From Crocinitomix algicola (lineage in GTDB: Bacteria; Bacteroidota; Bacteroidia; Flavobacteriales_D; Crocinitomicaceae), in contig NZ_LYPF02000016.1 of NCBI RefSeq assembly GCF_001661595.2, positions 1-64,000 on the forward strand: a DNA stretch of 64,000 bases, written 5' to 3'. Each line of letters begins with the position of its first letter. Position 1 is the first letter of the stretch. The notes beneath the pieces are model-generated. The model had not been told where the DNA came from and did not search any database. It saw nothing but the letters and a program-made list of their open reading frames with translations. A program made the position numbers and the translations under genes. Shown here one piece after another: positions 1 through 64,000 of this stretch.

Positions 1-51
1 GTACTTGATCCGATTAAGTCTTAAATTCTGAGAATAAAACTGACAGTATAA

Positions 52-83
52 AATAAAAAAGCCCTGCAAATGCAAGGCTTTTT
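52..83 (-). terminator. Rho-independent terminator of tRNA-Gln
   Basis: On the minus strand a short hairpin (GCC TTGCA ... TGCAG GGC) directly follows the tRNA 3' end and runs into a T-rich stretch. One mismatch interrupts the stem. The position suits the end of the tRNA transcript. Confidence 0.65.
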
Positions 84-84
84 G

Positions 85-157
85 TTGTCCCACTAGGGCT
101 CGAACCTAGACTCTTCGGTACCAAAAACCGACGTGTTGCCAATTACACCATGGGACA
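85..157 (-). tRNA. tRNA-Gln (anticodon TTG)
   Basis: Reverse complement folds as a complete cloverleaf: 7-bp acceptor stem TGTCCCA/TGGGACA, D arm containing AATTGGCAACAC, anticodon stem TCGGT/ACCGA around loop TTTTGGT, and T arm with GTTCGAG. The loop reads TTG, decoding CAA (Gln). Discriminator base is A and the 3' CCA is not encoded. A promoter with both Bacteroidetes elements lies upstream and a terminator downstream, so this is a stand-alone transcription unit. Confidence 0.95.
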
Positions 158-192
158 AGATTTATAGATGTGCCTATCGTATTAGGCGGGTG

Positions 193-222
193 CAAATTTA
201 AATACTTTTTTTTATTTCACAA
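193..222 (-). promoter_or_regulatory. Bacteroidetes-type promoter for tRNA-Gln
   Basis: On the minus strand TTG (222-220) is followed after 19 nt by TAAATTTG (200-193). This matches the known Bacteroidetes primary-sigma consensus (-33 TTG, -7 TAnnTTTG). It lies about 36 nt before the mature tRNA 5' end, leaving a short leader for RNase P. Confidence 0.7.
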
Positions 223-395
223 CAATTTCTTTTAGAGAAAATTTAAAAAAATTGTTTTACGACTGGTTTCTACCTCTTAAATCCTAAAAAAACTTAAGTA
301 AACCGTTAATAATGCAACCTATATTGGTATTTACGGTTTTTTAAGAATAATCATTAAAATATATTTTTAAATTCGCAGTGCTATAACTATTGCAT

Positions 396-3300
396 ATGGA
401 CTATAAAAGAATTAACACAATTGTTGGGTGGATGGTATTCATTTTTGCTACCACTGTTTATTTGATGACAATTGAACCAACCACCAGCCTTTGGGATTGT
501 GGAGAGTACATTACGACGGCCTATAAATTAGAAGTTGGTCACCCACCGGGAGCCCCTCTTTTTATGATGCTTGGTCGTTTGTTTACCATGTTCTCTGGTC
601 CTGATAGTGCTGCGATGATGGTCAATGCAATGTCGGCTCTTTCCAGTTCATTCACTATTTTGTTCCTCTTTTGGACCATCACCATGTTGGGGAAAAAAAT
701 CGTACTAAATCCTGGCATTTCATTATTTAATCCAAATGCTGAATCTGATTTAAGCGAGGAAAACAAAGAAAAAAGAAAATTATCACCTGGTTACCAATGG
801 GCAATTATTGGGAGTGGTGTTATTGGTGCAATTGCTTATACCTTTACTGACTCATTTTGGTTTTCAGCAGTTGAAGGAGAGGTTTATGCAATGTCCTCAT
901 TCTTTACCGCTATAGTTGTTTGGGCCATTTTTAAGTGGGATCATGAATTAGGAGAGTTGGAAAACGATCCTGAAAACACCACTTTACTGTCTAAAAATGC
1001 AGATCGATGGATTGTACTTATCTTTTTTATGATTGGTCTTTCAATTGGTGTGCACCTCTTGAACCTCCTTTGTATTCCGGTAATTGCGTACGTTATTTAT
1101 TTTAGAAAATACAAAGAAACAACCATTAAAGGCTTTATTCTAACTGGTTTAATTGGAGTTGTTTCTCTAGGTTTTATTCAAGCAGTTATGATTCCTAAAA
1201 CAGTTCAGATTGCTGGATGGTTCGAGCGTTTCTTTGTGAATAGTTTAGGATTAGGATTTTATACCGGAACGATTTTCTTTTTCATTCTTTTAACGGGATT
1301 GATTGTATTCTTCTTAATGTGGTCGAAGCAGAAAGGAAATTCTTTGGTGAACACAATTACGTGGAGCGCAACTATGATTCTATTGGGTTATTCTTGTTTT
1401 GCTATGATTGTCATTCGTTCAAACGCTAATACACCTTTGGATGAAAATGACCCTGAGAACTTGGTAAGTTTAGAGTCTTATTTAAAACGTGAACAATATG
1501 GAGACTGGCCAATCCTTCGAGGTCCTTACTTCAACTCTGATTACACCAGAGATGCTGCCGGAAATATTGATCGTTCACAATGGGCGGATGCAAGTGATGT
1601 TTATTTAAGAAGATTTGTTGTATTTGACCATAAGGACAAAGAGATTAAAGGTTTTGAAACGGAAGCAGAAGCAAAAGAATATGCAGCAGAAAAGAACCTT
1701 TCAAAAATTGAAGAAAAATACTTTAAAACTTACGACGGTTCAAACCAAAAACCAACTTATAAATCGTCACATACAACACTTTTCCCTAGAATGTACAGTC
1801 CTGACGAACGTCATGTTTCTGGATACAAGAGCTGGTCTGCATATGACAACAAGGACCGTGTGAATGATTTAATGAGAAGTAAAACCTATACACGAGCGAG
1901 CGAAAAAGAGCGTGCAGAATTGATGGCAATTGCGAATTTGCCAACCATGGGTGAGAACTTAACTTATTTTGCTAACTACCAAGTAGACTGGATGTATTGG
2001 AGATATTTCATGTGGAATTTCTCAGGAAGACAAAATGACGAACAAGGACACGGTAGCCCAAGAGATGGAAACTGGATTTCTGGTCTCAATTTTATTGATC
2101 AATATCATTTGGGTGACCAATCAAATGCCCCGAGTGTAATTACGGATAATCCTTCTCACAACAAGTTTTATATGTTACCATTAATATTAGGTTTAATCGG
2201 TTTCATATTTATGCTAACTAAAGCTACCAAAGGCTGGTGGTTAGTAATGCTATTATTTTTGTTAACAGGATTTGCAATTATAATTTACCTTAACCAAAAA
2301 CCAAGTGAGCCGCGTGAGCGTGATTATGCTTATGCCGCATCTTTTTATGCCTTCGCTATTTATATTGGCATGTCTGTTCTTGCTTTATACGACGCCTTTA
2401 AAACGATGGTATGGCGAGAACTTGGAATGATTTTAATGGGAATATTTGGACTTGGATTAATCTTGTTATTTGGAGACCGCACAGCTGGAATGAGCTTATT
2501 TTATATGGGTGGTGTAATAGGTGTTGGTTTTGCCCTTATGATGATTCTCAAACAAGCTCTTTCAAACGAGCGTTCAGGTGCAATAATTGCCTTTGCATTA
2601 ACCATTCCTGTTCCAATTATTATGGGAATGCAATCGTGGGATGATCATGATAGAAGTGGAAGATATACTGCACAAGCATTAGCACAAAACTACCTCAACA
2701 GCTGCGTTGACAATTCGGTAATATTTACCAATGGTGATAACGACACATTCCCATTATGGTATTTACAGGAGGTTGAAGGAACAAAAACAAGCGTTCGAGT
2801 TTGCTGTTTGAGTTTATTGAACACAGACTGGTATACCGAACAAATGACTCGTAAAGCTTACGATTCAGAGCCTTTACCAATTTCATTTAGTGAGGAAGAG
2901 TACCGTCAACATGGGGCACGAGATTATATGTACGTATTGAGTACAAATCAATTAACCATGGGGAATAAAGAGATTGAACCGCGATGGAAAAAAGTAATTG
3001 ATAAGAAAATAGAGTCCAACCCGGATTTATTCCAACCTGCTTTCACTAAAGCAACGCGAGATTTATACGGCATTTTGGCTCAAACTAAATTTGCATCCGA
3101 AAAGCCGGACGTATTGGCTTACATCCCTTCAATGGATACAGCCTCTAATTATTATACATTCCGTAGCTTAATCTTTAACATTTTAAATCAAGAAGCGGTG
3201 AACCTTTATCAAATTGATGAAAGTACTGCAATGGCCATTCAAAATGTTATGGTAGCCTTCAATGATGCTTTTGACTTTTTACCAGCTAAATATGCAATGG

Positions 3301-4436
3301 AGTATATGGGAGATGATGATAACCTTGAAGACCGCCAAGATCAAAAAGTAATCTTCTTCCCTACAACTGGTTTACGTTTAGATGTAAATAAGGAAAATGC
3401 TATTGCTTCTGGTATATTAGCAGAAGAAGATGCTGATCGAGCTGTAGACTTCATCCGTTGGAAACTGGCTAAAACAACGCTGATGAAAGCTGATTTAATG
3501 ATTTTAGACATTGTTGCTCATTCAGACTGGAAACGACCAGTATACTTTGCAAGTTCAGCAAGTCGTCAAACCTACCTTGGTTTAGACAAGTACTTCTTTG
3601 CCGAAGGGTTAGTTTATAAACTTGTTCCAATAGAAGTAGAACCTAACCAAAATCCAAATTCTTTAGGTGAAGTTAATCTCGACCAAATGTATGAAAACTT
3701 AATGTCAACCTATAATTGGGGCAACATTGAAAAAGAAGGTGTTTTAGTGGATTACTATACCAGAAGATTAACTAATAACTATCGTGTACAATTTGCTGTA
3801 TTAGCAGATGCGTACGGTGATGCTTACGACAAAGCAAAACGTAAGATTGAAATCATGAAGCAAATCCAATCACAAAATGATGGTGTTGAGATTAGCAATG
3901 AGCCAATTAAAACTCCAGTGGGTGATATCATTCCTTCGCAAATTCCAGCTGAAATTAAAATTGCTGAAGCCGAAATGGCCGACGCTAAGGCAAAAATTTC
4001 TGAAGTTTTAGATAGAGGTATAGAGATTATGCCACATAGCAATGTTCCGTTTGGCAAAGTATTCCCTTCCTATATCCAAGCATATTATATTGGTGAAAAT
4101 GAAGAGAAAGCTAAGCTTTATACAGATCAAATGTTAGATTTATTTGGAGAAGAAATGAATTATTATTTAAGCGTAGATCCTGAATTTAGCGCTAGAATGA
4201 TTGAAGACATGTACAGTACTTACCGAGGTATATTTAGCTTATACCAAGCTTCAGCTGTTTTTGGAACGGATGAAACTCATCAACAACTTGTAAGTGACCG
4301 ATTCTTCTCTATCACTTCCGAACTACAAAATGGTTTAACAGCCATAAGAAAATACTGTATTGACGAAGACAAAACAGCTACTCTTCAGTTAATTCAAGGA
4401 ACTTTTGATGCGTTTTTTCAGCGAATCAACAGCTAA
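396..4436 (+). CDS. DUF2723 membrane protein (protein O-mannosyltransferase-like)
   Basis: Large multi-spanning protein of about 1346 residues. The N-terminal half carries the DUF2723 signature: an acidic pair in a WDCGEY context followed by GHPPGAPL around residues 30-55, then several hydrophobic helices. A second helix cluster lies near residues 595-740, and the C-terminal 600 residues are soluble and probably periplasmic. DUF2723 belongs to the GT-C-like fold related to lipid-linked-sugar glycosyltransferases; the acceptor here is unknown. The ATG at 396 (MDYKRI) is chosen over an in-frame TTG two codons earlier. It is longer than most family members I know. The polysaccharide deacetylase starts 9 nt after its stop, so the two are probably co-transcribed. 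Confidence 0.88.
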   Translation: MDYKRINTIVGWMVFIFATTVYLMTIEPTTSLWDCGEYITTAYKLEVGHPPGAPLFMMLGRLFTMFSGPDSAAMMVNAMSALSSSFTILFLFWTITMLGKKIVLNPGISLFNPNAESDLSEENKEKRKLSPGYQWAIIGSGVIGAIAYTFTDSFWFSAVEGEVYAMSSFFTAIVVWAIFKWDHELGELENDPENTTLLSKNADRWIVLIFFMIGLSIGVHLLNLLCIPVIAYVIYFRKYKETTIKGFILTGLIGVVSLGFIQAVMIPKTVQIAGWFERFFVNSLGLGFYTGTIFFFILLTGLIVFFLMWSKQKGNSLVNTITWSATMILLGYSCFAMIVIRSNANTPLDENDPENLVSLESYLKREQYGDWPILRGPYFNSDYTRDAAGNIDRSQWADASDVYLRRFVVFDHKDKEIKGFETEAEAKEYAAEKNLSKIEEKYFKTYDGSNQKPTYKSSHTTLFPRMYSPDERHVSGYKSWSAYDNKDRVNDLMRSKTYTRASEKERAELMAIANLPTMGENLTYFANYQVDWMYWRYFMWNFSGRQNDEQGHGSPRDGNWISGLNFIDQYHLGDQSNAPSVITDNPSHNKFYMLPLILGLIGFIFMLTKATKGWWLVMLLFLLTGFAIIIYLNQKPSEPRERDYAYAASFYAFAIYIGMSVLALYDAFKTMVWRELGMILMGIFGLGLILLFGDRTAGMSLFYMGGVIGVGFALMMILKQALSNERSGAIIAFALTIPVPIIMGMQSWDDHDRSGRYTAQALAQNYLNSCVDNSVIFTNGDNDTFPLWYLQEVEGTKTSVRVCCLSLLNTDWYTEQMTRKAYDSEPLPISFSEEEYRQHGARDYMYVLSTNQLTMGNKEIEPRWKKVIDKKIESNPDLFQPAFTKATRDLYGILAQTKFASEKPDVLAYIPSMDTASNYYTFRSLIFNILNQEAVNLYQIDESTAMAIQNVMVAFNDAFDFLPAKYAMEYMGDDDNLEDRQDQKVIFFPTTGLRLDVNKENAIASGILAEEDADRAVDFIRWKLAKTTLMKADLMILDIVAHSDWKRPVYFASSASRQTYLGLDKYFFAEGLVYKLVPIEVEPNQNPNSLGEVNLDQMYENLMSTYNWGNIEKEGVLVDYYTRRLTNNYRVQFAVLADAYGDAYDKAKRKIEIMKQIQSQNDGVEISNEPIKTPVGDIIPSQIPAEIKIAEAEMADAKAKISEVLDRGIEIMPHSNVPFGKVFPSYIQAYYIGENEEKAKLYTDQMLDLFGEEMNYYLSVDPEFSARMIEDMYSTYRGIFSLYQASAVFGTDETHQQLVSDRFFSITSELQNGLTAIRKYCIDEDKTATLQLIQGTFDAFFQRINS

Positions 4437-4445
4437 TTAACAGCT

Positions 4446-5066
4446 GTGCGATACTTTAAATTTCCCAAATGGCTCAGAAAAGTTTATCCTGGCGCTATTT
4501 GGGATTTTTTCATTCCGAATACTAAAACAATCTACCTCACTTTTGACGATGGTCCAAATAAGGGTACAACAGAATGGATTTTAAACCTCCTGAAGCAATA
4601 CGATGCAGAGGCAAGCTTCTTTTGTTTAGGTAAAAATGTAAAAAAATATCCCAAGTTATTTGATCAAATCGTTCGTCAAGGACATCAGATTGGCAACCAC
4701 ACAAACAACCATCCGAATGGTGCATTAACTAAAACCAGCAATTATATTGATGATGTTTTGGCGGCTGAACAATTAATTCCATCAAAACTATTTCGACCTC
4801 CCTATGGTAAACTAAGTCCAAAACAATATAAAGTCCTTAAGAAAAAAGGGTTTAAAACTATTTTCTGGTCGCACATTAGTTATGATTTTGATCGTGAATT
4901 CAGTTCTGAAAAAAGAGTTGAAAAAGCATTACGTTTAGTGAAAAACGGAAGTATAGTGGTGTTTCACGATTCGGACAAAGCCTTTCCTCAATTGAAGGGT
5001 GAATTACCGTATCTGCTAGAAACATGGTCAAAAGCGGGCTACAGTTTTAGCGCTATACCCCATTAA
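4446..5066 (+). CDS. Polysaccharide deacetylase family protein (NodB homology)
   Basis: A 206-residue NodB-homology protein. Motif 1 is TFDDGP (residues 32-37, catalytic and metal-binding Asp34-Asp35), motif 2 is H85-x3-H89 (metal ligands), and motif 3 is RPPYG (117-121). A late VVFHDS segment supplies the C-terminal motif with histidine. The family removes acetyl groups from N-acetylglucosamine polymers such as peptidoglycan or chitin-like chains. No signal peptide is seen. The start is GTG at 4446, 9 nt after the DUF2723 stop, implying translational coupling. The substrate cannot be told from sequence. Confidence 0.9.
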   Translation: MRYFKFPKWLRKVYPGAIWDFFIPNTKTIYLTFDDGPNKGTTEWILNLLKQYDAEASFFCLGKNVKKYPKLFDQIVRQGHQIGNHTNNHPNGALTKTSNYIDDVLAAEQLIPSKLFRPPYGKLSPKQYKVLKKKGFKTIFWSHISYDFDREFSSEKRVEKALRLVKNGSIVVFHDSDKAFPQLKGELPYLLETWSKAGYSFSAIPH

Positions 5067-5093
5067 AAATTAAGATTAACGGTATAAACGAAT

Positions 5094-5126
5094 AATCCCG
5101 ATCACCTTGGCTAAATGATCGGGATT
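5094..5126. terminator. Hairpin between convergent genes
   Basis: Perfect 11-bp inverted repeat (AATCCCGATCA at 5094-5104, TGATCGGGATT at 5116-5126, 11-nt loop) in the gap between the convergent deacetylase and barrel genes. It lacks a clear T tract on either side, so a terminator or 3'-end stabilising hairpin is inferred from position only. Confidence 0.45.
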
Positions 5127-5343
5127 CCATGAAAAAATCTACTGCTTTGGACATATAAGAAATGTCCGCTGCGACTACTATTTTACTACGCTTACTAATG
5201 AAAATAGTCTAGAATAAATAAGTTGCCGATTCGCTTACCGTGCTTTCTTATTACTGATTCAAATATCGGTTGTTTTTTCATATCCAAAGGTTAACGAAAC
5301 GTTAAACAAAACTTGTATTAAGTTAAAACTTGTTAAAGGCTTA

Positions 5344-6159
5344 TTAGAAGTGGAATGAGACCCCAAAACTTAAAGGATATGCCACTTCAGACTTTTCTTC
5401 TTCATACAGCGATAACAAGTTATAATTCGCAAACAAACCGAAATCATTATATCCCACCCGTACAGTTCCCATCAACTCAAACGCATTAAGATTATACCTT
5501 CCTTTTATCTTGGTTTTAAACATACCGTCAGGCGTATCATATTTGTATTTAACGTTTGATCCTAATCTTACACCTCCAATAGCACCAAAAGCTATATGAA
5601 AATTTTTGCTGTCATTCTTAGATGTGTTGATTTGAAACATTAAAGGAACACGCAATGTGGTCATTCGTAATTGATTTTTGGTAAATCCAGAAGTCATATT
5701 TGTATCGATTATTGCAAGTGTCGTATCACCATTCGCAAAATACTCTGCTTTTGAATTTGACAATCCATACCGACTATTGGTAATACCTAATCCCGTTACA
5801 AGGCCAAAATACTCCTTAATAATAGGAATGCGTTGCTCCGCGAAGTTAATGTTATAGACAAAAGATTGAGCAGGGTCTAAATTCAAGTGTTCACTTTGAA
5901 AATCATTATTAAAATTGCCGTTAACTGGATAATTAATTCCGACTTCAAATCCCGACCAATAGGTAAGGTCTCCATGGGATGCTTTTTTCGATTCTTTGCC
6001 ATTATCTTCATCATCTACTTGTAAAGTATCAGATCCTATTACAATAAATTCTAAATTTCCAATTTTAAATCGCGTGGTATCAGTTTCTACTTGTGCGAAC
6101 AAATTTGCACTAAAAAAAGCTGCAAAAGTTAATAGTAATATATGTTTCATTGTCTTCAT
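5344..6159 (-). CDS. PorT-like outer-membrane beta-barrel protein, ECF sigma target
   Basis: A 271-residue exported protein. Signal peptide: MKTMKHILLL to LFAQ (cleavage about residue 22). An acidic linker (DDEDNGKESKK) around residues 48-60 is followed by alternating hydrophobic strands ending SFGVSFHF, the terminal aromatic strand usual for outer-membrane barrels. It resembles the PorT/outer-membrane beta-barrel domain family; the function is unknown. It follows the sigma/anti-sigma operon on the same strand and has its own ECF-type promoter (6211-6236), identical in core to the promoter of the sigma gene. It is therefore the probable regulon member of that sigma factor, perhaps acting in envelope homeostasis. 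Confidence 0.8.
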   Translation of the reverse strand: MKTMKHILLLTFAAFFSANLFAQVETDTTRFKIGNLEFIVIGSDTLQVDDEDNGKESKKASHGDLTYWSGFEVGINYPVNGNFNNDFQSEHLNLDPAQSFVYNINFAEQRIPIIKEYFGLVTGLGITNSRYGLSNSKAEYFANGDTTLAIIDTNMTSGFTKNQLRMTTLRVPLMFQINTSKNDSKNFHIAFGAIGGVRLGSNVKYKYDTPDGMFKTKIKGRYNLNAFELMGTVRVGYNDFGLFANYNLLSLYEEEKSEVAYPLSFGVSFHF

Positions 6160-6210
6160 TTTTTTAATTAATCTAATTCCATTACTGCAGGTAACTTTGG
6201 TTATTTTTGG

Positions 6211-6236
6211 GACGCTGTAACAAGAAATAAGTTACA
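6211..6236 (-). promoter_or_regulatory. ECF sigma-dependent promoter of the barrel gene
   Basis: Minus strand: TGTAAC (6236-6231), 16 nt, CGTCCC beginning at 6214. This is the standard ECF -35 (xGTAAC) and -10 (CGTC) layout with canonical spacing. The same core and the same 16-nt spacer occur before the sigma gene itself. The -35 element lies immediately beyond the anti-sigma stop, and the expected transcript start leaves a leader of about 45 nt. Confidence 0.75.
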
Positions 6237-6237
6237 G

Positions 6238-7284
6238 TTATCTTGATTTTTTTCTTTCAAATTCAAATTTTCCAAAAGAAAAGGAATACGCTACATAAGT
6301 ATCACTTTCTATATCTTTATCACGTGTAAACTTCACCTCACGATTTACTACATCTCCAGCAGCCTGGGTCAATAGTTTATATGGTTCTTCTTTTCTAATT
6401 TTTAACGGCCTGTTTAATGCTATGAATTCCGCTTCATCATTAATAGGCTTTTCGGATAATGAGTCAAGTGGAGTTAACGTTAAATTGAAATCTGGATCTG
6501 CGTTTTCTATCTTTTCAAGCGGCGATAAATCAATGGCTGGAATACTATCTTTCGATTCAGCAATTTCATAGGAAACAGACTCGTCTAGGAAACTTTTCTT
6601 CTCCGCTTTATTTTCAAATTTTTCTTTGTTCTGTACACTCAAATGTTCATGATTACTCTCTGCTAAATTCTCATTATTTTCAATAATAGTAGTATGATTT
6701 AGCGATGGTCGATTTTCAATCGTTCTAACATATCTCACCAAATTTCTATCTGTATTGTCCATCTTTGGAGAGTATGATTGATAATACCCATTCCAGGCAA
6801 ATCCAATGAGAACTAATCCTACAGCAGCGATCGAAGCAACACGAGAAACAACATTCATTCGCACTATATATCCACCTTTCTTCAATTCAGACTTTTCCGA
6901 ATATGTAATTTGAGGATCTGGTTTTAAAAAACTGGCTTGATAGGTTTTAAACTCCTTCTCAAGGCCATGCTTTAGAATATACTGTTGTAACGTTACTAAA
7001 TGTTGATCACATAATTCACCTTCCACCGCAGCCACCATAAAATCATCTACAATTGCAGGATTTATAATTAAATTCCCCTCATCAAATTTGAGATCCTTCT
7101 TGTCCACAAATGTGGCGGTGGTTGGAAATAATTCAAAGTCACCAAAATCTTCCTCTAATTCAGCTTTAAGATCTGGGTTAACCTCAAGAAAACACTTCAA
7201 ATCATTTCGATCTTCGTGACTTAAATTCCCTTCCGCATAATCTAAAAAGTATGCCTCGTAATTATGTCTATTAATTTTCTCCAT
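6238..7284 (-). CDS. Membrane-anchored anti-sigma-like protein with duplicated N-terminal module
   Basis: A 348-residue protein encoded 4 nt after the ECF sigma gene, so in the usual anti-sigma position. Residues 1-145 are cytosolic-type, one hydrophobic helix lies at about 147-165, and the rest is a low-complexity, probably periplasmic region rich in Glu, Asn and Ser. The N-terminal part holds two similar helical segments offset by 70 residues (AEGNL with L29 and FL32-33; VEGEL with L99 and YI102-103). These resemble the N-terminal helices of Bacteroidetes anti-sigma-like proteins. No zinc-binding HxxxCxxC motif is present. The role as anti-sigma factor is inferred from context and architecture. 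Confidence 0.68.
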   Translation of the reverse strand: MEKINRHNYEAYFLDYAEGNLSHEDRNDLKCFLEVNPDLKAELEEDFGDFELFPTTATFVDKKDLKFDEGNLIINPAIVDDFMVAAVEGELCDQHLVTLQQYILKHGLEKEFKTYQASFLKPDPQITYSEKSELKKGGYIVRMNVVSRVASIAAVGLVLIGFAWNGYYQSYSPKMDNTDRNLVRYVRTIENRPSLNHTTIIENNENLAESNHEHLSVQNKEKFENKAEKKSFLDESVSYEIAESKDSIPAIDLSPLEKIENADPDFNLTLTPLDSLSEKPINDEAEFIALNRPLKIRKEEPYKLLTQAAGDVVNREVKFTRDKDIESDTYVAYSFSFGKFEFERKKSR

Positions 7285-7288
7285 CTTC

Positions 7289-7777
7289 TTATTCTAAAAC
7301 TGCTTCAACACTAATTAATATTTCTTTTAATTTTTTACGAGCACGAAAGATGTAAACCTTAACTTGACTTTCTGTTAAGTCAGTAATTTCACCGATCTCG
7401 TCGTAACCGTATCCTTCATAATCTCTCAACAAAACAACAGTACGCTGTATTTCAGTTAATTGATCTAAGGCCAGCTCTAATTGTTTTTGCAAATCTAAAT
7501 TACGTATCGGTTTTTCCACCATCACCTCATCTATCTTTCCAACCTCATCCATATACTTCTCTTTTCTTATCAAGTCAATTAACGTATGATGCGCTGTTGT
7601 AAACAAATACGATTTTGCTTTTCCAAAATTAATTCCATCCTTCTTTACCCAAACTTTCGCAAAAGTATCTTGCACAATATCCTTTGCAGCATCCACATTT
7701 TTTATATGTTTCAGCACAAACCGATAAATATTATCAGAATAATTATCTACACAAATATTGTACTCTCTGGTTGTCAT
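7289..7777 (-). CDS. ECF-type RNA polymerase sigma factor
   Basis: A 162-residue sigma-70 family protein with only regions 2 and 4. Region 2 spans about residues 8-75 (DIVQDTFAKVW, then the LIDLIRKEK helix). Region 4 covers about 100-155 with a helix-turn-helix (YGYDEIGEITDLTESQVKVYIFRARKKL). I chose the ATG at 7777 (MTTREY); an in-frame TTG 39 nt upstream lies inside the promoter and cannot be transcribed from it. The gene heads an operon with the anti-sigma-like gene. The upstream ECF promoter indicates autoregulation. Confidence 0.92.
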   Translation of the reverse strand: MTTREYNICVDNYSDNIYRFVLKHIKNVDAAKDIVQDTFAKVWVKKDGINFGKAKSYLFTTAHHTLIDLIRKEKYMDEVGKIDEVMVEKPIRNLDLQKQLELALDQLTEIQRTVVLLRDYEGYGYDEIGEITDLTESQVKVYIFRARKKLKEILISVEAVLE

Positions 7778-7798
7778 TTTTTTTGAACTTATTGGTGG

Positions 7799-7824
7799 GA
7801 CGTTCGAATAAAACAAAAGTTACA
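7799..7824 (-). promoter_or_regulatory. ECF sigma-dependent autoregulatory promoter
   Basis: Minus strand: TGTAAC (7824-7819), 16 nt, CGTCCC beginning at 7802. Core elements and spacing match the promoter of the barrel gene at 6211-6236. A transcript starting 7-10 nt after the -10 element leaves a leader of about 15 nt before the sigma ATG. Confidence 0.75.
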
Positions 7825-7971
7825 CCAATATTAAATTTAATTCTAAATTATTGATTTAATTCCATTTACGACAGCTTTCGTTTATATAACTCGGTGTTAC
7901 TTTAGCTATTTTTGTGTTAATAAAATTAGCAGTCCATCGACTAAATATCCATAATTTTTAAGAGAATTTAC

Positions 7972-7979
7972 TAGCTTTG
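7972..7979 (+). promoter_or_regulatory. -7 promoter box 4 nt before start codon (leaderless)
   Basis: TAGCTTTG matches TAnnTTTG and ends exactly 4 nt before the ATG at 7984. Transcription would start at or within a base or two of the start codon. No clear -33 TTG is visible. Confidence 0.55.
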
Positions 7980-7983
7980 CAGT

Positions 7984-8880
7984 ATGGTAACATTCGATCC
8001 TAAAGAACTTCCAATTCCTAAAATTCACGGGTTATTACTTGGTGCTATTGGACCACGTCCAATTGCTTTCGCTAGTACAGTTGATGAACAAGGAGTTCCA
8101 AATTTAGCGCCTTTTAGCTTTTTTAACGTCTTTAGTGCTAATCCACCTATCATGGTTTTTTCACCAGCTCGAAGTGGACGAACAAACGAAACCAAAGACA
8201 CCTATAAAAATGTAAAGGTAATACCTGAGGTTGTGATTAATGTGGTTAATCATTCAATCGTACACCAAATGTCTTTGGCGAGTTCACCTTATAAACCAGA
8301 AGAAGATGAATTTGATAAAGCTGGTTTTACAAAATTAAAATCAGATCTGATTCGACCATTCCGTGTTGCTGAATCACCGGTTCAATTTGAATGCCAAGTC
8401 ATTGAAGTTAAAGAACTGGGGGACCAAGGTGGAGCTGGAAATCTCGTTATTTGTGAAGTTGTAAAGATTCATGTTAGAGAAGATTTATTGACTGAAGATG
8501 GTAAAATAGACCAAAAGAAAATAGATCTTGTTTCTCGAATGGGAGGAAATTGGTATTGCAGAGCAGATGATAATTCAATGTTTGAAATTGTAAAACCAAT
8601 CACGACATGCGGCATTGGATTTGAAAATATTCCTTCAGACATAAAAAACTCAAAAATATTGACAGGTAATGATTTAGGTCAGCTAGGTGGCATTGAAGAA
8701 TTACCAAATGAAACGGATGTAAACGAATACAAATTAGTCGAATTAAGTGATATATTTGTGGAGTTAGAAGACGAGCAAGCAGTCTTAGAGGAGACCTTGC
8801 ATAAAATGGCAAAAAAATTATTAACTGAAAATAAACTGGAAGAAGCTTGGAAAACCTTACTTTCGTTTAACAACAACTAA
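7984..8880 (+). CDS. Flavin reductase family protein (FMN-binding split barrel)
   Basis: A 298-residue protein. The N-terminal ~200 residues fit the flavin-reductase-like split-barrel domain: GPRPIAFASTVDE near residues 23-35, NLAPFSFFNVFSANPP near 40-55, and a KDTYKN segment. These contacts bind FMN in family members, which reduce flavin or transfer electrons from it. The C-terminal ~80 residues (IEELPNETD onward) form an acidic helical extension that is not part of the core domain. The start codon sits 4 nt after a -7 box. The DUF3127 gene begins 15 nt downstream and may be co-transcribed. The substrate is unknown. Confidence 0.88.
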   Translation: MVTFDPKELPIPKIHGLLLGAIGPRPIAFASTVDEQGVPNLAPFSFFNVFSANPPIMVFSPARSGRTNETKDTYKNVKVIPEVVINVVNHSIVHQMSLASSPYKPEEDEFDKAGFTKLKSDLIRPFRVAESPVQFECQVIEVKELGDQGGAGNLVICEVVKIHVREDLLTEDGKIDQKKIDLVSRMGGNWYCRADDNSMFEIVKPITTCGIGFENIPSDIKNSKILTGNDLGQLGGIEELPNETDVNEYKLVELSDIFVELEDEQAVLEETLHKMAKKLLTENKLEEAWKTLLSFNNN

Positions 8881-8895
8881 AACAAACCAAATATT

Positions 8896-9249
8896 ATGTA
8901 CACATTAAAAGGAGAGCTAAAAGTGATTGGAGATGTTCAACAAATTTCTGATTCATTTAAGAAGAGAGAGTTCGTGGTGGTTGACGCTTCCGGACAATAC
9001 GCGCAAACAATTATGTTTCAAGCGGTACAAGATCGCGTTGATTTGCTAAACAGCTTTAAATTAGGAGATAATGTAGAAGTAACATTCTTTTTAAGAGGAA
9101 GAGAGTGGACTAACCCTAAAGATGGCCAAGTTCGATATTTTAACTCACTAGACGCATGGAAAATTGAACCACTTGGTGGGGGAACAGCAACTAGTGCGGA
9201 TAACGCAGAAACCTTTGTTGCAGAAGGTGATGACGATTTACCATTCTAA
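8896..9249 (+). CDS. DUF3127 protein with SSB-like acidic C-terminal tip
   Basis: A 117-residue small protein matching the DUF3127 family of Bacteroidetes: an N-terminal MYTLKGELKVIG strand, a KREFVV segment and a GREWTNPKDGQVRYFNSLDAWKIE core, consistent with an OB-like beta fold. A flexible Gly/Thr/Ser/Ala linker follows, then the terminal residues DDDLPF (112-117). That ending is nearly the same as the acidic protein-docking tip of single-stranded DNA-binding protein (DDDIPF). This suggests a role in DNA transactions, but function in the family is unproven. A terminator follows 27 nt after the stop. Confidence 0.85.
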   Translation: MYTLKGELKVIGDVQQISDSFKKREFVVVDASGQYAQTIMFQAVQDRVDLLNSFKLGDNVEVTFFLRGREWTNPKDGQVRYFNSLDAWKIEPLGGGTATSADNAETFVAEGDDDLPF

Positions 9250-9275
9250 ATCAAAATAAAACAAAATTAAAAGTT

Positions 9276-9307
9276 AAGGCGTTTATTGATTATAAATGCC
9301 TTTTTTT
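9276..9307 (+). terminator. Rho-independent terminator
   Basis: AAGGC-G-TTTAT, 5-nt loop, ATAAA-T-GCCTT then seven T residues. The stem is 11 bp including one G-U pair. It ends the flavin reductase / DUF3127 unit. Confidence 0.75.
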
Positions 9308-9324
9308 ATGCCTTTTAAATATAT

Positions 9325-9355
9325 TTGCACAATTAGATGTTGTAACATATATTTG
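9325..9355 (+). promoter_or_regulatory. Bacteroidetes-type promoter of the YceI gene
   Basis: TTG (9325-9327), 20 nt, TATATTTG (9348-9355). Both elements match the Bacteroidetes consensus, and the -7 box ends 14 nt before the ATG at 9370. Confidence 0.7.
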
Positions 9356-9369
9356 TAAAAAATTAGATT

Positions 9370-10038
9370 ATGTTAAAGAAAATTATCATTATAGCAATCA
9401 TTTTAGTCGCGCTTGTTTTAGGTGTTCTTTATTTTATTCCGTGGGGTGAATATGAGAGCACGATTGAAAAATCTGAAGTGACACAACAAAATGCTCAAGA
9501 TTCTACCGGAAACACAATACCAACACTCTCACTAGTGCAAGGACATTATTCAGTACAAAGTGGGGAGCATGCACAAGCTGAAGTTCTATTTGACGTGGAC
9601 GGACTGAAATCAACGAAAGGAGCTTTTGAGGAATTTAAAATTGATTTCATTTTACCCGAAGACTTTACGCAAGGCGAATTAACTGTTGAAATAAATGCGA
9701 AATCAATCAATACAAATAATACGATGAGAGATGAGCATTTATTAGATCCTGATTTTTTTCACACAGAAAAATTCCCAACCATCACTTTTAAAGCAGACCA
9801 AATAACTGAGGGCGATACTTCTTATATGGCAGTTGGAAACTTACAGCTATTGGATGCAAATAACCCAATTGAAGTACCCTTTAACCACCTTGGCAATGGT
9901 ACCAATAAAAACAATGAAGAATTTGAAGCATTTGAAGGCAAATTTACTTTTGATCGAACGAAATATGGGATGGAAGAAGTATCAGGTGCCGGCAACGTGG
10001 TTACCATTCACTTTTATTGTGAGTTGATAAAGGAGTAA
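9370..10038 (+). CDS. YceI family protein, membrane-anchored
   Basis: A 222-residue protein with one N-terminal hydrophobic helix (residues 5-22, LKKIIIIAIILVALVLGVLY) that lacks a clear cleavage site, so it is probably an anchor. Residues 50-220 form a YceI lipocalin-like barrel: SxxxF-type strands, the MRDEHLLDPDFFHTEKFPTITF segment near residues 115-138, and a FDRTKYGM segment near the end, all typical of the family. YceI barrels bind isoprenoid or other long lipids in the periplasm. It is monocistronic, with its own promoter and a terminator before it. Confidence 0.9.
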   Translation: MLKKIIIIAIILVALVLGVLYFIPWGEYESTIEKSEVTQQNAQDSTGNTIPTLSLVQGHYSVQSGEHAQAEVLFDVDGLKSTKGAFEEFKIDFILPEDFTQGELTVEINAKSINTNNTMRDEHLLDPDFFHTEKFPTITFKADQITEGDTSYMAVGNLQLLDANNPIEVPFNHLGNGTNKNNEEFEAFEGKFTFDRTKYGMEEVSGAGNVVTIHFYCELIKE

Positions 10039-10300
10039 GTTAGAATATACTCCCCTATTTTTACTTGCTATCCCATACATACCTGACATCATTGCTGTAT
10101 GCTTCTCTGGCCTGAGAAAGATTTGATTGAAGCCAACAATTTTAAACACAAAGTTAACTTAATAGGAGAGCTATAAACGTATTACATAAGTACTTATATA
10201 TTTGGTTTTTACCAGTTAATTTCATACGTTGATGTAATTCTTAACTTAAACCCTTCTATTATGAAAAAGTACCATCTTAATAATTTTATTCTTTTGTGGA

Positions 10301-10717
10301 GTGTTTAATTCCATAAAATCCAACGTACAACTTGGCAACTATCACTTAATGATAGATACATTATTAACAGACACCTTAAAGCACGGTTTTATGTTTTGGC
10401 AAGAAAATGCTTGGTATGCAGTTGGCGTAGGAGATCCAAGTACATGTACTGAGGTTTTGTCAATTGAACCCGATGAAACAGCAAATGCTTGCAGCATTTA
10501 TCCTAACCCATCTTTTGACAATCAAATAACTATAAATTGGGAAAATTACGAAAACTATCAAATTTCGTTATTTGATTTAAAAGGAAGGTTAATTTCAAAA
10601 TATTCCTCAACAAATAATCTTGTTAAAATTGAATTACCCAATATTTCTAATGGTGTTTATATACTAACCTTAACTGCCGAGGAAATCACGATTAATAAGA
10701 AAATAATAATTCAATGA
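10301..10717 (+). CDS. Short T9SS type A sorting-domain protein, frameshifted at its signal peptide
   Basis: The open frame begins at a GTG and ends in a type A T9SS C-terminal domain (YPNPS near residue 67, then IYPNP-type strands, SNGVYILTL and terminal KKIIIQ). As written it lacks a signal peptide. The natural start appears to be the ATG at 10261: it reads MKKYHLNN and stops after 15 codons, but removing one A from its five-A run gives M-K-STILIILFFCGVFNS running straight into this frame, a good signal peptide. So this is a frameshifted gene, a slippage-controlled gene or a sequence error. The visible mature part is only about 115 residues. It overlaps the next gene by ATGA. Confidence 0.6.
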   Translation: MFNSIKSNVQLGNYHLMIDTLLTDTLKHGFMFWQENAWYAVGVGDPSTCTEVLSIEPDETANACSIYPNPSFDNQITINWENYENYQISLFDLKGRLISKYSSTNNLVKIELPNISNGVYILTLTAEEITINKKIIIQ

Positions 10718-11406
10718 TTGATTTAACTCGCATTAAATTAATTCTGATAATTCTTAGTTTCTTAGGGTCAAACAGACTTTTTGCACAAGACTTTAAAGAC
10801 AAAATTCCCTCAAAAACCAAAAACGCTATCAACCTAAGTTATGGATTATATACCTTTTATGATGGCATGCCTATTACCCATAAAAGTGCTTACAATGGTA
10901 AAACCAGGCTTTCAAGAGGGTTTGGAATAAGCTATTTGCGAATGACTTCTGATAAAAGAGCTTGGTCGCTGTCAACTAATTTATATTTTTACCTACTCGA
11001 AAAAAAAAGTTCTACTTTTTCGATAGGAACAGTTACTTACAAAAATTTTATGACTGGGCAATTCGATTATTATATGAAGGTTTATGCTACGAAAACTTCG
11101 AGTATATTTGCTTCAGCAGGCTTAATGTTTCGAGGCGGGTATGAGTCAGTACATGGTGGCTGGTATGGACCAGCTCATGCCTATGTACAAACACATATAA
11201 TGCTAGATGCTGGTATTCCAATAGGGCTAAATTACATGTATTATCTAGGCAAACATCTTCATGTTAATTTGGAACTAGAACATACTGTTTTTCCTTTTAT
11301 TTATTCTTCGAGGATAGTTTCGAATTATCTTTATCGCAATGACTGGGGCAAAGGAGCTTCTCGGAATATGACAAAACTACAAGTTGGGTTTGGTGTTAAT
11401 TTTTAG
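10714..11406 (+). CDS. Exported protein, probable outer-membrane barrel
   Basis: I do not recognise the family. 230 residues: signal peptide IKLILIILSFLGSNRLFAQ with cleavage near residue 25, then alternating strands rich in Tyr, Phe and Gly (INLSYGLYTFYDG; LMFRGGYESVHGGWYGP) and a final strand MTKLQVGFGVNF ending in Phe. This pattern suggests an 8-10-stranded outer-membrane beta-barrel. Its start overlaps the stop of the preceding sorting-domain gene by 4 nt (ATGA), so the two are translationally coupled and the barrel may be the partner of that exported protein. Confidence 0.65.
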   Translation: MIDLTRIKLILIILSFLGSNRLFAQDFKDKIPSKTKNAINLSYGLYTFYDGMPITHKSAYNGKTRLSRGFGISYLRMTSDKRAWSLSTNLYFYLLEKKSSTFSIGTVTYKNFMTGQFDYYMKVYATKTSSIFASAGLMFRGGYESVHGGWYGPAHAYVQTHIMLDAGIPIGLNYMYYLGKHLHVNLELEHTVFPFIYSSRIVSNYLYRNDWGKGASRNMTKLQVGFGVNF

Positions 11407-11417
11407 GGTTAAGTTAT

Positions 11418-11425
11418 TACCTTCG
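11418..11425 (+). promoter_or_regulatory. -7-like box 4 nt before start codon (leaderless)
   Basis: TACCTTCG differs from TAnnTTTG at one position and ends exactly 4 nt before the ATG at 11430, the same spacing seen at five other genes in the window. Confidence 0.4.
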
Positions 11426-11429
11426 CAAT

Positions 11430-12014
11430 ATGCCAAAGCATCACCATTACATCGTATTTAAACCCCAAGGCTTTTTAAGCCAATTCATTGTCAACGGGAA
11501 ACGTAAAAAAAAGCACAAAATGCTCGGTGAACTATTTGATTTCGCTCCAAACACCATGGCTATTGGTCGTTTAGATGAAGACTCTGAAGGTCTTCTCTTG
11601 CTCACCACCGATGGCAAGGTAAGTTTTGAAATTCTGAGCGCAAAATATGAAAAAGAATATTGGGTTCAGGTTGATGGCCTTGTTGACAATAAAGCCATTG
11701 AACAGCTGAAAAAAGGTGTAGAAATTGGCATTAACGGCAAAAAATACTTCACAAAACCTTGCAAAGCAAAAAAAATTACGACTCCAGACTTACCAGCAAG
11801 AACAAAAAAAATTCGAGATAGCAGACATGGTCCTACTTCATGGGTATCTATCACTTTACGTGAAGGAAAATTTCGACAAGTTCGAAAAATGACTGCTGCC
11901 GTTGGATTTCCAACACTCAGGCTTATTCGAATCAGAATAGACACCATCTATCTAAATAACATGCAACCAGGAGATGTACTACCTGTAAACACCTTATTTA
12001 CAAACAAAGACTAA
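11430..12014 (+). CDS. Pseudouridine synthase, RsuA/RluE type
   Basis: A 194-residue enzyme that isomerises a uridine in rRNA. The catalytic-Asp motif is GRLDEDSEGLLLLTTDG near residues 48-64 (Asp in GRLD). The REGKFRQVRKMTAAVGFP segment near 150-167 is the conserved C-terminal motif of the RsuA/RluB/E/F group. There is no N-terminal S4 domain, which fits RluE (23S rRNA position 2457 in E. coli), but the target cannot be assigned with certainty. The protein starts directly with the core (HYIVFKPQGFLSQF). The start codon lies 4 nt after a promoter-like box. Confidence 0.9.
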   Translation: MPKHHHYIVFKPQGFLSQFIVNGKRKKKHKMLGELFDFAPNTMAIGRLDEDSEGLLLLTTDGKVSFEILSAKYEKEYWVQVDGLVDNKAIEQLKKGVEIGINGKKYFTKPCKAKKITTPDLPARTKKIRDSRHGPTSWVSITLREGKFRQVRKMTAAVGFPTLRLIRIRIDTIYLNNMQPGDVLPVNTLFTNKD

Positions 12015-12024
12015 TTAGTATTTC

Positions 12025-12032
12025 TATCTTTA
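12025..12032 (+). promoter_or_regulatory. -7-like box 4 nt before start codon (leaderless)
   Basis: TATCTTTA matches TAnnTTTG except for the last base, and ends exactly 4 nt before the ATG at 12037. Confidence 0.4.
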
Positions 12033-12036
12033 TATT

Positions 12037-13431
12037 ATGGCCTTTACTGAGCGTTTCATCAACACTTATAAAAAACTGATACCAAGTCCATTTACCATTG
12101 CCCTATTACTAACCTTTATAACGGTAATCATTGCGCTAATTTTTACCAAACCTAACAAGATTTCTACGGGTGCTTATTTCATGGAAATTGCTGGTTATTG
12201 GGAAAAGGGCCTTTGGAACAAAAGCGACGGTGGAATTTATTTTGCCTTTCAAATGATGTTTATGCTTGTTTTCGGTCACATCATAGCTTTATCTACCCCT
12301 GTATACAACTTAATTAACAAATTATTAAAACCTTGTACAAATACGGCAAACACCGTTTTTATTGTTACCTTTTCCACCATTCTAGTTTCTTACCTCAACT
12401 GGGGCTTAGGACTAATTTTTGGCGCTATATTAGCTCGACAAATCGGTGAAAAGTTCAACCGGGAAAAACGTCCATTGAATTATTCAATGATTGGTGCAGC
12501 CGCGTACGTAGGTTTAATGGTTTGGCATGGAGGATTATCAGGCTCAGCCCCTATAAAAGCTGCAGAATCTGGAAATCTTAAAAACTTAGTTGAAAATGTT
12601 AATGGGATTGATTTAACACAAATTCCTGAAAGGTTAGACCTCAGTGAAACCTTGTTTTCAAACTTAAACATATTTATCACTATTTCACTTTTAATATGTC
12701 TGCCAGGCATTATGTATTTAATTGGCAAACGAACTAAACCGACCAGTAACCTCCCTTCTAAAATTATCTCACCACCAAGTGATAATGCAACTCATACAGG
12801 TTTAGAAAAATTAGACCAAATACAATTTTTTAATAAATTAATTGGTGCTTTATTTATTGGATACGCCATTTACAAAGCTTTTATTCTACCCGATGAAATA
12901 AATTTAAAATTTATAAACCCAAACTTTATCAATTTTTGCCTTTTTGGGGGTGCAATCCTACTCCATGACAACATAAAACAGTTTACTGAAGCTGCAGGAG
13001 AGGCTATTAAGGACGCAACAGGAATTTTATTACAATTCCCGTTATACTTTGGAATTTTAGGCATAATGATTCATACAGGTCTGATTAATTTAATAACAGA
13101 TTCTTTTGTAGCAATCGCTTCAGAGTCCACACTACCATTGTTCAACTTTATTTCAGCCGCTTTAGTCAATATATTTGTACCGAGTGGAGGCGGTCAATGG
13201 GTGGTTCAAGGTCCAATTTTAGTTTCCGCAGCGCAAGAGCTTGGCGTTGGATATGGAAAATCAATTATGGCAATGGCCTATGGTGAACAATTGACCAACA
13301 TGATACAACCTTTTTGGGCTTTACCATTACTAGGCATAACGGGATTGAAAGCAAAAGAAATTTTACCCTATACGATGATCCTTTTTGGAGCAGGACTTTT
13401 CATCTTTACTTTTGGATTATTACTTTTTTAG
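12037..13431 (+). CDS. Short-chain fatty acid transporter, AtoE family
   Basis: A 464-residue inner-membrane protein with about 11-12 hydrophobic helices. Family landmarks are the N-terminal PSPFTIALLLTF, NWGLGLIFGAILAR near residue 120, and the conserved PSGGGQWVVQGPI segment near residues 384-396. AtoE proteins import short-chain fatty acids such as acetoacetate or butyrate. Neither neighbour concerns fatty-acid breakdown, so the substrate is inferred from family membership alone. Length is close to E. coli AtoE (440). Confidence 0.88.
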   Translation: MAFTERFINTYKKLIPSPFTIALLLTFITVIIALIFTKPNKISTGAYFMEIAGYWEKGLWNKSDGGIYFAFQMMFMLVFGHIIALSTPVYNLINKLLKPCTNTANTVFIVTFSTILVSYLNWGLGLIFGAILARQIGEKFNREKRPLNYSMIGAAAYVGLMVWHGGLSGSAPIKAAESGNLKNLVENVNGIDLTQIPERLDLSETLFSNLNIFITISLLICLPGIMYLIGKRTKPTSNLPSKIISPPSDNATHTGLEKLDQIQFFNKLIGALFIGYAIYKAFILPDEINLKFINPNFINFCLFGGAILLHDNIKQFTEAAGEAIKDATGILLQFPLYFGILGIMIHTGLINLITDSFVAIASESTLPLFNFISAALVNIFVPSGGGQWVVQGPILVSAAQELGVGYGKSIMAMAYGEQLTNMIQPFWALPLLGITGLKAKEILPYTMILFGAGLFIFTFGLLLF

Positions 13432-13499
13432 TAACATACTATTAACATAGGCTAATTATCCCATAACACTATATTTAACCTTTCACAACACATGAGCGG

Positions 13500-13507
13500 T
13501 AGATTTG
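13500..13507 (+). promoter_or_regulatory. -7 promoter box 4 nt before a GTG start (leaderless)
   Basis: TAGATTTG matches TAnnTTTG and ends exactly 4 nt before the GTG at 13512. An out-of-frame ATG at 13510 reads into TGA at once, so GTG is the real start. Confidence 0.55.
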
Positions 13508-13511
13508 CAAT

Positions 13512-15449
13512 GTGATAAAAAACATTCCCATCCGTATTAAAATAGCGGTTTCTCTAATCGTTATCTCCCTCTTTACACTTGTATTTGTTTACATCAATGA
13601 CACCTATCAAAAGGGTAAAGTAAAACTATCTCAATACCAACATCACATTGAAGATACACGAACGTTGATTTACAAAAGTCTGCAATTACAAGGTGAATTT
13701 CTATTAACTGATAGCCGAACAAACGAATTCCATATCAATAAGACTTGTCAAAGCCTTCAATATTTTACTCGGAATATTGATAGTTTAATGAACGTAACAG
13801 CGCGTATTCAAAAACATGAATTAACTTTAAAATTCGAACTAGCTGATGAAATTATTTATCTCCGAGATCTCATCAACGAACACAATCAAAACACCAGTGA
13901 GCTACAAGACAAAACCTTGCAAAAAGGATTCTACAACTATGGTAAAGAAGGAGAGTTTAGAAATTACATCCATCAACTGCAAGATGAGTATGCACACATT
14001 ATTCCTTTAGCAATGACGTTACAATTAAGGCGGAGCGAGAAAGATTACATGCTGCGCCATGATCTTAATTATTTCGAGAATAATCTCAGCCTAATAGCTA
14101 AAATAGAAAACACGTTAACAAATAGCCATGAAGAAACAGATGTTGCATTATTTCTATTATCAAGCTATCAAAAAACTTTTTCAGAATATGTTCAACTGGA
14201 TACAAGTATCGGATTTAACCGAAATCATGGTTTACGAAAGAAAATAGATACTAACTCAAAAGCTTTGTTAGCTCATTTAGATAATATTACCGAAAAATCT
14301 ATCGAGAGAAGTAATATTTATAGAACAGAAACCAGTACTCTATTCATCATTTATGGTGCACTATTCATCTTAGCGCTAGGATATTTAATTATTTACACTG
14401 CCCGAAACTTATCAAAGCCTATACTTGAATTATCTCAAGGTATATACAGTTTTATACAGAGTGATTTCCAAACTAAAACCACATTTGTTTCTGAAAATCG
14501 TAAAGATGAGATTGGAGATTTAATACGAAATTTTAACACCTTACAAACAGAAATTGCGGATCATTTTGCCGCTTATAAAATCAATGCAAAAGAACGACAA
14601 AAAGAACTTGAAGAACAAAAAGAAAAATTAGAGATTCAAAAATTCCTTGTACTAGAATCTAGAAATAATCTCAACGATCAAATTCAACATTATTCAGATA
14701 GCTTGAGGTACGCAGGACGTATACAAAAAAGTATTTTACCAAAACCAGAATTATTGGAGGAAGTACTAGGGCCATTTGGGTTATTTTATCGGCCAAAATC
14801 CATCGTAAGTGGTGATTTCTATTGGACCTATGAAAACGAAAATTATCGTTTCGCTGCTGTTGTTGATTGTACGGGTCATGGCGTTCCTGGCGCATTAATG
14901 AGTATCCTAGGAATTTCATATTTGAATTATGGTGTAAAAGATAAATACATTTTCAATACGGCAGAACTATTAAATTACCTCAATAGTAAAGTTGCCGAAG
15001 TCTTGGGGCAGTACGGAATGCAATCTGAAGTAAAAGACGGAATGGATATATCACTGATTCGTATAAATAAAAAAACAAATGAATTACAATTCAGCGGAGC
15101 CCAACGTGAATTACTTATTATTAGAGGTGATTCGCTACTCCGTATAGCACCTGACAAATTTCCAATTGGTTGGATATTACCTGGTGCCAAAAAGCAATTT
15201 AACGAGCAAGATATTCCACTAGAAGCAAATGATCTTATCGTTATGTACACCGACGGAACGGTAGACCAATTTGGCGGCAAAAAGCATAAAAAATTTACAC
15301 GAAACGCCTTATATAAAACATTGGTTACAAATTCAGAGCTATCTCCTGATCATATCGCAAAAACGATAGAAACCAATTTAGCATCGTGGCGCGGAAAATA
15401 CGATCAAACAGACGACATTTGCTTCTTAGCCTTTAGGCATATTACTTGA
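13512..15449 (+). CDS. SpoIIE-type PP2C phosphatase with periplasmic sensor and HAMP domain
   Basis: A 645-residue signalling protein. One helix lies at about residues 9-28, a helical probably periplasmic sensor follows, and a second helix (TLFIIYGALFILALGYLIIY) lies near 277-296. A HAMP region ends in DEIGDLIRNFNTL near 336-348, then a coiled coil, then a SpoIIE/PP2C phosphatase domain. All metal-binding aspartates are visible: SGDFYW (D435), VDCTGHGVPGALMS, YTDGTVDQFGG and QTDDICF. Such proteins dephosphorylate Ser/Thr on partner-switch anti-sigma antagonists or act in other signalling. No cognate kinase or antagonist gene is adjacent. Translation starts at GTG. Confidence 0.9.
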   Translation: MIKNIPIRIKIAVSLIVISLFTLVFVYINDTYQKGKVKLSQYQHHIEDTRTLIYKSLQLQGEFLLTDSRTNEFHINKTCQSLQYFTRNIDSLMNVTARIQKHELTLKFELADEIIYLRDLINEHNQNTSELQDKTLQKGFYNYGKEGEFRNYIHQLQDEYAHIIPLAMTLQLRRSEKDYMLRHDLNYFENNLSLIAKIENTLTNSHEETDVALFLLSSYQKTFSEYVQLDTSIGFNRNHGLRKKIDTNSKALLAHLDNITEKSIERSNIYRTETSTLFIIYGALFILALGYLIIYTARNLSKPILELSQGIYSFIQSDFQTKTTFVSENRKDEIGDLIRNFNTLQTEIADHFAAYKINAKERQKELEEQKEKLEIQKFLVLESRNNLNDQIQHYSDSLRYAGRIQKSILPKPELLEEVLGPFGLFYRPKSIVSGDFYWTYENENYRFAAVVDCTGHGVPGALMSILGISYLNYGVKDKYIFNTAELLNYLNSKVAEVLGQYGMQSEVKDGMDISLIRINKKTNELQFSGAQRELLIIRGDSLLRIAPDKFPIGWILPGAKKQFNEQDIPLEANDLIVMYTDGTVDQFGGKKHKKFTRNALYKTLVTNSELSPDHIAKTIETNLASWRGKYDQTDDICFLAFRHIT

Positions 15450-15552
15450 ATAATTTATCATTTTAATATTGATTATTAAGTATTTATACTGTTTTTTGCC
15501 TTCATAAATAGCCGTAGCTTTTGAAGAAAAAAATAAACCAAAACTAAAAATC

Positions 15553-18500
15553 ATGAAGAATTTATGTAAAAAATTATTTGGCTTTTTAGCCATTACAATT
15601 GTCTTACCAAATATTTGTACCGCTCAACATCCATTTTTGGACACAGCTTGGGTGGCACAAACACCTGAGATTAGTGAAGCAATCTATCATTCTTCAAGTG
15701 TGGTACACCAAGGTAATTTGATAGTAACAGGTAACGTAGATGTCGGAGGGGATATTGACGTGGTTACATTGAAATATGGTGTTAATGGAGATACACTATG
15801 GATGAAAACTCAATCAGGTTCATTAACTGATGGAGCTGATTATGGTGTAGATGTCAAAATAAATGCTTCTGGTGACGTAATTGTAATTGCTGCAATTGAA
15901 AATACTGGGACAGATTATGATTACGCCGTTTATCAATATGATGGTAGCACCGGTAATTTAGATTGGAGTTACACGTGGAATGGAACAGGAGGAGGTAATG
16001 ATATTCCCACCACTGTTGAATTAGATGGTTCTGGTAACGTTTATGTGGCCGGTGGATCAGAGGCTCTAGGTGGTTTTGGTGATTACGGAGTAATTAAATT
16101 ATCTTCAACCGGAACCTTCCAATGGGCAGCATATTATGATTATACAAGTTTACATGACGCTGCAACTAAAATTGTGATCAATAGTCAAATTGTTGTTACA
16201 GGAATTTCCGCAAGTGGTATTGGAGATTGGGATTTAGCAACAATAAAGCTCAATCCGGCAACGGGAGCAATAGGTTCAACAAACAGGACAGATATTGCCG
16301 GGGCTACAATGGTTGAAGCTTCTGATATGGTAACTGATTCACTAAGTAATATGTACATCACTGGATATGCTGAAATAGCCGGTAACAAAAATGTACAAAC
16401 TATAAAACTGGATTCCAATTTAACAGAAGTTTGGATCAAAAATTACAGTGGTACTTTTGATGATGAAGGGAAAGATTTGGCCGTTGATGTATACGGAAAC
16501 GTTTATGTGACCGGTTATACTGGAAAGTCAGCTGGTCTATTCAAGGCATTAACTATAAAATATGATGCATCAGGAAACGAAATTTGGGTGAAGGAATTTG
16601 GAAATATTGAAAACTCTGTGGAAGGACGCGCCGAAAAAATTGCACTCAATGATAGTGGTGAAGTGTTTATAACTGGAACAATTGCGGATCAGGGGAACAT
16701 CAGCTCTTTCTTTTTTACTCAATATTCTGCTGACGGGCTGGTTTTACTTTCTACTGAGTATAATAGTCTGGGGCTGGGAGATACAGCTTATAATATCCAT
16801 GTCGTTGCTGATTCTGTTTACATTACAGGGCTGTCTCATTATGTTGGCACAACACAGATGACTGCTATAAAATTTGTTTTACTACAGAATGTTGATTACT
16901 CCTACTTTTATCTTAACGGAGAAAAGTCTGTATGGTGTCAACAACCTGGAATGTATTCATTTGCATTGATAGATTCGAGCCGCTTTGTTGATGTCGATTC
17001 AACAATAGTAAGCCATAGTGATTTTTTTCCTGATGATGGGATTCATTATATTTATTTTGATCCGGAAGCGAGTGAATCAGAAATTGATTCTATGATTACG
17101 GTTATTGAAAGTCAACCCAATTTTTATAAAGAATATTTAGTTGCTACACAGACCAGAAATAATACTCAGAAATATGCAAACGAATTATACGCAGGAATAG
17201 ATAATTATATTGAGATTGTTTTCAATGATCCTGATTTAACCGATACGCAAGTGGATTCATTTGCCACAAGTAATCAGTTAGATGTGGTTTATTACCCACC
17301 TTCAGGTATTGATGGAGGTGTTTTTATACTAAAAGCAAATCAAAATTACACCAATCATTCATTAACGAGCGCAACACTAACAATGGACATTGCCGCTGAT
17401 TTATGGGAAGAAGACACCGAAGAATTTATAAAAATAGTCACCCCAAGTTTACGGCTTTTTAGACCACATGACGGCCCTGATGATCCTTATTATGATGATA
17501 TGTGGTGGGCAATTGGCAGTGAAACCACTTGCAATGGTACAGCAACGGACCCCACTGCAAATATTGGATTAGATTGTGCTTGGAATTTTGAGTTTGACTA
17601 CGGTACAGGACCTTCTTATAGTGGAGATGGTGTTGTGGTAGGTGTTATTGATTATCACGGTGTACAATGGGACCACCCGGATCTGGATGGTTCTTTTCTA
17701 GATGGTTGGGCAGCTTTTGGAGACGTTGAAGGGGAAGCTGCGGTGGTACCGATTTATAATGATGCTGATGACGTTTATTACGCTGCCTGGAATGAAGCAC
17801 ACTTGCAAAATGTCAGCGGAATTATTTCTGCGGACATTGACAATACCGAGGGAATTGTTGGTGTTGCCCATGAAAGCATGCTCATACCAAGTTTATGGTC
17901 AGGCACAACGGCACAGTTTGATGGTCTGCTTCAGGAATTACTTACCGATCCACTAATTGAAAGACAAGTTGATATTATCAATATGAGTTTTGGGTATAAT
18001 GGGATGACCGTTGAAGAGGCAATGGGATTTGGGTTCTATTCATCCTTACAAGCTTGCCACTTATCAGGTAGAGATGGAAAAGGAATTGTTTTAGTGGCAT
18101 CTGCCGGAAACAGAAATGGTGAATATATTTCCATCCCGGCTGCAATGCCAATGGTATTCAGTGTTGGAGCAACCAATCCGGTTGATCAAATCAAGAAAAA
18201 GTATGATGGTTTTGATCCCATTGAAGGCAATTGGGGCAGCTCATACTTTAAAGATTTAGACGTTGTAGCACCCGGAGTTTGTATTATGAGTACTGATTTT
18301 TCTGATGAAGGAACCGGGTTTCCTGAAGATATAGGAATTGGTTATGCGGTAGGAGATTATTATGGTTTTTCCGGTACTTCTGCAGCAGCACCAATGGTCA
18401 GTGGGTTAGCAGCACTTTTGCTTGAAAAAGATGCCGATTTGACCAATGAAGAAGTGTATGAAATAATACGACTCAGTTCGGATAAAGTTGGGGGATATGA

Positions 18501-18858
18501 CTACACCACCATGGAACCAAATGGAAGGTGTTTAGAATTAGGTTATGGTAGAATAAATGCCTGTACGGCCGTTTATTTTAATAATGAAGAGTTGAAAACA
18601 GAAGAAGATCAAACCAACCTGATAAACATCACTTATGTTAACCCTGTTACGGATATTTTATATGTTAATGTTCATGATTTACAAAATTTCTCAGTAATCA
18701 TGTACAATCCTACAGGACAACTTGTTTTTGATAGTAATTATAAAAACACAAGCACCTTTGATGTTGATATGTCATCATTTGCCAATGGCATATACTTTTT
18801 AAGTGTATTTGATGAAAAAACACAAAGAAACACTACTGTTAAAATCCTTAAAAAATAA
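15553..18858 (+). CDS. T9SS-exported subtilisin-like serine protease with N-terminal beta-propeller
   Basis: A 1101-residue secreted protein. Signal peptide to about residue 24 (NICTAQ). Residues 30-450 are repeated propeller-type strands (GDVIVIAA, GNVYVAGG, NMYITGYA, GNVYVTGYTG, GEVFITGT), similar to SBBP/delta-60 repeats. A linker or prodomain-like segment spans 450-650. The S8 catalytic domain follows with Asp700 (VIDYHG), His750 (NEAHLQNVSGI) and Ser943 (GTSAAAP). The His motif departs from the usual HGT. A type A sorting domain (VNPVTDILYV ... NGIYFLSVF ... VKILKK) closes the protein. It should be exported by T9SS and attached or released at the surface. A strong hairpin lies after the stop. 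Confidence 0.9.
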   Translation: MKNLCKKLFGFLAITIVLPNICTAQHPFLDTAWVAQTPEISEAIYHSSSVVHQGNLIVTGNVDVGGDIDVVTLKYGVNGDTLWMKTQSGSLTDGADYGVDVKINASGDVIVIAAIENTGTDYDYAVYQYDGSTGNLDWSYTWNGTGGGNDIPTTVELDGSGNVYVAGGSEALGGFGDYGVIKLSSTGTFQWAAYYDYTSLHDAATKIVINSQIVVTGISASGIGDWDLATIKLNPATGAIGSTNRTDIAGATMVEASDMVTDSLSNMYITGYAEIAGNKNVQTIKLDSNLTEVWIKNYSGTFDDEGKDLAVDVYGNVYVTGYTGKSAGLFKALTIKYDASGNEIWVKEFGNIENSVEGRAEKIALNDSGEVFITGTIADQGNISSFFFTQYSADGLVLLSTEYNSLGLGDTAYNIHVVADSVYITGLSHYVGTTQMTAIKFVLLQNVDYSYFYLNGEKSVWCQQPGMYSFALIDSSRFVDVDSTIVSHSDFFPDDGIHYIYFDPEASESEIDSMITVIESQPNFYKEYLVATQTRNNTQKYANELYAGIDNYIEIVFNDPDLTDTQVDSFATSNQLDVVYYPPSGIDGGVFILKANQNYTNHSLTSATLTMDIAADLWEEDTEEFIKIVTPSLRLFRPHDGPDDPYYDDMWWAIGSETTCNGTATDPTANIGLDCAWNFEFDYGTGPSYSGDGVVVGVIDYHGVQWDHPDLDGSFLDGWAAFGDVEGEAAVVPIYNDADDVYYAAWNEAHLQNVSGIISADIDNTEGIVGVAHESMLIPSLWSGTTAQFDGLLQELLTDPLIERQVDIINMSFGYNGMTVEEAMGFGFYSSLQACHLSGRDGKGIVLVASAGNRNGEYISIPAAMPMVFSVGATNPVDQIKKKYDGFDPIEGNWGSSYFKDLDVVAPGVCIMSTDFSDEGTGFPEDIGIGYAVGDYYGFSGTSAAAPMVSGLAALLLEKDADLTNEEVYEIIRLSSDKVGGYDYTTMEPNGRCLELGYGRINACTAVYFNNEELKTEEDQTNLINITYVNPVTDILYVNVHDLQNFSVIMYNPTGQLVFDSNYKNTSTFDVDMSSFANGIYFLSVFDEKTQRNTTVKILKK

Positions 18859-18865
18859 ACAAAAA

Positions 18866-18896
18866 TACCCGTACCACGCAACAAATGGTACGGGTA
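18866..18896 (+). terminator. Hairpin after protease gene
   Basis: Perfect 11-bp inverted repeat TACCCGTACCA (18866-18876) and TGGTACGGGTA (18886-18896) with a 9-nt loop, just past the protease stop. The following sequence is T-rich but not a clean T tract. The right arm reappears before the next paralogue at 20357 with a decayed left arm. Confidence 0.6.
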
Positions 18897-18916
18897 TATC
18901 GTTTCTTTATACAGGT

Positions 18917-20317
18917 ATGAGAAGTTTATGGTTTATTTATATTTTGATTATTTCTTGTCCTGTTATAGGACAATCAACCTTCCAATTTTCTTCAAAGAGT
19001 CCAGAATGGTCAGTAGAAGTAAGAGATGATATTGTTGAAAGTCAGACAGACGAAATATATGCTGTTTCTTCAGTTGACGGAGGTAAACGAGATGTGAGGC
19101 TTGTAAAAATAAAAGCGAATGGTACAGTGCTATGGGACACCATTTATGATTTTACCCCTCATCAGGAATTTTCCCCAAGATTGGTAAATGCGCATGACGG
19201 AGGGGTTATCGTAGCTTCCACCAGTTATTCCTACCCGGTAGATGATCAGGATGGATATAAAGATATTTTGGTATGGAAAATAAATGAGTTAGGAGAAATT
19301 GTTTGGCAAAAAGTGATTGCTGCTCGTTCATTTCATTCTATGATTGCTACATCTGATGGCAACTATATCCTTCTAGGAAGTCATTATAACGAAAGGCTGG
19401 GTCTATTGATTACGAAAATAGATGAAAACGGGAATATCCTCTGGCAAAAAATTATTGAACGTATGTTTGATAAGGGTGAAATAGCTTGGGTAAACCAAAA
19501 AAAAATAGTAGAAATTAATGGTTTTGTTTACATTGCTGCCTATTTTACATACCCATTAGTAGGATCTAATTGGCAAGATGGATTGTTATATCAGTTTGAT
19601 TTGGATGGAAATATAAATTGGGAGATTCGCATACCCAGTAGAGAAAAACATGACGTCCGCATGATAGAGTATATCTTTAAATTTAATGATAAACTTTATT
19701 TTATAGCAGACTATCGTGACATAATTGAAACTTATACATTCACTGAGCAGGGAGGTTTTAGGAATATTACAGATTCAATACAACTGGATTTAGACGGCCT
19801 GGTAATAGATAATTCATGTGACGGGACCGGAGATGCTTTAACAGGTATAGTGGAAATAACCGAATTACAGTTTTATTTTAAAAAATATAATCGTTTAGAT
19901 TCTGCTGCCTACTACGAAGTACCATATGACACACTCAAGGATGCTTTTGCAAAGATTATTAAAAGTAGAAACGGGGGATATATAATGTTGTCACAAACCT
20001 CTGGTGCCGTGCTAGTCACAAAAACAGATTGTATGGGCAATGTTGCCTATTGGAGCGAGGATTGTAATTCAAAAATTCCGGAAGGTCAGGAACTCCTATT
20101 ATACCCCAACCCAGTGAAAGATAGATTGACCATTGAGGCAGTATTTGATTTTTCAGAGGTATCGTTAATAAACGCTTTAGGGCAAATTACGGTATATAAA
20201 AACGAATGTAATTGCAATCGTAAATTAATAAATGTGAGTGATTTAGCCAGTGGAGTTTATTCGGTTTTAATTGAGGGGAAAGAACAAAATGTGACAGCAA
20301 AGTTTGTGAAGTTTTAA
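18917..20317 (+). CDS. T9SS type A sorting-domain protein, propeller-like (copy 1)
   Basis: A 466-residue exported protein. Signal peptide MRSLWFIYILIISCPVIGQ, then propeller-like repeats with the WxxxI...G/NG pattern (GTVLWDTIYDF, GEIVWQKVIAAR, GNILWQKIIER, GNINWEIRIP), and a type A sorting domain (YPNPVKDRLTI ... LASGVYSVLI ... FVKF). I start at the ATG at 18917; the open frame extends upstream to 18803 but that would overlap the protease and hide the signal peptide. An unusual CNC pair sits in the sorting domain and is conserved in the next copy as CKC. The function is unknown. It probably works alongside the protease, whose N-terminus has similar repeats. Confidence 0.82.
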   Translation: MRSLWFIYILIISCPVIGQSTFQFSSKSPEWSVEVRDDIVESQTDEIYAVSSVDGGKRDVRLVKIKANGTVLWDTIYDFTPHQEFSPRLVNAHDGGVIVASTSYSYPVDDQDGYKDILVWKINELGEIVWQKVIAARSFHSMIATSDGNYILLGSHYNERLGLLITKIDENGNILWQKIIERMFDKGEIAWVNQKKIVEINGFVYIAAYFTYPLVGSNWQDGLLYQFDLDGNINWEIRIPSREKHDVRMIEYIFKFNDKLYFIADYRDIIETYTFTEQGGFRNITDSIQLDLDGLVIDNSCDGTGDALTGIVEITELQFYFKKYNRLDSAAYYEVPYDTLKDAFAKIIKSRNGGYIMLSQTSGAVLVTKTDCMGNVAYWSEDCNSKIPEGQELLLYPNPVKDRLTIEAVFDFSEVSLINALGQITVYKNECNCNRKLINVSDLASGVYSVLIEGKEQNVTAKFVKF

Positions 20318-20336
20318 ATCTTAATTTTTAAGATTT
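20316..20336 (+). terminator. AT-rich hairpin at end of copy 1
   Basis: AAATCTTAA (20316-20324), TTT, TTAAGATTT (20328-20336) form a 9-bp perfect stem that begins in the stop codon. A short T-rich stretch follows. Terminator function is plausible. Confidence 0.45.
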
Positions 20337-20394
20337 CTGTCTTTTAGTAACCCAGGCAACAAATGGTACGGGTTTTTCGTTTCTTTATATAGGT

Positions 20395-21797
20395 ATGAAA
20401 ACTTTATGGTTGATCTATATTTTGATTGTTTCTTATCCCGTCATCGGACAATCAACCTTTCAGGTTTTTTTAGAAAATCCAGAGGGATCAGTAACACAAA
20501 TTAGACATGATATTGTGGAAAATGAAGCAGGCGATATCTATGCCATGTCAGACGTTACTTATTCAAAAAAAATGTGAGACTAATAAAAATAAACCAATAT
20601 GGCGTTGTAGAATGGGATACTATTTATGGTTTTACGCCCAGTCATGAATTTGGTCCAAAAATTGTAAACGCCCATGATAGTGGTGTACTTGTGGCTTCCA
20701 CAAGTTTTTCATACCCTGTTGATGATCAAGATGGTATTCAGGATATTTTGGTATGGAAAATCAATGAAGAGGGCGAAATTCTATGGCAAAAAGTAATAGC
20801 TGCGCGTATGTTTAACTCTATAATTGCTACATCTGATGGTAATTATATCCTCTTAGGAGTTCGGTATACAGAAACGATCGACCTCTTAATAACTAAAATT
20901 AATGATGAAGGTGTTATTATTTGGCAAAATATTATTGAAAGACCTTGGGATGGAGAACTAATTTCATGGGAAAGTGCCACTTCATTGACAGAAATAGATT
21001 CGGCTGTATATGTTGGTGCATCTATTGGTTCCCCTGAAGAAGTAGGTTCTGATGCTTTGCTATATAAAATTGACTTAAAAGGTGATATTATCTGGGAATT
21101 GAGGGTGCCACGTCATTTTCCAGCAAATGATATAAAGGTAAGTAGCATATTTAAATTTAACGATCGTTATTATTTTAAGGATAATATGTTTGATGGTGAA
21201 TTATATTCACTTAATCCTACAACAGGTGACTTTAAAAATATAAACGATTCTATCCAAATCGAATTAATAGATCAAGTAGTAGATAACTCATGTGATGATT
21301 CTGATGTGATAACAGGTTTAATGGAAATAACAGAACAAAAATTTAATTTTAGAAAGTTCAATCGATTAGATTCAGCTGCCTACTATGAAACCACGTTTGA
21401 TGCTCCTGAAGGAGGATTTAAGAAAATAATAAAAAGTAGAGATGGGGGCTATATTGTATTATCACAATCTTGGTCAGGAGGAACAATGGTGGTTTCAAAA
21501 ACTGATTGTATGGGTAATGTGGCTTTTTGGACTGAAGAGTGTAATCCTAAAATTCCCGAAAATGCAACCATTTTTTTATACCCCAATCCCGTTAAAAATG
21601 TGTTAACGGTTGAGTCCTCATTTGATTTTTCTGAGGTTTCCATTATAAATTCTCTTGGACAAAGAACGGTTTATCAAAATGATTGCAAATGCAATCGTAA
21701 AATACTTGACGTAAGTAATCTTTCTGCTGGGGTTTATACAATTTCAATAACAAATGACACGGAAATGAATGTCATTAAATTCTTAAAGCTTCAATAA
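20395..21797 (+). pseudogene. T9SS type A sorting-domain protein, copy 2, frameshifted in an A8 run
   Basis: Tandem paralogue of the preceding gene. The first segment (20395-20577) has the signal peptide MKTLWLIYILIVSYPVIGQ and ends ...YSKKM-stop. The second (20574-21797, 407 residues) continues from the same point with MRLIKINQYG and keeps all propeller-like repeats and the sorting domain (YPNPVKNVLTV ... SAGVYTISI ... FLKLQ). The break lies in eight A residues at 20565-20572. One extra A would give S-K-K-N-V-R-L-I-K, matching DVRLVKI in copy 1. The rest of the frame is intact, so this is a recent mutation, a slippage-controlled gene or a homopolymer sequence error. Confidence 0.75.
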
Positions 21798-21869
21798 TGT
21801 ATATTTTGATAGGGAAGCTTCGTTGTACTTTATTTATATCAAGAAAATTGTTAAATTATTTTAACGCTA

Positions 21870-21900
21870 TTGCTTTCAACTCACAATTTCGATATTTTTA
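21870..21900 (+). promoter_or_regulatory. Promoter of small lipoprotein gene
   Basis: TTG (21870-21872), 20 nt, TATTTTTA (21893-21900, last base differs from consensus). The box ends 14 nt before the ATG at 21915, the same geometry as the YceI promoter. Confidence 0.55.
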
Positions 21901-21914
21901 GATAAAGCTTAAAA

Positions 21915-22154
21915 ATGAAACGATTTGTACCCTTAATATTGTCCATTGCTTTTCTAATCATTGCTTGCGAACACCATTATACTTGCTATTTTAATACTAA
22001 TAAATTAACGTTTACACTTTCAGAGAATTCAAAAGTTACGGTACGTTTAGAATGTGAAAAATACGAAGACGATTTATTTAACGGCAATTGTCCGTTCAAT
22101 GATCATTGCCACCGTGTTTCTTTTTTAAATGGTAACAGCAGTAACAACAAATAA
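21915..22154 (+). CDS. Small cysteine-rich lipoprotein
   Basis: A 79-residue protein of no family I recognise. MKRFVPLILSIAFLIIAC is a lipoprotein signal ending in a lipobox (IIAC, Cys18). The mature part of about 60 residues contains four more cysteines (CEHHYTC, LECEK, GNCPFNDHC) and His pairs, so disulphides or metal binding are possible. A promoter with both elements precedes it. Its last 52 nt overlap the 3' end of the convergent GT2 gene. It may be real; the short length keeps confidence moderate. Confidence 0.55.
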   Translation: MKRFVPLILSIAFLIIACEHHYTCYFNTNKLTFTLSENSKVTVRLECEKYEDDLFNGNCPFNDHCHRVSFLNGNSSNNK

Positions 22155-23158
22155 AAAGGATACCAAATTTGATGCAAGAGCAAGGTTAAAGCAGTCATAC
22201 GCATGCTAGTTTCCCATCGCCAAATTAAAATAAGTTCAGCAAGGTATTTCAATCCAATTACTACACCAAAAAGTGGATTTTTCCCCAAATTGATTAACGA
22301 AATAAACAATAATACCTGGACAGCAAGCAATAAGATAAATCCTAAAATTACCGGAGCAGATAACATGCGATTGATTTTACCCGCCCAGCGTTTTCGTTGT
22401 TGTAATAACTTAACCATAGTGCCTGGCGCCTGCGTTGTCACAGCACAATTACTTGAATCAACTAACTCAACTTTAAGATTATTCTGTAAAAATGCATTTA
22501 ATAAAAAAACATCATCTCCGGAGGGTACTAAATAATCATTTCTTTGCTTATCGACTTTTAAAAACGCCTTTTTTGAAAATAAGAGGTTAGCTCCATTTGC
22601 CAAAATAGGCTGTTTTATTGAAGCTAATCCGAAATTTAAGGCACTTAAAAATTTAAATTCAATAATCGATAATGCACCAATTAACGAATTTGCCTTCATG
22701 TTTACCGGTAAAACAGCCATATCAGACGTCTGCAATTGCTGAATTTGAATAAAGTAATCGGACGGCAATTGAATATCAGCATCCCAGGTAATAATCGTTT
22801 CGTATTGGGCAACCTTTACACCCTTTTTGATTGCAAATTTTTTACCCTTCTGTTCCGAATTCGATATTATTTTGAATGGGTGCTTTAAGTTTTGTTCTAT
22901 TAATTCAATGCTATTGTCTGTTGAATGATCATCGATAAAAAGCAGCTCAACCCCTTGATTTATCAAACATTTATTTAACGAATTAATTAGTTCAATAATT
23001 CTATCTGATTCGTTGTGAAAAGGAATGATTACGCTTATGTTCGCATTTTTTCCTGTTACAATATTACTAGATGAAAGTTTAAAAAGTGCAACTAACCTCA
23101 ATAAGATGACCAGCAAAAATTGTACGCAAACTATTATAAAGCAGACCCACCAAATCAT
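22103..23158 (-). CDS. Family 2 glycosyltransferase, membrane-bound
   Basis: A 351-residue processive-type GT2. One N-terminal helix, then the catalytic domain: ISVIIPFHNE, FIDDHSTDNS, the metal-binding TWDADIQLP, and the QRKRW (QxxRW) motif. About three helices close the C-terminus. The start is ATG 23158, which overlaps the flippase stop as ATGA; the open frame extends 20 codons further upstream but inside the flippase gene. Paired with the flippase-like gene, it probably elongates or decorates a lipid-linked sugar or glycolipid. It is the last gene of the pheS operon. The product is unknown. Confidence 0.85.
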   Translation of the reverse strand: MIWWVCFIIVCVQFLLVILLRLVALFKLSSSNIVTGKNANISVIIPFHNESDRIIELINSLNKCLINQGVELLFIDDHSTDNSIELIEQNLKHPFKIISNSEQKGKKFAIKKGVKVAQYETIITWDADIQLPSDYFIQIQQLQTSDMAVLPVNMKANSLIGALSIIEFKFLSALNFGLASIKQPILANGANLLFSKKAFLKVDKQRNDYLVPSGDDVFLLNAFLQNNLKVELVDSSNCAVTTQAPGTMVKLLQQRKRWAGKINRMLSAPVILGFILLLAVQVLLFISLINLGKNPLFGVVIGLKYLAELILIWRWETSMRMTALTLLLHQIWYPFYLLLLLLPFKKETRWQ

Positions 23159-24096
23159 TTGTTTCGAATTAAAAAGAAACCGCCAACCAGTGCCGGTAAT
23201 GCAATATTTACGAACCACAAAATAAATCCAGTTAATAAAATGACACTGGTAGACACCCCAATTGCAGATAAAACAATCAATGCAGCAGCTTCACGCATAA
23301 ATAATTTGCCAAAAATCAAAGATGGAAGAACAGTGACTAATAGATACACTAACATGATGTGCATGTACAATTCATAAATCGATAAATGGGGCATAAAAGT
23401 AAATACAATTAAAACGTATTGACTTACAAATATGCCATATCGAAACAAGCTTAATCCAATAATTTTTAGCTTTATTCCACTACTTGCTTCACTAACAAAT
23501 TTAACTGATTCTTCGATATCCTTTGGCAAAAATCGTTTGAGAGGTTTCCGGACAATTCGGGATGGTTTTAAATATATCAGTATGCCAAAAATTAAAATAA
23601 ATAAACTGATTATTTGCAAAAAGTAAGTTGAAATTTCAAAGTTTATTTGCTGCGTAAATAGAAATGCAACTGTGCCACAACCAATTGAAACTACGAACTG
23701 AGCAAGATTTGCGATTAAGGTAAAAAACGCGGCATGCGTACGATCCGCTTTATCAATGAATGCAATTCTACCAATAAAATTCCCCACCCGATTAGGCGTC
23801 ATAATTCCAGTAGACAACCCGGCCAATACAGCCTTTATGGCTTCAGCAAACCGAATGGGTTTAATTGGCAGAATAAGTGCTTTCCATTTTAATGCTTCCA
23901 ACGACCAATTTATAGGCATCAGTAAAATAGCCAAAATCGCGTACTGATAATGTTTCGTATTATCCAAGAGATCATCGTAGGCCTGATTTGTGACCATTTC
24001 ATACAAACGATAAATGACCATTACAATCAAACCCACCCCAAAAACAAGTTTCAGTCCAAAAAGTAATGGAGATGATCGTATTTTAAATTCAGTCAT
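23155..24096 (-). CDS. Flippase-like membrane protein (LPG synthase TM domain family)
   Basis: A 313-residue integral membrane protein with about 8 helices, like the N-terminal membrane domain of lysylphosphatidylglycerol synthases (UPF0104). NWSLEALKWKAL near residue 60 and the TGIMTPNRVGNFIGR segment near 95-110 match the conserved loop of the family. The aminoacyl-transferase domain is absent, so it is the stand-alone flippase-like form. It is coupled to the GT2 gene by a 4-nt overlap, which suggests export of a glycolipid made by that enzyme. The gene lies 18 nt after the quinone oxidoreductase. Confidence 0.78.
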   Translation of the reverse strand: MTEFKIRSSPLLFGLKLVFGVGLIVMVIYRLYEMVTNQAYDDLLDNTKHYQYAILAILLMPINWSLEALKWKALILPIKPIRFAEAIKAVLAGLSTGIMTPNRVGNFIGRIAFIDKADRTHAAFFTLIANLAQFVVSIGCGTVAFLFTQQINFEISTYFLQIISLFILIFGILIYLKPSRIVRKPLKRFLPKDIEESVKFVSEASSGIKLKIIGLSLFRYGIFVSQYVLIVFTFMPHLSIYELYMHIMLVYLLVTVLPSLIFGKLFMREAAALIVLSAIGVSTSVILLTGFILWFVNIALPALVGGFFLIRNK

Positions 24097-24114
24097 TTGA
24101 ATCCAAGATAACTA

Positions 24115-25134
24115 TTACCAGTGAATTAATAGCTTCCCTTTTGATTTTCGAGACTCCAAAAGTTCATGCGCTTCATCGATTTGATCAACCGAGAAAGCAC
24201 CACCAATATGTACTTGCAACTTATTGGCCAGCATTAATTTTGCCACCTCATCCAAACAATGTTTTAAAACCATTGGGCGTTGATCACCAATTTTCAACAT
24301 ATTAACACCAAGGATCGATTTGGAACGCATCATCGTACCAATCGGTAATACCAACCCCATTTTACGCACAAAATTAAGAGTAGAAAAAATTCCCCATTTA
24401 CCTGCCGAACGTGCAGAACCACCAAATAGAATTAAACGTCCTCCAGCACCTATCAAACGAAAATCCTTTCTAAATGTCTCTCCTGCGATTGGATTAAAAG
24501 TGGCATCTAAACGGTCTTTTCCCAAAATTTTGTCAATTTCAACTTCATAATCATCGCTTCGATAATTAATCACATGATCAGCCCCTAATTGGCGCATAAA
24601 ATCTAATTTTTCATTGGAGCCAGCTGTAGCGAAAACTTCACATCCTTGCTGTTTACAAAATTGAATCAAGGCCATACCAACACCACCAGCACCGGCATGA
24701 ATCAAGACTTTATCCCCAGGAAAAAATTGTGTGATTACATGACTCATATAGTACGCGGTCACAAATTGAGTTGCTATCGATAAACCTTTACCTACTTCTA
24801 AATCATCGATGATTGAAACCGCCAAATTATTGGTAACAACATATTCTGCATATCCTCCAAATCGGGTAAATGCAACCACACGTTTTCCAATTAAATCCTT
24901 GTCAGATTCGTTAGCTACTTGATCAACCACACCAACCACTTCGTAGCCCAACACACAAGGCATTGGAGGAGCTTCACGATAAAGTCCATTTCTGGCCATT
25001 ACATCGGCATAGTTTAATCCAAAAGCTTCTACTTTTATACGTATTTCGTTTTCTTTCGGTACCGGTTTTTCTTTGTCTCTAACTTGAAAAGCAACTTTAG
25101 GATCTCCCTTTTTTTCTAAATAAACTGCTTTCAT
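24115..25134 (-). CDS. Zinc-free medium-chain reductase, quinone oxidoreductase type
   Basis: A 339-residue MDR-superfamily enzyme. N-terminal GroES-like domain (NEIRIKVEAFGLNYADVMARNGLY, residues 28-52) and a Rossmann domain with AGAGGVGMALIQF near 150-162. There is no cysteine cluster for structural zinc. The sequence fits NADPH:quinone oxidoreductases (Qor/zeta-crystallin group; VAT-1-like), which reduce quinones or enones. It lies 5 nt after rsmI within the pheS operon; the functional link to the neighbours is not evident. Confidence 0.88.
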   Translation of the reverse strand: MKAVYLEKKGDPKVAFQVRDKEKPVPKENEIRIKVEAFGLNYADVMARNGLYREAPPMPCVLGYEVVGVVDQVANESDKDLIGKRVVAFTRFGGYAEYVVTNNLAVSIIDDLEVGKGLSIATQFVTAYYMSHVITQFFPGDKVLIHAGAGGVGMALIQFCKQQGCEVFATAGSNEKLDFMRQLGADHVINYRSDDYEVEIDKILGKDRLDATFNPIAGETFRKDFRLIGAGGRLILFGGSARSAGKWGIFSTLNFVRKMGLVLPIGTMMRSKSILGVNMLKIGDQRPMVLKHCLDEVAKLMLANKLQVHIGGAFSVDQIDEAHELLESRKSKGKLLIHW

Positions 25135-25139
25135 AGGTG

Positions 25140-25814
25140 CTATTTTGATTTTCCCTCAATGACAATTACAAATTCCCCCTTTATTGGGTTTTCCGTAAAA
25201 TGTGTAATCAATTCACTGACTGTACCACGAATGGTTTCTTCAAATTTCTTAGAAATCTCTCTGGACACCGAAATCCTCCTATCTTCATCAAAAAACTCTT
25301 GAAATTGACCTAGCGCTTTTAAAATTCTATGCGGCGATTCGTAAAGTACTACCGTTCTTTCCTCCTCCGCGATCTTTTGAATCCTTGTTTGACGACCTTT
25401 TTTGGTAGGTAAAAAACCTTCGTAAACGAATTTTTCACAAGGAAAACCCGAATTTACCAGCGCAGGCACAAATGCCGTTGGGCCGGGTAAGCATTCCACT
25501 TCTATTCCTGCCTTCAAACATTCACGAACCAATAAAAACCCAGGATCTGAAATAGCCGGAGTTCCCGCATCTGAAACAAGAGCGTATTCAAGTCCATTCT
25601 GCAATTCTTCTACAATTCGACCTACAGTTTTATGTTCATTATTTAAATGATGAGCAATAAGTTTATTTTCAATTTCAAATTTTTGAAATAGCTTTAATGT
25701 GGTTCGAGTATCCTCAGCTAAAACGGCATCTGATTCTTTTAAGATCCGAATCGCTCGAAACGTCATATCTTCCAAATTCCCAATTGGAGTTGGAACAACT
25801 GTTAATTTTCCCAT
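25140..25814 (-). CDS. rsmI: 16S rRNA (cytidine1402-2'-O)-methyltransferase
   Basis: A 224-residue SAM-dependent methyltransferase of the tetrapyrrole-methylase fold. Visible motifs: VVPTPIGNLEDMTFRAI at the N-terminus, LAEDTRTTLKL near 33-43, SDAGTPAISDPGFLLVRE near 78-95, LPGPTAFVPAL, and YESPHRILKAL near 152-162. RsmI methylates C1402 in the ribosomal decoding centre. It lacks the short C-terminal extension of E. coli RsmI. Its ATG overlaps the stop of the glutamine cyclotransferase gene (TAATG). Confidence 0.95.
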   Translation of the reverse strand: MGKLTVVPTPIGNLEDMTFRAIRILKESDAVLAEDTRTTLKLFQKFEIENKLIAHHLNNEHKTVGRIVEELQNGLEYALVSDAGTPAISDPGFLLVRECLKAGIEVECLPGPTAFVPALVNSGFPCEKFVYEGFLPTKKGRQTRIQKIAEEERTVVLYESPHRILKALGQFQEFFDEDRRISVSREISKKFEETIRGTVSELITHFTENPIKGEFVIVIEGKSK

Positions 25815-26887
25815 TAGTTAAAACTTACTTCAAATAGTTTTGGCCACCATTTACCGGTCATATAAATTTTACCATTTAAAGGGTTATGCGCAATACCATT
25901 CATAACATCAACTCCGGGTTGAACAGCTGCGTCCGCCAATACCGAACAATCAATATAGTTGACTACTTTACCTGACGCAGTATCTACCTGTGCAATTCTA
26001 TTCTCTGTGTACAAATTAATATACAGAAACCCATCAATCAATTCAAGCTCATTCAAATTCCCCACATTTCTTTTATCATCATAAACAGAAATCTTTTTTT
26101 CAACAGCAAACGTTTTTGGATTCCTCCAATAAATATGATCACTTCCATTCGTCATGATTAGGTGTTTACCATCATTGGTCAATCCCCATCCTTCTCCGTC
26201 ATACATATGCGAACCAATCAAATTAAAGTTCATATCGTAGATATAACATTTTTCAGCACGATAGGTTAATTGATAAATAGTATCATTCAAGATCGAAATT
26301 CCTTCCCCAAAGTTGGCATCAGGAAGCTTATATTCCCTAATTTTTTTACCGGTAACCAAATCTACTTCAGCTAATATTGACTGACTATATTGCCCCGTTC
26401 CTTCAAAAAGTTTACCTTGCCAGAATTCCAACCCTTGAGTATAGGAGGATACATCATGATTATATGTTTCAACTATACTTGCCGATTTATATCCGGGTGT
26501 CATATCCGAAAAATAAATAACTTCCCGATTATCCGCCATTAATTCACCATCATTATTCGTATATTCTAATCGAATATTTACGCGACCAACCTTGTTATTT
26601 CCTGAGGTTTGCACTGTAATGGTTTGATTTTCGACTGGAAGATTATCCTTGTAAACGGTATCCGCAACAAAAACCGTCATTGTTTTAATCTCTTCAGGTT
26701 TATTGACTTTAATCTCTACAAGTAATGGTTGCCCAAGGTTTAATTTAGTTCCTTGAAAAGGCTTTGTCAGTTGAGCTGGTATACTTGGAGTATTTATTGG
26801 TTTTTCAGCCGGTCTTTCTTCATCTTTACAGCTCGATAAGGTTAACGAAACCATTAAAAAAGCATAAGCTATTATGCGAATATTCAT
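25814..26887 (-). CDS. Glutaminyl-peptide cyclotransferase lipoprotein
   Basis: A 357-residue lipoprotein. Signal MNIRIIAYAFLMVSLTLSSC with lipobox Cys20. Residues 20-125 form an Ig-like N-terminal segment. The remainder is a five-bladed propeller of the plant/bacterial glutamine cyclotransferase family: HDVSSYTQGLEFWQGKLFEGTGQYS near residues 144-168, EGWGLTNDGK, NELELIDGFLYINLY and NGIAHNPLNGKIYMTGK. These enzymes cyclise N-terminal Gln of peptides or proteins to pyroglutamate. A periplasmic form may act on exported proteins, since Gln is common right after Bacteroidetes signal peptides. The gene follows the LytTR gene by 3 nt. Confidence 0.9.
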   Translation of the reverse strand: MNIRIIAYAFLMVSLTLSSCKDEERPAEKPINTPSIPAQLTKPFQGTKLNLGQPLLVEIKVNKPEEIKTMTVFVADTVYKDNLPVENQTITVQTSGNNKVGRVNIRLEYTNNDGELMADNREVIYFSDMTPGYKSASIVETYNHDVSSYTQGLEFWQGKLFEGTGQYSQSILAEVDLVTGKKIREYKLPDANFGEGISILNDTIYQLTYRAEKCYIYDMNFNLIGSHMYDGEGWGLTNDGKHLIMTNGSDHIYWRNPKTFAVEKKISVYDDKRNVGNLNELELIDGFLYINLYTENRIAQVDTASGKVVNYIDCSVLADAAVQPGVDVMNGIAHNPLNGKIYMTGKWWPKLFEVSFN

Positions 26888-26890
26888 ACG

Positions 26891-27616
26891 TTAAAAGTTT
26901 TGAATCATTTCCATTAACACCTGTTTTTTTCGGGTGGACACAGGCACCTTAGTTCCATCTTTCATAAAAATATAGCCATCGGATTTAGTAAATTCTTTGA
27001 TAAACCTTGCATTAATTAAGTGAGATTGATGCACACGAATGAAATAATGATCACTCAACAATTTATCAAATTCTTTAAGTGTTTTGGTGACTAAGAGTTT
27101 ACTGCCATCCGTAAAATAAAACTGCGTATAATTAACATTTGATTCACATCTGAGAATTTCTACAACTTCGACAATATGAATTTTATCTAATGTATTCAGC
27201 GCTATTCTTTTAGGTTGATTGAAATTTTCTCTTAATAGCCCTATGCGGTCAGTTGGTTGATCTTGCTGTTCAACTTTACTAACAGCATCCATCAACTCGT
27301 CTGGATCAATTGGTTTTAAAAGATAATCGACCGCACTAAATTTAAACGCTTTGACAGCGTATTCGTCACTAGCTGTTGTAAATATGAGTTTAAAATTAGG
27401 ATCTGGTAAAATTTCAAGTAAATCAAATCCTGTTCCGTCTTGCATTTGAATATCCAAAAATACCAAATCAGGTTTTAGTTCATTGATGATTTTTGCACCT
27501 GACACTACTCCTTCGGCTTCTCCAACTACTTGGATGTTTACGCAATAGTTTTCCAAATCAGCTTGAAGTACTTTTCTAGCTTCGGGAATATCATCAATAA
27601 TAACCGCTCTAATCAT
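26891..27616 (-). CDS. LytTR response regulator
   Basis: A 241-residue two-component regulator. Receiver domain: VIIDD acidic cluster (residues 5-9), phosphoacceptor Asp55 (VFLDIQM), the TTASDEYAVKAF switch region and LLKPIDP (conserved Lys). C-terminal LytTR DNA-binding domain from about 140 (RIALNTLDKIHIVEVVEILRCESN). The partner of such regulators is usually a 7TM/5TM-LYT or LytS-type histidine kinase; none is encoded nearby. It overlaps ytxJ by 4 nt. Confidence 0.93.
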   Translation of the reverse strand: MIRAVIIDDIPEARKVLQADLENYCVNIQVVGEAEGVVSGAKIINELKPDLVFLDIQMQDGTGFDLLEILPDPNFKLIFTTASDEYAVKAFKFSAVDYLLKPIDPDELMDAVSKVEQQDQPTDRIGLLRENFNQPKRIALNTLDKIHIVEVVEILRCESNVNYTQFYFTDGSKLLVTKTLKEFDKLLSDHYFIRVHQSHLINARFIKEFTKSDGYIFMKDGTKVPVSTRKKQVLMEMIQNF

Positions 27617-27993
27617 AAATTTGCTTTTATTGTTTCTGCATCGATTTGATTGTGTGAACTAGAATAAACGGCTTTTCCTTCCTTTACTATTATTATTTGA
27701 GGAGATTGATGAACAACTGCTAAACGTTCAGCTATCGCATTAGAAATTGCCCGAAATTGAATTAAATCAAGATAAACAGGTACTGCTTCATCATCCTTTA
27801 TATTCCAATTAGACTCTAATCTATTCAATGCCATAGAACTAATAGAACATCGTGTACTGTGCTTAAAGAACACAACTGGTTTTTCAAATGAATCTTTGAC
27901 AATCAGATGATTTAACGTTTCTGGGTCTTTTAAACTCACCCAATTTATCTTGTTTTCTTTTGATTTTTGCTTACCAAATCCAAATAATCCCAT
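27613..27993 (-). CDS. ytxJ: Bacillithiol-system redox protein YtxJ
   Basis: A 126-residue thioredoxin-fold protein. The motif HSTRCSISSMAL (single Cys49, no CxxC) and SPQIIIVKEGKAVYSSSH near 96-113 are those of the YtxJ/DUF2847 family, a monothiol bacilliredoxin-like protein linked to bacillithiol metabolism. It suggests bacillithiol as the low-molecular-weight thiol of this organism. It lies between pheS (10 nt) and the LytTR gene (4-nt overlap). No signal peptide is present. Confidence 0.9.
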   Translation of the reverse strand: MGLFGFGKQKSKENKINWVSLKDPETLNHLIVKDSFEKPVVFFKHSTRCSISSMALNRLESNWNIKDDEAVPVYLDLIQFRAISNAIAERLAVVHQSPQIIIVKEGKAVYSSSHNQIDAETIKANL

Positions 27994-28003
27994 AACCTTA
28001 ATA

Positions 28004-29038
28004 TTAATAGGCCGATTTAAATTGATTTAAAAATCGGATATCATTTTCAGAATAAAGACGCAGGTCTCCTACGCGATACTTTAACTGCGTAATTCGTTCT
28101 ATCCCCATTCCAAAAGCGAAACCGGAATATATATTACTATCGATATTTGCCGCATCCAACACTGCTGGATCGACCATACCGCAACCTAAAATCTCTAACC
28201 AGCCTGTATATTTACAAACATTACAACCATCTCCATTACATAATGTGCAAGATACATCTACCTCTGCACTGGGCTCAGTAAAAGGAAAATAAGAAGGACG
28301 TAATCGAATACGAGTTTTATCTCCGAACATCTCTTTTGCAAAATATTGTAAGGTTTGTTTCAGGTCGGCGAAGGATACATTTTTATCAATATACAAACCT
28401 TCAACTTGATGAAAAAAGCAATGTGCTCTCGCAGAAATAGCTTCATTACGATACACTCTTCCCGGCGAAATTGTTCTTATTGGGGGTTTTGAGTTTTCCA
28501 TTACCCGCACTTGAACCGAAGATGTGTGTGTTCTTAGGGCCATTTCGTTTTCACCCTTTTCTATGAAAAAGGTATCCTGCATATCTCTTGCCGGATGCTC
28601 AGGAGGAAAATTCAATGCTGAAAAATTATGCCAATCATCCTCAATTTCTGGACCTTCAGAAACATTAAAACCAATTCGATTAAAAATTTCTATAATTTCA
28701 TTCCTTACAACCATTAAAGGGTGTCTAGAGCCAACTGCCATTTCTTCGGCAGGTCGACTTAAATCAATTATTTCTTTATTTGATCCATTATTCGCAGCTC
28801 CAACCTGAGACTTTACAGTTTCAAATTTTACCTCACCTTCTTGTTTTAGTGCGTTAATTTTTTGACCAAACTCTTTTTTCAATTCATTAGGAACGGTCTT
28901 CAATTCTTGATATAGACCTTTAATACAATTTTTTGACCCTAAAAATTTAATACGAAATGCTTCTAATTCCTCAGGAGTAGTCACCTGAAAATTATTCATT
29001 TCACTGCTTATTTCTTCAATTTTCTTTTCTAAACCCAT
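28004..29038 (-). CDS. pheS: Phenylalanyl-tRNA synthetase alpha subunit
   Basis: A 344-residue class II synthetase subunit that charges tRNA-Phe with PheT. An N-terminal coiled coil (residues 1-90) is followed by the catalytic core: motif 2 region (TISPGRVYRNEAISARAHCFFHQVEGLYID, residues ~193-222), a CTLCNGDGCNVCKYTGW insertion with four cysteines near 265-281, and motif 3 (GFAFGMGIERI near 307). Length matches the family. It heads an eight-gene minus-strand run with gaps of 18 nt or less. Confidence 0.97.
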   Translation of the reverse strand: MGLEKKIEEISSEMNNFQVTTPEELEAFRIKFLGSKNCIKGLYQELKTVPNELKKEFGQKINALKQEGEVKFETVKSQVGAANNGSNKEIIDLSRPAEEMAVGSRHPLMVVRNEIIEIFNRIGFNVSEGPEIEDDWHNFSALNFPPEHPARDMQDTFFIEKGENEMALRTHTSSVQVRVMENSKPPIRTISPGRVYRNEAISARAHCFFHQVEGLYIDKNVSFADLKQTLQYFAKEMFGDKTRIRLRPSYFPFTEPSAEVDVSCTLCNGDGCNVCKYTGWLEILGCGMVDPAVLDAANIDSNIYSGFAFGMGIERITQLKYRVGDLRLYSENDIRFLNQFKSAY

Positions 29039-29264
29039 GGAGGCTTGTAACTTTATTAACGTAATGATTGTTTTACCTATTGCATCTGCAAGGCTATGCG
29101 AAATTACTAAAATTGGACTAGTTATTCGTGAAATATTATTTATGAATTAAATACCACGAAAATAATTTTCAATTTAGGCAACTTTTTAGCGCTTAAAGTA
29201 GTACTATAAATGCTTATTGTTTTGTGATTTTAACATAAATACGAATCTTTAAACAAAATAATCG

Positions 29265-29272
29265 TATTTTTG
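29265..29272 (+). promoter_or_regulatory. -7 promoter box of lipoprotein gene
   Basis: TATTTTTG matches TAnnTTTG. It lies 33 nt before the chosen ATG at 29306, inside the divergent gap after pheS. No -33 TTG at proper spacing is visible. Confidence 0.5.
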
Positions 29273-29305
29273 TCTAGGACCATGAGACTTGGAACGAATA
29301 TAAAA

Positions 29306-29692
29306 ATGAAAAAAATGAATAGATTAATTGCAAAAGCTGGGTTATTTTTATTAGCAGGAGTGCTTGTAACATTAACATCTTGTAGAAAAGAGGCCGACAC
29401 AATTGCTAAGGTGGAAGTTGTGGATACTGCAAATGTTCAATTCCCAAATGCTATGGTTCGATTGTATGCTACATCAACTATTGAAGAGCATGGCTCAATT
29501 ATAATTGACGATACACTCTTTACTGATGCAACAGGCTACGCAACATTCAACTATTCTGAAAACTATAATTTAGGGCAGGCAGGTGTTTTTGTCTTAGACA
29601 TCGAAGTTCGCAGTGGTGATACTTTAACGGGTACTGGAGTGATAAAAGTTGAACAAGAAACTACCTCAGAAGAAACGGTAATTATTCAATAG
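29306..29692 (+). CDS. Small lipoprotein with Ig/carboxypeptidase-regulatory-like domain
   Basis: A 128-residue lipoprotein. I chose the ATG at 29306 because it begins a standard signal MKKMNRLIAKAGLFLLAG...LTSC with lipobox Cys near residue 26. Earlier in-frame starts (ATG 29282, TTG 29270) add a hydrophilic extension, and the TTG lies inside the promoter box. The mature ~100 residues (AKVEVVDTANVQFPNAMVRLYATS ... TDATGYATFNYS ... VFVLDIEV) resemble the carboxypeptidase-regulatory or Ig-like fold that decorates Bacteroidetes surface proteins. The specific function is unknown. A strong terminator follows. Confidence 0.78.
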   Translation: MKKMNRLIAKAGLFLLAGVLVTLTSCRKEADTIAKVEVVDTANVQFPNAMVRLYATSTIEEHGSIIIDDTLFTDATGYATFNYSENYNLGQAGVFVLDIEVRSGDTLTGTGVIKVEQETTSEETVIIQ

Positions 29693-29714
29693 AATCAAAA
29701 TATTTTAATAAAGA

Positions 29715-29744
29715 AACCTTTGACACAAAGTCAAGGGTTTTTTT
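29715..29744 (+). terminator. Rho-independent terminator
   Basis: AACCTTTGAC (29715-29724), loop ACAAA, GTCAAGGGTT (29730-29739) followed by T residues to 29744. The stem is 10 bp with one T-G pair. Confidence 0.85.
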
Positions 29745-29778
29745 ATGCTTGAAACAATCTTTTAGGCAATAATAAGGC

Positions 29779-29786
29779 TATTTTTG
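29779..29786 (+). promoter_or_regulatory. -7 promoter box 4 nt before start codon (leaderless)
   Basis: TATTTTTG matches TAnnTTTG and ends exactly 4 nt before the ATG at 29791. It lies downstream of a terminator, so this gene needs its own promoter. Confidence 0.6.
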
Positions 29787-29790
29787 TAAC

Positions 29791-30390
29791 ATGCTAGAAA
29801 ACGCCTTATCGACGATTGATGATCAAATCATTTTTGAAACCATTCAAACTGGAGACAATTTCGCTTTTGATTTAGTTGTTGTTAAGTTACCACAACTTAA
29901 AAAGCAACTGGTCATGACTGTGGGATTGTCTGAAAATGAACAAGAAATTTCAAGTGAAAAATTCAAGGAATACAAACGGATTGAAATCTTTTTTTGTTTA
30001 CCAGACTATTGGAAAATAGATGAAGTAAATTGGCCAGTCACTTGGATCAGCAAAATTGCTGAAATTCCTCAAAAAAACAAAACTTGGTTTGGTCCAGGCG
30101 ATACCATCCCAGCGGGCAATCCTCCAGTAGAGTTTATGGATAAGCTACCTGCTAATCATTTTATGCTTTGTAATCCTATTATCACCAAATCAGTTTTTGA
30201 GCATGAAAAACTCAAAAAACTCGGTATAAAATTTATGGGAATAATACCCATCACTCAAAATGAGGTCGATTTTAAACTACGAAATTCAGCTACAATTTTA
30301 ACCCATCGATTAACGAAGAAAGGGTATGATGAAACTGTAGACCCCTTCAGGTCGCCCGTTTGCCGCAAGCGAATACTAGGGCTCTTTTAG
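29791..30390 (+). CDS. Suppressor-of-fused (SUFU) domain protein
   Basis: A 199-residue cytosolic protein matching the bacterial SUFU-like domain: LKKQLVMTVGLSENEQ near residues 38-53, KEYKRIEIFFCLPDYWKI near 63-80, WFGPGDTIPAGNPP near 102-115 and FMGIIPITQNEVDFKLRNS near 150-168. Bacterial SUFU proteins often serve as immunity proteins against polymorphic toxins, but no toxin gene is adjacent here. A housekeeping or orphan immunity role cannot be separated. It is a single gene with its own leaderless-type promoter. Confidence 0.85.
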   Translation: MLENALSTIDDQIIFETIQTGDNFAFDLVVVKLPQLKKQLVMTVGLSENEQEISSEKFKEYKRIEIFFCLPDYWKIDEVNWPVTWISKIAEIPQKNKTWFGPGDTIPAGNPPVEFMDKLPANHFMLCNPIITKSVFEHEKLKKLGIKFMGIIPITQNEVDFKLRNSATILTHRLTKKGYDETVDPFRSPVCRKRILGLF

Positions 30391-30437
30391 CATTTAATCA
30401 TTTCAAGCTAGTGGAGTGATTTTTTAATATTTATTTA

Positions 30438-30445
30438 TAGCTTTA
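30438..30445 (+). promoter_or_regulatory. -7-like box 4 nt before start codon (leaderless)
   Basis: TAGCTTTA matches TAnnTTTG except for the last base and ends exactly 4 nt before the ATG at 30450. Confidence 0.45.
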
Positions 30446-30449
30446 TATC

Positions 30450-30773
30450 ATGCAACGATTGACGCAAGCGGAAGAACAAGTGATGTTAAGGTTATGGGGG
30501 TTAAAGGAGGCCACCGTAAAAGATATTATCCAGTTCTACCCCGTGCCAAAACCCGCGTATAATACTACTTCTACTATCGTTCGTATTTTAGAAAAGAAAA
30601 AATTTATTGGCCATAAAAAAAAGGGAAGAGGCTATATCTATTTCGCTAAAATTAGCAAAGAAGCGTACCGTAATTATTTGGCAGATTGGTTACTTGACAA
30701 TTATTTTGATTGCTCAAATCAGGACGTCATTAACTATTTTAATCAGAATAAAAGTTTAGATGAGCTCTTATAG
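30450..30773 (+). CDS. BlaI/MecI/CopY-family transcriptional regulator, orphan
   Basis: A 107-residue winged-helix regulator. LTQAEEQVMLRLWGLKEATVKDII at the N-terminus and YNTTSTIVRILEKKKFIGHKKKGRGYIY near 36-63 match the BlaI DNA-recognition region. The C-terminal dimerisation and protease-cleavage part is short (family usually about 120-125). The usual partner, an M56/BlaR1 membrane protease, is absent: the next gene is convergent gldH, 10 nt away. The signal it responds to is therefore unclear. Confidence 0.85.
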   Translation: MQRLTQAEEQVMLRLWGLKEATVKDIIQFYPVPKPAYNTTSTIVRILEKKKFIGHKKKGRGYIYFAKISKEAYRNYLADWLLDNYFDCSNQDVINYFNQNKSLDELL

Positions 30774-30783
30774 AAAACTTTGA

Positions 30784-31269
30784 TTATTCTTTTATCTCAA
30801 CACGCATACCAATATCCACAACTTCATTTAGATCGTCCTCACGCATAGCATGTTGTAAACTAAACTTGTATGTGCCTTGCGTAGAAAATCGACCGCCAGA
30901 AGCAATTAAACCCTGAAATTCAATAATAGTCCCTGAGCTTTCACCATTCCACTTACCATCAGGTTGAGCCAGTATAAATTCTAGTGTGTCTTTATTCTCA
31001 ATTCCATTAGGGTAAACACTTTCCATAAAAACAATGATATTGCTGTACGGATAATCTACAGTTGTTCTTAGGTTAATATATACATTAAGGGGCGATAAAG
31101 TATCTGCAACGTCAAACTCAAAGATTTTTATATCATCTTTATTCCAAGAATTATCCGAGATTGCTAGATTCTCTTCATAAATTCGATTGCTGTCACACGA
31201 TTGAAATATTAATAGAATCGCCATTAACCCTATTACGCCTAAATTGAATTTAACCTTCTTTTTTATCAT
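30784..31269 (-). CDS. gldH: Gliding motility lipoprotein GldH
   Basis: A 161-residue lipoprotein. Signal MIKKKVKFNLGVIGLMAILLIFQSC with lipobox Cys25. The mature domain (DSNRIYEENLAISDNSWNKDDIKIFEFDV ... PYSNIIVFMESVYPNG ... GTYKFSLQHAMREDDLNEVVDIGMRVE) is characteristic of GldH, needed for gliding in flavobacteria. I start at the ATG at 31269, giving a 20-nt overlap with ricT; the frame is open much further upstream but reads through the low-complexity end of ricT in another frame. The ricT-gldH order suggests coupling. Confidence 0.9.
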   Translation of the reverse strand: MIKKKVKFNLGVIGLMAILLIFQSCDSNRIYEENLAISDNSWNKDDIKIFEFDVADTLSPLNVYINLRTTVDYPYSNIIVFMESVYPNGIENKDTLEFILAQPDGKWNGESSGTIIEFQGLIASGGRFSTQGTYKFSLQHAMREDDLNEVVDIGMRVEIKE

Positions 31270-32776
31270 TTTTCGCCTGCTGATTGCCCTTGCCTTTTCC
31301 TTGACTGGATGGTTTATTACCGGGTTTATTGGTATTTCTATTCCTATTATTCGAATTCGTTCGTTTTTTTCCTCCTCCCGTTGCTGCCTTATTTGGTCCC
31401 TTGCTTTGTTGACCTTGTTTCGCGTTTGGATTTGTCTTTTTCTTAGATCTATTTCCGTTATTTTGTTTTTGACCTGAAACTTGCTGCTGATTTTTATTAT
31501 TAGTCTTAGGTTTACGTCGTTTTTTATTTGGATCGTTTCGTTGCCCTTCCTTTTGTTGCTGTGGTTTGGCTTTTTGTTTTTGCTGAGGAGAAGCATTGTT
31601 TCGTGTATTTTGCTTTCCTTTATTTTGCGCTTGCTGTTCTCCTCCTTTTTTCTTACGTTTTTTCTTCTTACGTTTAAAAACGTGCTCAAATCGATTTAAA
31701 CTATCTTGCCCAACCACATCAGTATAGTCCGGAATTTCAGCTTCGACTTCAATCATAAAATCCTTCAAATCTGCAGGGAAATCGCCTGCCTTATTCATTC
31801 GAATGATTTCTCTCACACGGTCTGGAGTAAGTGGAATAAAATTGGTTGATCCTGGGTTTGCTTTATCCTCTTGGATATACCACATTTCCTCTTTAAAAAC
31901 ATCCGTTTTAACATGAAAAGCTATTCCCTTTTGCGTTTTTAATTTTACATCAGAACGTGGGAATTTTTTTAAAGCATCTAGATAGGCATCCAATTCGTAG
32001 TTAAGGCAACACTTCAATTTCCCACATTGTCCTGCCAATTTTTGCGGGTTTAAAGACAATTGTTGGTAACGAGCTGAGGCCGTTGAAACCGAACGAAAAT
32101 CAGTTAACCAGGTTGAGCAGCACAATTCGCGACCGCAAGAACCAATCCCTCCTAGTCTCGCCGCCTCCTGTCGCACACCAATTTGCTTCATTTCAATTTT
32201 CACCTTAAAGGCATCAGCTAGATGGCGAATAAGTTGTCTAAAATCTACGCGATCTTCTGCTGTGTAATAAAAAATTGCTTTAGATCCATCTCCTTGATAC
32301 TCTACATCAGAGATCTTCATTTCTAAACCTAACTCAGAAGCAAAACTTCGCGAAGCAAACATTGTATCGGCTTCCTTTTCCCGGAATTTCTTCCATTTTT
32401 CGATATCATCCTTCGATCCTTTTCTAAGGATTGACCGCGCTTCATGCGCCTTAAAATTTTGTGTTTTTTTCCTTACTTGAATTCTGGCGAGTTCACCAAC
32501 AGCTGAAACAACACCAATGTCGTAACCAGGACTTGCCTCTACAACAACAGCATCTCCAACTTGCAAATTAAACCCTTTTATATTTCTGTAAAACCCTTTT
32601 CTACTGTTTTTAAATCTTAATTCAACAACATCGTAGGTACTTTGCCCACCGGGTAAATCTATATCTGCCAACCAATCAAATACGGATAATTTGCCACAGC
32701 TGCCACTTCCGCAATTCCCATTGCTTTTACAGCCGTTAGGTACACCTCCTCCATTCGAACAATTACTGCATCCCAT
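31250..32776 (-). CDS. ricT: RicT/PSP1-domain protein with Cys-rich N-terminus and low-complexity tail
   Basis: A 508-residue protein. The N-terminus is Cys-rich (Cys 3, 6, 16, 22, 27). The PSP1/RicT core covers about residues 45-330 and contains the conserved cysteines CGRELCC and CGKLKCCLNYE, which bind a Fe-S cluster in RicT complexes (RNA maturation regulators in Bacillus). From about residue 383 the last ~120 residues are Lys/Asn/Gln/Gly-rich and basic, probably disordered and possibly RNA-binding. That tail makes the protein much longer than the Bacillus protein (about 275). It sits between holB and gldH, an arrangement with holB that recurs in many bacteria. Confidence 0.9.
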   Translation of the reverse strand: MGCSNCSNGGGVPNGCKSNGNCGSGSCGKLSVFDWLADIDLPGGQSTYDVVELRFKNSRKGFYRNIKGFNLQVGDAVVVEASPGYDIGVVSAVGELARIQVRKKTQNFKAHEARSILRKGSKDDIEKWKKFREKEADTMFASRSFASELGLEMKISDVEYQGDGSKAIFYYTAEDRVDFRQLIRHLADAFKVKIEMKQIGVRQEAARLGGIGSCGRELCCSTWLTDFRSVSTASARYQQLSLNPQKLAGQCGKLKCCLNYELDAYLDALKKFPRSDVKLKTQKGIAFHVKTDVFKEEMWYIQEDKANPGSTNFIPLTPDRVREIIRMNKAGDFPADLKDFMIEVEAEIPDYTDVVGQDSLNRFEHVFKRKKKKRKKKGGEQQAQNKGKQNTRNNASPQQKQKAKPQQQKEGQRNDPNKKRRKPKTNNKNQQQVSGQKQNNGNRSKKKTNPNAKQGQQSKGPNKAATGGGKKRTNSNNRNRNTNKPGNKPSSQGKGKGNQQAKNDKKEG

Positions 32777-32923
32777 TTTTCCGTAGTAGTTAATTTATCA
32801 ACATGTAAAGATAAGGCTTTCACTTGAATTAACAGCAGGATAATAACGACTTGATGTCAACAGTTCATTTTTAATGATTGAGAATTATTCTAATTACAAT
32901 TGCTTATCCATTACAAATCAACA

Positions 32924-34054
32924 TTAAACTCCTTTTTTAATAAGTTTAGTCAACTTGATACTCAAATCTGCAAAAAGTATTTTTGCACTCGCGTTTCGCT
33001 CAAGATGATAATGTGCTAAATTAAACTCTTCCATTAGCTCTGTTATATTGTGATTATTGATAAACCGCGCAAACTTCTTTAAGAATTCTAATTCATTATC
33101 ACGTAAATTAGCTAGCTCACCTTTCATATAATTCTGAATCATCGATTCACGAAAAATATGCAATCCATATTTCACAAAGTTCTTTTGCGTTTCTTTGTCA
33201 CAAGAAGCTATTTCATCACTTACAGCCATTAAATCCATTGGATTAGCAGTATAAGCCGCTCTCATTAATTTAACAAATAAATCAAAATAAATATTTTGCG
33301 ATTCAGCTCCTTGAACTAAATCAATTGCCTCGGTTAAATTACCTTGACTTAGGTTAGCTGCTGATTGTGCAACCTCATCACTTACTTTAAACTTTTTCTT
33401 AATATAATCCGAAATTTCTTCGGTTTGGAGGCTTGGAATACGTTTTATTTGTGTTCTAGAAATAATTGTTGGCAGAATTGTTTCAACGCTATCGCTCACT
33501 AAAATAAAGACAGTTTTCTCAGGTGGTTCTTCTAATAGTTTCAATAATTTATTGGCCGCTGAAGGATTCATTTTTTCAGGCAACCAAATGATCATAATTT
33601 TGTACTTACCGCTGAAAGATTTTAAGGCTAATCTTTTTAAAATTTGTTGACTCTCTTCAACGGCAATAACCGGATTTTTGCCAAGTTCATCTAATTCTAT
33701 CAACCAATTACGAAGCGCAAAATTTGGTTCTTTTAAGAAAAAAGCGTTCCATTCTTTAATACAATCTTTGGATGATGCAATGTGCTTTTTTTTTGACTTG
33801 ACAATTGGATAAACAAAATGTAAATCAGGATGTGTTAATGCTTCAACCTTTTTGCAATTTGGGCAATCACCACAGGCATCATTTCTCCCAGGATTATCAC
33901 ATAATAAATATTGGGCAAAAGCAGTCGCCAATGGCAACTTAGCGGTACCTTCTGGACCTAGAAACATTTGAGCATGACTCACTCTATCCGCCTTAACCTC
34001 CTTAATTAAAGCAGCCTTAATTTCTTTATTTCCGACAACCTCCTTGAATAACAT
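32924..34054 (-). CDS. holB: DNA polymerase III delta' subunit
   Basis: A 376-residue clamp-loader AAA+ protein. The P-loop position reads GPEGTAKL (residues 33-40), degenerate as is usual for the non-hydrolysing delta' subunit. The zinc module is Cys52-x8-Cys61-x2-Cys64-x2-Cys67. NKLLKLLEEPPEKTVFIL near 165-182 is the sensor region, and ISRTQIKRIPSL follows. It assists loading of the beta clamp. ricT lies 147 nt downstream on the same strand. Confidence 0.93.
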   Translation of the reverse strand: MLFKEVVGNKEIKAALIKEVKADRVSHAQMFLGPEGTAKLPLATAFAQYLLCDNPGRNDACGDCPNCKKVEALTHPDLHFVYPIVKSKKKHIASSKDCIKEWNAFFLKEPNFALRNWLIELDELGKNPVIAVEESQQILKRLALKSFSGKYKIMIIWLPEKMNPSAANKLLKLLEEPPEKTVFILVSDSVETILPTIISRTQIKRIPSLQTEEISDYIKKKFKVSDEVAQSAANLSQGNLTEAIDLVQGAESQNIYFDLFVKLMRAAYTANPMDLMAVSDEIASCDKETQKNFVKYGLHIFRESMIQNYMKGELANLRDNELEFLKKFARFINNHNITELMEEFNLAHYHLERNASAKILFADLSIKLTKLIKKGV

Positions 34055-34177
34055 AAAGCGTAAAAATAAGCATATTCATGCATTCAATTTTGTATACCTA
34101 ATGACAAATGTTTAAATTCGTGAGGAACGGGCACGACATTTGCCAAAAGTCACCCAAAATAAATACAATTTAAACCA

Positions 34178-34840
34178 ATGAAGATGAAAAAATTAACCAC
34201 ACTATTTGTTGCCTTAATTGCCTTTGGAACATACGCACAAGTTAAAGTTGACGAAAAAAAAGTAAATGTTGATGGAACCAAAGAAGGCTTTTATTTAACA
34301 ATTCCATACGGCACACAAAAAGAACTGGAAAAAGAGCTAAAAGACGAATTAAAGAGCTGGAAAGGAAGTTATTCTACCAGTGGAGATATTATAAAAGTTG
34401 ATGATTGCAAGTTAAAAGAAATGGGAGAAAACACCTTTGATGTTTTTGCTAAAGTAGAAGAAAATCCTGATGGAGGTGCATTTATTTCAGTTGCAGTTGA
34501 TTTAGGGGGAGCATATTTAAACTCTAGTGATCATTCAGCACAGGCAAAAATAATTAACACCCGTTTATATAAATTTGGCGTTAATGCTTCGAAAAACATG
34601 GTAGGTGAGGAAATTAAAATAGAGGAAAAACTATTAAAAGAACAGGAGAAAGAATTAAAGGATTTGGAGAAAGAACAAGAAAAACTCGAAAAAGAGATAG
34701 AGGATTATCACAAAAAGATAGAAGAGAATAAAAAAGCAATCGAAGAAAGTAAAAAGAATCAAGAAACGAAAAAGGGTGAAATTAAAACTCAGACAGAAAA
34801 ACTTAAAGCGGTTGAGAAGAAAAAAGCAGATATTAAATAG
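34178..34840 (+). CDS. Exported coiled-coil protein of unknown function
   Basis: A 220-residue protein whose family I do not recognise. Signal peptide MKMKKLTTLFVALIAFGTYAQ (cleavage about residue 21). A globular part (residues 22-145; FYLTIPYGTQKELEKEL ... GGAFISVAVDLGGAYLN) is followed by a strongly charged coiled coil from about 148 to 220, made of Lys/Glu heptads. It is exported to the periplasm and may be an extended spacer or scaffold. A terminator lies 30 nt after the stop, so the gene is monocistronic. Confidence 0.75.
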   Translation: MKMKKLTTLFVALIAFGTYAQVKVDEKKVNVDGTKEGFYLTIPYGTQKELEKELKDELKSWKGSYSTSGDIIKVDDCKLKEMGENTFDVFAKVEENPDGGAFISVAVDLGGAYLNSSDHSAQAKIINTRLYKFGVNASKNMVGEEIKIEEKLLKEQEKELKDLEKEQEKLEKEIEDYHKKIEENKKAIEESKKNQETKKGEIKTQTEKLKAVEKKKADIK

Positions 34841-34861
34841 AAATCTGATTTAAAAATAAAG

Positions 34862-34869
34862 TACATTTG
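34862..34869 (+). promoter_or_regulatory. -7 box just before a terminator hairpin
   Basis: TACATTTG matches TAnnTTTG and ends right where the terminator stem (34870-34899) begins. A start 4-7 nt later would lie inside the left arm, so transcripts for the EamA gene would lack a full hairpin. No good -33 element is visible, so this is tentative. Confidence 0.35.
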
Positions 34870-34899
34870 GCCATTCCTATAATTTGGAATGGCTTTTTT
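34870..34899 (+). terminator. Rho-independent terminator abutting the EamA start codon
   Basis: GCCATTCC (34870-34877), 8-nt loop, GGAATGGC (34886-34893), then six T residues. The ATG of the EamA gene begins at the next base. Confidence 0.85.
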
Positions 34900-35790
34900 A
34901 TGTCTGCGCAATTCAAACATTATTTATTACTAAATCTTACCGTATTTATATGGGGATTTACGGGAGTATTAGGAAGAGAAATTAGTTTAAATGCAAATGA
35001 AATTGTGTTTTTTCGGATGGGCATTGCTTATATTTCTTTGGTTGCCATAGGCTCATTTTATCGAAAAAAACGAAAACTAAATACTCGTGAAATAGTTTAT
35101 GTAATGATTACAGGGTTAGTAGTTGGATTTCACTGGTTTGCTTTTTTTCAGTCCATTAAGTTGAGTTCAGTAGAAGTCGCTGTTGTTTGCCTTTCAAGCG
35201 CAACTTTATTTACTGCTCTGCTAGAACCGCTCTTTTTCAAACGAAAAGTGCTCCTTTCCGAGCTAATATTGAGCGCAGTTATTATTGGTGGTATTATTTT
35301 AATTATTGGTTTTGAACCTGAATATATTTCGGGAATTTTGGTTGGTTTGATTGCCGCCGTTTTAGCCGCATTATTTAATGTCCTGAACGGAAAATTTATT
35401 CAAACCATGCCTTCATTTCAAATTACAAAATATGAAATGCTTGGCGGGTTTATCACTATGACATTTTTATTGTGGTTTTCGGGCGGTTTAAATGCAACCA
35501 CATTTCAAATTGCCGGTCTTGATTGGTTTTACCTAATTATACTCGGCATTGTATGCACAACTGCAACTTTTCTTCTCAGCGTTTGGTTAATGAAGTTTTT
35601 ATCCCCTTTCACGGTAAGTATGAGTATTAATATGGAACCCATTTACGCCATCTTAATTGTATTAATTATAGATTTTTTCCGTGGTGAAATAGCCGACCGA
35701 ATGTCTGGAGGTTTTTATTTAGGAACTGCTGTAATTTTAGGTGCTATCTTCATAAACGCGTACTTAAAAAAGAAAAAATCACGCCGTTGA
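34900..35790 (+). CDS. EamA/DMT-family transporter
   Basis: A 296-residue inner-membrane protein with ten predicted helices in two EamA halves (YLLLNLTVFIWGFTGVLGREI at the start; LVGLIAAVLAALFNVLNGKFI near 155-175 opening the second half). The GFHWFAFFQSIKLSS and SVWLMKFLSPFTVSMSINMEPIYAIL segments are standard for the family, which exports metabolites or amino acids. The start is the ATG at 34900; the upstream extension from a TTG would translate the terminator hairpin. The substrate is unknown. Confidence 0.9.
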   Translation: MSAQFKHYLLLNLTVFIWGFTGVLGREISLNANEIVFFRMGIAYISLVAIGSFYRKKRKLNTREIVYVMITGLVVGFHWFAFFQSIKLSSVEVAVVCLSSATLFTALLEPLFFKRKVLLSELILSAVIIGGIILIIGFEPEYISGILVGLIAAVLAALFNVLNGKFIQTMPSFQITKYEMLGGFITMTFLLWFSGGLNATTFQIAGLDWFYLIILGIVCTTATFLLSVWLMKFLSPFTVSMSINMEPIYAILIVLIIDFFRGEIADRMSGGFYLGTAVILGAIFINAYLKKKKSRR

Positions 35791-35907
35791 TTTTTTGATT
35801 TAATTGCCCCAGCATATTAATATTTATTGTTATTTTGCACTGTAAAGTGACGTGTGTTAAAACATGTGCTTTTACTTGAAAATTAATTCAGTTCAAATCT
35901 TTAAACT

Positions 35908-36741
35908 ATGACCAAGAAAAAATTTATTGTTCCGTTTGATTTTAGCGATGTTGCAGAATCGGCAGCGGAACATGCCCTAATCACCGCGCAAGTAGTCGGT
36001 GCAGATGTCCACCTCTTACATGTAGTATCTAAAAAAGATACGGTGAAAGAAGCAAGAGTAAAATTAGAGGAAGCTTCTGAAAAAATTCAAAAAGTCACTA
36101 TTTCTGAGGGCATTGAAATAATAAATCACGTTAGAATTGGAAATATTTTTGACGATATTGCTGAATTTGCTTTGGAAATTGGAGCGGAATTGATCTTTAT
36201 GGGTACACATGGCGCTCATGGTTGGCAACACATTACTGGAAGTCATGCCTTGAAAGTTGTTACCAATTCCCCAACTCCTTTTATTGTTGTTCAAGAAAAT
36301 CGTATCAATGCTTCGGGATACGATGATATTGTTGTACCCTTAGATTTACACAAGGAGACCAAGCAAAAATTAACCTTGGTTGCCAATATGGCTAAATACT
36401 TTAACTCTCGAGTGCATGTGATTATTCCTGATGAGTCGGATGAGTTTTTACAGCATACAGTTAAAGCTAATATTATTTTCGCGAACAAATTTTTTGGTGA
36501 ACGAAATATAGAAGTTACAACAACATTAGCCTCTTCGAAAGATTTCGACAAAGAAGTTATTGCTCATTCTGTTAAAGTAAATGCCGATTTAATTGCGATT
36601 ATGAACATCCAAAAGAACCAATTACTAGGTGTATTTGGAGCTTCTCACGAGCAATTTATGATTACTAATGATGCAAAGATTCCGGTTTTATTGGTCAACC
36701 CAATCAATGCAACGAATGCTTACCAAGCGATTTTCACCTAG
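35908..36741 (+). CDS. Tandem-domain universal stress protein
   Basis: A 277-residue cytosolic protein with two UspA domains. Domain 1 (residues 1-130) has KFIVPFDFSDVAE at the start and the nucleotide-binding pattern MGTHGAHGWQHITGSHALKVV near residues 95-115. Domain 2 (140-277) starts DDIVVPLDL and ends GASHEQFMITNDAKIPVLLVNP, where the ATP motif is altered (no GxxGxxxxxxxxxGS), so it may not bind ATP. Members aid survival under stress or growth arrest. It is followed by a strong terminator. Confidence 0.93.
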   Translation: MTKKKFIVPFDFSDVAESAAEHALITAQVVGADVHLLHVVSKKDTVKEARVKLEEASEKIQKVTISEGIEIINHVRIGNIFDDIAEFALEIGAELIFMGTHGAHGWQHITGSHALKVVTNSPTPFIVVQENRINASGYDDIVVPLDLHKETKQKLTLVANMAKYFNSRVHVIIPDESDEFLQHTVKANIIFANKFFGERNIEVTTTLASSKDFDKEVIAHSVKVNADLIAIMNIQKNQLLGVFGASHEQFMITNDAKIPVLLVNPINATNAYQAIFT

Positions 36742-36765
36742 TAACGCAGGAAATTATTTATAGTT

Positions 36766-36791
36766 AAGGGAGTGAACAGCTCCCTTTTTTT
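36766..36791 (+). terminator. Rho-independent terminator
   Basis: AAGGGAG (36766-36772), loop TGAACAG, CTCCCTT (36780-36786) and a T run, 25 nt after the stress-protein stop. Confidence 0.88.
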
Positions 36792-36941
36792 ATTTTAAAT
36801 ATCCCAATTTTAAATCCCAAACCATTTGGTTAACGTAAATTTATGACAGAATTAAACTTACAAATTGGTTAATTCTTTAAATTTACAAAACAATAGCCTC
36901 CTTTTAAGATCTCAAGCGTCTGGAAAGGGAAAAATAACCTA

Positions 36942-37394
36942 ATGATAAAACAAGCCTCAACAATAGGAGCAATTTTGCTTACCACCATGGTTCTACTTAG
37001 AGCGAATGTAAACATTGAGGATACTCAACACACACCGACTTTTGAAAATAAATTGCTTAAGCGAGCTGGTAATCAACCAGAAAATGTTGCCCAATTTAAC
37101 CAAGAGCGATTTACCATTGGAGCAAAATCATCATTTGATATAGATTTTAAATCAACGTATTTGATTTTCAAACAATCAATTAAAAAAGATGTTGAAACTG
37201 CAAATTTAGTAAAAGACATTAAGGAGAAACAAAAAGTTATCAAGCCGCTATCGACCAAAACAGAGTTGCAACAAATCGAGGAGCATCAAATCAATTTTTC
37301 CCTTGATGAAACGAACACTATAAATACTGGTATGTCTCTTTTATTTCCAAGACAAGAGATTCAATCCCGAAGCAATAGACAAAAAGATTTATAA
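36942..37394 (+). CDS. Hypothetical exported protein
   Basis: A 150-residue protein with no family I recognise. A weak N-terminal hydrophobic segment (STIGAILLTTMVLLRANV) may be a signal peptide or anchor. The rest is polar, Lys/Gln/Glu-rich and probably helical (KDIKEKQKVIKPLSTKTELQQIEEHQ). It stops 16 nt from the convergent Hpt gene. Independent transcription is likely, since a terminator precedes it, but the promoter is not clear. Confidence 0.6.
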   Translation: MIKQASTIGAILLTTMVLLRANVNIEDTQHTPTFENKLLKRAGNQPENVAQFNQERFTIGAKSSFDIDFKSTYLIFKQSIKKDVETANLVKDIKEKQKVIKPLSTKTELQQIEEHQINFSLDETNTINTGMSLLFPRQEIQSRSNRQKDL

Positions 37395-37410
37395 AAACTT
37401 GATTGATGAC

Positions 37411-37788
37411 TTAGTTGGTCATGTATTTGTCTTTTAGGAGCGTAAAGCTCTTTTCACAAATTTCATCCAATCGTTTTATTTTTTGACCAACAGTCGACAA
37501 CTTACTTGCTTCTATATTCTCCATTTTTGCAACTAATTCGTGTGCCTCAATCATGTCGAACATTAAAAAACTGGATTTCAGTTTGTGCGAATATAGCTGT
37601 ACATTCTCTAAATTTTGTTCTTTAGATGCCTGTTTTAAATGTTTTAGGCAATGATTAGATTCGTCCAAAAAGATTGTCACAATTTCATGAATAAAAGAAT
37701 CATCTCCTATTCCTTCATTTACGAGTTGACCAAAGAACTTATCCCCTCCTGTATACCCCTGCTCTTGATTTTTCTTTTTTTGACTCAT
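37411..37788 (-). CDS. Hpt (histidine phosphotransfer) domain protein
   Basis: A 125-residue protein. The Hpt helix carries SHKLKSSFLMFD with phosphorylatable His68 (HxLKSS pattern). It is a four-helix-bundle phosphotransfer module that normally links a hybrid kinase to a response regulator. It follows the LytTR regulator by 18 nt on the same strand, so the pair is probably co-expressed. No kinase is encoded in the cluster. Confidence 0.85.
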   Translation of the reverse strand: MSQKKKNQEQGYTGGDKFFGQLVNEGIGDDSFIHEIVTIFLDESNHCLKHLKQASKEQNLENVQLYSHKLKSSFLMFDMIEAHELVAKMENIEASKLSTVGQKIKRLDEICEKSFTLLKDKYMTN

Positions 37789-37806
37789 AGTTAAAAGAAA
37801 ATGGTT

Positions 37807-38496
37807 TTATGAATTTAGACGTTCTTTTAAATCCTTTTTATACTTCCTGCTCACTTTAACAACTTTATCTCCTATGTGTATACCTGTATCAGTGAATGAA
37901 TCTATTTTATTGACTGCTACGATAAATGATCTATGCACTCTTAAAAAATTCTCTTCCCCAAGTTTTGCATGTATTGATTTCATCGTCGATAAAACTGTAT
38001 ATCTTTTATCGTCAGTATGAATTTGAACGTAATCAGCAAAGGCCTCAATAAAATTAATCTCAGCAAAAAACAACTTTACGAAATCACCGCCAGCTTTCAC
38101 AAAAATAAAATCTTCATTTTCTTTAGCATTTAAAGAGACACTCTCACTAATTTCTGACGCTCGGTCGATGGCTTTTAAAAAGCGTTTATACTCTATCGGT
38201 TTTACTAAATAATCAGTTACGTCATAATTATAAGACTCTGCAGCATATTCAGGTTTAGAACTCATGATGATTACTTGAGGGATATTTTTTGCTTTTTCGA
38301 TAAAATCAATACCTGTCATTTCGGGCATTTCAATATCAAGAAAAATAACGTCACAATCCAATTCTGGCAATTTTTCAAGTGCCTCTATAGGATTCTCAAA
38401 TTCCGTAACCAACGTTAAGGTATCTGTAAAATTAATGTATGAGTGAATGATTTCTCTTGATACTCGATCATCATCCAAGATTATTACTTTCAACAT
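37807..38496 (-). CDS. LytTR response regulator
   Basis: A 229-residue regulator. Receiver: ILDDD acidic pocket (residues 6-10), phosphoacceptor Asp54 (IFLDIEMPEM), MSSKPEYAAES and YLVKPIEY. The LytTR domain spans about 120-229 (NEDFIFVKAGGDFVKLFFAEINFIEAFADY, FLRVHRSFIVAVNKID). It lies between the Hpt gene and the OmpA-family gene (115 nt away) on the same strand, which makes the secretion cluster a plausible target or input. Confidence 0.92.
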   Translation of the reverse strand: MLKVIILDDDRVSREIIHSYINFTDTLTLVTEFENPIEALEKLPELDCDVIFLDIEMPEMTGIDFIEKAKNIPQVIIMSSKPEYAAESYNYDVTDYLVKPIEYKRFLKAIDRASEISESVSLNAKENEDFIFVKAGGDFVKLFFAEINFIEAFADYVQIHTDDKRYTVLSTMKSIHAKLGEENFLRVHRSFIVAVNKIDSFTDTGIHIGDKVVKVSRKYKKDLKERLNS

Positions 38497-38611
38497 GCTC
38501 GTTATTTAGCTCCTCAAAAAAAATGTTCCTTGTAAAAATCATAAATTCTTTCGAATTATAATTCATACCATTGTTAGGATAGGGTTAATATAATCAAATT
38601 ATACAAAATTT

Positions 38612-40897
38612 CTACATTCGTACAATGATGAATTCTGTTCTACGATTCATTTGATGGAATTTTTCAAATAAATCAGGGTTTTTTATTCGGTAAGAATTAA
38701 TAAAATCTTCAGTTAATACTTTCCTTTCATCACCGTCTTCTGTTTTAAGCAAAACAGTATTTGGTCGAGACTCTCCAAACCCTTTACCTGAAATACGACT
38801 TGGATTAGAAATTCGTTCCGCAATATAATTTGCAGATGCTTTAGCTCTTTGAGAAGATAAATTAGCGTTCTTGGCCGCACTACCTCTTGAGTCTGTATGC
38901 GAACCTAATTCAATTACCATTGAAGGATTTTCGTTCATTACTTGCACTATTTTATCCAATTGAAGTGCAGCATCAGGGCGAATTTCTGCTTTATCGACAT
39001 CAAACAAAATAGGTTCAATTTCAATCATCTTAGATAAATCTGCACCAATTTTAATTGGGTCCATGCTTAAATCTAATGTGCGGTGAATTTCGTATTTACC
39101 CAATCGATTAAAATGAGGTTGATAATTCAACGATTTACTGATATAACCATCTTTCGATAATTGAATTGTATAGTTTCCTTTATCATTGAGTTTCTTATTT
39201 TGAACGGGCATTTCGAAAAGGCCAGAAACCGGTGTATATACCTCTGTTTTTTTCTGAGTATCATTATCAATAATCGTCAATTTTACATCCAATAGCGGAC
39301 GATTAGTGACTTTATCTTTCACAAAAGCGCTTAACTGTAAGCCAGAATCTTTAATTAATACCAAGTCTTTTTGGATCACTTCCGCCTTTGTGTACGTATC
39401 AATCGTTTTTGTTTGAACCAAATATTTTTGTTTATAACCTCGTAAATTAAACGTATTGTCTGATTCTACAACAAACTCAAACAATCCATCTTCACTGGTC
39501 ATAATAATTTCCGTTTCACCAGAAAGCAGGTTGAACAGCGTTATTTCGGTATTTGCCAAAGGATTTCCTTTTTCATCATTTACAGTTCCTTTAATTACTT
39601 TACCGATGACAAAAGGTTTAGTCAATTCAAATCCATAAATATCATCATTCCCACGCCCTCCAGTTCGATTTGATGAAAAATAACCATAAGTTTGAATGCT
39701 GTCAAGAATAAAGCCAAAATCGTCACCTGAGCTATTTATAGGAGCTCCTAAATTCATAACCTTTACAATTGATTCATCCTTTCTAACCTGAGCCATATAA
39801 ACATCCATTCCTCCCAAACCAACACGTCCATTAGAGGCAAAGAAAAGCATCTCATTTCCCGGATGAATAAAAGGAAAAGATTCATCCCCTTCCGTATTTA
39901 CATTTATTCCTAAATTCACAGGTTCACCATATGTTCCGTCCGGGTGAACAGCAACTTTATATAAATCTGTACCTCCCATTCCTCCAGGCATATTTGACGC
40001 AAAATAAAGCGTTTTACCATCTTCACTAATACTTGCGTGACCCACTGAATATTCAAGGCTATTAAATGGCAATTCAATTGGAGAGGACCAATCATCACCT
40101 TCCCAATCACATACCACCAATTGTAAATTCATGGTACCATTCGCGCTTCTTCCATTGTAATTATTTCTTGTTAAGTACATTTTATCCCCTTTTGGGCTAA
40201 AACAAACCGGCCCTTCGTGGAATTTTTTATTCACAGTGGTACTAAAAGAATGAGGATTGGAAAGCTCAAAAGTAGAATCTCTATCTGCTATATAAACATC
40301 TAAAAAGTTTAATTTATTTTTATTATAAGTTCTTGCTACCGGACTTACTTTTTGACGCGTGGATGTAAAAACAACTTTATTTTTATAAAAGGTAGGCGCA
40401 AAATCCTGATCTTTTGAGTTGATGGATAAATTTTTTACTCTAAAATTATCATTTCTTCTACTCAAGTAAGTGTGTGCTTTTGGTCTAGTGCGATAAAGTT
40501 GACCACGCAAATCGTTTTTATCCAATTCATGGTATTTTTTCATCCAGCGTTCTGATTCATCATATCGTTCCAATTCACCAAGAATTAGCGAATAATTAAT
40601 CACATCTTCTTTTGTAAACTCTTTCGTTTTTAGGATGTTTTGATAAATTGAGTCTGCTTTTTCAGGTTGATTTACATACCAATAGCTCAACGCCTTTTGG
40701 CGTTTTTGTTCAATCGTATTTGCCTCATAATATTGATAAATTTCGATTGCTCTTGGATAATTATAATCGAGAAACGCTTTCTTCACCGCTTTTTCTTTAG
40801 AAAGCATAATTTGGCCGTGTACTGAAATTCCACTACTGAGGATGAATAAGCAAAGTATTATTACACGTTCAATATTTTGACCAACTTTATTCAGCAT
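38612..40897 (-). CDS. OmpA-family protein with TPR and WD40-like repeats
   Basis: A 761-residue outer-membrane/periplasmic protein. Signal peptide (RVIILCLFILSSGISVHGQ, ends about residue 29), a TPR-like helical region (30-150), PD40/WD40-like propeller repeats (FAPTFYKNKVVFTSTR, GPVCFSPKGDKMYLTR, GHASISEDGKTLYFAS, DESFPFIHPGNEMLFFAS), carboxypeptidase-regulatory-like domains (VKGTVNDEKGNPLANTEITLF), and an OmpA C-terminal peptidoglycan-binding domain (IELGSHTDSRGSAAKNANLSSQRAKA, FGESRP). The start is ATG 40897, 4 nt after the PorP/SprF stop. This architecture recurs beside PorP/SprF genes (SprE/PorE-like) and anchors T9SS-related complexes to peptidoglycan. Confidence 0.88.
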   Translation of the reverse strand: MLNKVGQNIERVIILCLFILSSGISVHGQIMLSKEKAVKKAFLDYNYPRAIEIYQYYEANTIEQKRQKALSYWYVNQPEKADSIYQNILKTKEFTKEDVINYSLILGELERYDESERWMKKYHELDKNDLRGQLYRTRPKAHTYLSRRNDNFRVKNLSINSKDQDFAPTFYKNKVVFTSTRQKVSPVARTYNKNKLNFLDVYIADRDSTFELSNPHSFSTTVNKKFHEGPVCFSPKGDKMYLTRNNYNGRSANGTMNLQLVVCDWEGDDWSSPIELPFNSLEYSVGHASISEDGKTLYFASNMPGGMGGTDLYKVAVHPDGTYGEPVNLGINVNTEGDESFPFIHPGNEMLFFASNGRVGLGGMDVYMAQVRKDESIVKVMNLGAPINSSGDDFGFILDSIQTYGYFSSNRTGGRGNDDIYGFELTKPFVIGKVIKGTVNDEKGNPLANTEITLFNLLSGETEIIMTSEDGLFEFVVESDNTFNLRGYKQKYLVQTKTIDTYTKAEVIQKDLVLIKDSGLQLSAFVKDKVTNRPLLDVKLTIIDNDTQKKTEVYTPVSGLFEMPVQNKKLNDKGNYTIQLSKDGYISKSLNYQPHFNRLGKYEIHRTLDLSMDPIKIGADLSKMIEIEPILFDVDKAEIRPDAALQLDKIVQVMNENPSMVIELGSHTDSRGSAAKNANLSSQRAKASANYIAERISNPSRISGKGFGESRPNTVLLKTEDGDERKVLTEDFINSYRIKNPDLFEKFHQMNRRTEFIIVRM

Positions 40898-40901
40898 ATC
40901 T

Positions 40902-41837
40902 TTAAAAATGACGGGGAGATTCAATTTTCGATTGACGACTGAAGATAAAATCATAACGAAGCATCAACTCATGAGAGCCGTTGTTATAGCGTCCGGTAGT
41001 ATTGGCATATGACCAGTCAAATGCGTATCCTAGGGCAAATTGCTCTGAAATATTGACACCCGCTAAGACACCAATCGCATCTCCGGTTCGGAACATTGGA
41101 CCTGCCCATAAAAACTCATTATAGTAGAACAACGTGGTTAAATCAACTTGAATAGGAGCACCACTTGTATATTTCACCAGTGCAGAAGGTTTTAATTGAA
41201 TTCCATTTGCTTTACTCACATCAACCACACCACCAACAATTAAATAACCATGAATATTTTCTTTACCAAGTTCTGGACTTATATTTTCTGGATCCGTTAA
41301 AAATGTATTTTGCAATAATTTTGGCGTTGATAAACCAAGGTAAAATTTTGGTAATTGATAGTACATCCCAAAACCAAAATTAGGCAATGCTTGACTTGAA
41401 ATTCCACTTAAAAAGTTTGGATCGTCTTCTTGAATTGTTGTAATTTCAGTTAAATCAACTTTTCGCAGATTTACCCCACCTTTTAAACCAAAAGACAATT
41501 TACCTTTGTATCCTAAACGCATTCTATACGCTACATCAATAAAAATTCCAGAGGTCTGTGTAGGGCCAATCTTATCGTTTAACATACTCAAACCAAAACC
41601 TAGATTATCTTTAAACAAAGGCGTATGCAGTGTTATAGTTTGCGTTTGAGGCGCACCGGGAAAACTTACCCATTGCGAACGATGTAAACCCGTTACAGTC
41701 AAAGCATTTCTACTGCCAGCATAAGCAGCGTTAACACCTAAAGTATTGAACGAATAATGAGAAAAGGCGGCCTCCTGCTGTCCAAAACTTTGGAAAACAC
41801 CAACAATAAAAATTATAAAAGCCACTACCCTTTTCAT
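40902..41837 (-). CDS. PorP/SprF family type IX secretion membrane protein
   Basis: A 311-residue outer-membrane protein. Signal peptide to FGQ (about residue 19), then the PorP/SprF hallmark FSHYSFNTLGVNAAYAGSRNALTVTGLHRSQWVSFPGAPQT, barrel strands and a final HELMLRYDF region. SprF in Flavobacterium johnsoniae is needed for export of SprB; related proteins pair with type B CTD substrates. The giant repeat protein gene ends 41 nt upstream and the OmpA-family gene starts 4 nt downstream, so this is a substrate-specific export module. Confidence 0.92.
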   Translation of the reverse strand: MKRVVAFIIFIVGVFQSFGQQEAAFSHYSFNTLGVNAAYAGSRNALTVTGLHRSQWVSFPGAPQTQTITLHTPLFKDNLGFGLSMLNDKIGPTQTSGIFIDVAYRMRLGYKGKLSFGLKGGVNLRKVDLTEITTIQEDDPNFLSGISSQALPNFGFGMYYQLPKFYLGLSTPKLLQNTFLTDPENISPELGKENIHGYLIVGGVVDVSKANGIQLKPSALVKYTSGAPIQVDLTTLFYYNEFLWAGPMFRTGDAIGVLAGVNISEQFALGYAFDWSYANTTGRYNNGSHELMLRYDFIFSRQSKIESPRHF

Positions 41838-41878
41838 CGCTACTAGAATGATTTAAAACATGATTTTATTTCCATTCC

Positions 41879-44800
41879 TTATTTTTTCAAATAAACATAA
41901 CCTTTGATTACACCGCCATCATTATCCTCGGCTAAATCCAATCCGCTATCATCTTTTAAATCTAGTACATAGAAATACGTGCCTTCTGGTAATTGGTTTC
42001 CAACAACGACCCCAAATTGACTTGTTCCGTCCCAATCGTTTGAATATCCGTTAGTTGTTTCATAAACTTTTTCTCCCCATCGATTAAAAATCACCAATGT
42101 TGCATTTGGATAAGCCTCTATTTTTTCAATTACGAAATAATCATTGATTCCATCTCCATCAGGAGAAAAGCCGGTTGGAATTTTTAAACCACATGGTCCC
42201 GGGTCTAAATAATCAGGGATGCCATCATCATCACAATCAACATAATTGTTACCTTCAAGGATCGCTTCTTCAATTGTTGGGAATTGATCATTATCATCGT
42301 TATCATCCTGAAAATCAGGAATACCGTCATTATCTGTGTCATCCGGACCAATACCATCTTCGTTTGGATCATTTTCAATTTCATCTGGAACCGAGTCATT
42401 ATCCGAATCTAAATCAAGACGATCAGGTGTTCCATCATTATCCGTATCGGTTCTTCCTAATAAGCCATTCTCATCATCCCATCCATCACCATTCGCATCA
42501 TGATCGAATTCATCTCCTATACCGTCATTATCCGAATCGATACCAGTTTGAAAATCGTCATCAATGCCATCATGATCCTCATCTAAACCACCTGTAAAGT
42601 ATGCATCTGCATAATTGGGAATTCCATTTTCATCTTCATCAGCCCATGTATCAACCAATCCGTCATTATCACTGTCCAATCCACCTTCTTCAACACGATC
42701 AAATATTCCATCATCGTCTGAATCTAAATCGCGATAATTTACCAAACCATCGGAGTCTGTGTCAAGATTAGGGATTGCCGTTCCACCATTATCAACATCA
42801 TAAAAATCATCTAAACCATTTGAATTAGAATCGTTTAACAATGAACCATCTTCAGCAAGATCATCAACTTTACCATCTCCATTATCATCAATACCTCCAG
42901 CCTCTACAATATCAGGAATACCATCATTATCCGAATCCAAATCCAACAAATCAATAACGCCATCGTTATCCGTGTCTGTAGGATTAGTCAACGGATTATT
43001 ATCCCCATCTTCATTTAAATCTTCCACTAAATCAGGGATTCCATCATTATCATCATCCAAATCAAACTCATTAGAAATTCCATCCCCATCCGTATCAGCC
43101 TCTCTAAAATCAAGATCTCCAACTCCAGGTGTATCAGCATCTGCAAAAACTCCATCAGTTAACGGGTTAACCGTTCCATTTGCACCATTCGTAAAAGATG
43201 TTTCCACGGTCAACTCAATGATATCAAAAGCATTATCGAGTCCATCATTATCACTATCTTCACCAATAGCTTCAGTATCTGGTGTCCCATCCCCGTCTAA
43301 ATCAAACCCTTCAATTTGATCCAATTCTCCATCATTATCACTGTCTAAATCTTGAAAATCTGGAATGCCGTCACCATCCGTATCGGTCGGTTGAATAGAT
43401 AACCCTCCTGTATCATTATCATAAGCATCATCTATACCGTCGCCATCTGCATCTACATTCGCTGGTGCACTATATGCCTCACTTACTTGACCTTCGACAT
43501 TATCTGGAATACCATCACCATCTGCATCAATATCTCGATAATCCTCTTCACCTTCTCCATCCGTATCCGCTATAGTCAAGGACGTTCCGCCATCTGCTCC
43601 ACCCGGTACGGTGTCATCATCTGTGTCTACCAGATCGTTAAAACCATCATCATCAGCGTCAACAAAACCATCCAGTTGTCCGTCACCATCTAAGTCCATA
43701 CCTCCCGCTTCAATTGCATCAACTATACCGTCATTATCAGCATCTAAATCTAAATAATCAGGGATTCCATCCAAATCAAAATCAGCCCCAGGAAGACTTA
43801 ACCCTCCATTATCTGGATCAATTAAATCCGCCATTCCGTCTCCATCCATATCTGTAAACCCATCTATTCTTCCGTCACGATTTTCATCTAAACCACGTTG
43901 TTCGTACAAATCTGGAATACCATCATTATCCGAATCTAAATCAATTCTATTGGCATAACCATCGGCATCTGTATCAGGATCAATTAAAGACACTCCTCCA
44001 TCACCATCTCCAGGAATCATATTGTTATCTGTATCCACTAAATCACCAAACCCATCACCATCTGAATCTGTTAAATCATCCAATTGACCGTTATTATCTG
44101 TATCGACGCCACCTGCCTCAACAATATCCGGTGTTCCGTCATTATCTGAATCTAAATCATGGATATTTAATACCCCATCGTTATCAGCGTCAAGGTTTGC
44201 CAAAGCGGTACCACCATTATCCGAATCGTAAATATCCGCCAAACCATCAGCATCGGTATCTTCAAACACATCTACAACACCATCACCATTTACATCAACA
44301 CCTCCCGCTTCAACAATATCTGCAATGCCATCATTATCCGAGTCTAAATCTAAGCGATTCGGTACGCCATCTCCATCATTATCATCATCTCCTTCTTCTA
44401 GATCAGGTATTCCATCATTATCATCATCCAAATCAATATCATCTGTTATTCCATCACTATCCGAATCATATTCTCTAAAATCTAAATCTCCCTCTAAGGG
44501 ATTATCAGCATCTGCGAAAACTCCGTCAGTTAAAGGGTCTACTGTTCCATTAGCTGCATTTGTTCCACTCGTTAAGTCAATTAAAAATACGGTGTCAAAT
44601 GCATCATCTAGACCATCATTATCCGAATCTAAACCAGAAAGAGACGTTTCAGGTATTCCATCACCATCCATATCATGCCCCTCAATCAAATCCGATTCCC
44701 CATCATTATCAGCATCCGTGTCGATATAATCCGGGGTATCGGTACCATCGGTATTAACAGGTTGTATAGAAGTCCCTGAAGCATCAAGATCATAAGCGTC

Positions 44801-47800
44801 ATCCAAACCATCTCCATCCGCGTCATTTGCAACGGGCGCTATATAATCTACCGAAGCCTGTCCCTCCACATTGTCAGGAATACCATCATTGTCAGAGTCT
44901 ATATCAAGATAATCAGGACCACTTAATCCGTCAGTATTTGGAATTGGTAATGCTGTTCCTCCGTCCCCAGGTCCAGGAATGGTATTGTCATCTGTATCAA
45001 CAAGATCGTTAAATCCATCATTATCTACATCAACAAATCCATCTAAATGACCATTGCCATCCGCATCAACTCCACCCGCTTCTATAGCATCAACAATACC
45101 ATCATTATCCGAGTCGATATCCAAATAATCCAGTAAACCATCAATATCCGAATCTAAACCTAACAGAGCAGTACCTCCAGCATCTGGATCAATAGCATCG
45201 CCAAATCCATCTCCATCAGAATCTACAAATCCATCCAGAACACCATCGCCATTGATATCTACACCATTTTGTTCAGTTATATCCGCAATTCCGTCATTAT
45301 CAGAATCAAGATCCACTCTATTTTGCAGACCATCGCTATCAGTATCAGGATTTTCATAAGGTGTACCGCCTTCGCTTGGGTCTACTAGGTCGGCTAATCC
45401 ATCATTGTCTGCATCTACAAAAGTATCAACTATACCATCACCATCACCATCAATTCCGCCTGATTCTACAATGTCTGGCGTACCATCATTATCCGAATCC
45501 AAATCATCTATATCGAACAGACCATCACCATCAGAATCTGGAAAAGGTAATATAGTACCCCCTTCATCAGCATCCACAACATCAGCCAAACCATCGCTAT
45601 CTGCGTCAGTAAATACATCAATAAGACCATCACCATCGGCATCCACACCACCAGCCTCAATCAAATCTGTCACACCATCATTGTCAGAATCAAGATCCAA
45701 ATAATTCGGAAGACCGTCACCATCCAAATCACTATCGCCTTCCGTTAAGTCAGGTATACCGTCATTATCATCATCTTCGTCATCTTCGTCACAAACACCA
45801 TCACCGTCCGAATCAACTTGTACAATTAGGTCAACTTCATCAAATGTAGAAGGACAAGATCCTCCAATAATTGTCCAACGAAATGTATTTGTACCTACTC
45901 CCAACCCAGTAACACCAGAAGTATTAAGCCAAGGAGTTGTTACTGAACCCGGTCCAGTAATTACGCTCCAAGACCCCGCTCCATAGATCGCTAAATTACC
46001 ATCGAGGATAGCGATATCATTGTCACAGATAATCTGATCAAGTCCAGCATCAGCAACAGTAGGTATTGTGTCAACATCAATGGTTACTGCATCTGTACTT
46101 GCGGGACAATCAGGTCCGTTTGTGATAGCCCATTGAAATGTATTTATTCCATACCCCAAACTATTAACTTCCGAATCGAAGCTAGTTGGAGATACTATTA
46201 CCGCATCACCTGATGTTAAGGTCCATTCACCCGTACCTATTAATGGTTCATTCCCTGCCAATGTAGCTGTTCCAGGTTCAATACAAACAGTCAAATCTAT
46301 TCCAGCATCTGCAGTAGTAGGATATTCATAAAATGTATCAACAGTTATTTCTATCGTATCAGCACAACCTCCGTCCGCTGTGTTTATCCCGTAATATAAT
46401 CCAGCAGCAGTCGCTTCAGTTACTGGACTAAAAACTGCATTATAATAATCATACCCTACAAAGGGGAAATCCGCAAATAAAACACCTTCACAATAACCTG
46501 CAACTGTTGTATCGCTTGGGAAAACACAGGAAGCATCATCAACTAACAAATCAGTTGAACCTGCTAACTCACATCCAAAACCATCTAGTAGTCCAGGTGT
46601 ACTCTGTTCACTGAATACAGCTCCTGAGGCCTGACCAATTCCATTTATATAGGCATTATTTTCAATTAGATTATCACACGCCAATAATATACAATCTTCA
46701 ATGACTGTAGCTTCAAAAGTAAACACCGTACTATCAAGACCAGTAGGGCTATTCAACACGATTCCTCCAAATGAATCATCAGCACCTGTTCCAATATTCA
46801 CACGAACTACACGATTTACTGCGTCATAAAAGCCTTGGTCATCACCCATGGCATCGGTTTTAGCGCCTAAATTTGGTCCATGAATGATTTCAATTGATCC
46901 AGGAACAAATTCTAAATGCTCTGATAAAGTATCAACAATAAAAGTATTTTCAGAAGGATTTGAACCTATGTTTTTTCCGACTACAGTGTATTTAAGAACA
47001 TCTCCAGGTTCGACTGTTCCACCATCGACATCCTCAACCCTAACTTCTGCGCGAATATCCGGTTCATGGACATCCATCGCTAAAGTAATCACCTGCACAT
47101 GAACGGTTTCATTGTTCGTTGTTACTTTAACAGTTGCACTTGTTTCCGAATTCCCGATATAAGCAAAGCTCGAATTATCTGGACTAAATATATCTGCATC
47201 AATTGAGATATTATTATGAATTAACGGAAGTTGCGAGGTACTTGCTGCAGACTCCGTTGTTTGAGAAAAATTAAAAATATCATCTGCAGGATTCAATGCA
47301 TTAAAAATGGGAACGAACCCGCTCCCCCCATCGAATAAAAGTGAATCGCCATTAAAACCTCGATCACCGTCATAACCATAAACACCAACATCAAAAGTAA
47401 CTGGTCCACTTGGGGGTGTTTCAAAACCAGTAATTCCAACTTCCACTTCTGTTCCTGCATTATCAATATTTACTAAACCATCAAAAACGTTAAGGTTTCT
47501 CATTGGATAACTATCATTTTCATAAACAACGACAATATTCCAACCTCCCCATAGATTATAGGATATACCCAACCTACTATACACATTGGCAACTGTATAG
47601 CGCGATTTTACAGGATTGGACTTAACAATTTCAGTAATATCAGCAAAACAATAGTAAACTCTATTACCTAAACCTTCAGCTGCGCCCGCATCAATTAGCA
47701 GGTCTGCAGTAACATCAGAATAGCTGCCTCCATTAGCACCAATCTTGATTTGATTTCGATTTGGAAATGTAACATCAGCATCATCTGAACGCCCACCCCA

Positions 47801-48148
47801 ATAGATTCCTGCAAAAAGAATATTGCTACAGTCCATTAAATTAAGGCTATCAGAACTTGAACTGAAAGTAGCGGCATCACCGTCAATATCAATATAATTT
47901 GCGCCATGGTCATTATTTTGGCTCCAAACGTCATATGTAGGAGGAAGTTGTCCAGCTAAATCAACACAATTTGCTCCACCACCACCAGAACCATTACATT
48001 CAATAATAGCATTAGAAACGAAGTCAATACTTCCTTTTGCCGATTTTTGATAACGTGTAACAAAAGGTACAATGGTCTGACTGTAAGCGTCACAGGCAAT
48101 TAGCAAGACACCAAAATATATTGAAAATCGGAGTAGGTAATTTCTCAT
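41879..48148 (-). CDS. Giant Asp-rich thrombospondin type 3 repeat protein with type B T9SS sorting domain
   Basis: A 2089-residue surface protein. Signal peptide MRNYLLRFSIYFGVLLIACDAYSQ, an N-terminal region without a recognised family, a DUF11-type domain near 365-420 (DVLKYTVVGKNIGSNPSENT), Ig/PKD-like repeats near 605-780, then a long array of calcium-binding TSP3-type repeats (DxDxDG; for example DLDSDNDGIPDIVEAGG) from about residue 785 to 1985, organised in super-repeats of about 450 residues. The end is a gliding-motility-associated (type B) sorting domain: FSPDGDGINDYFVIE, IFNRWGEKVYET. Export should use the adjacent PorP/SprF. It probably forms a long, calcium-stiffened adhesin or filament. 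Confidence 0.92.
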   Translation of the reverse strand: MRNYLLRFSIYFGVLLIACDAYSQTIVPFVTRYQKSAKGSIDFVSNAIIECNGSGGGGANCVDLAGQLPPTYDVWSQNNDHGANYIDIDGDAATFSSSSDSLNLMDCSNILFAGIYWGGRSDDADVTFPNRNQIKIGANGGSYSDVTADLLIDAGAAEGLGNRVYYCFADITEIVKSNPVKSRYTVANVYSRLGISYNLWGGWNIVVVYENDSYPMRNLNVFDGLVNIDNAGTEVEVGITGFETPPSGPVTFDVGVYGYDGDRGFNGDSLLFDGGSGFVPIFNALNPADDIFNFSQTTESAASTSQLPLIHNNISIDADIFSPDNSSFAYIGNSETSATVKVTTNNETVHVQVITLAMDVHEPDIRAEVRVEDVDGGTVEPGDVLKYTVVGKNIGSNPSENTFIVDTLSEHLEFVPGSIEIIHGPNLGAKTDAMGDDQGFYDAVNRVVRVNIGTGADDSFGGIVLNSPTGLDSTVFTFEATVIEDCILLACDNLIENNAYINGIGQASGAVFSEQSTPGLLDGFGCELAGSTDLLVDDASCVFPSDTTVAGYCEGVLFADFPFVGYDYYNAVFSPVTEATAAGLYYGINTADGGCADTIEITVDTFYEYPTTADAGIDLTVCIEPGTATLAGNEPLIGTGEWTLTSGDAVIVSPTSFDSEVNSLGYGINTFQWAITNGPDCPASTDAVTIDVDTIPTVADAGLDQIICDNDIAILDGNLAIYGAGSWSVITGPGSVTTPWLNTSGVTGLGVGTNTFRWTIIGGSCPSTFDEVDLIVQVDSDGDGVCDEDDEDDDNDGIPDLTEGDSDLDGDGLPNYLDLDSDNDGVTDLIEAGGVDADGDGLIDVFTDADSDGLADVVDADEGGTILPFPDSDGDGLFDIDDLDSDNDGTPDIVESGGIDGDGDGIVDTFVDADNDGLADLVDPSEGGTPYENPDTDSDGLQNRVDLDSDNDGIADITEQNGVDINGDGVLDGFVDSDGDGFGDAIDPDAGGTALLGLDSDIDGLLDYLDIDSDNDGIVDAIEAGGVDADGNGHLDGFVDVDNDGFNDLVDTDDNTIPGPGDGGTALPIPNTDGLSGPDYLDIDSDNDGIPDNVEGQASVDYIAPVANDADGDGLDDAYDLDASGTSIQPVNTDGTDTPDYIDTDADNDGESDLIEGHDMDGDGIPETSLSGLDSDNDGLDDAFDTVFLIDLTSGTNAANGTVDPLTDGVFADADNPLEGDLDFREYDSDSDGITDDIDLDDDNDGIPDLEEGDDDNDGDGVPNRLDLDSDNDGIADIVEAGGVDVNGDGVVDVFEDTDADGLADIYDSDNGGTALANLDADNDGVLNIHDLDSDNDGTPDIVEAGGVDTDNNGQLDDLTDSDGDGFGDLVDTDNNMIPGDGDGGVSLIDPDTDADGYANRIDLDSDNDGIPDLYEQRGLDENRDGRIDGFTDMDGDGMADLIDPDNGGLSLPGADFDLDGIPDYLDLDADNDGIVDAIEAGGMDLDGDGQLDGFVDADDDGFNDLVDTDDDTVPGGADGGTSLTIADTDGEGEEDYRDIDADGDGIPDNVEGQVSEAYSAPANVDADGDGIDDAYDNDTGGLSIQPTDTDGDGIPDFQDLDSDNDGELDQIEGFDLDGDGTPDTEAIGEDSDNDGLDNAFDIIELTVETSFTNGANGTVNPLTDGVFADADTPGVGDLDFREADTDGDGISNEFDLDDDNDGIPDLVEDLNEDGDNNPLTNPTDTDNDGVIDLLDLDSDNDGIPDIVEAGGIDDNGDGKVDDLAEDGSLLNDSNSNGLDDFYDVDNGGTAIPNLDTDSDGLVNYRDLDSDDDGIFDRVEEGGLDSDNDGLVDTWADEDENGIPNYADAYFTGGLDEDHDGIDDDFQTGIDSDNDGIGDEFDHDANGDGWDDENGLLGRTDTDNDGTPDRLDLDSDNDSVPDEIENDPNEDGIGPDDTDNDGIPDFQDDNDDNDQFPTIEEAILEGNNYVDCDDDGIPDYLDPGPCGLKIPTGFSPDGDGINDYFVIEKIEAYPNATLVIFNRWGEKVYETTNGYSNDWDGTSQFGVVVGNQLPEGTYFYVLDLKDDSGLDLAEDNDGGVIKGYVYLKK
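43033..45760 (-). repeat. Tandem super-repeats within the TSP3 array
   Basis: The marker DDDNDGIPDL[TEV]E recurs at about 45751, 44404 and 43033, spaced 1347 and 1371 nt (449 and 457 codons). A second marker, FADAD...GDLDFRE, recurs at about 44472 and 43101 (1371 nt). Two complete super-repeats and a shorter, diverged third are visible, each containing the same succession of smaller TSP3 units. Confidence 0.75.
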
Positions 48149-48347
48149 AGATTTTTGTATGGTTGTAGCATCCTAATAAAAAGCGAAATTATTGATAAAA
48201 TCATAAGTGTCAAAATAATATCGTCATATCAACTTATTTAAACGATAAAGTGCGTAATTTAACCAATGTTCGGATTTATGTTAAATGAATTAACAAAACC
48301 TGAGTTAATCCCATCTAAAATACTAAAAACTACTTTAGTACAAAAGT

Positions 48348-50108
48348 TTAATAAAACATTCCTACAATAGCAGCCGTTAATAAACTCGCTATTGTTCCCC
48401 CCAACAATGCTTTCATACCAAGTTTAGACAACAAACCTTTTCGACTCGGCACCAATGCACCTATACCGCCAATTTGTATACCTATTGAGGCAAAGTTCGC
48501 AAATCCACAAAGCATATATGTACTTATTATTATCGCTTTTTCCGATAGCATTCCGCTTTCTTTCATTTCATTTAACCTCGGATATGCAATAAACTCATTA
48601 AGTACTGTCTTTTGGCCAAGTAGCTCACCGACGGACACAATCTCATTATAATCTACACCAATAAGCCATACAATCGGTGCTCCAATATATCCAAGAATAA
48701 ATTGCAGCGATAATCCGCCGTAAGCAGTATTACGAGCGATAATTTCATTTAATCCGGTTACTCCACCTATTCCATCTAAAATACCATTACATAATGCCAT
48801 TAATGCAACAAAAACGAGAAGCATTGCACCGACATTGACTGCAAGTTTTAAACCATCCGTTGTACCATTTGAAATAGCTTCAAGAATATTGGTCCCTATT
48901 TTTTGCTTATCAATTTCTAAATTTTCATTAATCTCTTCAGTTTCTGGCACGAGAATTTTCGCAGCAACAATAGCTGCAGGTGCAGATATTATTGAAGCCG
49001 TTAGAAGATGTTTCGCGAAAAAAACTTGTTGCACCGGGTCATCTCCACCTAAAAAATTAACATAAGCTGCTAAAACACCTCCCGCTATAGTCGCCATTCC
49101 TCCAGTCATCAAACACATGACTTCTGACTTTGTCATTCCCAACAAATACGGTTTAACGAGTAATGGTGATTCAGTTTGACCTAAAAAGACATTACCTGCT
49201 GCCGCGAGACTTTCAGCTCCCGAGAGTCTCATAAATTTCTTCATGATAAATGCAAACATGAAAACAACAACCTGTAAGACGCCCAAATAATATAACACAC
49301 TCATGAGAGCAGAAAAGAAGATTATCGTGGGCAAAACAGTAATCGCAAAATTTGCCCAGCTCGATTGCAACTTTTGTCCAGCACCAAACTCTCCGAAAAG
49401 AAAATCAATTCCATCGTTAGTATAAGCAATTAATTGAACAAATTTACCACTGACCCAATGAAATGCACCCTCAACAAAGGGAACTTTTAGTACGAGGATA
49501 GCTATAATAATTTGAAGAGCCATTCCCTTTGCAATAAGTTTCCAATCTATTTTCTTTTTTTGATTCGAGAAAAGAAAAGTAATGAAGAGCAAGCCCATTA
49601 TTCCAAAACCACCACGCAGAATGGACCAAAAAGATACTGATAATGTTTCTTGTTTTATTTTAATATAATGATGGTCTTTCTGATCAAATTTAAATTTTAA
49701 TTCACTGTTGGATAACACATCAATTCGAACTTTATATTGACTTGGAACGGCTTTTAAACTTTTGGGCTTAACGTGTGTTTTTAATATGTTCTTTTGAAAA
49801 TAGTCTGCCGATACTTTTCCGTCTGGACCTTGGGTTACCATAATTGAGTCAACAAAATATGTCTCTTGCTCAACAAACGAAAGAATTAGTTCATTGTTAT
49901 CCTTTTCCCAGGTACCTTTTATGGGTTTATCTCTCCAATTTTCAGCAATAAACTTTGACCCAGACTCTTTACTAAAAAAGTACACCTTTTTAACTGATGC
50001 AGAATCTTTAGTTTCGCTATTAATTTCCGACCAAGACCCAAGAATAGGGTCATGACTTTTATCGCTTCCACAAGAAATTAGCATCAGCATAAAAAGCCAT
50101 GGAAACAA
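48348..50108 (-). CDS. Concentrative nucleoside transporter fused to an N-terminal lipoprotein domain
   Basis: A 586-residue protein (from TTG). The C-terminal ~420 residues are a CNT/NupC nucleoside transporter: GQTESPLLVKPYL near 305-318, SEVMCLMTGGMATIAGGVLAAYV near 321-343, NGTTDGLKLAVNVGAMLLVFVALMAL near 410-435 and YMLCGFANFASIGIQIGG near 529-546. The first ~155 residues are different: a lipobox (MLISC, Cys13) and a lipocalin-like segment (ILGSWSEINSE ... KGTWEKDNNELILSF). The start is uncertain: with TTG the signal lacks positive charge, whereas a CTG at 50129 would give MKNFKLILFPWLF, an ideal lipoprotein signal. The gene follows the nuclease gene closely. Confidence 0.85.
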   Translation of the reverse strand: MFPWLFMLMLISCGSDKSHDPILGSWSEINSETKDSASVKKVYFFSKESGSKFIAENWRDKPIKGTWEKDNNELILSFVEQETYFVDSIMVTQGPDGKVSADYFQKNILKTHVKPKSLKAVPSQYKVRIDVLSNSELKFKFDQKDHHYIKIKQETLSVSFWSILRGGFGIMGLLFITFLFSNQKKKIDWKLIAKGMALQIIIAILVLKVPFVEGAFHWVSGKFVQLIAYTNDGIDFLFGEFGAGQKLQSSWANFAITVLPTIIFFSALMSVLYYLGVLQVVVFMFAFIMKKFMRLSGAESLAAAGNVFLGQTESPLLVKPYLLGMTKSEVMCLMTGGMATIAGGVLAAYVNFLGGDDPVQQVFFAKHLLTASIISAPAAIVAAKILVPETEEINENLEIDKQKIGTNILEAISNGTTDGLKLAVNVGAMLLVFVALMALCNGILDGIGGVTGLNEIIARNTAYGGLSLQFILGYIGAPIVWLIGVDYNEIVSVGELLGQKTVLNEFIAYPRLNEMKESGMLSEKAIIISTYMLCGFANFASIGIQIGGIGALVPSRKGLLSKLGMKALLGGTIASLLTAAIVGMFY

Positions 50109-50134
50109 TATCAGTTTAAAATTTTTCAGAAGGA

Positions 50135-50722
50135 TTAATTTCGTTTATTCAACTCATCTCTAATTTCAGATGCTCTCTCATAGTCTTCACGGCCAATTGC
50201 ATCTTCAAGCAAAGCTTCTAGTTCTTTTGTTGAAGCAGATGCAAGGCTATTTTCTTCTTTGTCGGCTGAGGAATCATCAATTTCAGCAGTACCAGACTCG
50301 CCTTCAATTTCATCTTCTAATTGTATACCTGCTGAACTTAAAATATGCTCAAAGGAATATACGGGACAATTCGCACGAATACCAATTGCAATGGCATCAC
50401 TAGTTCGCGCATCTATTTCAATAATCTCACCTTCCTTATCACAGACCAACTTGGCGTAAAAAACACCTTCAACTAAATTGTAAATTAGAACCTCTTTAAT
50501 TGTGACATTAAAAGCTTCAACGAAGGACTTAAATAAATCATGTGTCAATGGTCGAGAAGGTTTCATTTTTTCCAATTCTATGGCAATTGACTGCGCTTCA
50601 AATCCACCAATAATAATCGGTAACCTTCTAGCGCCGTTTTTTTCAGCCAATACAAGCGCGTAGGCACCTGATTGAGTTTGACTGTAGGAAAGACCGATAA
50701 TTTTTAATTCAATTTTTTCCAT
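50135..50722 (-). CDS. Bifunctional nuclease-family protein (DUF151) with UVR motif
   Basis: A 195-residue protein. The DUF151/BFN domain covers about residues 1-130 (LVLAEKNGARRLPIIIGGFEAQSIAIELEKMKPSRPLTHDLF; IDARTSDAIAIGIRANCPVY). A Ser/Glu/Asp-rich linker follows, then a UvrB/UvrC-type motif (KELEALLEDAIGREDYERASEIRDELNKRN) at the C-terminus. DUF151 proteins have been reported with nuclease activity; the UVR motif hints at a protein-protein contact in DNA repair or stress. The start is ATG 50722, directly after the etfA terminator hairpin; an upstream frame through the hairpin is rejected. Confidence 0.9.
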   Translation of the reverse strand: MEKIELKIIGLSYSQTQSGAYALVLAEKNGARRLPIIIGGFEAQSIAIELEKMKPSRPLTHDLFKSFVEAFNVTIKEVLIYNLVEGVFYAKLVCDKEGEIIEIDARTSDAIAIGIRANCPVYSFEHILSSAGIQLEDEIEGESGTAEIDDSSADKEENSLASASTKELEALLEDAIGREDYERASEIRDELNKRN

Positions 50723-50753
50723 AAAACGAAAAGGAGTTGCTGCTCGCAACTCC
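50723..50753 (-). terminator. Terminator of the etf operon abutting the next start codon
   Basis: On the minus strand GGAGTTGC (50753-50746), 5-nt loop, GCAACTCC (50740-50733), then TTTTCGTTTT. The ATG of the bifunctional nuclease gene begins at the next base (50722). Confidence 0.78.
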
Positions 50754-50770
50754 CTTTTATTATAAGATGA

Positions 50771-51712
50771 TTAATTCTGAGCTTTCAATTTTTCTATTTC
50801 AGCTGTCAATTTAGGTAATACTTCAAATGCATCCCCAACAATTCCATAATCCGCTGCTTTGAAAAATGGTGCTTCCGGATCAGTATTAATAACAACAATT
50901 ACCTTACTTCCATTAACACCTGCTAGATGTTGGATTGCTCCTGATATACCAGCAGCAATATAAAGATTTGGTCTAATAGCTACTCCTGTTTGACCAACAT
51001 GTTCATGATGCGGTCTCCATCCAATATCAGCCACAGGACGCGAACAAGCAGTAGCTGCACCAAGTGATTTCGCTAAATCTTCTACAATCCCCCAATTTTC
51101 CGGTCCCTTTAATCCACGACCAGCAGAAACTACTAATTCTGCTTCCGGTAACAAGACGTCACCTTCTTGTTTTTTAACCTCTTTAACCGTCATTGAAGGT
51201 GCACCCAAATCGGCATCAAAATTTTCAACTGTAGCCTCACCAGACCCTATTTCAACTCCAACAGAATTAGGAGTTAAAGCAATAACCTTTTTGCTAGTTT
51301 TAACTTTTACCTTTCCAAAAGCTTTACCTGAAAACACGTTCACTTTTACCGAACCATCTTCAGCAGGTAATTCAATTGCCCCTGAAACTAATCCTGCTTT
51401 CATACTAGCCGAAACTCTTGGCGCAATTGCGCGGCCACTCAAATCTTGAGAAAAAACAATTGTTTCTGCACCTATTTCATTGGCAGCTGCATTTACCAGC
51501 TTACTCACTTGAGTCGCATCGTGGTTTGTTAAACCAGTGTGTACAAGTACCTTCTTTGCACCAACTGAACCTAAGCTTTTTAATTCTTCATGATCAATAC
51601 TACCATTTGTTACAACAGTAGTTTCTCCTATTTTACTTCCATATTGAACAGCCTCCATTGCATTTTTTGCAATTTTACCGTTTAATGTATCTATATATAC
51701 TAATACTGACAT
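50771..51712 (-). CDS. etfA: Electron transfer flavoprotein alpha subunit
   Basis: A 313-residue FAD-binding subunit. The C-terminal FAD domain shows VSAGRGLKGPENW near residues 196-208, RPVADIGWRPHHEHVGQTG near 223-241 and RPNLYIAAGISGAIQHLAGV near 244-263, and ends in a Leu/Lys helix. With EtfB it accepts electrons from acyl-CoA and other dehydrogenases and passes them to the quinone pool. It follows etfB by 12 nt. No dehydrogenase or ETF-quinone oxidoreductase is adjacent. Confidence 0.96.
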   Translation of the reverse strand: MSVLVYIDTLNGKIAKNAMEAVQYGSKIGETTVVTNGSIDHEELKSLGSVGAKKVLVHTGLTNHDATQVSKLVNAAANEIGAETIVFSQDLSGRAIAPRVSASMKAGLVSGAIELPAEDGSVKVNVFSGKAFGKVKVKTSKKVIALTPNSVGVEIGSGEATVENFDADLGAPSMTVKEVKKQEGDVLLPEAELVVSAGRGLKGPENWGIVEDLAKSLGAATACSRPVADIGWRPHHEHVGQTGVAIRPNLYIAAGISGAIQHLAGVNGSKVIVVINTDPEAPFFKAADYGIVGDAFEVLPKLTAEIEKLKAQN

Positions 51713-51724
51713 TCTAATTCCTTT

Positions 51725-52465
51725 TTAAATTACTTTAGCTTCGTTGTGCAATAAATTCACCAATTCGGCAACATTATCTGCATCCACATATTTGCATTCA
51801 GATTTAGCCGGTGGTAATTCATAAGCCTCAAAGTCAACCAACTCTTCACATTCCACAGCTGGCACCACTTCTAACGGTTTTGTTCTTGCCGCCATAATTC
51901 CTCGCATATTCGGTATACGCTGTTCTGCCATTCCTTTTGCAGCACTTAAAACAAATGGTGTATTAACTTCAACAATCTCCACTCCACCAACAGTCTCTTT
52001 TTCTATTGTCGCCGTAGTACCCGACATTTCCATTTTTGTAGCAAGACTTACAAAAGGTTGTCCTAACAATTCTGCTACCATACCCCCAACTTGAGAACCA
52101 TTGTAATTAATGGTTTCTTTTCCAGTAAGTACCATATCAAAACCATTTGCTTTGGCATACTCTGCGATTTGGAACGCAGTGAAATAAGCATCATTTGCTT
52201 CAGCATCGATTCGAACTGCATTATCCGCACCAATAGCCAAAGCTTTTCTAATTATTGAATCGTCAGCAGCTGTACCAACTGTAATCGTCGTTACCGACCC
52301 TCCATTCTGTTCTTTCAACTCTAATGCTCGAACTAAAGCATACCATTCATCGTAAGGGTTTACGATATACTGAACACCAGTTTCATTGAACTTTGTATTA
52401 TTTTCTGTAAAGTCAATTTTACTGGTCGTATCAGGCGATTTACTGATACAAACTAAAAACTTCAT
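51725..52465 (-). CDS. etfB: Electron transfer flavoprotein beta subunit
   Basis: A 246-residue AMP-binding subunit. Landmarks are VCISKSPDTTSKIDF at the start, NPYDEWYALVRALELKEQNGG near 36-56, the VLTGKETINYNGSQVGGMVAELLGQPFVSLATKME signature near 109-143, and SAAKGMAEQRIPNMRGIMAARTKPLE near 173-198. First gene of the etfBA operon. Confidence 0.96.
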   Translation of the reverse strand: MKFLVCISKSPDTTSKIDFTENNTKFNETGVQYIVNPYDEWYALVRALELKEQNGGSVTTITVGTAADDSIIRKALAIGADNAVRIDAEANDAYFTAFQIAEYAKANGFDMVLTGKETINYNGSQVGGMVAELLGQPFVSLATKMEMSGTTATIEKETVGGVEIVEVNTPFVLSAAKGMAEQRIPNMRGIMAARTKPLEVVPAVECEELVDFEAYELPPAKSECKYVDADNVAELVNLLHNEAKVI

Positions 52466-52500
52466 ATTATCTTTTTATTTTATTAATTTTTAAAGTATGC

Positions 52501-52508
52501 CAAATTTA
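52501..52508 (-). promoter_or_regulatory. -7 promoter box of etfBA
   Basis: Minus-strand TAAATTTG (52508-52501) matches TAnnTTTG and lies about 36 nt before the etfB ATG. No -33 TTG at 19-20 nt is present. Confidence 0.45.
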
Positions 52509-52583
52509 CCAAAATTTTAACAAACTCGATATTAAGCGAATTAATTTAAAACACACTGTCAACTATTCTTAATTCAATTTTAT

Positions 52584-53105
52584 TTAAATACGCGATGTTA
52601 ATGTTTCATCTAAAGGACTAACACCACTTCTATAACGGTATTCTAACTTCCCTTTTTCATTAATCAAAAACTTTTCAAAGTTCCATTTAATTGCTCCATT
52701 AAACGCTTCATTTTCTTGATTGCACAACCACTTAAATAGGGGAGAAATTCCTTCACCAGCTACATCTTGTTTTTCTGCCATTAAAAACGTAACACCATAA
52801 TTCACCTGACAGAATCGCTCAATACTTTCATTTGTTCCTGGTTCTTGCCCTCCAAAATTATTTGCTGGAACACCAATTATCACCAATTCATTCTTGTACT
52901 TTTCATGTAACTCTTGCAATTCAGAATACTGCGGTGTATATCCACACTCCGATGCTGTATTTACAAGAAGAATTTTCTTTCCTTCGAACGATTTCAAATC
53001 AACTATTTCACCCTCAATGGACTGAATTTTAAAGTCATAAATATTATCCTGCGTAAATCCCATAACCGACATTAAGATTGTTATTATTAAACTTATTTTT
53101 CTCAT
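52584..53105 (-). CDS. Glutathione peroxidase-family thiol peroxidase, exported
   Basis: A 173-residue protein with a signal peptide (MRKISLIITILMSVMGFTQ), hence probably periplasmic. The peroxidatic Cys54 lies in NTASECGYTPQY, with the conserved VPANNFGGQEPG (Gln) and KWNFEKFLI (Trp) completing the GPx active site. Bacterial members usually use thioredoxin rather than glutathione. It reduces hydroperoxides. Nearby genes are not clearly linked. Confidence 0.93.
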   Translation of the reverse strand: MRKISLIITILMSVMGFTQDNIYDFKIQSIEGEIVDLKSFEGKKILLVNTASECGYTPQYSELQELHEKYKNELVIIGVPANNFGGQEPGTNESIERFCQVNYGVTFLMAEKQDVAGEGISPLFKWLCNQENEAFNGAIKWNFEKFLINEKGKLEYRYRSGVSPLDETLTSRI

Positions 53106-53197
53106 ATTTTTTCTATTTTGTTGACGAGTTTTAATGATTAACTCATCAAAGCATAAAATGTTCTAGAAAGTTAAGTATTCCAAAAAGATTAATTTCC

Positions 53198-54349
53198 ATG
53201 AAATCATATTTTTTATTAAACCCCAAAATCACGTACTTAAATCATGGCTCATTTGGAGCTTGTCCAAAACCAATATTTGAATCGTATCAAAACTGGCAAC
53301 AACAACTTGAAATGGATCCGGTTCATTTTATTGTAAACAAAGGTCAAGAAGCGATGAATAAATCTAAAAAGGTACTAGCAGATTTTATAAAATGTGATCC
53401 AATTGACTTAGTATTTACTCCCAACCCCTCTTATGCACTTAATACAGTTATCCGGAGCTTAAACTTAAACCCAGGAGATGAAATTTTAACGACAGATCAA
53501 GAATATGGTGCCATGGATAGAACATGGAATTATTACGCCAAGAAAACAGGAGCTGTGTATAAAAAGCAAAAAATAAACCTTCCTGTCGATTCGAAAGATA
53601 GATTTTTAGATGCTTTTTTTCAAGGCCTGACAAAAAACACCAAAATTGTATTTTTATCTCACATCACCAGTTCGACCGGACTTATATTTCCAATTGAAGA
53701 AATTTGTAAAAAGTCAAATGAACTAGGAATACTGAGTATTATTGATGGCGCACACGTTCCTGGACATATTCCTTTAAACATCGAAGCGCTTGATCCAACT
53801 ATATACACTGGTGCTTGTCATAAATGGATGCTTGCGCCAAAAGGGACTTCATTTCTATTTGTCAAAAAAGATTTTCAAAAATCAATTGATCCTCTGGTCA
53901 TTTCGTGGGGCTATAACTCAGACAATCCAACTGCCTCGCAATTCCAGGACTACCATCAAATGCAGGGTACAACAGATTTCTCTTCCTACTTAACTATTCC
54001 AGACTGTATTGAATTTTTCAATCAAAACAATTGGAAAGAAGAAACAAAACAAAGTCGAAACACCCTATTAAATTTAGCGCCAATTGTGGCCAAAGAATTA
54101 GAGAGTAATTTACTCACCACAAATTTCGATGACTTTTTAGGTCAGATGTGTAGTATTCCTATAAAAACAACACAACCAATTAAATTAAAAGAATATCTCT
54201 ATCATAAGGAAAACATTGAAATACCGATAATGGAGCATTCCGACAAAGTGTATTTACGTCTTTCTTTCCAACCTTATAATACTGCGAACGATATAGAAAA
54301 ATTGGTTGATGCCATTCGAAAAATCAAGACATCAACCACCCTATTATAG
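53198..54349 (+). CDS. PLP-dependent aminotransferase class V-fold protein (isopenicillin N epimerase-like)
   Basis: A 383-residue fold-type I enzyme. YLNHGSFGACPKPIFESYQNW at the N-terminus, TPNPSYALNTVIRSL, SHITSSTGLIFPIEEI near residues 152-167, IIDGAHVPGHIPL (PLP-pocket Asp) near 182-194, and the PLP lysine in ACHKWMLAPKGTSFLF near 206-221. The sequence resembles isopenicillin N epimerase-like members of the class V family, but true beta-lactam biosynthesis is not implied. Its end lies 2 nt from the convergent pepT gene. Confidence 0.9.
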   Translation: MKSYFLLNPKITYLNHGSFGACPKPIFESYQNWQQQLEMDPVHFIVNKGQEAMNKSKKVLADFIKCDPIDLVFTPNPSYALNTVIRSLNLNPGDEILTTDQEYGAMDRTWNYYAKKTGAVYKKQKINLPVDSKDRFLDAFFQGLTKNTKIVFLSHITSSTGLIFPIEEICKKSNELGILSIIDGAHVPGHIPLNIEALDPTIYTGACHKWMLAPKGTSFLFVKKDFQKSIDPLVISWGYNSDNPTASQFQDYHQMQGTTDFSSYLTIPDCIEFFNQNNWKEETKQSRNTLLNLAPIVAKELESNLLTTNFDDFLGQMCSIPIKTTQPIKLKEYLYHKENIEIPIMEHSDKVYLRLSFQPYNTANDIEKLVDAIRKIKTSTTLL

Positions 54350-54351
54350 CT

Positions 54352-55605
54352 TTAATTATTCTCAGTCCAGATTGCAGAAATATGGGCCATTGTTGTAATG
54401 GCTTTTTGCATATCCTGAACACTCACGTATTCATGCTTAGAATGGATTCCCATTTCTCCCGTGAACAAATTTGGACAAGGCATACCCATAAAAGAAAGTC
54501 TTGAACCATCGGTCCCCCCTCTTATAATTACTGGACGAGGTTTTACATTTGCTCGTTCCATAGCCTCAATAGCGTAATCCGTAACAAATGGAACATCCTT
54601 AATTACTTCCTTCATATTTCTATATTGTTCAGTAACTTTAAATTCTGCAACAACTCCTTCATAATTTGCTACGACACCATTTAATATTTCTTCCAAACGA
54701 TCCTCATACTCTTTAAGTTTATCCGTGATATGATCGCGAATTATGAATTTTACCGTCGTGCTTTCCATAATTCCTGTAACAGAAGTTGGGTGTACAAAGC
54801 CTTCTCTTCCCGAAGTTGTTTCAGGAGACCATGAATTTTTTGGCAGCTGTTCGATAAACTCAGCAGCAACTTTTAAGGAATTAATCATTTTATTTTTTGC
54901 ATAACCGGGATGAGCGCTTACACCATGAATTTTTATTTCTACTGCATCTGCAGAAAAGCTTTCATCTTCAATTGAACCTAGGACACCACCATCAAGTGTA
55001 TAACCGTAATCAGCACCCAATTTATTCATATCCACATGATCGACACCTCGACCCACTTCTTCGTCAGGAGTGAACAAAATTCGAATTTTACCATGCTTAA
55101 ATCCTGGATTCCCCATCATAAACCTAGCAAAATCCATTATACAAGCTACACCAGCTTTATCATCCGCTCCAAGAAGTGTTAATCCACTCGCTGTTATAAT
55201 ATCATCTCCGATTTTTTCTTTTAAATAAGGGTGACGTTCAATTGTAATCACTTGAGAAGCATCATCTGGAAGCACAATTGGATCACCTGTATATTTTTTA
55301 TGAAGAATTGGTTTTACATTTTTACCACTGCAGTCCGGAGCTGTATCCATATGTGCACAAAAACAAATCACAGGAACGTCATCACAGCCATCAGAAGCAG
55401 GTATAGTTGCATAGACATACCCCCATTCATCCATCTCAGCATCATTCACTCCCAATTCTAACAATTCTTTTACAAGCAAATTTGCTAAATCTTTTTGCTT
55501 CATTGTAGAAGGAAAGCTTGTTGAATTTGGATCCGCTTCAGTATCAATCTTCACATATTCCATAAAACGTTTTGCAACCGTAAAATCGTATTTTTCTATA
55601 TTCAT
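54352..55605 (-). CDS. pepT: Peptidase T (tripeptide aminopeptidase)
   Basis: A 417-residue M20B metallopeptidase. Zinc ligands lie in CFCAHMDTAPD near residues 81-91, LLGADDKAGVACI near 140-152, FTPDEEVGRGVDHVD near 180-194, and LDGGVLGSIEDESFSAD near 208-224; the lid domain carries SAHPGYAKNKMINS and the end has GGTDGSRLSFMGMPCPNLFTG. It releases N-terminal residues from tripeptides in the cytosol. Length is close to that of E. coli PepT (408). Confidence 0.96.
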   Translation of the reverse strand: MNIEKYDFTVAKRFMEYVKIDTEADPNSTSFPSTMKQKDLANLLVKELLELGVNDAEMDEWGYVYATIPASDGCDDVPVICFCAHMDTAPDCSGKNVKPILHKKYTGDPIVLPDDASQVITIERHPYLKEKIGDDIITASGLTLLGADDKAGVACIMDFARFMMGNPGFKHGKIRILFTPDEEVGRGVDHVDMNKLGADYGYTLDGGVLGSIEDESFSADAVEIKIHGVSAHPGYAKNKMINSLKVAAEFIEQLPKNSWSPETTSGREGFVHPTSVTGIMESTTVKFIIRDHITDKLKEYEDRLEEILNGVVANYEGVVAEFKVTEQYRNMKEVIKDVPFVTDYAIEAMERANVKPRPVIIRGGTDGSRLSFMGMPCPNLFTGEMGIHSKHEYVSVQDMQKAITTMAHISAIWTENN

Positions 55606-55827
55606 AACAATTCAATTTTGCCACTAATTTAAGGTATTTTCCATCCGAAAAAACGGAAATTTTTAAACCCTTAAAAATCAACAACTAAACGATTACGAAA
55701 CAAAACTTAACAACCGAATAAGTACGTTTATCGAAAATTTAAGTCATTATACCGCTAAAAATAAGGATATAGACCACTGCGGTGAATAAATTAATTATAT
55801 TTACAATCTTCAATTGACAATGTATTT

Positions 55828-57090
55828 ATGAGCGTGGTGCGACAAGTTAAAATCATGAGTCTTTTTTGGTGTTCAATAGGGTTTTCACAGCCCATGAACG
55901 ATGACTGCTCAAATGCTATTCAACTTTGTCCAGACGAAACAATCAATGGTAATACTGCAGGAGCAACGACAGTGCCATCTGATAACGATATTTGTTATAC
56001 TCCTGAAAACACAATTTGGTATAAATTCACAACCAATGATGTAGGTGGAGGCGTTACCGTCTCATTTGATAATTTAATATTTAATCCAGATCCAACTTTC
56101 GGACAATCACTTCAAGCAAATTTTTTCGAGGCATCCGGACCATGTCTTGGACCGTATACCCCGATGTCGGATTGTGGTGATTCTGGCATAGATTTCAGTA
56201 TATCAGAGCTAATTGTCTTAGCTCCAAACACCACCTACTATATCCAGGTAAGTGGAACAAGTGATGGTGCAATCAATCCTTCTGAATGTGAGTTTGACAT
56301 TAGTATTTCAGGAACTGGCGTAGAAAAAACAGCACCAAATGCCTCAATTAATGTCGCTAACGCTACAATTTGTCAAGGTCAAGAAGAGCCGTTAAATCTG
56401 AACATTTTAAATTGTGATGAACCGACGAATTATGAATGGATCTACAACGGAACGACAGTATTTTCGGAAAATGAAAACACATTTTCAACCGCTGAATTGG
56501 ATGAAAACGGAACTTTAGAGCTTGTTATTACTTGTGGATTAGTTTGTCCACTAACAGACACTTCAAATTCCTTAGACCTAATTATCACACCAGTATCTGC
56601 GGAAGCCGGTGAAGATCAAGTTATCGATCAAGGTGAACAAGTAAGTTTGGATGGGTCAGGTATAGGATCTCCAACTTGGACACCAGGAACGACATTAACC
56701 ACAACAACGACTTTATCTCCAATCGCTAACCCAACTAATACTACCACATATTTTCTAACCATGGAAAATGAAGGTTGTTTTGCGACGGATAGTGTGACAA
56801 TCTATGTTGGAGATATTATCACTATTTATTCTGCATTTACTCCAAACGGTGATAATATCAATGATAAATGGCACATTGTGAACAGTGAGCGCTTCCCAAA
56901 TATGGAAGTCTACATTTACGACCGCTCCGGACAACTTGTTTTTAATGCTGTTAACTACACTTCCGAAGATCAATGGTGGGATGGAACTTTTAAAGGCAAA
57001 GACTTACCTACTTCGGTCTATTACTATGTCATCCGACTAAATGATACGGAAAAAACGGAGTATAAAGGATATGTAAATTTATTAAGATAA
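55828..57090 (+). CDS. Type B T9SS sorting-domain (gliding motility-associated CTD) protein
   Basis: A 420-residue exported protein. Signal peptide MSVVRQVKIMSLFWCSIGFSQ (cleavage about residue 21), then a lectin-like or PPC-like N-terminal domain (NDDCSNAIQLCPDETINGNTAGATT, TIWYKFTTNDVGGGV, YYIQVSGTS), two Ig-like or PKD-like repeats, and the type B domain (AFTPNGDNINDKWHIVN, VYIYDRSGQLVFNAV, VYYYVIRL). It stops 1 nt before the PorP/SprF start, so both are probably translated as a unit and form a dedicated export pair. Confidence 0.88.
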   Translation: MSVVRQVKIMSLFWCSIGFSQPMNDDCSNAIQLCPDETINGNTAGATTVPSDNDICYTPENTIWYKFTTNDVGGGVTVSFDNLIFNPDPTFGQSLQANFFEASGPCLGPYTPMSDCGDSGIDFSISELIVLAPNTTYYIQVSGTSDGAINPSECEFDISISGTGVEKTAPNASINVANATICQGQEEPLNLNILNCDEPTNYEWIYNGTTVFSENENTFSTAELDENGTLELVITCGLVCPLTDTSNSLDLIITPVSAEAGEDQVIDQGEQVSLDGSGIGSPTWTPGTTLTTTTTLSPIANPTNTTTYFLTMENEGCFATDSVTIYVGDIITIYSAFTPNGDNINDKWHIVNSERFPNMEVYIYDRSGQLVFNAVNYTSEDQWWDGTFKGKDLPTSVYYYVIRLNDTEKTEYKGYVNLLR

Positions 57091-57091
57091 A

Positions 57092-58036
57092 GTGAAAAAT
57101 ATTTTAATTGCCATATCCAGTTTTACCCTTACTGCTCTTAGTATTGCACAACAAAACGAGCATTTAACGCAATATCAATTTAATCAGTTCAACTTTAACC
57201 CTGCAGTTGCTGGCACTAAAAAGTGTATTGATATACGATCAGGTTATAGATTTCAATGGTTGGGTATTGATGGTGCTCCGGAAACTGGGTTCATAAACGC
57301 ACATGGCCCTTTGGTTTTTAATAAACGAAAACGCAATTTATTCGGCCCAAAAAATGGAATTGGTTTAGCAATAAACCGAGATCGCTTCGGATCATTTTCA
57401 TTTCTACAAGCTCACTTGTCATACGCGCTACACCTCCCATTAAACAAAGACTGGACACTTTCGTTTGGAACCTCATTAGGTGTTAAACAAGCAGCGTTTC
57501 GAGCAAGTGAATTGACAACAGAATTCGATGACCCAGTTCTTCCAAATACGGTTCAATCCTTCACTATTTTCCCCGACCTTCGATTTGGGACATGGTTAGC
57601 GCATAAAAAACACTATTTTGGTTTTTCAATATTTAATCTATTAGGAAACCAACTCGATCAAATCTCAACAGATTCAAGATTCGAAAGACATTTCTATTTA
57701 ACAGCGGGAAAACAATTTAAACTGGAAAAAAGCTGGACTTTTGTTCCTTCCTTCTTTGTACTTAAAACTAAAAACACACCGCTTGATTTTCACCTCAGCG
57801 CTCTTTTTAACTTAGACAATAAATTTTCAATTGGTGCAGGGATAAGACGCACCGACGCAATTACCGCTCAAATCAGATTTAAATTATTTAATTTTTTGTC
57901 AATAGGATATTCCTTTGACTATGTAATATCAAAACTAAACCGAGACATGTGGCAAACTCATGAAATTACTGCTGGTTTTAATTCTTGTTCTAACTACGGG
58001 AATTCGAGCACAACCTCATGCGCTACATTTGAATAA
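57092..58036 (+). CDS. PorP/SprF family type IX secretion membrane protein (second copy)
   Basis: A 314-residue outer-membrane barrel. Start GTG 57092, 1 nt after the upstream stop. Signal peptide to IAQ (about residue 19), then the family core LTQYQFNQFNFNPAVAGTKKCIDIRSGYRFQWLGIDGAPET and an FLSIGYSFDYV strand near the end. It sits between a type B CTD protein and the SprB-like giant, so it may support secretion of both. It is distinct in sequence from the PorP/SprF at 41 kb. Confidence 0.92.
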   Translation: MKNILIAISSFTLTALSIAQQNEHLTQYQFNQFNFNPAVAGTKKCIDIRSGYRFQWLGIDGAPETGFINAHGPLVFNKRKRNLFGPKNGIGLAINRDRFGSFSFLQAHLSYALHLPLNKDWTLSFGTSLGVKQAAFRASELTTEFDDPVLPNTVQSFTIFPDLRFGTWLAHKKHYFGFSIFNLLGNQLDQISTDSRFERHFYLTAGKQFKLEKSWTFVPSFFVLKTKNTPLDFHLSALFNLDNKFSIGAGIRRTDAITAQIRFKLFNFLSIGYSFDYVISKLNRDMWQTHEITAGFNSCSNYGNSSTTSCATFE

Positions 58037-58094
58037 AAAAACAACCTTTTGTGCCTTAATCACGTTTAACCTAGGGTGCGATATTTAAGGCATA

Positions 58095-58133
58095 CAATTT
58101 CAATTAATTACCAATCGTGGTCAATTGAAATTG
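58095..58133 (+). other. Leader hairpin before SprB-like gene
   Basis: Perfect 11-bp inverted repeat CAATTTCAATT (58095-58105) and AATTGAAATTG (58123-58133); the loop holds a further ACCA/TGGT stem. It ends 14 nt before the ATG and has no T tract, so it looks like an mRNA leader structure or a protein-binding palindrome rather than a terminator. Confidence 0.55.
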
Positions 58134-58147
58134 AAAAATAACCGACT

Positions 58148-61100
58148 ATGACAAACGCGAAGCCCAAGAAACGCTTAATACTCGTTTTATTTTTACTGAT
58201 AATAGGTCAGTTATCTGCTTTTGCAGGAGATTATTATTGGATTAATGGTGCTGGAAATTGGAATGATTCAGGCCATTGGTCAAACACATCTGGCGGTAGT
58301 CCTGTAGGTTCTATCCCCGGTGAAATCGACCGTGTTTTTATTGATGAAAACTCTGGATTATCAGAATTTTCAATCATCGAAATCAGTGCGAATATTATCG
58401 TTGGAAACCTTACAATTAATACACCTCAATTCGCTTCAATACATGGAGGAAGTGTCGACGTTACTATTAAAGGAAGTCTCGTTATAGACTCACCCTTCGG
58501 TATTATCTTGGGCGGAGAATTGATTTTTGACAATACAACTAGTGGAACAAACTATATTGAAACTTTTAATAATGAGTTTTATACAGATTTAGTTTTTAAA
58601 AGTGGTACTTGGGAATTAAAAAATCATTTAAAAACAAGTGAACAACACGTAATAAAATTCAATTCAGGTAAAATCTATTCTAAAGGATTCTCCGTTCATG
58701 CAAAAGATATTTTAGCAAATAATTCTCCTGTTGAATTAGATTTCACAGGTTCTCATGTCTTAACTTATGAAAAATTCGACATTCCAGAGGCGATTAATAT
58801 CGGTGGAACCGCTACCTACATGGTTTTATCTGCTTATACAAGTCTTGGTGATATTGAGCATTTTACAAGAGATGGTGATGACGAACGAGACGCAATTGTT
58901 TCCTGTGTTGGATCAAGTTTAGAATTAGAATTGTTAATTACTTCAGATTATAACGGTGAAGATATTTCTTGTTTTGATTCCTGCGATGGTGAAATAACAG
59001 TCAACGCTACCGGAACACCTGGACCTTTTTCATATCGATACGGACCAGCACCAAACCCATTCGGACCATCAAATGTCTTTTCCGATTTATGTGTTGGATC
59101 GCATTCAGTAACAGTGCAGGATTCATCCAACCAAGTCGCACCTGGGGTATATTTCAGATGCACAATAAGTGATGATTTAACAGAACCTCCTGTATTATCT
59201 TTCGATCCTCCAGCAACAATCCACGCCTCTTGCCCCGGAGTTTGTGATGGTCAAGCATTTACATTCCCAACTGGTGGAACAGCACCATTATCTATTTTCT
59301 GGCCAACCAGTGGTGAAACCGGACCTAATCCAACAGCACTATGTATTGGAGACAACACAGTTGAAATTACAGACGCTAACGGCTGTATGATTACAGATGT
59401 AGTTGAAATTATGGCTCCACCTGAACTCATTACGAGTCCAACAATTACACCACCAACTTGTAACGGTGATTGCGATGCCATTATTGAATTAAACCCAACT
59501 GGTGGAAACGGTGGTCCTTATACCATTGTATGGTCGCCTGATCCTGCTAGTGGTCCAGGTACAAACCCTGGTGACGGATTTTGTGCAGGCGCAATTAATG
59601 TTGAAATTACCGATATTGATGGCTGTGCATATGACACTATCATTAATGTGATTGACCCTCCTGTTTTAACGGTTTCAATATCAGATATTACTGACGTCAG
59701 TTGCTTTGGCTCATGTGATGGTCAAGCTACTGCAAATCCCGTTGGTGGATTCGCTCCCTATTCATACGAATGGTTTGACGATGCTACTGGTTTAACTACA
59801 GGTATTACAGATCCAACAGCGACCGGATTATGCCCAGGCGATTATTATGTTGTTATTACAGATGACTTAGGTTGTATCATTAATAGCTCGACTTTTACCA
59901 TAGGTGAACCTGACCCTATTATTCTTGACCCTAGCGTTTATGAAACTTCATGTTTTGGAGTTTGTGATGGTTCTGCCGCTGTTGACGTCACGGGTGGAAC
60001 ACCAGATTATACCTACAGCTGGACCACTGTCCCTGGAGGAGTAGGTATTGGGGCAACAGATTCTATTAGCGGATTGTGTCCAGGAGAATACCAAATTGTA
60101 ATTACCGATGATAACGGCTGTGTGTCTTCCCCATCTATTGTTGAAGTGACGGAACCAACAGAAATAATTATAGATATAGCGAGTACAAACCCTTCATGTT
60201 ATGATTTATGCGATGGTAGTGCTATAGTAACAGCTAGTGGAGGTACACCGGGGTATTCCTATACATGGTCCCCAACTCCAGGCGCAGGTGACGGCACTCC
60301 AACTCCATCCGATATGTGTGCAGATACTTACACAGTTACTGTAACCGATGATAACGGATGCGATAATGTCGCTTCATTTACACTTACTTTACCCGATGAG
60401 TATGACATTTCAAGTACCGTTACAGATTTAGCATGTTTTGGAGATACAGATGGTGCAATTGACATTATTGTTAATAGTGGTGGAAGTGGTGCAGGATACA
60501 CTTACACTTGGTCACCAACGCCTCCAATTGGTGATGGATCTCCGAACGTAGGTGGTTTAACTGAAGGAACATGGAGTGTAACAATTTCCGATTCCGAATT
60601 CTGTGACACTACTCTAACTTTCACTATTACAAGTCCTTCTGAATTAATAGTAGACGGAAGCGTTATATCTCACGCGAGTTGTAACGGAGAATGTAATGGT
60701 TCTGCTGAAATTGAAATTACTGGCGGAACACCAACTTACTCAATTCTATGGGATGATCCTTTAGCGCAAACTTCGCTAGTGGCAAGTGATTTATGTGCTG
60801 ATACTTACACTGTAACGGTAACTGATGACAATGGATGTGTGGAGACGGAAACAATAACAATTAATGAACCCGCACCGTTCGATTTATCGACGAGCCAAAC
60901 TGACTTAAACTGTTTTGGCGATTGTGATGCAACCGCAACAGTCACTGTATTGGGTGGGGGCACTCCAGATTATTCAATTCTTTGGGATGATCCTTTAGCC
61001 CAGACCTCTTTTACTGCTATCGGACTTTGTGCTGGGACCTATAACGCAACAATAACCGATGATAACGGATGCGACACTATAGTCGAAATTATAATAATAG

Positions 61101-64000
61101 AACCTGATGAACTAATTGTAAATGCCGATGGCGTAGATGCTTCTTGTTTTGGCGATTGCACAGGAGCAGCTTCGGTTGAAGTTATTGGTGGAACACCACC
61201 CTATTCATATGAATGGTATAATGCGGCAACAGATTTACCTTTAGGTGTAGATAACGACTCTATATTTGGATTATGTCCAGGGGATTACTACGCTATCGTA
61301 ACAGATGACAACGGTTGTATTACGCAATCTATCGATATCACAATTACTGAAGATCCCGAGATAAATATTGATATAATTTCAACGACCGATGCAGTTTGCG
61401 CGATGTGTGATGGAACCGCTGAAATTAGTGTTTCAGGAGGAGCTGGCGGATTCATAATAGACTGGACTCCTGACCCACTTACTGGAGACGGAACAACAAG
61501 TGTAACGGGGTTATGCGCTGGCACATACACTGTTAATATAATTGACGCCAATGGTTGTGAAGAATCAAGTGTAATAAGTATAGATGATATAGTGCTAGAA
61601 GTGCTCGATTTAGATTCCGTAAACGTAACATGCCATGGTGGGTGCGATGGTGAAGCTAGTGCTACCTGGGCTGATCTTGACGGCCCATATACACTTGAAT
61701 GGTTCGACAACGCTACAGGATTAACAACAGGTATTTTTGGAACTCCAGCGACAGGGCTTTGTGCTGGAGAATACTTAGCAGTGTTAACAAATGCTTCGGG
61801 ATGTACTACATCTGAGGTAATTACAATAATCGAACCTGATGAAATTCTTGGACCAATTACGACAACTGACGCTAGCTGTAATGGTGCCTGCGATGGTTCA
61901 GCAAGTATAACCGTAACTGGAGGAGTTGGACCTTACACCTATGATTGGGGTATTCCGTTCCCTGGAAGTGGGGAAGGAACACCGAATGCAAGTGGTTTAT
62001 GTCCCGGACCATGGCAAGTTGATGTTACAGATGATTGGGGATGTACAGTGACATTCACAACGATTGTTGATGAACCGGATCCTGTAGTGTTAATAAGCGA
62101 AACATCTACTGACGTAACATGTGTAGGTGATGATGATGGAACTGCAACTGTGATTGCCGACGGAGGTACCCCTCCATATACATATGAATGGTTTGACTGT
62201 GCAACAGGTCTGCCAATTGGTCAAACAGGTCCACTAGCTACAGGTCTTCCGCCAGGATCTTATGAATGCGTAATTACCGATGACAACGGTTGTAATGTTA
62301 CAAGCACTTGCATTCCCGTTGCTGACGCTAGTGATATAACTGCTATCATAAATATTGAAAACATTTCTTGTTATGGAGATTGCGATGGCTTAATTTGGGC
62401 GGAACCATCTGGTGGATCTGGCACCTATTTTTACCAATGGTTAGACGAATTTGGTGACCCTATTCTCGGACAAACAGATGATAGCCTAGAAAATGTTTGT
62501 CAAGGATTTTACAATTTAGAAATTACAGATTTAAACGGTTGTTCATCGTTATTTGGCCCAATTGATATGACTGCTCCATCATCTCCATGGGATGTAATGA
62601 TCAGTCAAACAGATATTACATGCGCAGGAGATTGTGACGGTACAGCAACTGTAGTCGTACTGGACGGCAATAACCCTCCATATACTTATTTATGGGACGA
62701 TCCACTTTCTCAAACTACACCAACGGCAAACTTTTTATGTGAAGGCACTTGGTCTGTAACCATTTCCGATGCCGGCGTTTGTGATACAACTATCAGTTTT
62801 AATATTGTTGATAACGACCCACTATTTGCTAACATGACTGACATTACTCATGTGGATTGTTTTGGAGAATGTACCGGAGAAATTACCGTTAATCCAATTG
62901 GTGGAATGCCACCGTACACACTTAACTGGTCAGACGGTCAAACAGGAGATCACGCTATTGATTTATGCTCAGGACCTATTACCCTGTCAATAACAGACGC
63001 TTTAGGGTGTAATATAGATACTACTTTCACCATCAACGAAGCTACAGAAATTACAACTTTATCCAGCTTTTCTAATAATACCACATGTGGTGAATGTAAT
63101 GGAAGTGCTACTGTAAATGTAAGTGGAGGAACACCTGGCTACGATTATGATTGGACACCTGACCCTCTTGCTGGAGAAGGCACCAATAATGCTACAGGAT
63201 TATGTCCTGGAGTTGTATCTGTCACCATTACTGATGCAAACGGATGTGAACTTGTTGAAACTTTTGGTATTACAGACGTTCCTGGAGAAGATGTCACTGT
63301 TGTGTCTACCGACGAGTCTTGTTTTGGAGCCTGTGATGGTACCGCCGAAGCCATATATGTTTGTAGTGACCCTACTTGTACCCAAGAATGGTATGATGCA
63401 TTAACTGGTCTTTCAACCGGAATTACCTCTAGTTCAATTACTGGATTATGCGAAGGTGAATATTTTGTCGAAGTAATAAATGGTTCAGGATGTACTACAG
63501 TTGAATCTGTAATCATTAATTCTAAACCAGAAATTTTCGCAAATGAAATCATCACACCAATCACCTGTAACGGAAGCGGTGATGGGACAATTACAGTAAG
63601 CGCATCTGGAGGATCAGGTGGTGGATACACCTATGGTTGGTCTCCAGTTCCACCAAATGGAGATGGTACGAATGAAGCACTTGACCTTGGTCCTGGAATA
63701 TGGGAATTAACCATTACTGATGGAGACGGTTGTAGTGAAACTTTCGAATTTGAATTAATCGAACCTGCACCAATAATAATTGATGTAGACCCAAATAACA
63801 CATCCTGTCATGGAGAATGTGATGGATCAATATTAGCAAACGCTAGTGGTGGTGCTGGTGGGTTTACCTTTCAATGGTTCAATGGCGGCGCTATTATGCC
63901 AGGAGAAACATCTCCTTTATTAGCAGGAATTTGTCCGGGTAACTATAACGTTATCGTCACTGACGCTAATGGTTGTACAAGCACTTTACCTGACGATGTA
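58148..64000 (+). CDS. SprB-like repeat adhesin (partial, continues beyond window)
   Basis: At least 1951 residues, open to the last base of the window and still in frame. Signal peptide (RLILVLFLLIIGQLSAFA, ends near residue 26), then an N-terminal domain with the YYWINGAGNWNDSGHWS motif common in Bacteroidetes surface proteins (residues 29-45). From about residue 260 follow SprB-type repeats of about 80 residues, each with C-x(F/N)G-x-CDG, GGTPPYxYxW, LCxG and (D/A)DNGC. SprB is the mobile surface adhesin of gliding flavobacteria, exported by T9SS with SprF-type help; the adjacent PorP/SprF fits this. The C-terminal sorting domain lies outside the window. Confidence 0.9.
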   Translation, partial: MTNAKPKKRLILVLFLLIIGQLSAFAGDYYWINGAGNWNDSGHWSNTSGGSPVGSIPGEIDRVFIDENSGLSEFSIIEISANIIVGNLTINTPQFASIHGGSVDVTIKGSLVIDSPFGIILGGELIFDNTTSGTNYIETFNNEFYTDLVFKSGTWELKNHLKTSEQHVIKFNSGKIYSKGFSVHAKDILANNSPVELDFTGSHVLTYEKFDIPEAINIGGTATYMVLSAYTSLGDIEHFTRDGDDERDAIVSCVGSSLELELLITSDYNGEDISCFDSCDGEITVNATGTPGPFSYRYGPAPNPFGPSNVFSDLCVGSHSVTVQDSSNQVAPGVYFRCTISDDLTEPPVLSFDPPATIHASCPGVCDGQAFTFPTGGTAPLSIFWPTSGETGPNPTALCIGDNTVEITDANGCMITDVVEIMAPPELITSPTITPPTCNGDCDAIIELNPTGGNGGPYTIVWSPDPASGPGTNPGDGFCAGAINVEITDIDGCAYDTIINVIDPPVLTVSISDITDVSCFGSCDGQATANPVGGFAPYSYEWFDDATGLTTGITDPTATGLCPGDYYVVITDDLGCIINSSTFTIGEPDPIILDPSVYETSCFGVCDGSAAVDVTGGTPDYTYSWTTVPGGVGIGATDSISGLCPGEYQIVITDDNGCVSSPSIVEVTEPTEIIIDIASTNPSCYDLCDGSAIVTASGGTPGYSYTWSPTPGAGDGTPTPSDMCADTYTVTVTDDNGCDNVASFTLTLPDEYDISSTVTDLACFGDTDGAIDIIVNSGGSGAGYTYTWSPTPPIGDGSPNVGGLTEGTWSVTISDSEFCDTTLTFTITSPSELIVDGSVISHASCNGECNGSAEIEITGGTPTYSILWDDPLAQTSLVASDLCADTYTVTVTDDNGCVETETITINEPAPFDLSTSQTDLNCFGDCDATATVTVLGGGTPDYSILWDDPLAQTSFTAIGLCAGTYNATITDDNGCDTIVEIIIIEPDELIVNADGVDASCFGDCTGAASVEVIGGTPPYSYEWYNAATDLPLGVDNDSIFGLCPGDYYAIVTDDNGCITQSIDITITEDPEINIDIISTTDAVCAMCDGTAEISVSGGAGGFIIDWTPDPLTGDGTTSVTGLCAGTYTVNIIDANGCEESSVISIDDIVLEVLDLDSVNVTCHGGCDGEASATWADLDGPYTLEWFDNATGLTTGIFGTPATGLCAGEYLAVLTNASGCTTSEVITIIEPDEILGPITTTDASCNGACDGSASITVTGGVGPYTYDWGIPFPGSGEGTPNASGLCPGPWQVDVTDDWGCTVTFTTIVDEPDPVVLISETSTDVTCVGDDDGTATVIADGGTPPYTYEWFDCATGLPIGQTGPLATGLPPGSYECVITDDNGCNVTSTCIPVADASDITAIINIENISCYGDCDGLIWAEPSGGSGTYFYQWLDEFGDPILGQTDDSLENVCQGFYNLEITDLNGCSSLFGPIDMTAPSSPWDVMISQTDITCAGDCDGTATVVVLDGNNPPYTYLWDDPLSQTTPTANFLCEGTWSVTISDAGVCDTTISFNIVDNDPLFANMTDITHVDCFGECTGEITVNPIGGMPPYTLNWSDGQTGDHAIDLCSGPITLSITDALGCNIDTTFTINEATEITTLSSFSNNTTCGECNGSATVNVSGGTPGYDYDWTPDPLAGEGTNNATGLCPGVVSVTITDANGCELVETFGITDVPGEDVTVVSTDESCFGACDGTAEAIYVCSDPTCTQEWYDALTGLSTGITSSSITGLCEGEYFVEVINGSGCTTVESVIINSKPEIFANEIITPITCNGSGDGTITVSASGGSGGGYTYGWSPVPPNGDGTNEALDLGPGIWELTITDGDGCSETFEFELIEPAPIIIDVDPNNTSCHGECDGSILANASGGAGGFTFQWFNGGAIMPGETSPLLAGICPGNYNVIVTDANGCTSTLPDDV
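59170..64000 (+). repeat. SprB repeat array, period about 80 codons
   Basis: The repeat-ending motif (NGC or a variant) recurs about 20 times between 59380 and 63975, giving a mean period near 242 nt. Most units carry four cysteines, so the visible part holds about 80. Units with TWSP(D/T)P and EWFD cores are intermixed. Confidence 0.85.

Follow-up and report, generated by a model that had tools for sequence, protein, structure and literature searches.

Organization of the locus

On the minus strand of the window, which here means the whole stretch of 64,000 nucleotides of Crocinitomix algicola DNA that was analysed, an ECF sigma factor gene (7777-7289) is followed by genes for a membrane protein (7284-6238) and an outer-membrane barrel (6159-5344). 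Predicted promoters of one type precede the first and the third of these genes, the former ending 21 nt upstream of the ATG of the sigma gene. The features of the locus are as follows:

7799..7824, minus strand: predicted autoregulatory ECF promoter in front of the sigma gene, TGTAAC-N16-CGTC followed by CCAC, recognized by its conservation
7289..7777, minus strand: ECF sigma factor, 162 aa, starting at ATG 7777 (Pfam Sigma70_r2 and r4_2)
6238..7284, minus strand: membrane protein of 348 aa resembling an anti-sigma factor (its profile matches the N-terminal part of a PorP-fused protein)
7075..7284, minus strand: helical unit 1 of the anti-sigma-like protein, residues 1-70 (model helices 9-17, 23-35 and 37-47)
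6874..7074, minus strand: helical unit 2, residues 71-137 (repeat of unit 1 by hhalign)
6784..6858, minus strand: single transmembrane helix, residues 143-167 (model helix, hydrophobic by eye)
6241..6411, minus strand: folded C-terminal domain, residues 292-348, presumed periplasmic (model; recognizable in the alignment of relatives)
6211..6236, minus strand: predicted second promoter copy, 1 nt past the anti-sigma stop codon and 5′ of the barrel gene
5344..6159, minus strand: outer-membrane β-barrel protein, 271 aa (Pfam OMP_b-brl_2; structure model)
5094..5126, minus strand: terminator-like hairpin of 14 pairs downstream of the barrel gene

As a terminator of the barrel gene the hairpin is suggestive only, two such hairpins being found in 3 kb against 1.1 expected.

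The sigma factor

The product of the first gene comprises region 2 and region 4 only, in a length within the range of about 160-200 aa that characterizes ECF sigma factors. Both Pfam domains score over their cut-offs (Sigma70_r2 39.9 bits, Sigma70_r4_2 63.9 bits), and the sigma70-ECF model TIGR02937 reaches 82.3 against a cut-off of 42.9. The best-scoring NCBIfam model is sigma_PG0214 (GFO_1088/PG0214, NF058625), at 113.3 bits and thus under its cut-off of 130. The nearest named relatives are found in Crocinitomix MAGs, with 78-80% identity, and the genome from which the window is taken holds 24 matches to the sigma factor, itself included. The longest open reading frame opens at TTG 7816, which falls within the promoter; this start is disfavoured because a transcript from this promoter would begin downstream of it. 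Since, in addition, most relatives align from residue 1 of the shorter protein, the ATG at 7777, to which the sequence-only reading had moved the start, is retained.

A promoter motif that is weak in one genome and strong across many

The two copies of TGTAAC-N16-CGTC that had been described at 7824-7799 (TGTAACTTTTGTTTTATTCGAACGTC) and 6236-6211 (TGTAACTTATTTCTTGTTACAGCGTC), with 16 nt from GTAAC to CGTC, are both present on the minus strand, and they are the sole matches in the window when the gap is allowed to vary from 14 to 18 nt. Shuffled versions of the window contain 0.28 matches on average, and 3 out of 100 attain two. In the complete genome (3.7 Mb) the strict pattern matches 8 times, compared to 7 for a reversed control. 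Relaxed forms behave alike, with 7 matches for TGTAAC-N17-GTCNNA (control 4) and 3 for the N18 variant (control 5), and TGTAAC-N17-GTCNTA gives 86 matches over 40 genomes versus 86 for its control, summed over rows. The genome scan that had been proposed as a check is therefore uninformative in its counts, which lie at about control level, and prediction of a regulon from the pattern alone was rejected for this genome; what the scan did recover is the motif in front of the sigma gene, the barrel gene and a gene for a DUF5686 protein on contig C4. These three were kept from the strict pattern, together with a second DUF5686 gene on contig C42 from TGTAAC-N17-GTCNNA. The remaining matches that were inspected are intragenic or have no gene start after them; the strict-pattern matches L002 and L005-L008 were left out of this one-by-one reading. 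The motif was also seen upstream of an S41 peptidase gene (C42:243060) and of a gene at C2:28859 whose likeness to GH53 is weak (21.3 bits against a cut-off of 24).

Within one genome the motif is thus weak, because its genome-wide counts equal those of the reversed control. We nevertheless judge it to be strong, owing to its placement and conservation. Of 81 loci (80 related ones and the window), 77 have an element with GTAAC and GTC at ECF spacing 5′ of the sigma gene, or 71 when a narrower pattern is applied. With orthologues defined at E ≤ 1e-42 in 40 genomes, our own included, all 27 carry the motif, and it is from this conservation that an ECF-type promoter belonging to the sigma gene itself is predicted. 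A second copy follows downstream in the scanned span in 15 of the 27 sigma-bearing genomes, and 32 of 76 sigma loci have one directly past the anti-sigma gene. All 111 matches in the 81 loci fall on the sense strand; the antisense strand, with 751,664 bases, has none. When reversed, the pattern matches 23 and 27 times on the two strands of the same loci, so that an antisense count of zero is fewer than patterns of similar letter content would be expected to give by chance. The genomes are related to one another, and neither locus counts nor genome counts are to be read as independent events.

The fixed 16-nt geometry of the sequence-only reading holds at both sites of the window and gives way to two spacings among relatives: measured between GTAAC and NGTC, the 77 sigma promoters have 16 nt in 48 cases, 17 nt in 28 and 14 nt in one. 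The pooled consensus is CTGTAACTTTT, then (C/A)GTC(C/T)TA(C), by which the predicted -10 box is better given as (C/A)GTC(C/T)(T)A.

The anti-sigma-like membrane protein

No Pfam family scores above its cut-off in the protein encoded between the sigma and barrel genes. Its residues 1-137 form a tandem duplication: hhalign aligns unit 1 with unit 2 at a probability of 98.5 (E 3.5e-15), and the score of 68.9 compares to a maximum of 13.2 in 60 column shuffles. In two relatives (L037 and L055) three copies of the unit are apparent by eye. The structure model consists of two three-helix units, one transmembrane helix, a low-confidence stretch and a confident C-terminal domain. The stretch at about residues 172-290, with pLDDT at or near 50 and below, is read as a disordered linker, whereas the C-terminal domain forms a block with pLDDT of 83-94 over residues 291-348 and folds as β-α-β-β-β over ~55 residues. 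This domain is retained in relatives whose next gene differs from the barrel gene.

Comparison with known structures gives few leads. The second helical unit resembles RsiW (Z 5.0) and MucA (Z 4.7), which are both anti-sigma domains, at a level too weak to be trusted. A Foldseek search with the model returned nothing better than E 1.1, VIA-align placed retron-Eco7 on top with a Z of 5.8 that is too weak for use, and searches of solved structures by sequence, made with both alignments, reached E 0.2 at best. Neither FecR nor FecR_C of Pfam matches the protein at E ≤ 0.1, although a distant common fold with FecR is conceivable. A likeness between FSFGKFEF at the end of the protein and FKIGNLEF at the start of the barrel was considered as mimicry and rejected: in a profile comparison of the C-terminal domain with the N-terminal stretch of the barrel, the score of 8.2 exceeds the maximum of 8.0 in 60 column shuffles but is lower than that of four of the seven other barrel segments. 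The comparison thus gave no sign of contact between the two proteins.

From its gene order and anatomy, the protein encoded at 6238-7284 is very probably an anti-sigma factor. Only 6% of Bacteroidetes ECF sigma factors are reported to have a class I anti-sigma domain nearby (PMC7406223), so that other types of anti-sigma are to be expected in the phylum.

A sister system with a fused barrel

The same genome encodes a sigma paralogue on contig C19 that is 47% identical to the window sigma and scores 134.1 for NF058625, above the cut-off of 130. Beside it lies the gene for a 556-residue protein whose C-terminal part is a PorP/SprF barrel (TIGR03519, 105.1 bits against a cut-off of 90.55). The window anti-sigma matches the N-terminus of this PorP-fused protein in hhalign with a probability of 97 (E 5.5e-11), a helical unit and the transmembrane region being common to both. 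Matches to the PorP-fused protein at E ≤ 1e-25 occur in 16 of 40 genomes, not all of them full-length. The element upstream of the PorP-linked sigma gene shares the -35 (GTAACTTTT) with the window system and has another -10, namely TTGTTTTA at the C19 system versus CGTCCCA at the window system. Read by eye in 12 genomes, the -10 of the sister sigma is TTGTTTTA in 11 and TTGTATTA in one. Judged by their sequences, these are two sister systems in one genome, with the barrel predicted to be fused to the anti-sigma in one and separate in the other.

The barrel and its own promoter copy

The third protein matches OMP_b-brl_2 (PF13568) with 38.7 bits (cut-off 27) over residues 70-246 and starts with a hydrophobic helix resembling a signal peptide. 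Its model (pLDDT 85) has an OmpA/PagL-like small barrel at about residues 64-271, aligning to PagL with Z 14.3 (rmsd 2.9, 128 aligned) and to OmpA with Z 13.3 (rmsd 3.8, 131 aligned). The barrels of some sigma loci begin with a GIN head (DUF2807), as tested for L070 and L101.

A profile of the barrel finds it in 39 of the 40 genomes. Within a window from -260 to +110 of the longest barrel ORF, the motif was found 5′ of the barrel at 27 of the 30 loci examined from these 39 genomes; at G028, G032 and G025 it lies inside the first 90 nt of the longest ORF, i.e. before a later start codon. Two of the three misses (G004 and G008) are contig ends at which the stretch starts 19 nt or less before the barrel. 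The background at the barrel loci is ~0.006 per upstream window (4 matches in 260,222 strand-bases), and their antisense strand has one match in 102,050 bases. Ten of the barrels with the motif have no anti-sigma gene before them in the stretch covered (G015, G017, G018, G021, G022, G023, G024, G028, G032 and G039); for G017 just 304 nt upstream of the barrel are covered, and G023 has its barrel and sigma genes side by side on opposite strands.

The third miss is G006, a genome 98% complete; searched with the window sigma at E ≤ 1e-12, it yields the PorP-linked paralogue alone. Its barrel gene lies midway along a contig of 188 kb; the preceding 1.5 kb contain neither a sigma nor an anti-sigma gene, and the motif is missing. 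As G006 keeps the barrel without the window sigma, an independent function of the barrel has to be assumed. In G028, the barrel motif is present and no sigma passes 1e-42.

The first base of the -10 box was compared between the sigma and barrel promoters of 25 genomes. It is C at both in 18, other than C at both in 6, and C at the sigma and A at the barrel in one. Agreement in kind is therefore found in 24 of 25 genomes (Fisher p 4e-5, phylogeny ignored), and the base is identical in 20 of 25. Left out of the comparison were G004 and G033, where no barrel promoter was read, and G014 and G028, where no sigma was found at the threshold.

Reach of the gene order

In 118 genomes sampled over the phylum, the barrel was found at E ≤ 1e-15 in 25, all of which belong to the class of the window or are closer to it; the non-matching genomes among those listed include at least 4 of this class and at least 16 of other classes, and 73 further genomes likewise gave no match. 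Twenty-three barrel loci (L220-L242) were fetched with about 2-4 kb upstream. An ECF sigma gene lies upstream of the barrel in 22 of them, the exception being G032, whose barrel lies elsewhere with the motif in front. Sigma gene, one gene and barrel gene follow in this order at 21 of the 22 loci, the barrel ORF of the 22nd not having been called. A crude scan picks out a hydrophobic segment in the intervening product at 20 of these 21 loci, and the anti-sigma profile matches at E ≤ 0.01 at 14 of the 23 loci. Where the gene before the barrel was called, it ends 2-95 nt away, apart from one frame with an overlap of 20 nt. No anti-sigma fused to a window-type barrel was seen among the 23 loci; the longest barrel frames, of 530 and 528 aa, are each preceded by a separate gene. 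The motif was found 5′ of the barrel in 2 of the 30 loci read in this wider sample (our own and G032). Going by these sequences, the order of sigma, membrane protein and barrel is class-wide, and the promoter copy predicted for the barrel itself is a feature of the order to which the window belongs and of some further lineages, e.g. Marinifilum. There M. caeruleilacunae JC070 (L087) and M. fragile JCM 15579 (L095), both cultivable, carry all three genes along with the two predicted promoters.

DUF5686 genes and other candidate targets

The DUF5686 gene on contig C4 carries TGTAAC-N16-CGTC 21 nt before its ATG, a distance equal to that at the sigma gene. For the C4 type the relaxed motif was found in 12 of 16 stretches, with L193, L196 and L198 counted without an established distance to the start codon; one of the misses is a stretch of only 142 nt. 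The copy on contig C42, also an outer-membrane protein (PF18939 465.9 bits), has TGTAAC-N17-GTCTTA upstream. For the C42 type the motif is present at 13 of the 24 loci scanned (L162-L185, from 30 loci), which divide into 11 of 11 at an identity of 65% or more, our own included, and 2 of 13 at 38-44%. The close set has TGTC in place of CGTC. G006, a genome in which no window sigma was found, still has the motif at both of its DUF5686 copies. Other sigma factors can therefore use these motifs, or the motifs are relics, and the DUF5686 genes were rejected as exclusive targets of the window sigma.

In six close relatives (L033, L034, L035, L037, L039 and L040) a gene for a small exported protein lies upstream of the sigma gene and has, as read by eye, a promoter element of its own; the product in L033 contains a TonB_C domain. 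The window has no such gene at this position, and a search of our own genome for the small protein matched only larger TonB-like frames. By their upstream sequences, the DUF5686 genes are possible further targets of the window sigma, and together with the genes for the small exported protein they point to an envelope regulon. DUF5686 is an outer-membrane family classed by name among domains of unknown function, and these motifs offer a first clue to its regulation.

A proposed self-regulated circuit and its alternatives

The sequence-only reading had proposed that one promoter type joins the sigma factor, the anti-sigma-like protein and the barrel in a self-regulated circuit. This proposal gains support from the conservation of the promoter across many genomes, and further from the motif being kept at barrels outside the operon and from the agreement in the first -10 base. 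A shared and conserved promoter suggests autoregulation and control of the barrel by the same sigma, from which we infer the transcription of both; a shared promoter and a regulatory link between the sigma and the barrel are almost certain by these comparisons. G006, which has no better sigma match than the paralogue and a barrel without the motif, fits the circuit.

In the mechanism that we propose, the anti-sigma would tether the sigma factor to the inner membrane by means of the two tandem helical units at its N-terminus, as its anatomy suggests. It would cross the inner membrane once, and its disordered linker of ~120 residues would span the periplasm. The small C-terminal domain would then read the outer membrane, as the anatomy and the fused sister protein suggest, and would most likely depend on the neighbouring barrel, by contact or through its assembly state. 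With the barrel missing or the outer membrane disturbed, the anti-sigma would let go, by release or proteolysis, and the freed sigma would raise its own operon and the barrel, by which the loop would be reset. Envelope or outer-membrane homeostasis is a likely theme of the system, and a part for the barrel in sensing is conceivable at somewhat less than even odds. To the whole chain, an autoregulated ECF sigma/anti-sigma/barrel loop for outer-membrane homeostasis that would be a two-polypeptide counterpart of the Dma and Reo systems discussed below, we assign a probability of roughly 0.42.

The barrel could instead be an output only, with the C-terminal domain of the anti-sigma reading an unspecified envelope signal and with the barrel and DUF5686 proteins strengthening or repairing the outer membrane without feedback. 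The barrel has a sigma promoter of its own and in ten genomes does not follow an anti-sigma gene within the stretch covered, so that it need not match the anti-sigma in a fixed ratio. The persistence of the C-terminal domain where the next gene differs from the barrel, the DUF5686 genes as plain candidate outputs, and the retention of the barrel without the sigma in G006 also agree with this. However, a plain target would be unlikely to stay behind a sigma gene and a membrane-protein gene class-wide (22 of 23 loci), and the corresponding protein of the paralogous system is fused to a barrel. A barrel that is output only and a barrel that takes part in sensing are about equally likely.

It is rather improbable that several ECF sigma factors read the promoter, the window sigma being one barrel regulator among others and the loop leaky. 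The 24 sigma matches in the genome would provide candidates, the PorP-linked sigma element has the same -35 although with a different -10, the DUF5686 motifs outlast the window sigma in G006, and the barrel of G028 has the motif in the absence of a sigma passing the threshold. Against these observations stand the loss of the barrel motif in G006 along with the sigma, the agreement in kind of the first -10 base between the sigma and barrel promoters, and the consistent difference at the -10 between the two sister systems. A reading of the two sites as accidental matches in A+T-rich DNA, with no promoter function, which the shuffled windows with two matches and the genome counts equal to the reversed control might suggest, has next to no probability and is already refuted as a general account by the conservation of both positions in tens of genomes.

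To return to the proposed loop, it is tempting, though rather doubtful, to extend it to a class-wide family in which a dual-membrane anti-sigma is built from two proteins, its periplasmic end docking on a barrel made under control of the sigma, with fused and split sister forms coexisting. If true, information on the assembly state of the outer membrane would reach RNA polymerase whether or not anti-sigma and barrel are covalently joined. The matched fused and split versions in one genome make it possible to ask whether the covalent link is needed.

Relation to known systems

RpoE and RseA of Escherichia coli are an autoregulated ECF sigma factor and its single-transmembrane anti-sigma, which has a helical cytoplasmic domain and a periplasmic part, with outer-membrane proteins as the theme of the system. 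The window pair differs in being accompanied by a dedicated barrel gene. In the FecI-FecR-FecA system the periplasmic domain of the anti-sigma is coupled to an outer-membrane barrel encoded in the same gene cluster, but the window barrel resembles the small OmpA-like barrels and not a TonB-dependent receptor.

Closer parallels come from Bacteroides and Phocaeicola. Dma1 and Dma2 of Bacteroides thetaiotaomicron are described as anti-sigma factors with a C-terminal barrel that act on the ECF21 sigma factors Das1 and Das2 (PMC13088901). As described there, the systems share an ECF sigma gene adjoining that of an anti-sigma and an outer-membrane theme. The N-terminal part of the Dma proteins binds the sigma factor, a role that the helical units of the window protein may have, and the single transmembrane helix and long disordered tether of the window anti-sigma, which are seen in its model, are a further likeness. 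The Dma proteins carry the barrel at their own C-terminus, whereas the window protein has two N-terminal units, ends in a small folded domain and is accompanied by a separate barrel gene with a sigma promoter. It is not a Dma, because there is no C-terminal barrel in the same chain, but by analogy it may work like one. EcfO-Reo of Bacteroides fragilis and Phocaeicola vulgatus is a stress-induced sigma/anti-sigma pair that is proposed to respond to outer-membrane stress, with Reo spanning both membranes (PMC13114119; PMC9308784). According to these accounts the barrel is fused in Reo, and the known targets of EcfO are NigD lipoproteins.

In these papers, outer-membrane sensing by Bacteroidota ECF systems has rested on a few barrel-fused anti-sigmas in gut species. 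The conserved gene order, a promoter recognizable by eye and a short list of candidate targets provide a testable counterpart for other members of the class, and point to a common and hardly described way of outer-membrane surveillance. Searches of the open-licence PMC literature yielded no description of the gene order, of TGTAAC promoters for ECF sigma factors in Bacteroidota or of how DUF5686 is regulated, and the available portions of PMC5607195, PMC12045153, PMC12596196 and PMC8999054 contain nothing on a sigma/anti-sigma/barrel system. Among named sigma families GFO_1088/PG0214 scores best for the window sigma, but under the cut-off; its member on C19 shares the -35 and differs in having the barrel fused. 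A CGT-box promoter class in Flavobacterium psychrophilum is reported to be tied to T9SS genes (PMC9723704).

Gene order around the ECF sigma factor

The position 3' of the anti-sigma gene, which the outer-membrane barrel gene holds in the window, is occupied at nine loci (L047, L051, L052, L059, L061, L075, L084, L107 and L109) by a gene for a protein of about 640 residues, and the only one of these proteins to be tested, that of L047, contains a SpoIIM domain. The barrel gene is located elsewhere in some genomes of the family, with its motif retained. In the window, the barrel gene converges with a polysaccharide deacetylase gene, and a terminator-like hairpin lies between the two at 5094-5126.

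On the other side of the sigma gene, about 60-510 nt 5' of it, six loci (L033, L034, L035, L037, L039 and L040) carry a gene for a small exported protein with a separate copy of the promoter element. The L033 protein, the sole one tested, has a TonB_C domain; no such gene is found at the corresponding place in the window.

A paralogous system and further genes with the motif

Features outside the window are as follows.

L113:8656-10811 and 10780-11808 (own-genome contig C19), sigma paralogue, anti-sigma-like protein fused to a PorP/SprF barrel, and PorP/SprF gene
L161:1411-3933, minus strand, DUF5686 outer-membrane protein gene, ECF motif immediately 5'
L192, contig C4 from 216700, DUF5686 outer-membrane protein gene, ECF motif immediately 5'

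On C19, the paralogous sigma gene, preceded by an upstream element of its own (GTAACTTTT...TTGTTTTA), is followed by the fusion gene, the barrel part of which belongs to the PorP/SprF type IX secretion family, and then by the PorP/SprF gene. The fused protein has a match in 16 of the 40 genomes compared.

A distinct sigma-like gene (180 aa; L139 and L140, genomes G003 and G005) is preceded by TGTAAC-N17-GTC(A/C)TA, 114 nt from its start; a sigma cascade is possible.

The motif upstream of the two DUF5686 genes is found again in the genus, and is retained in G006, a genome with the barrel, despite the window sigma not being found there.
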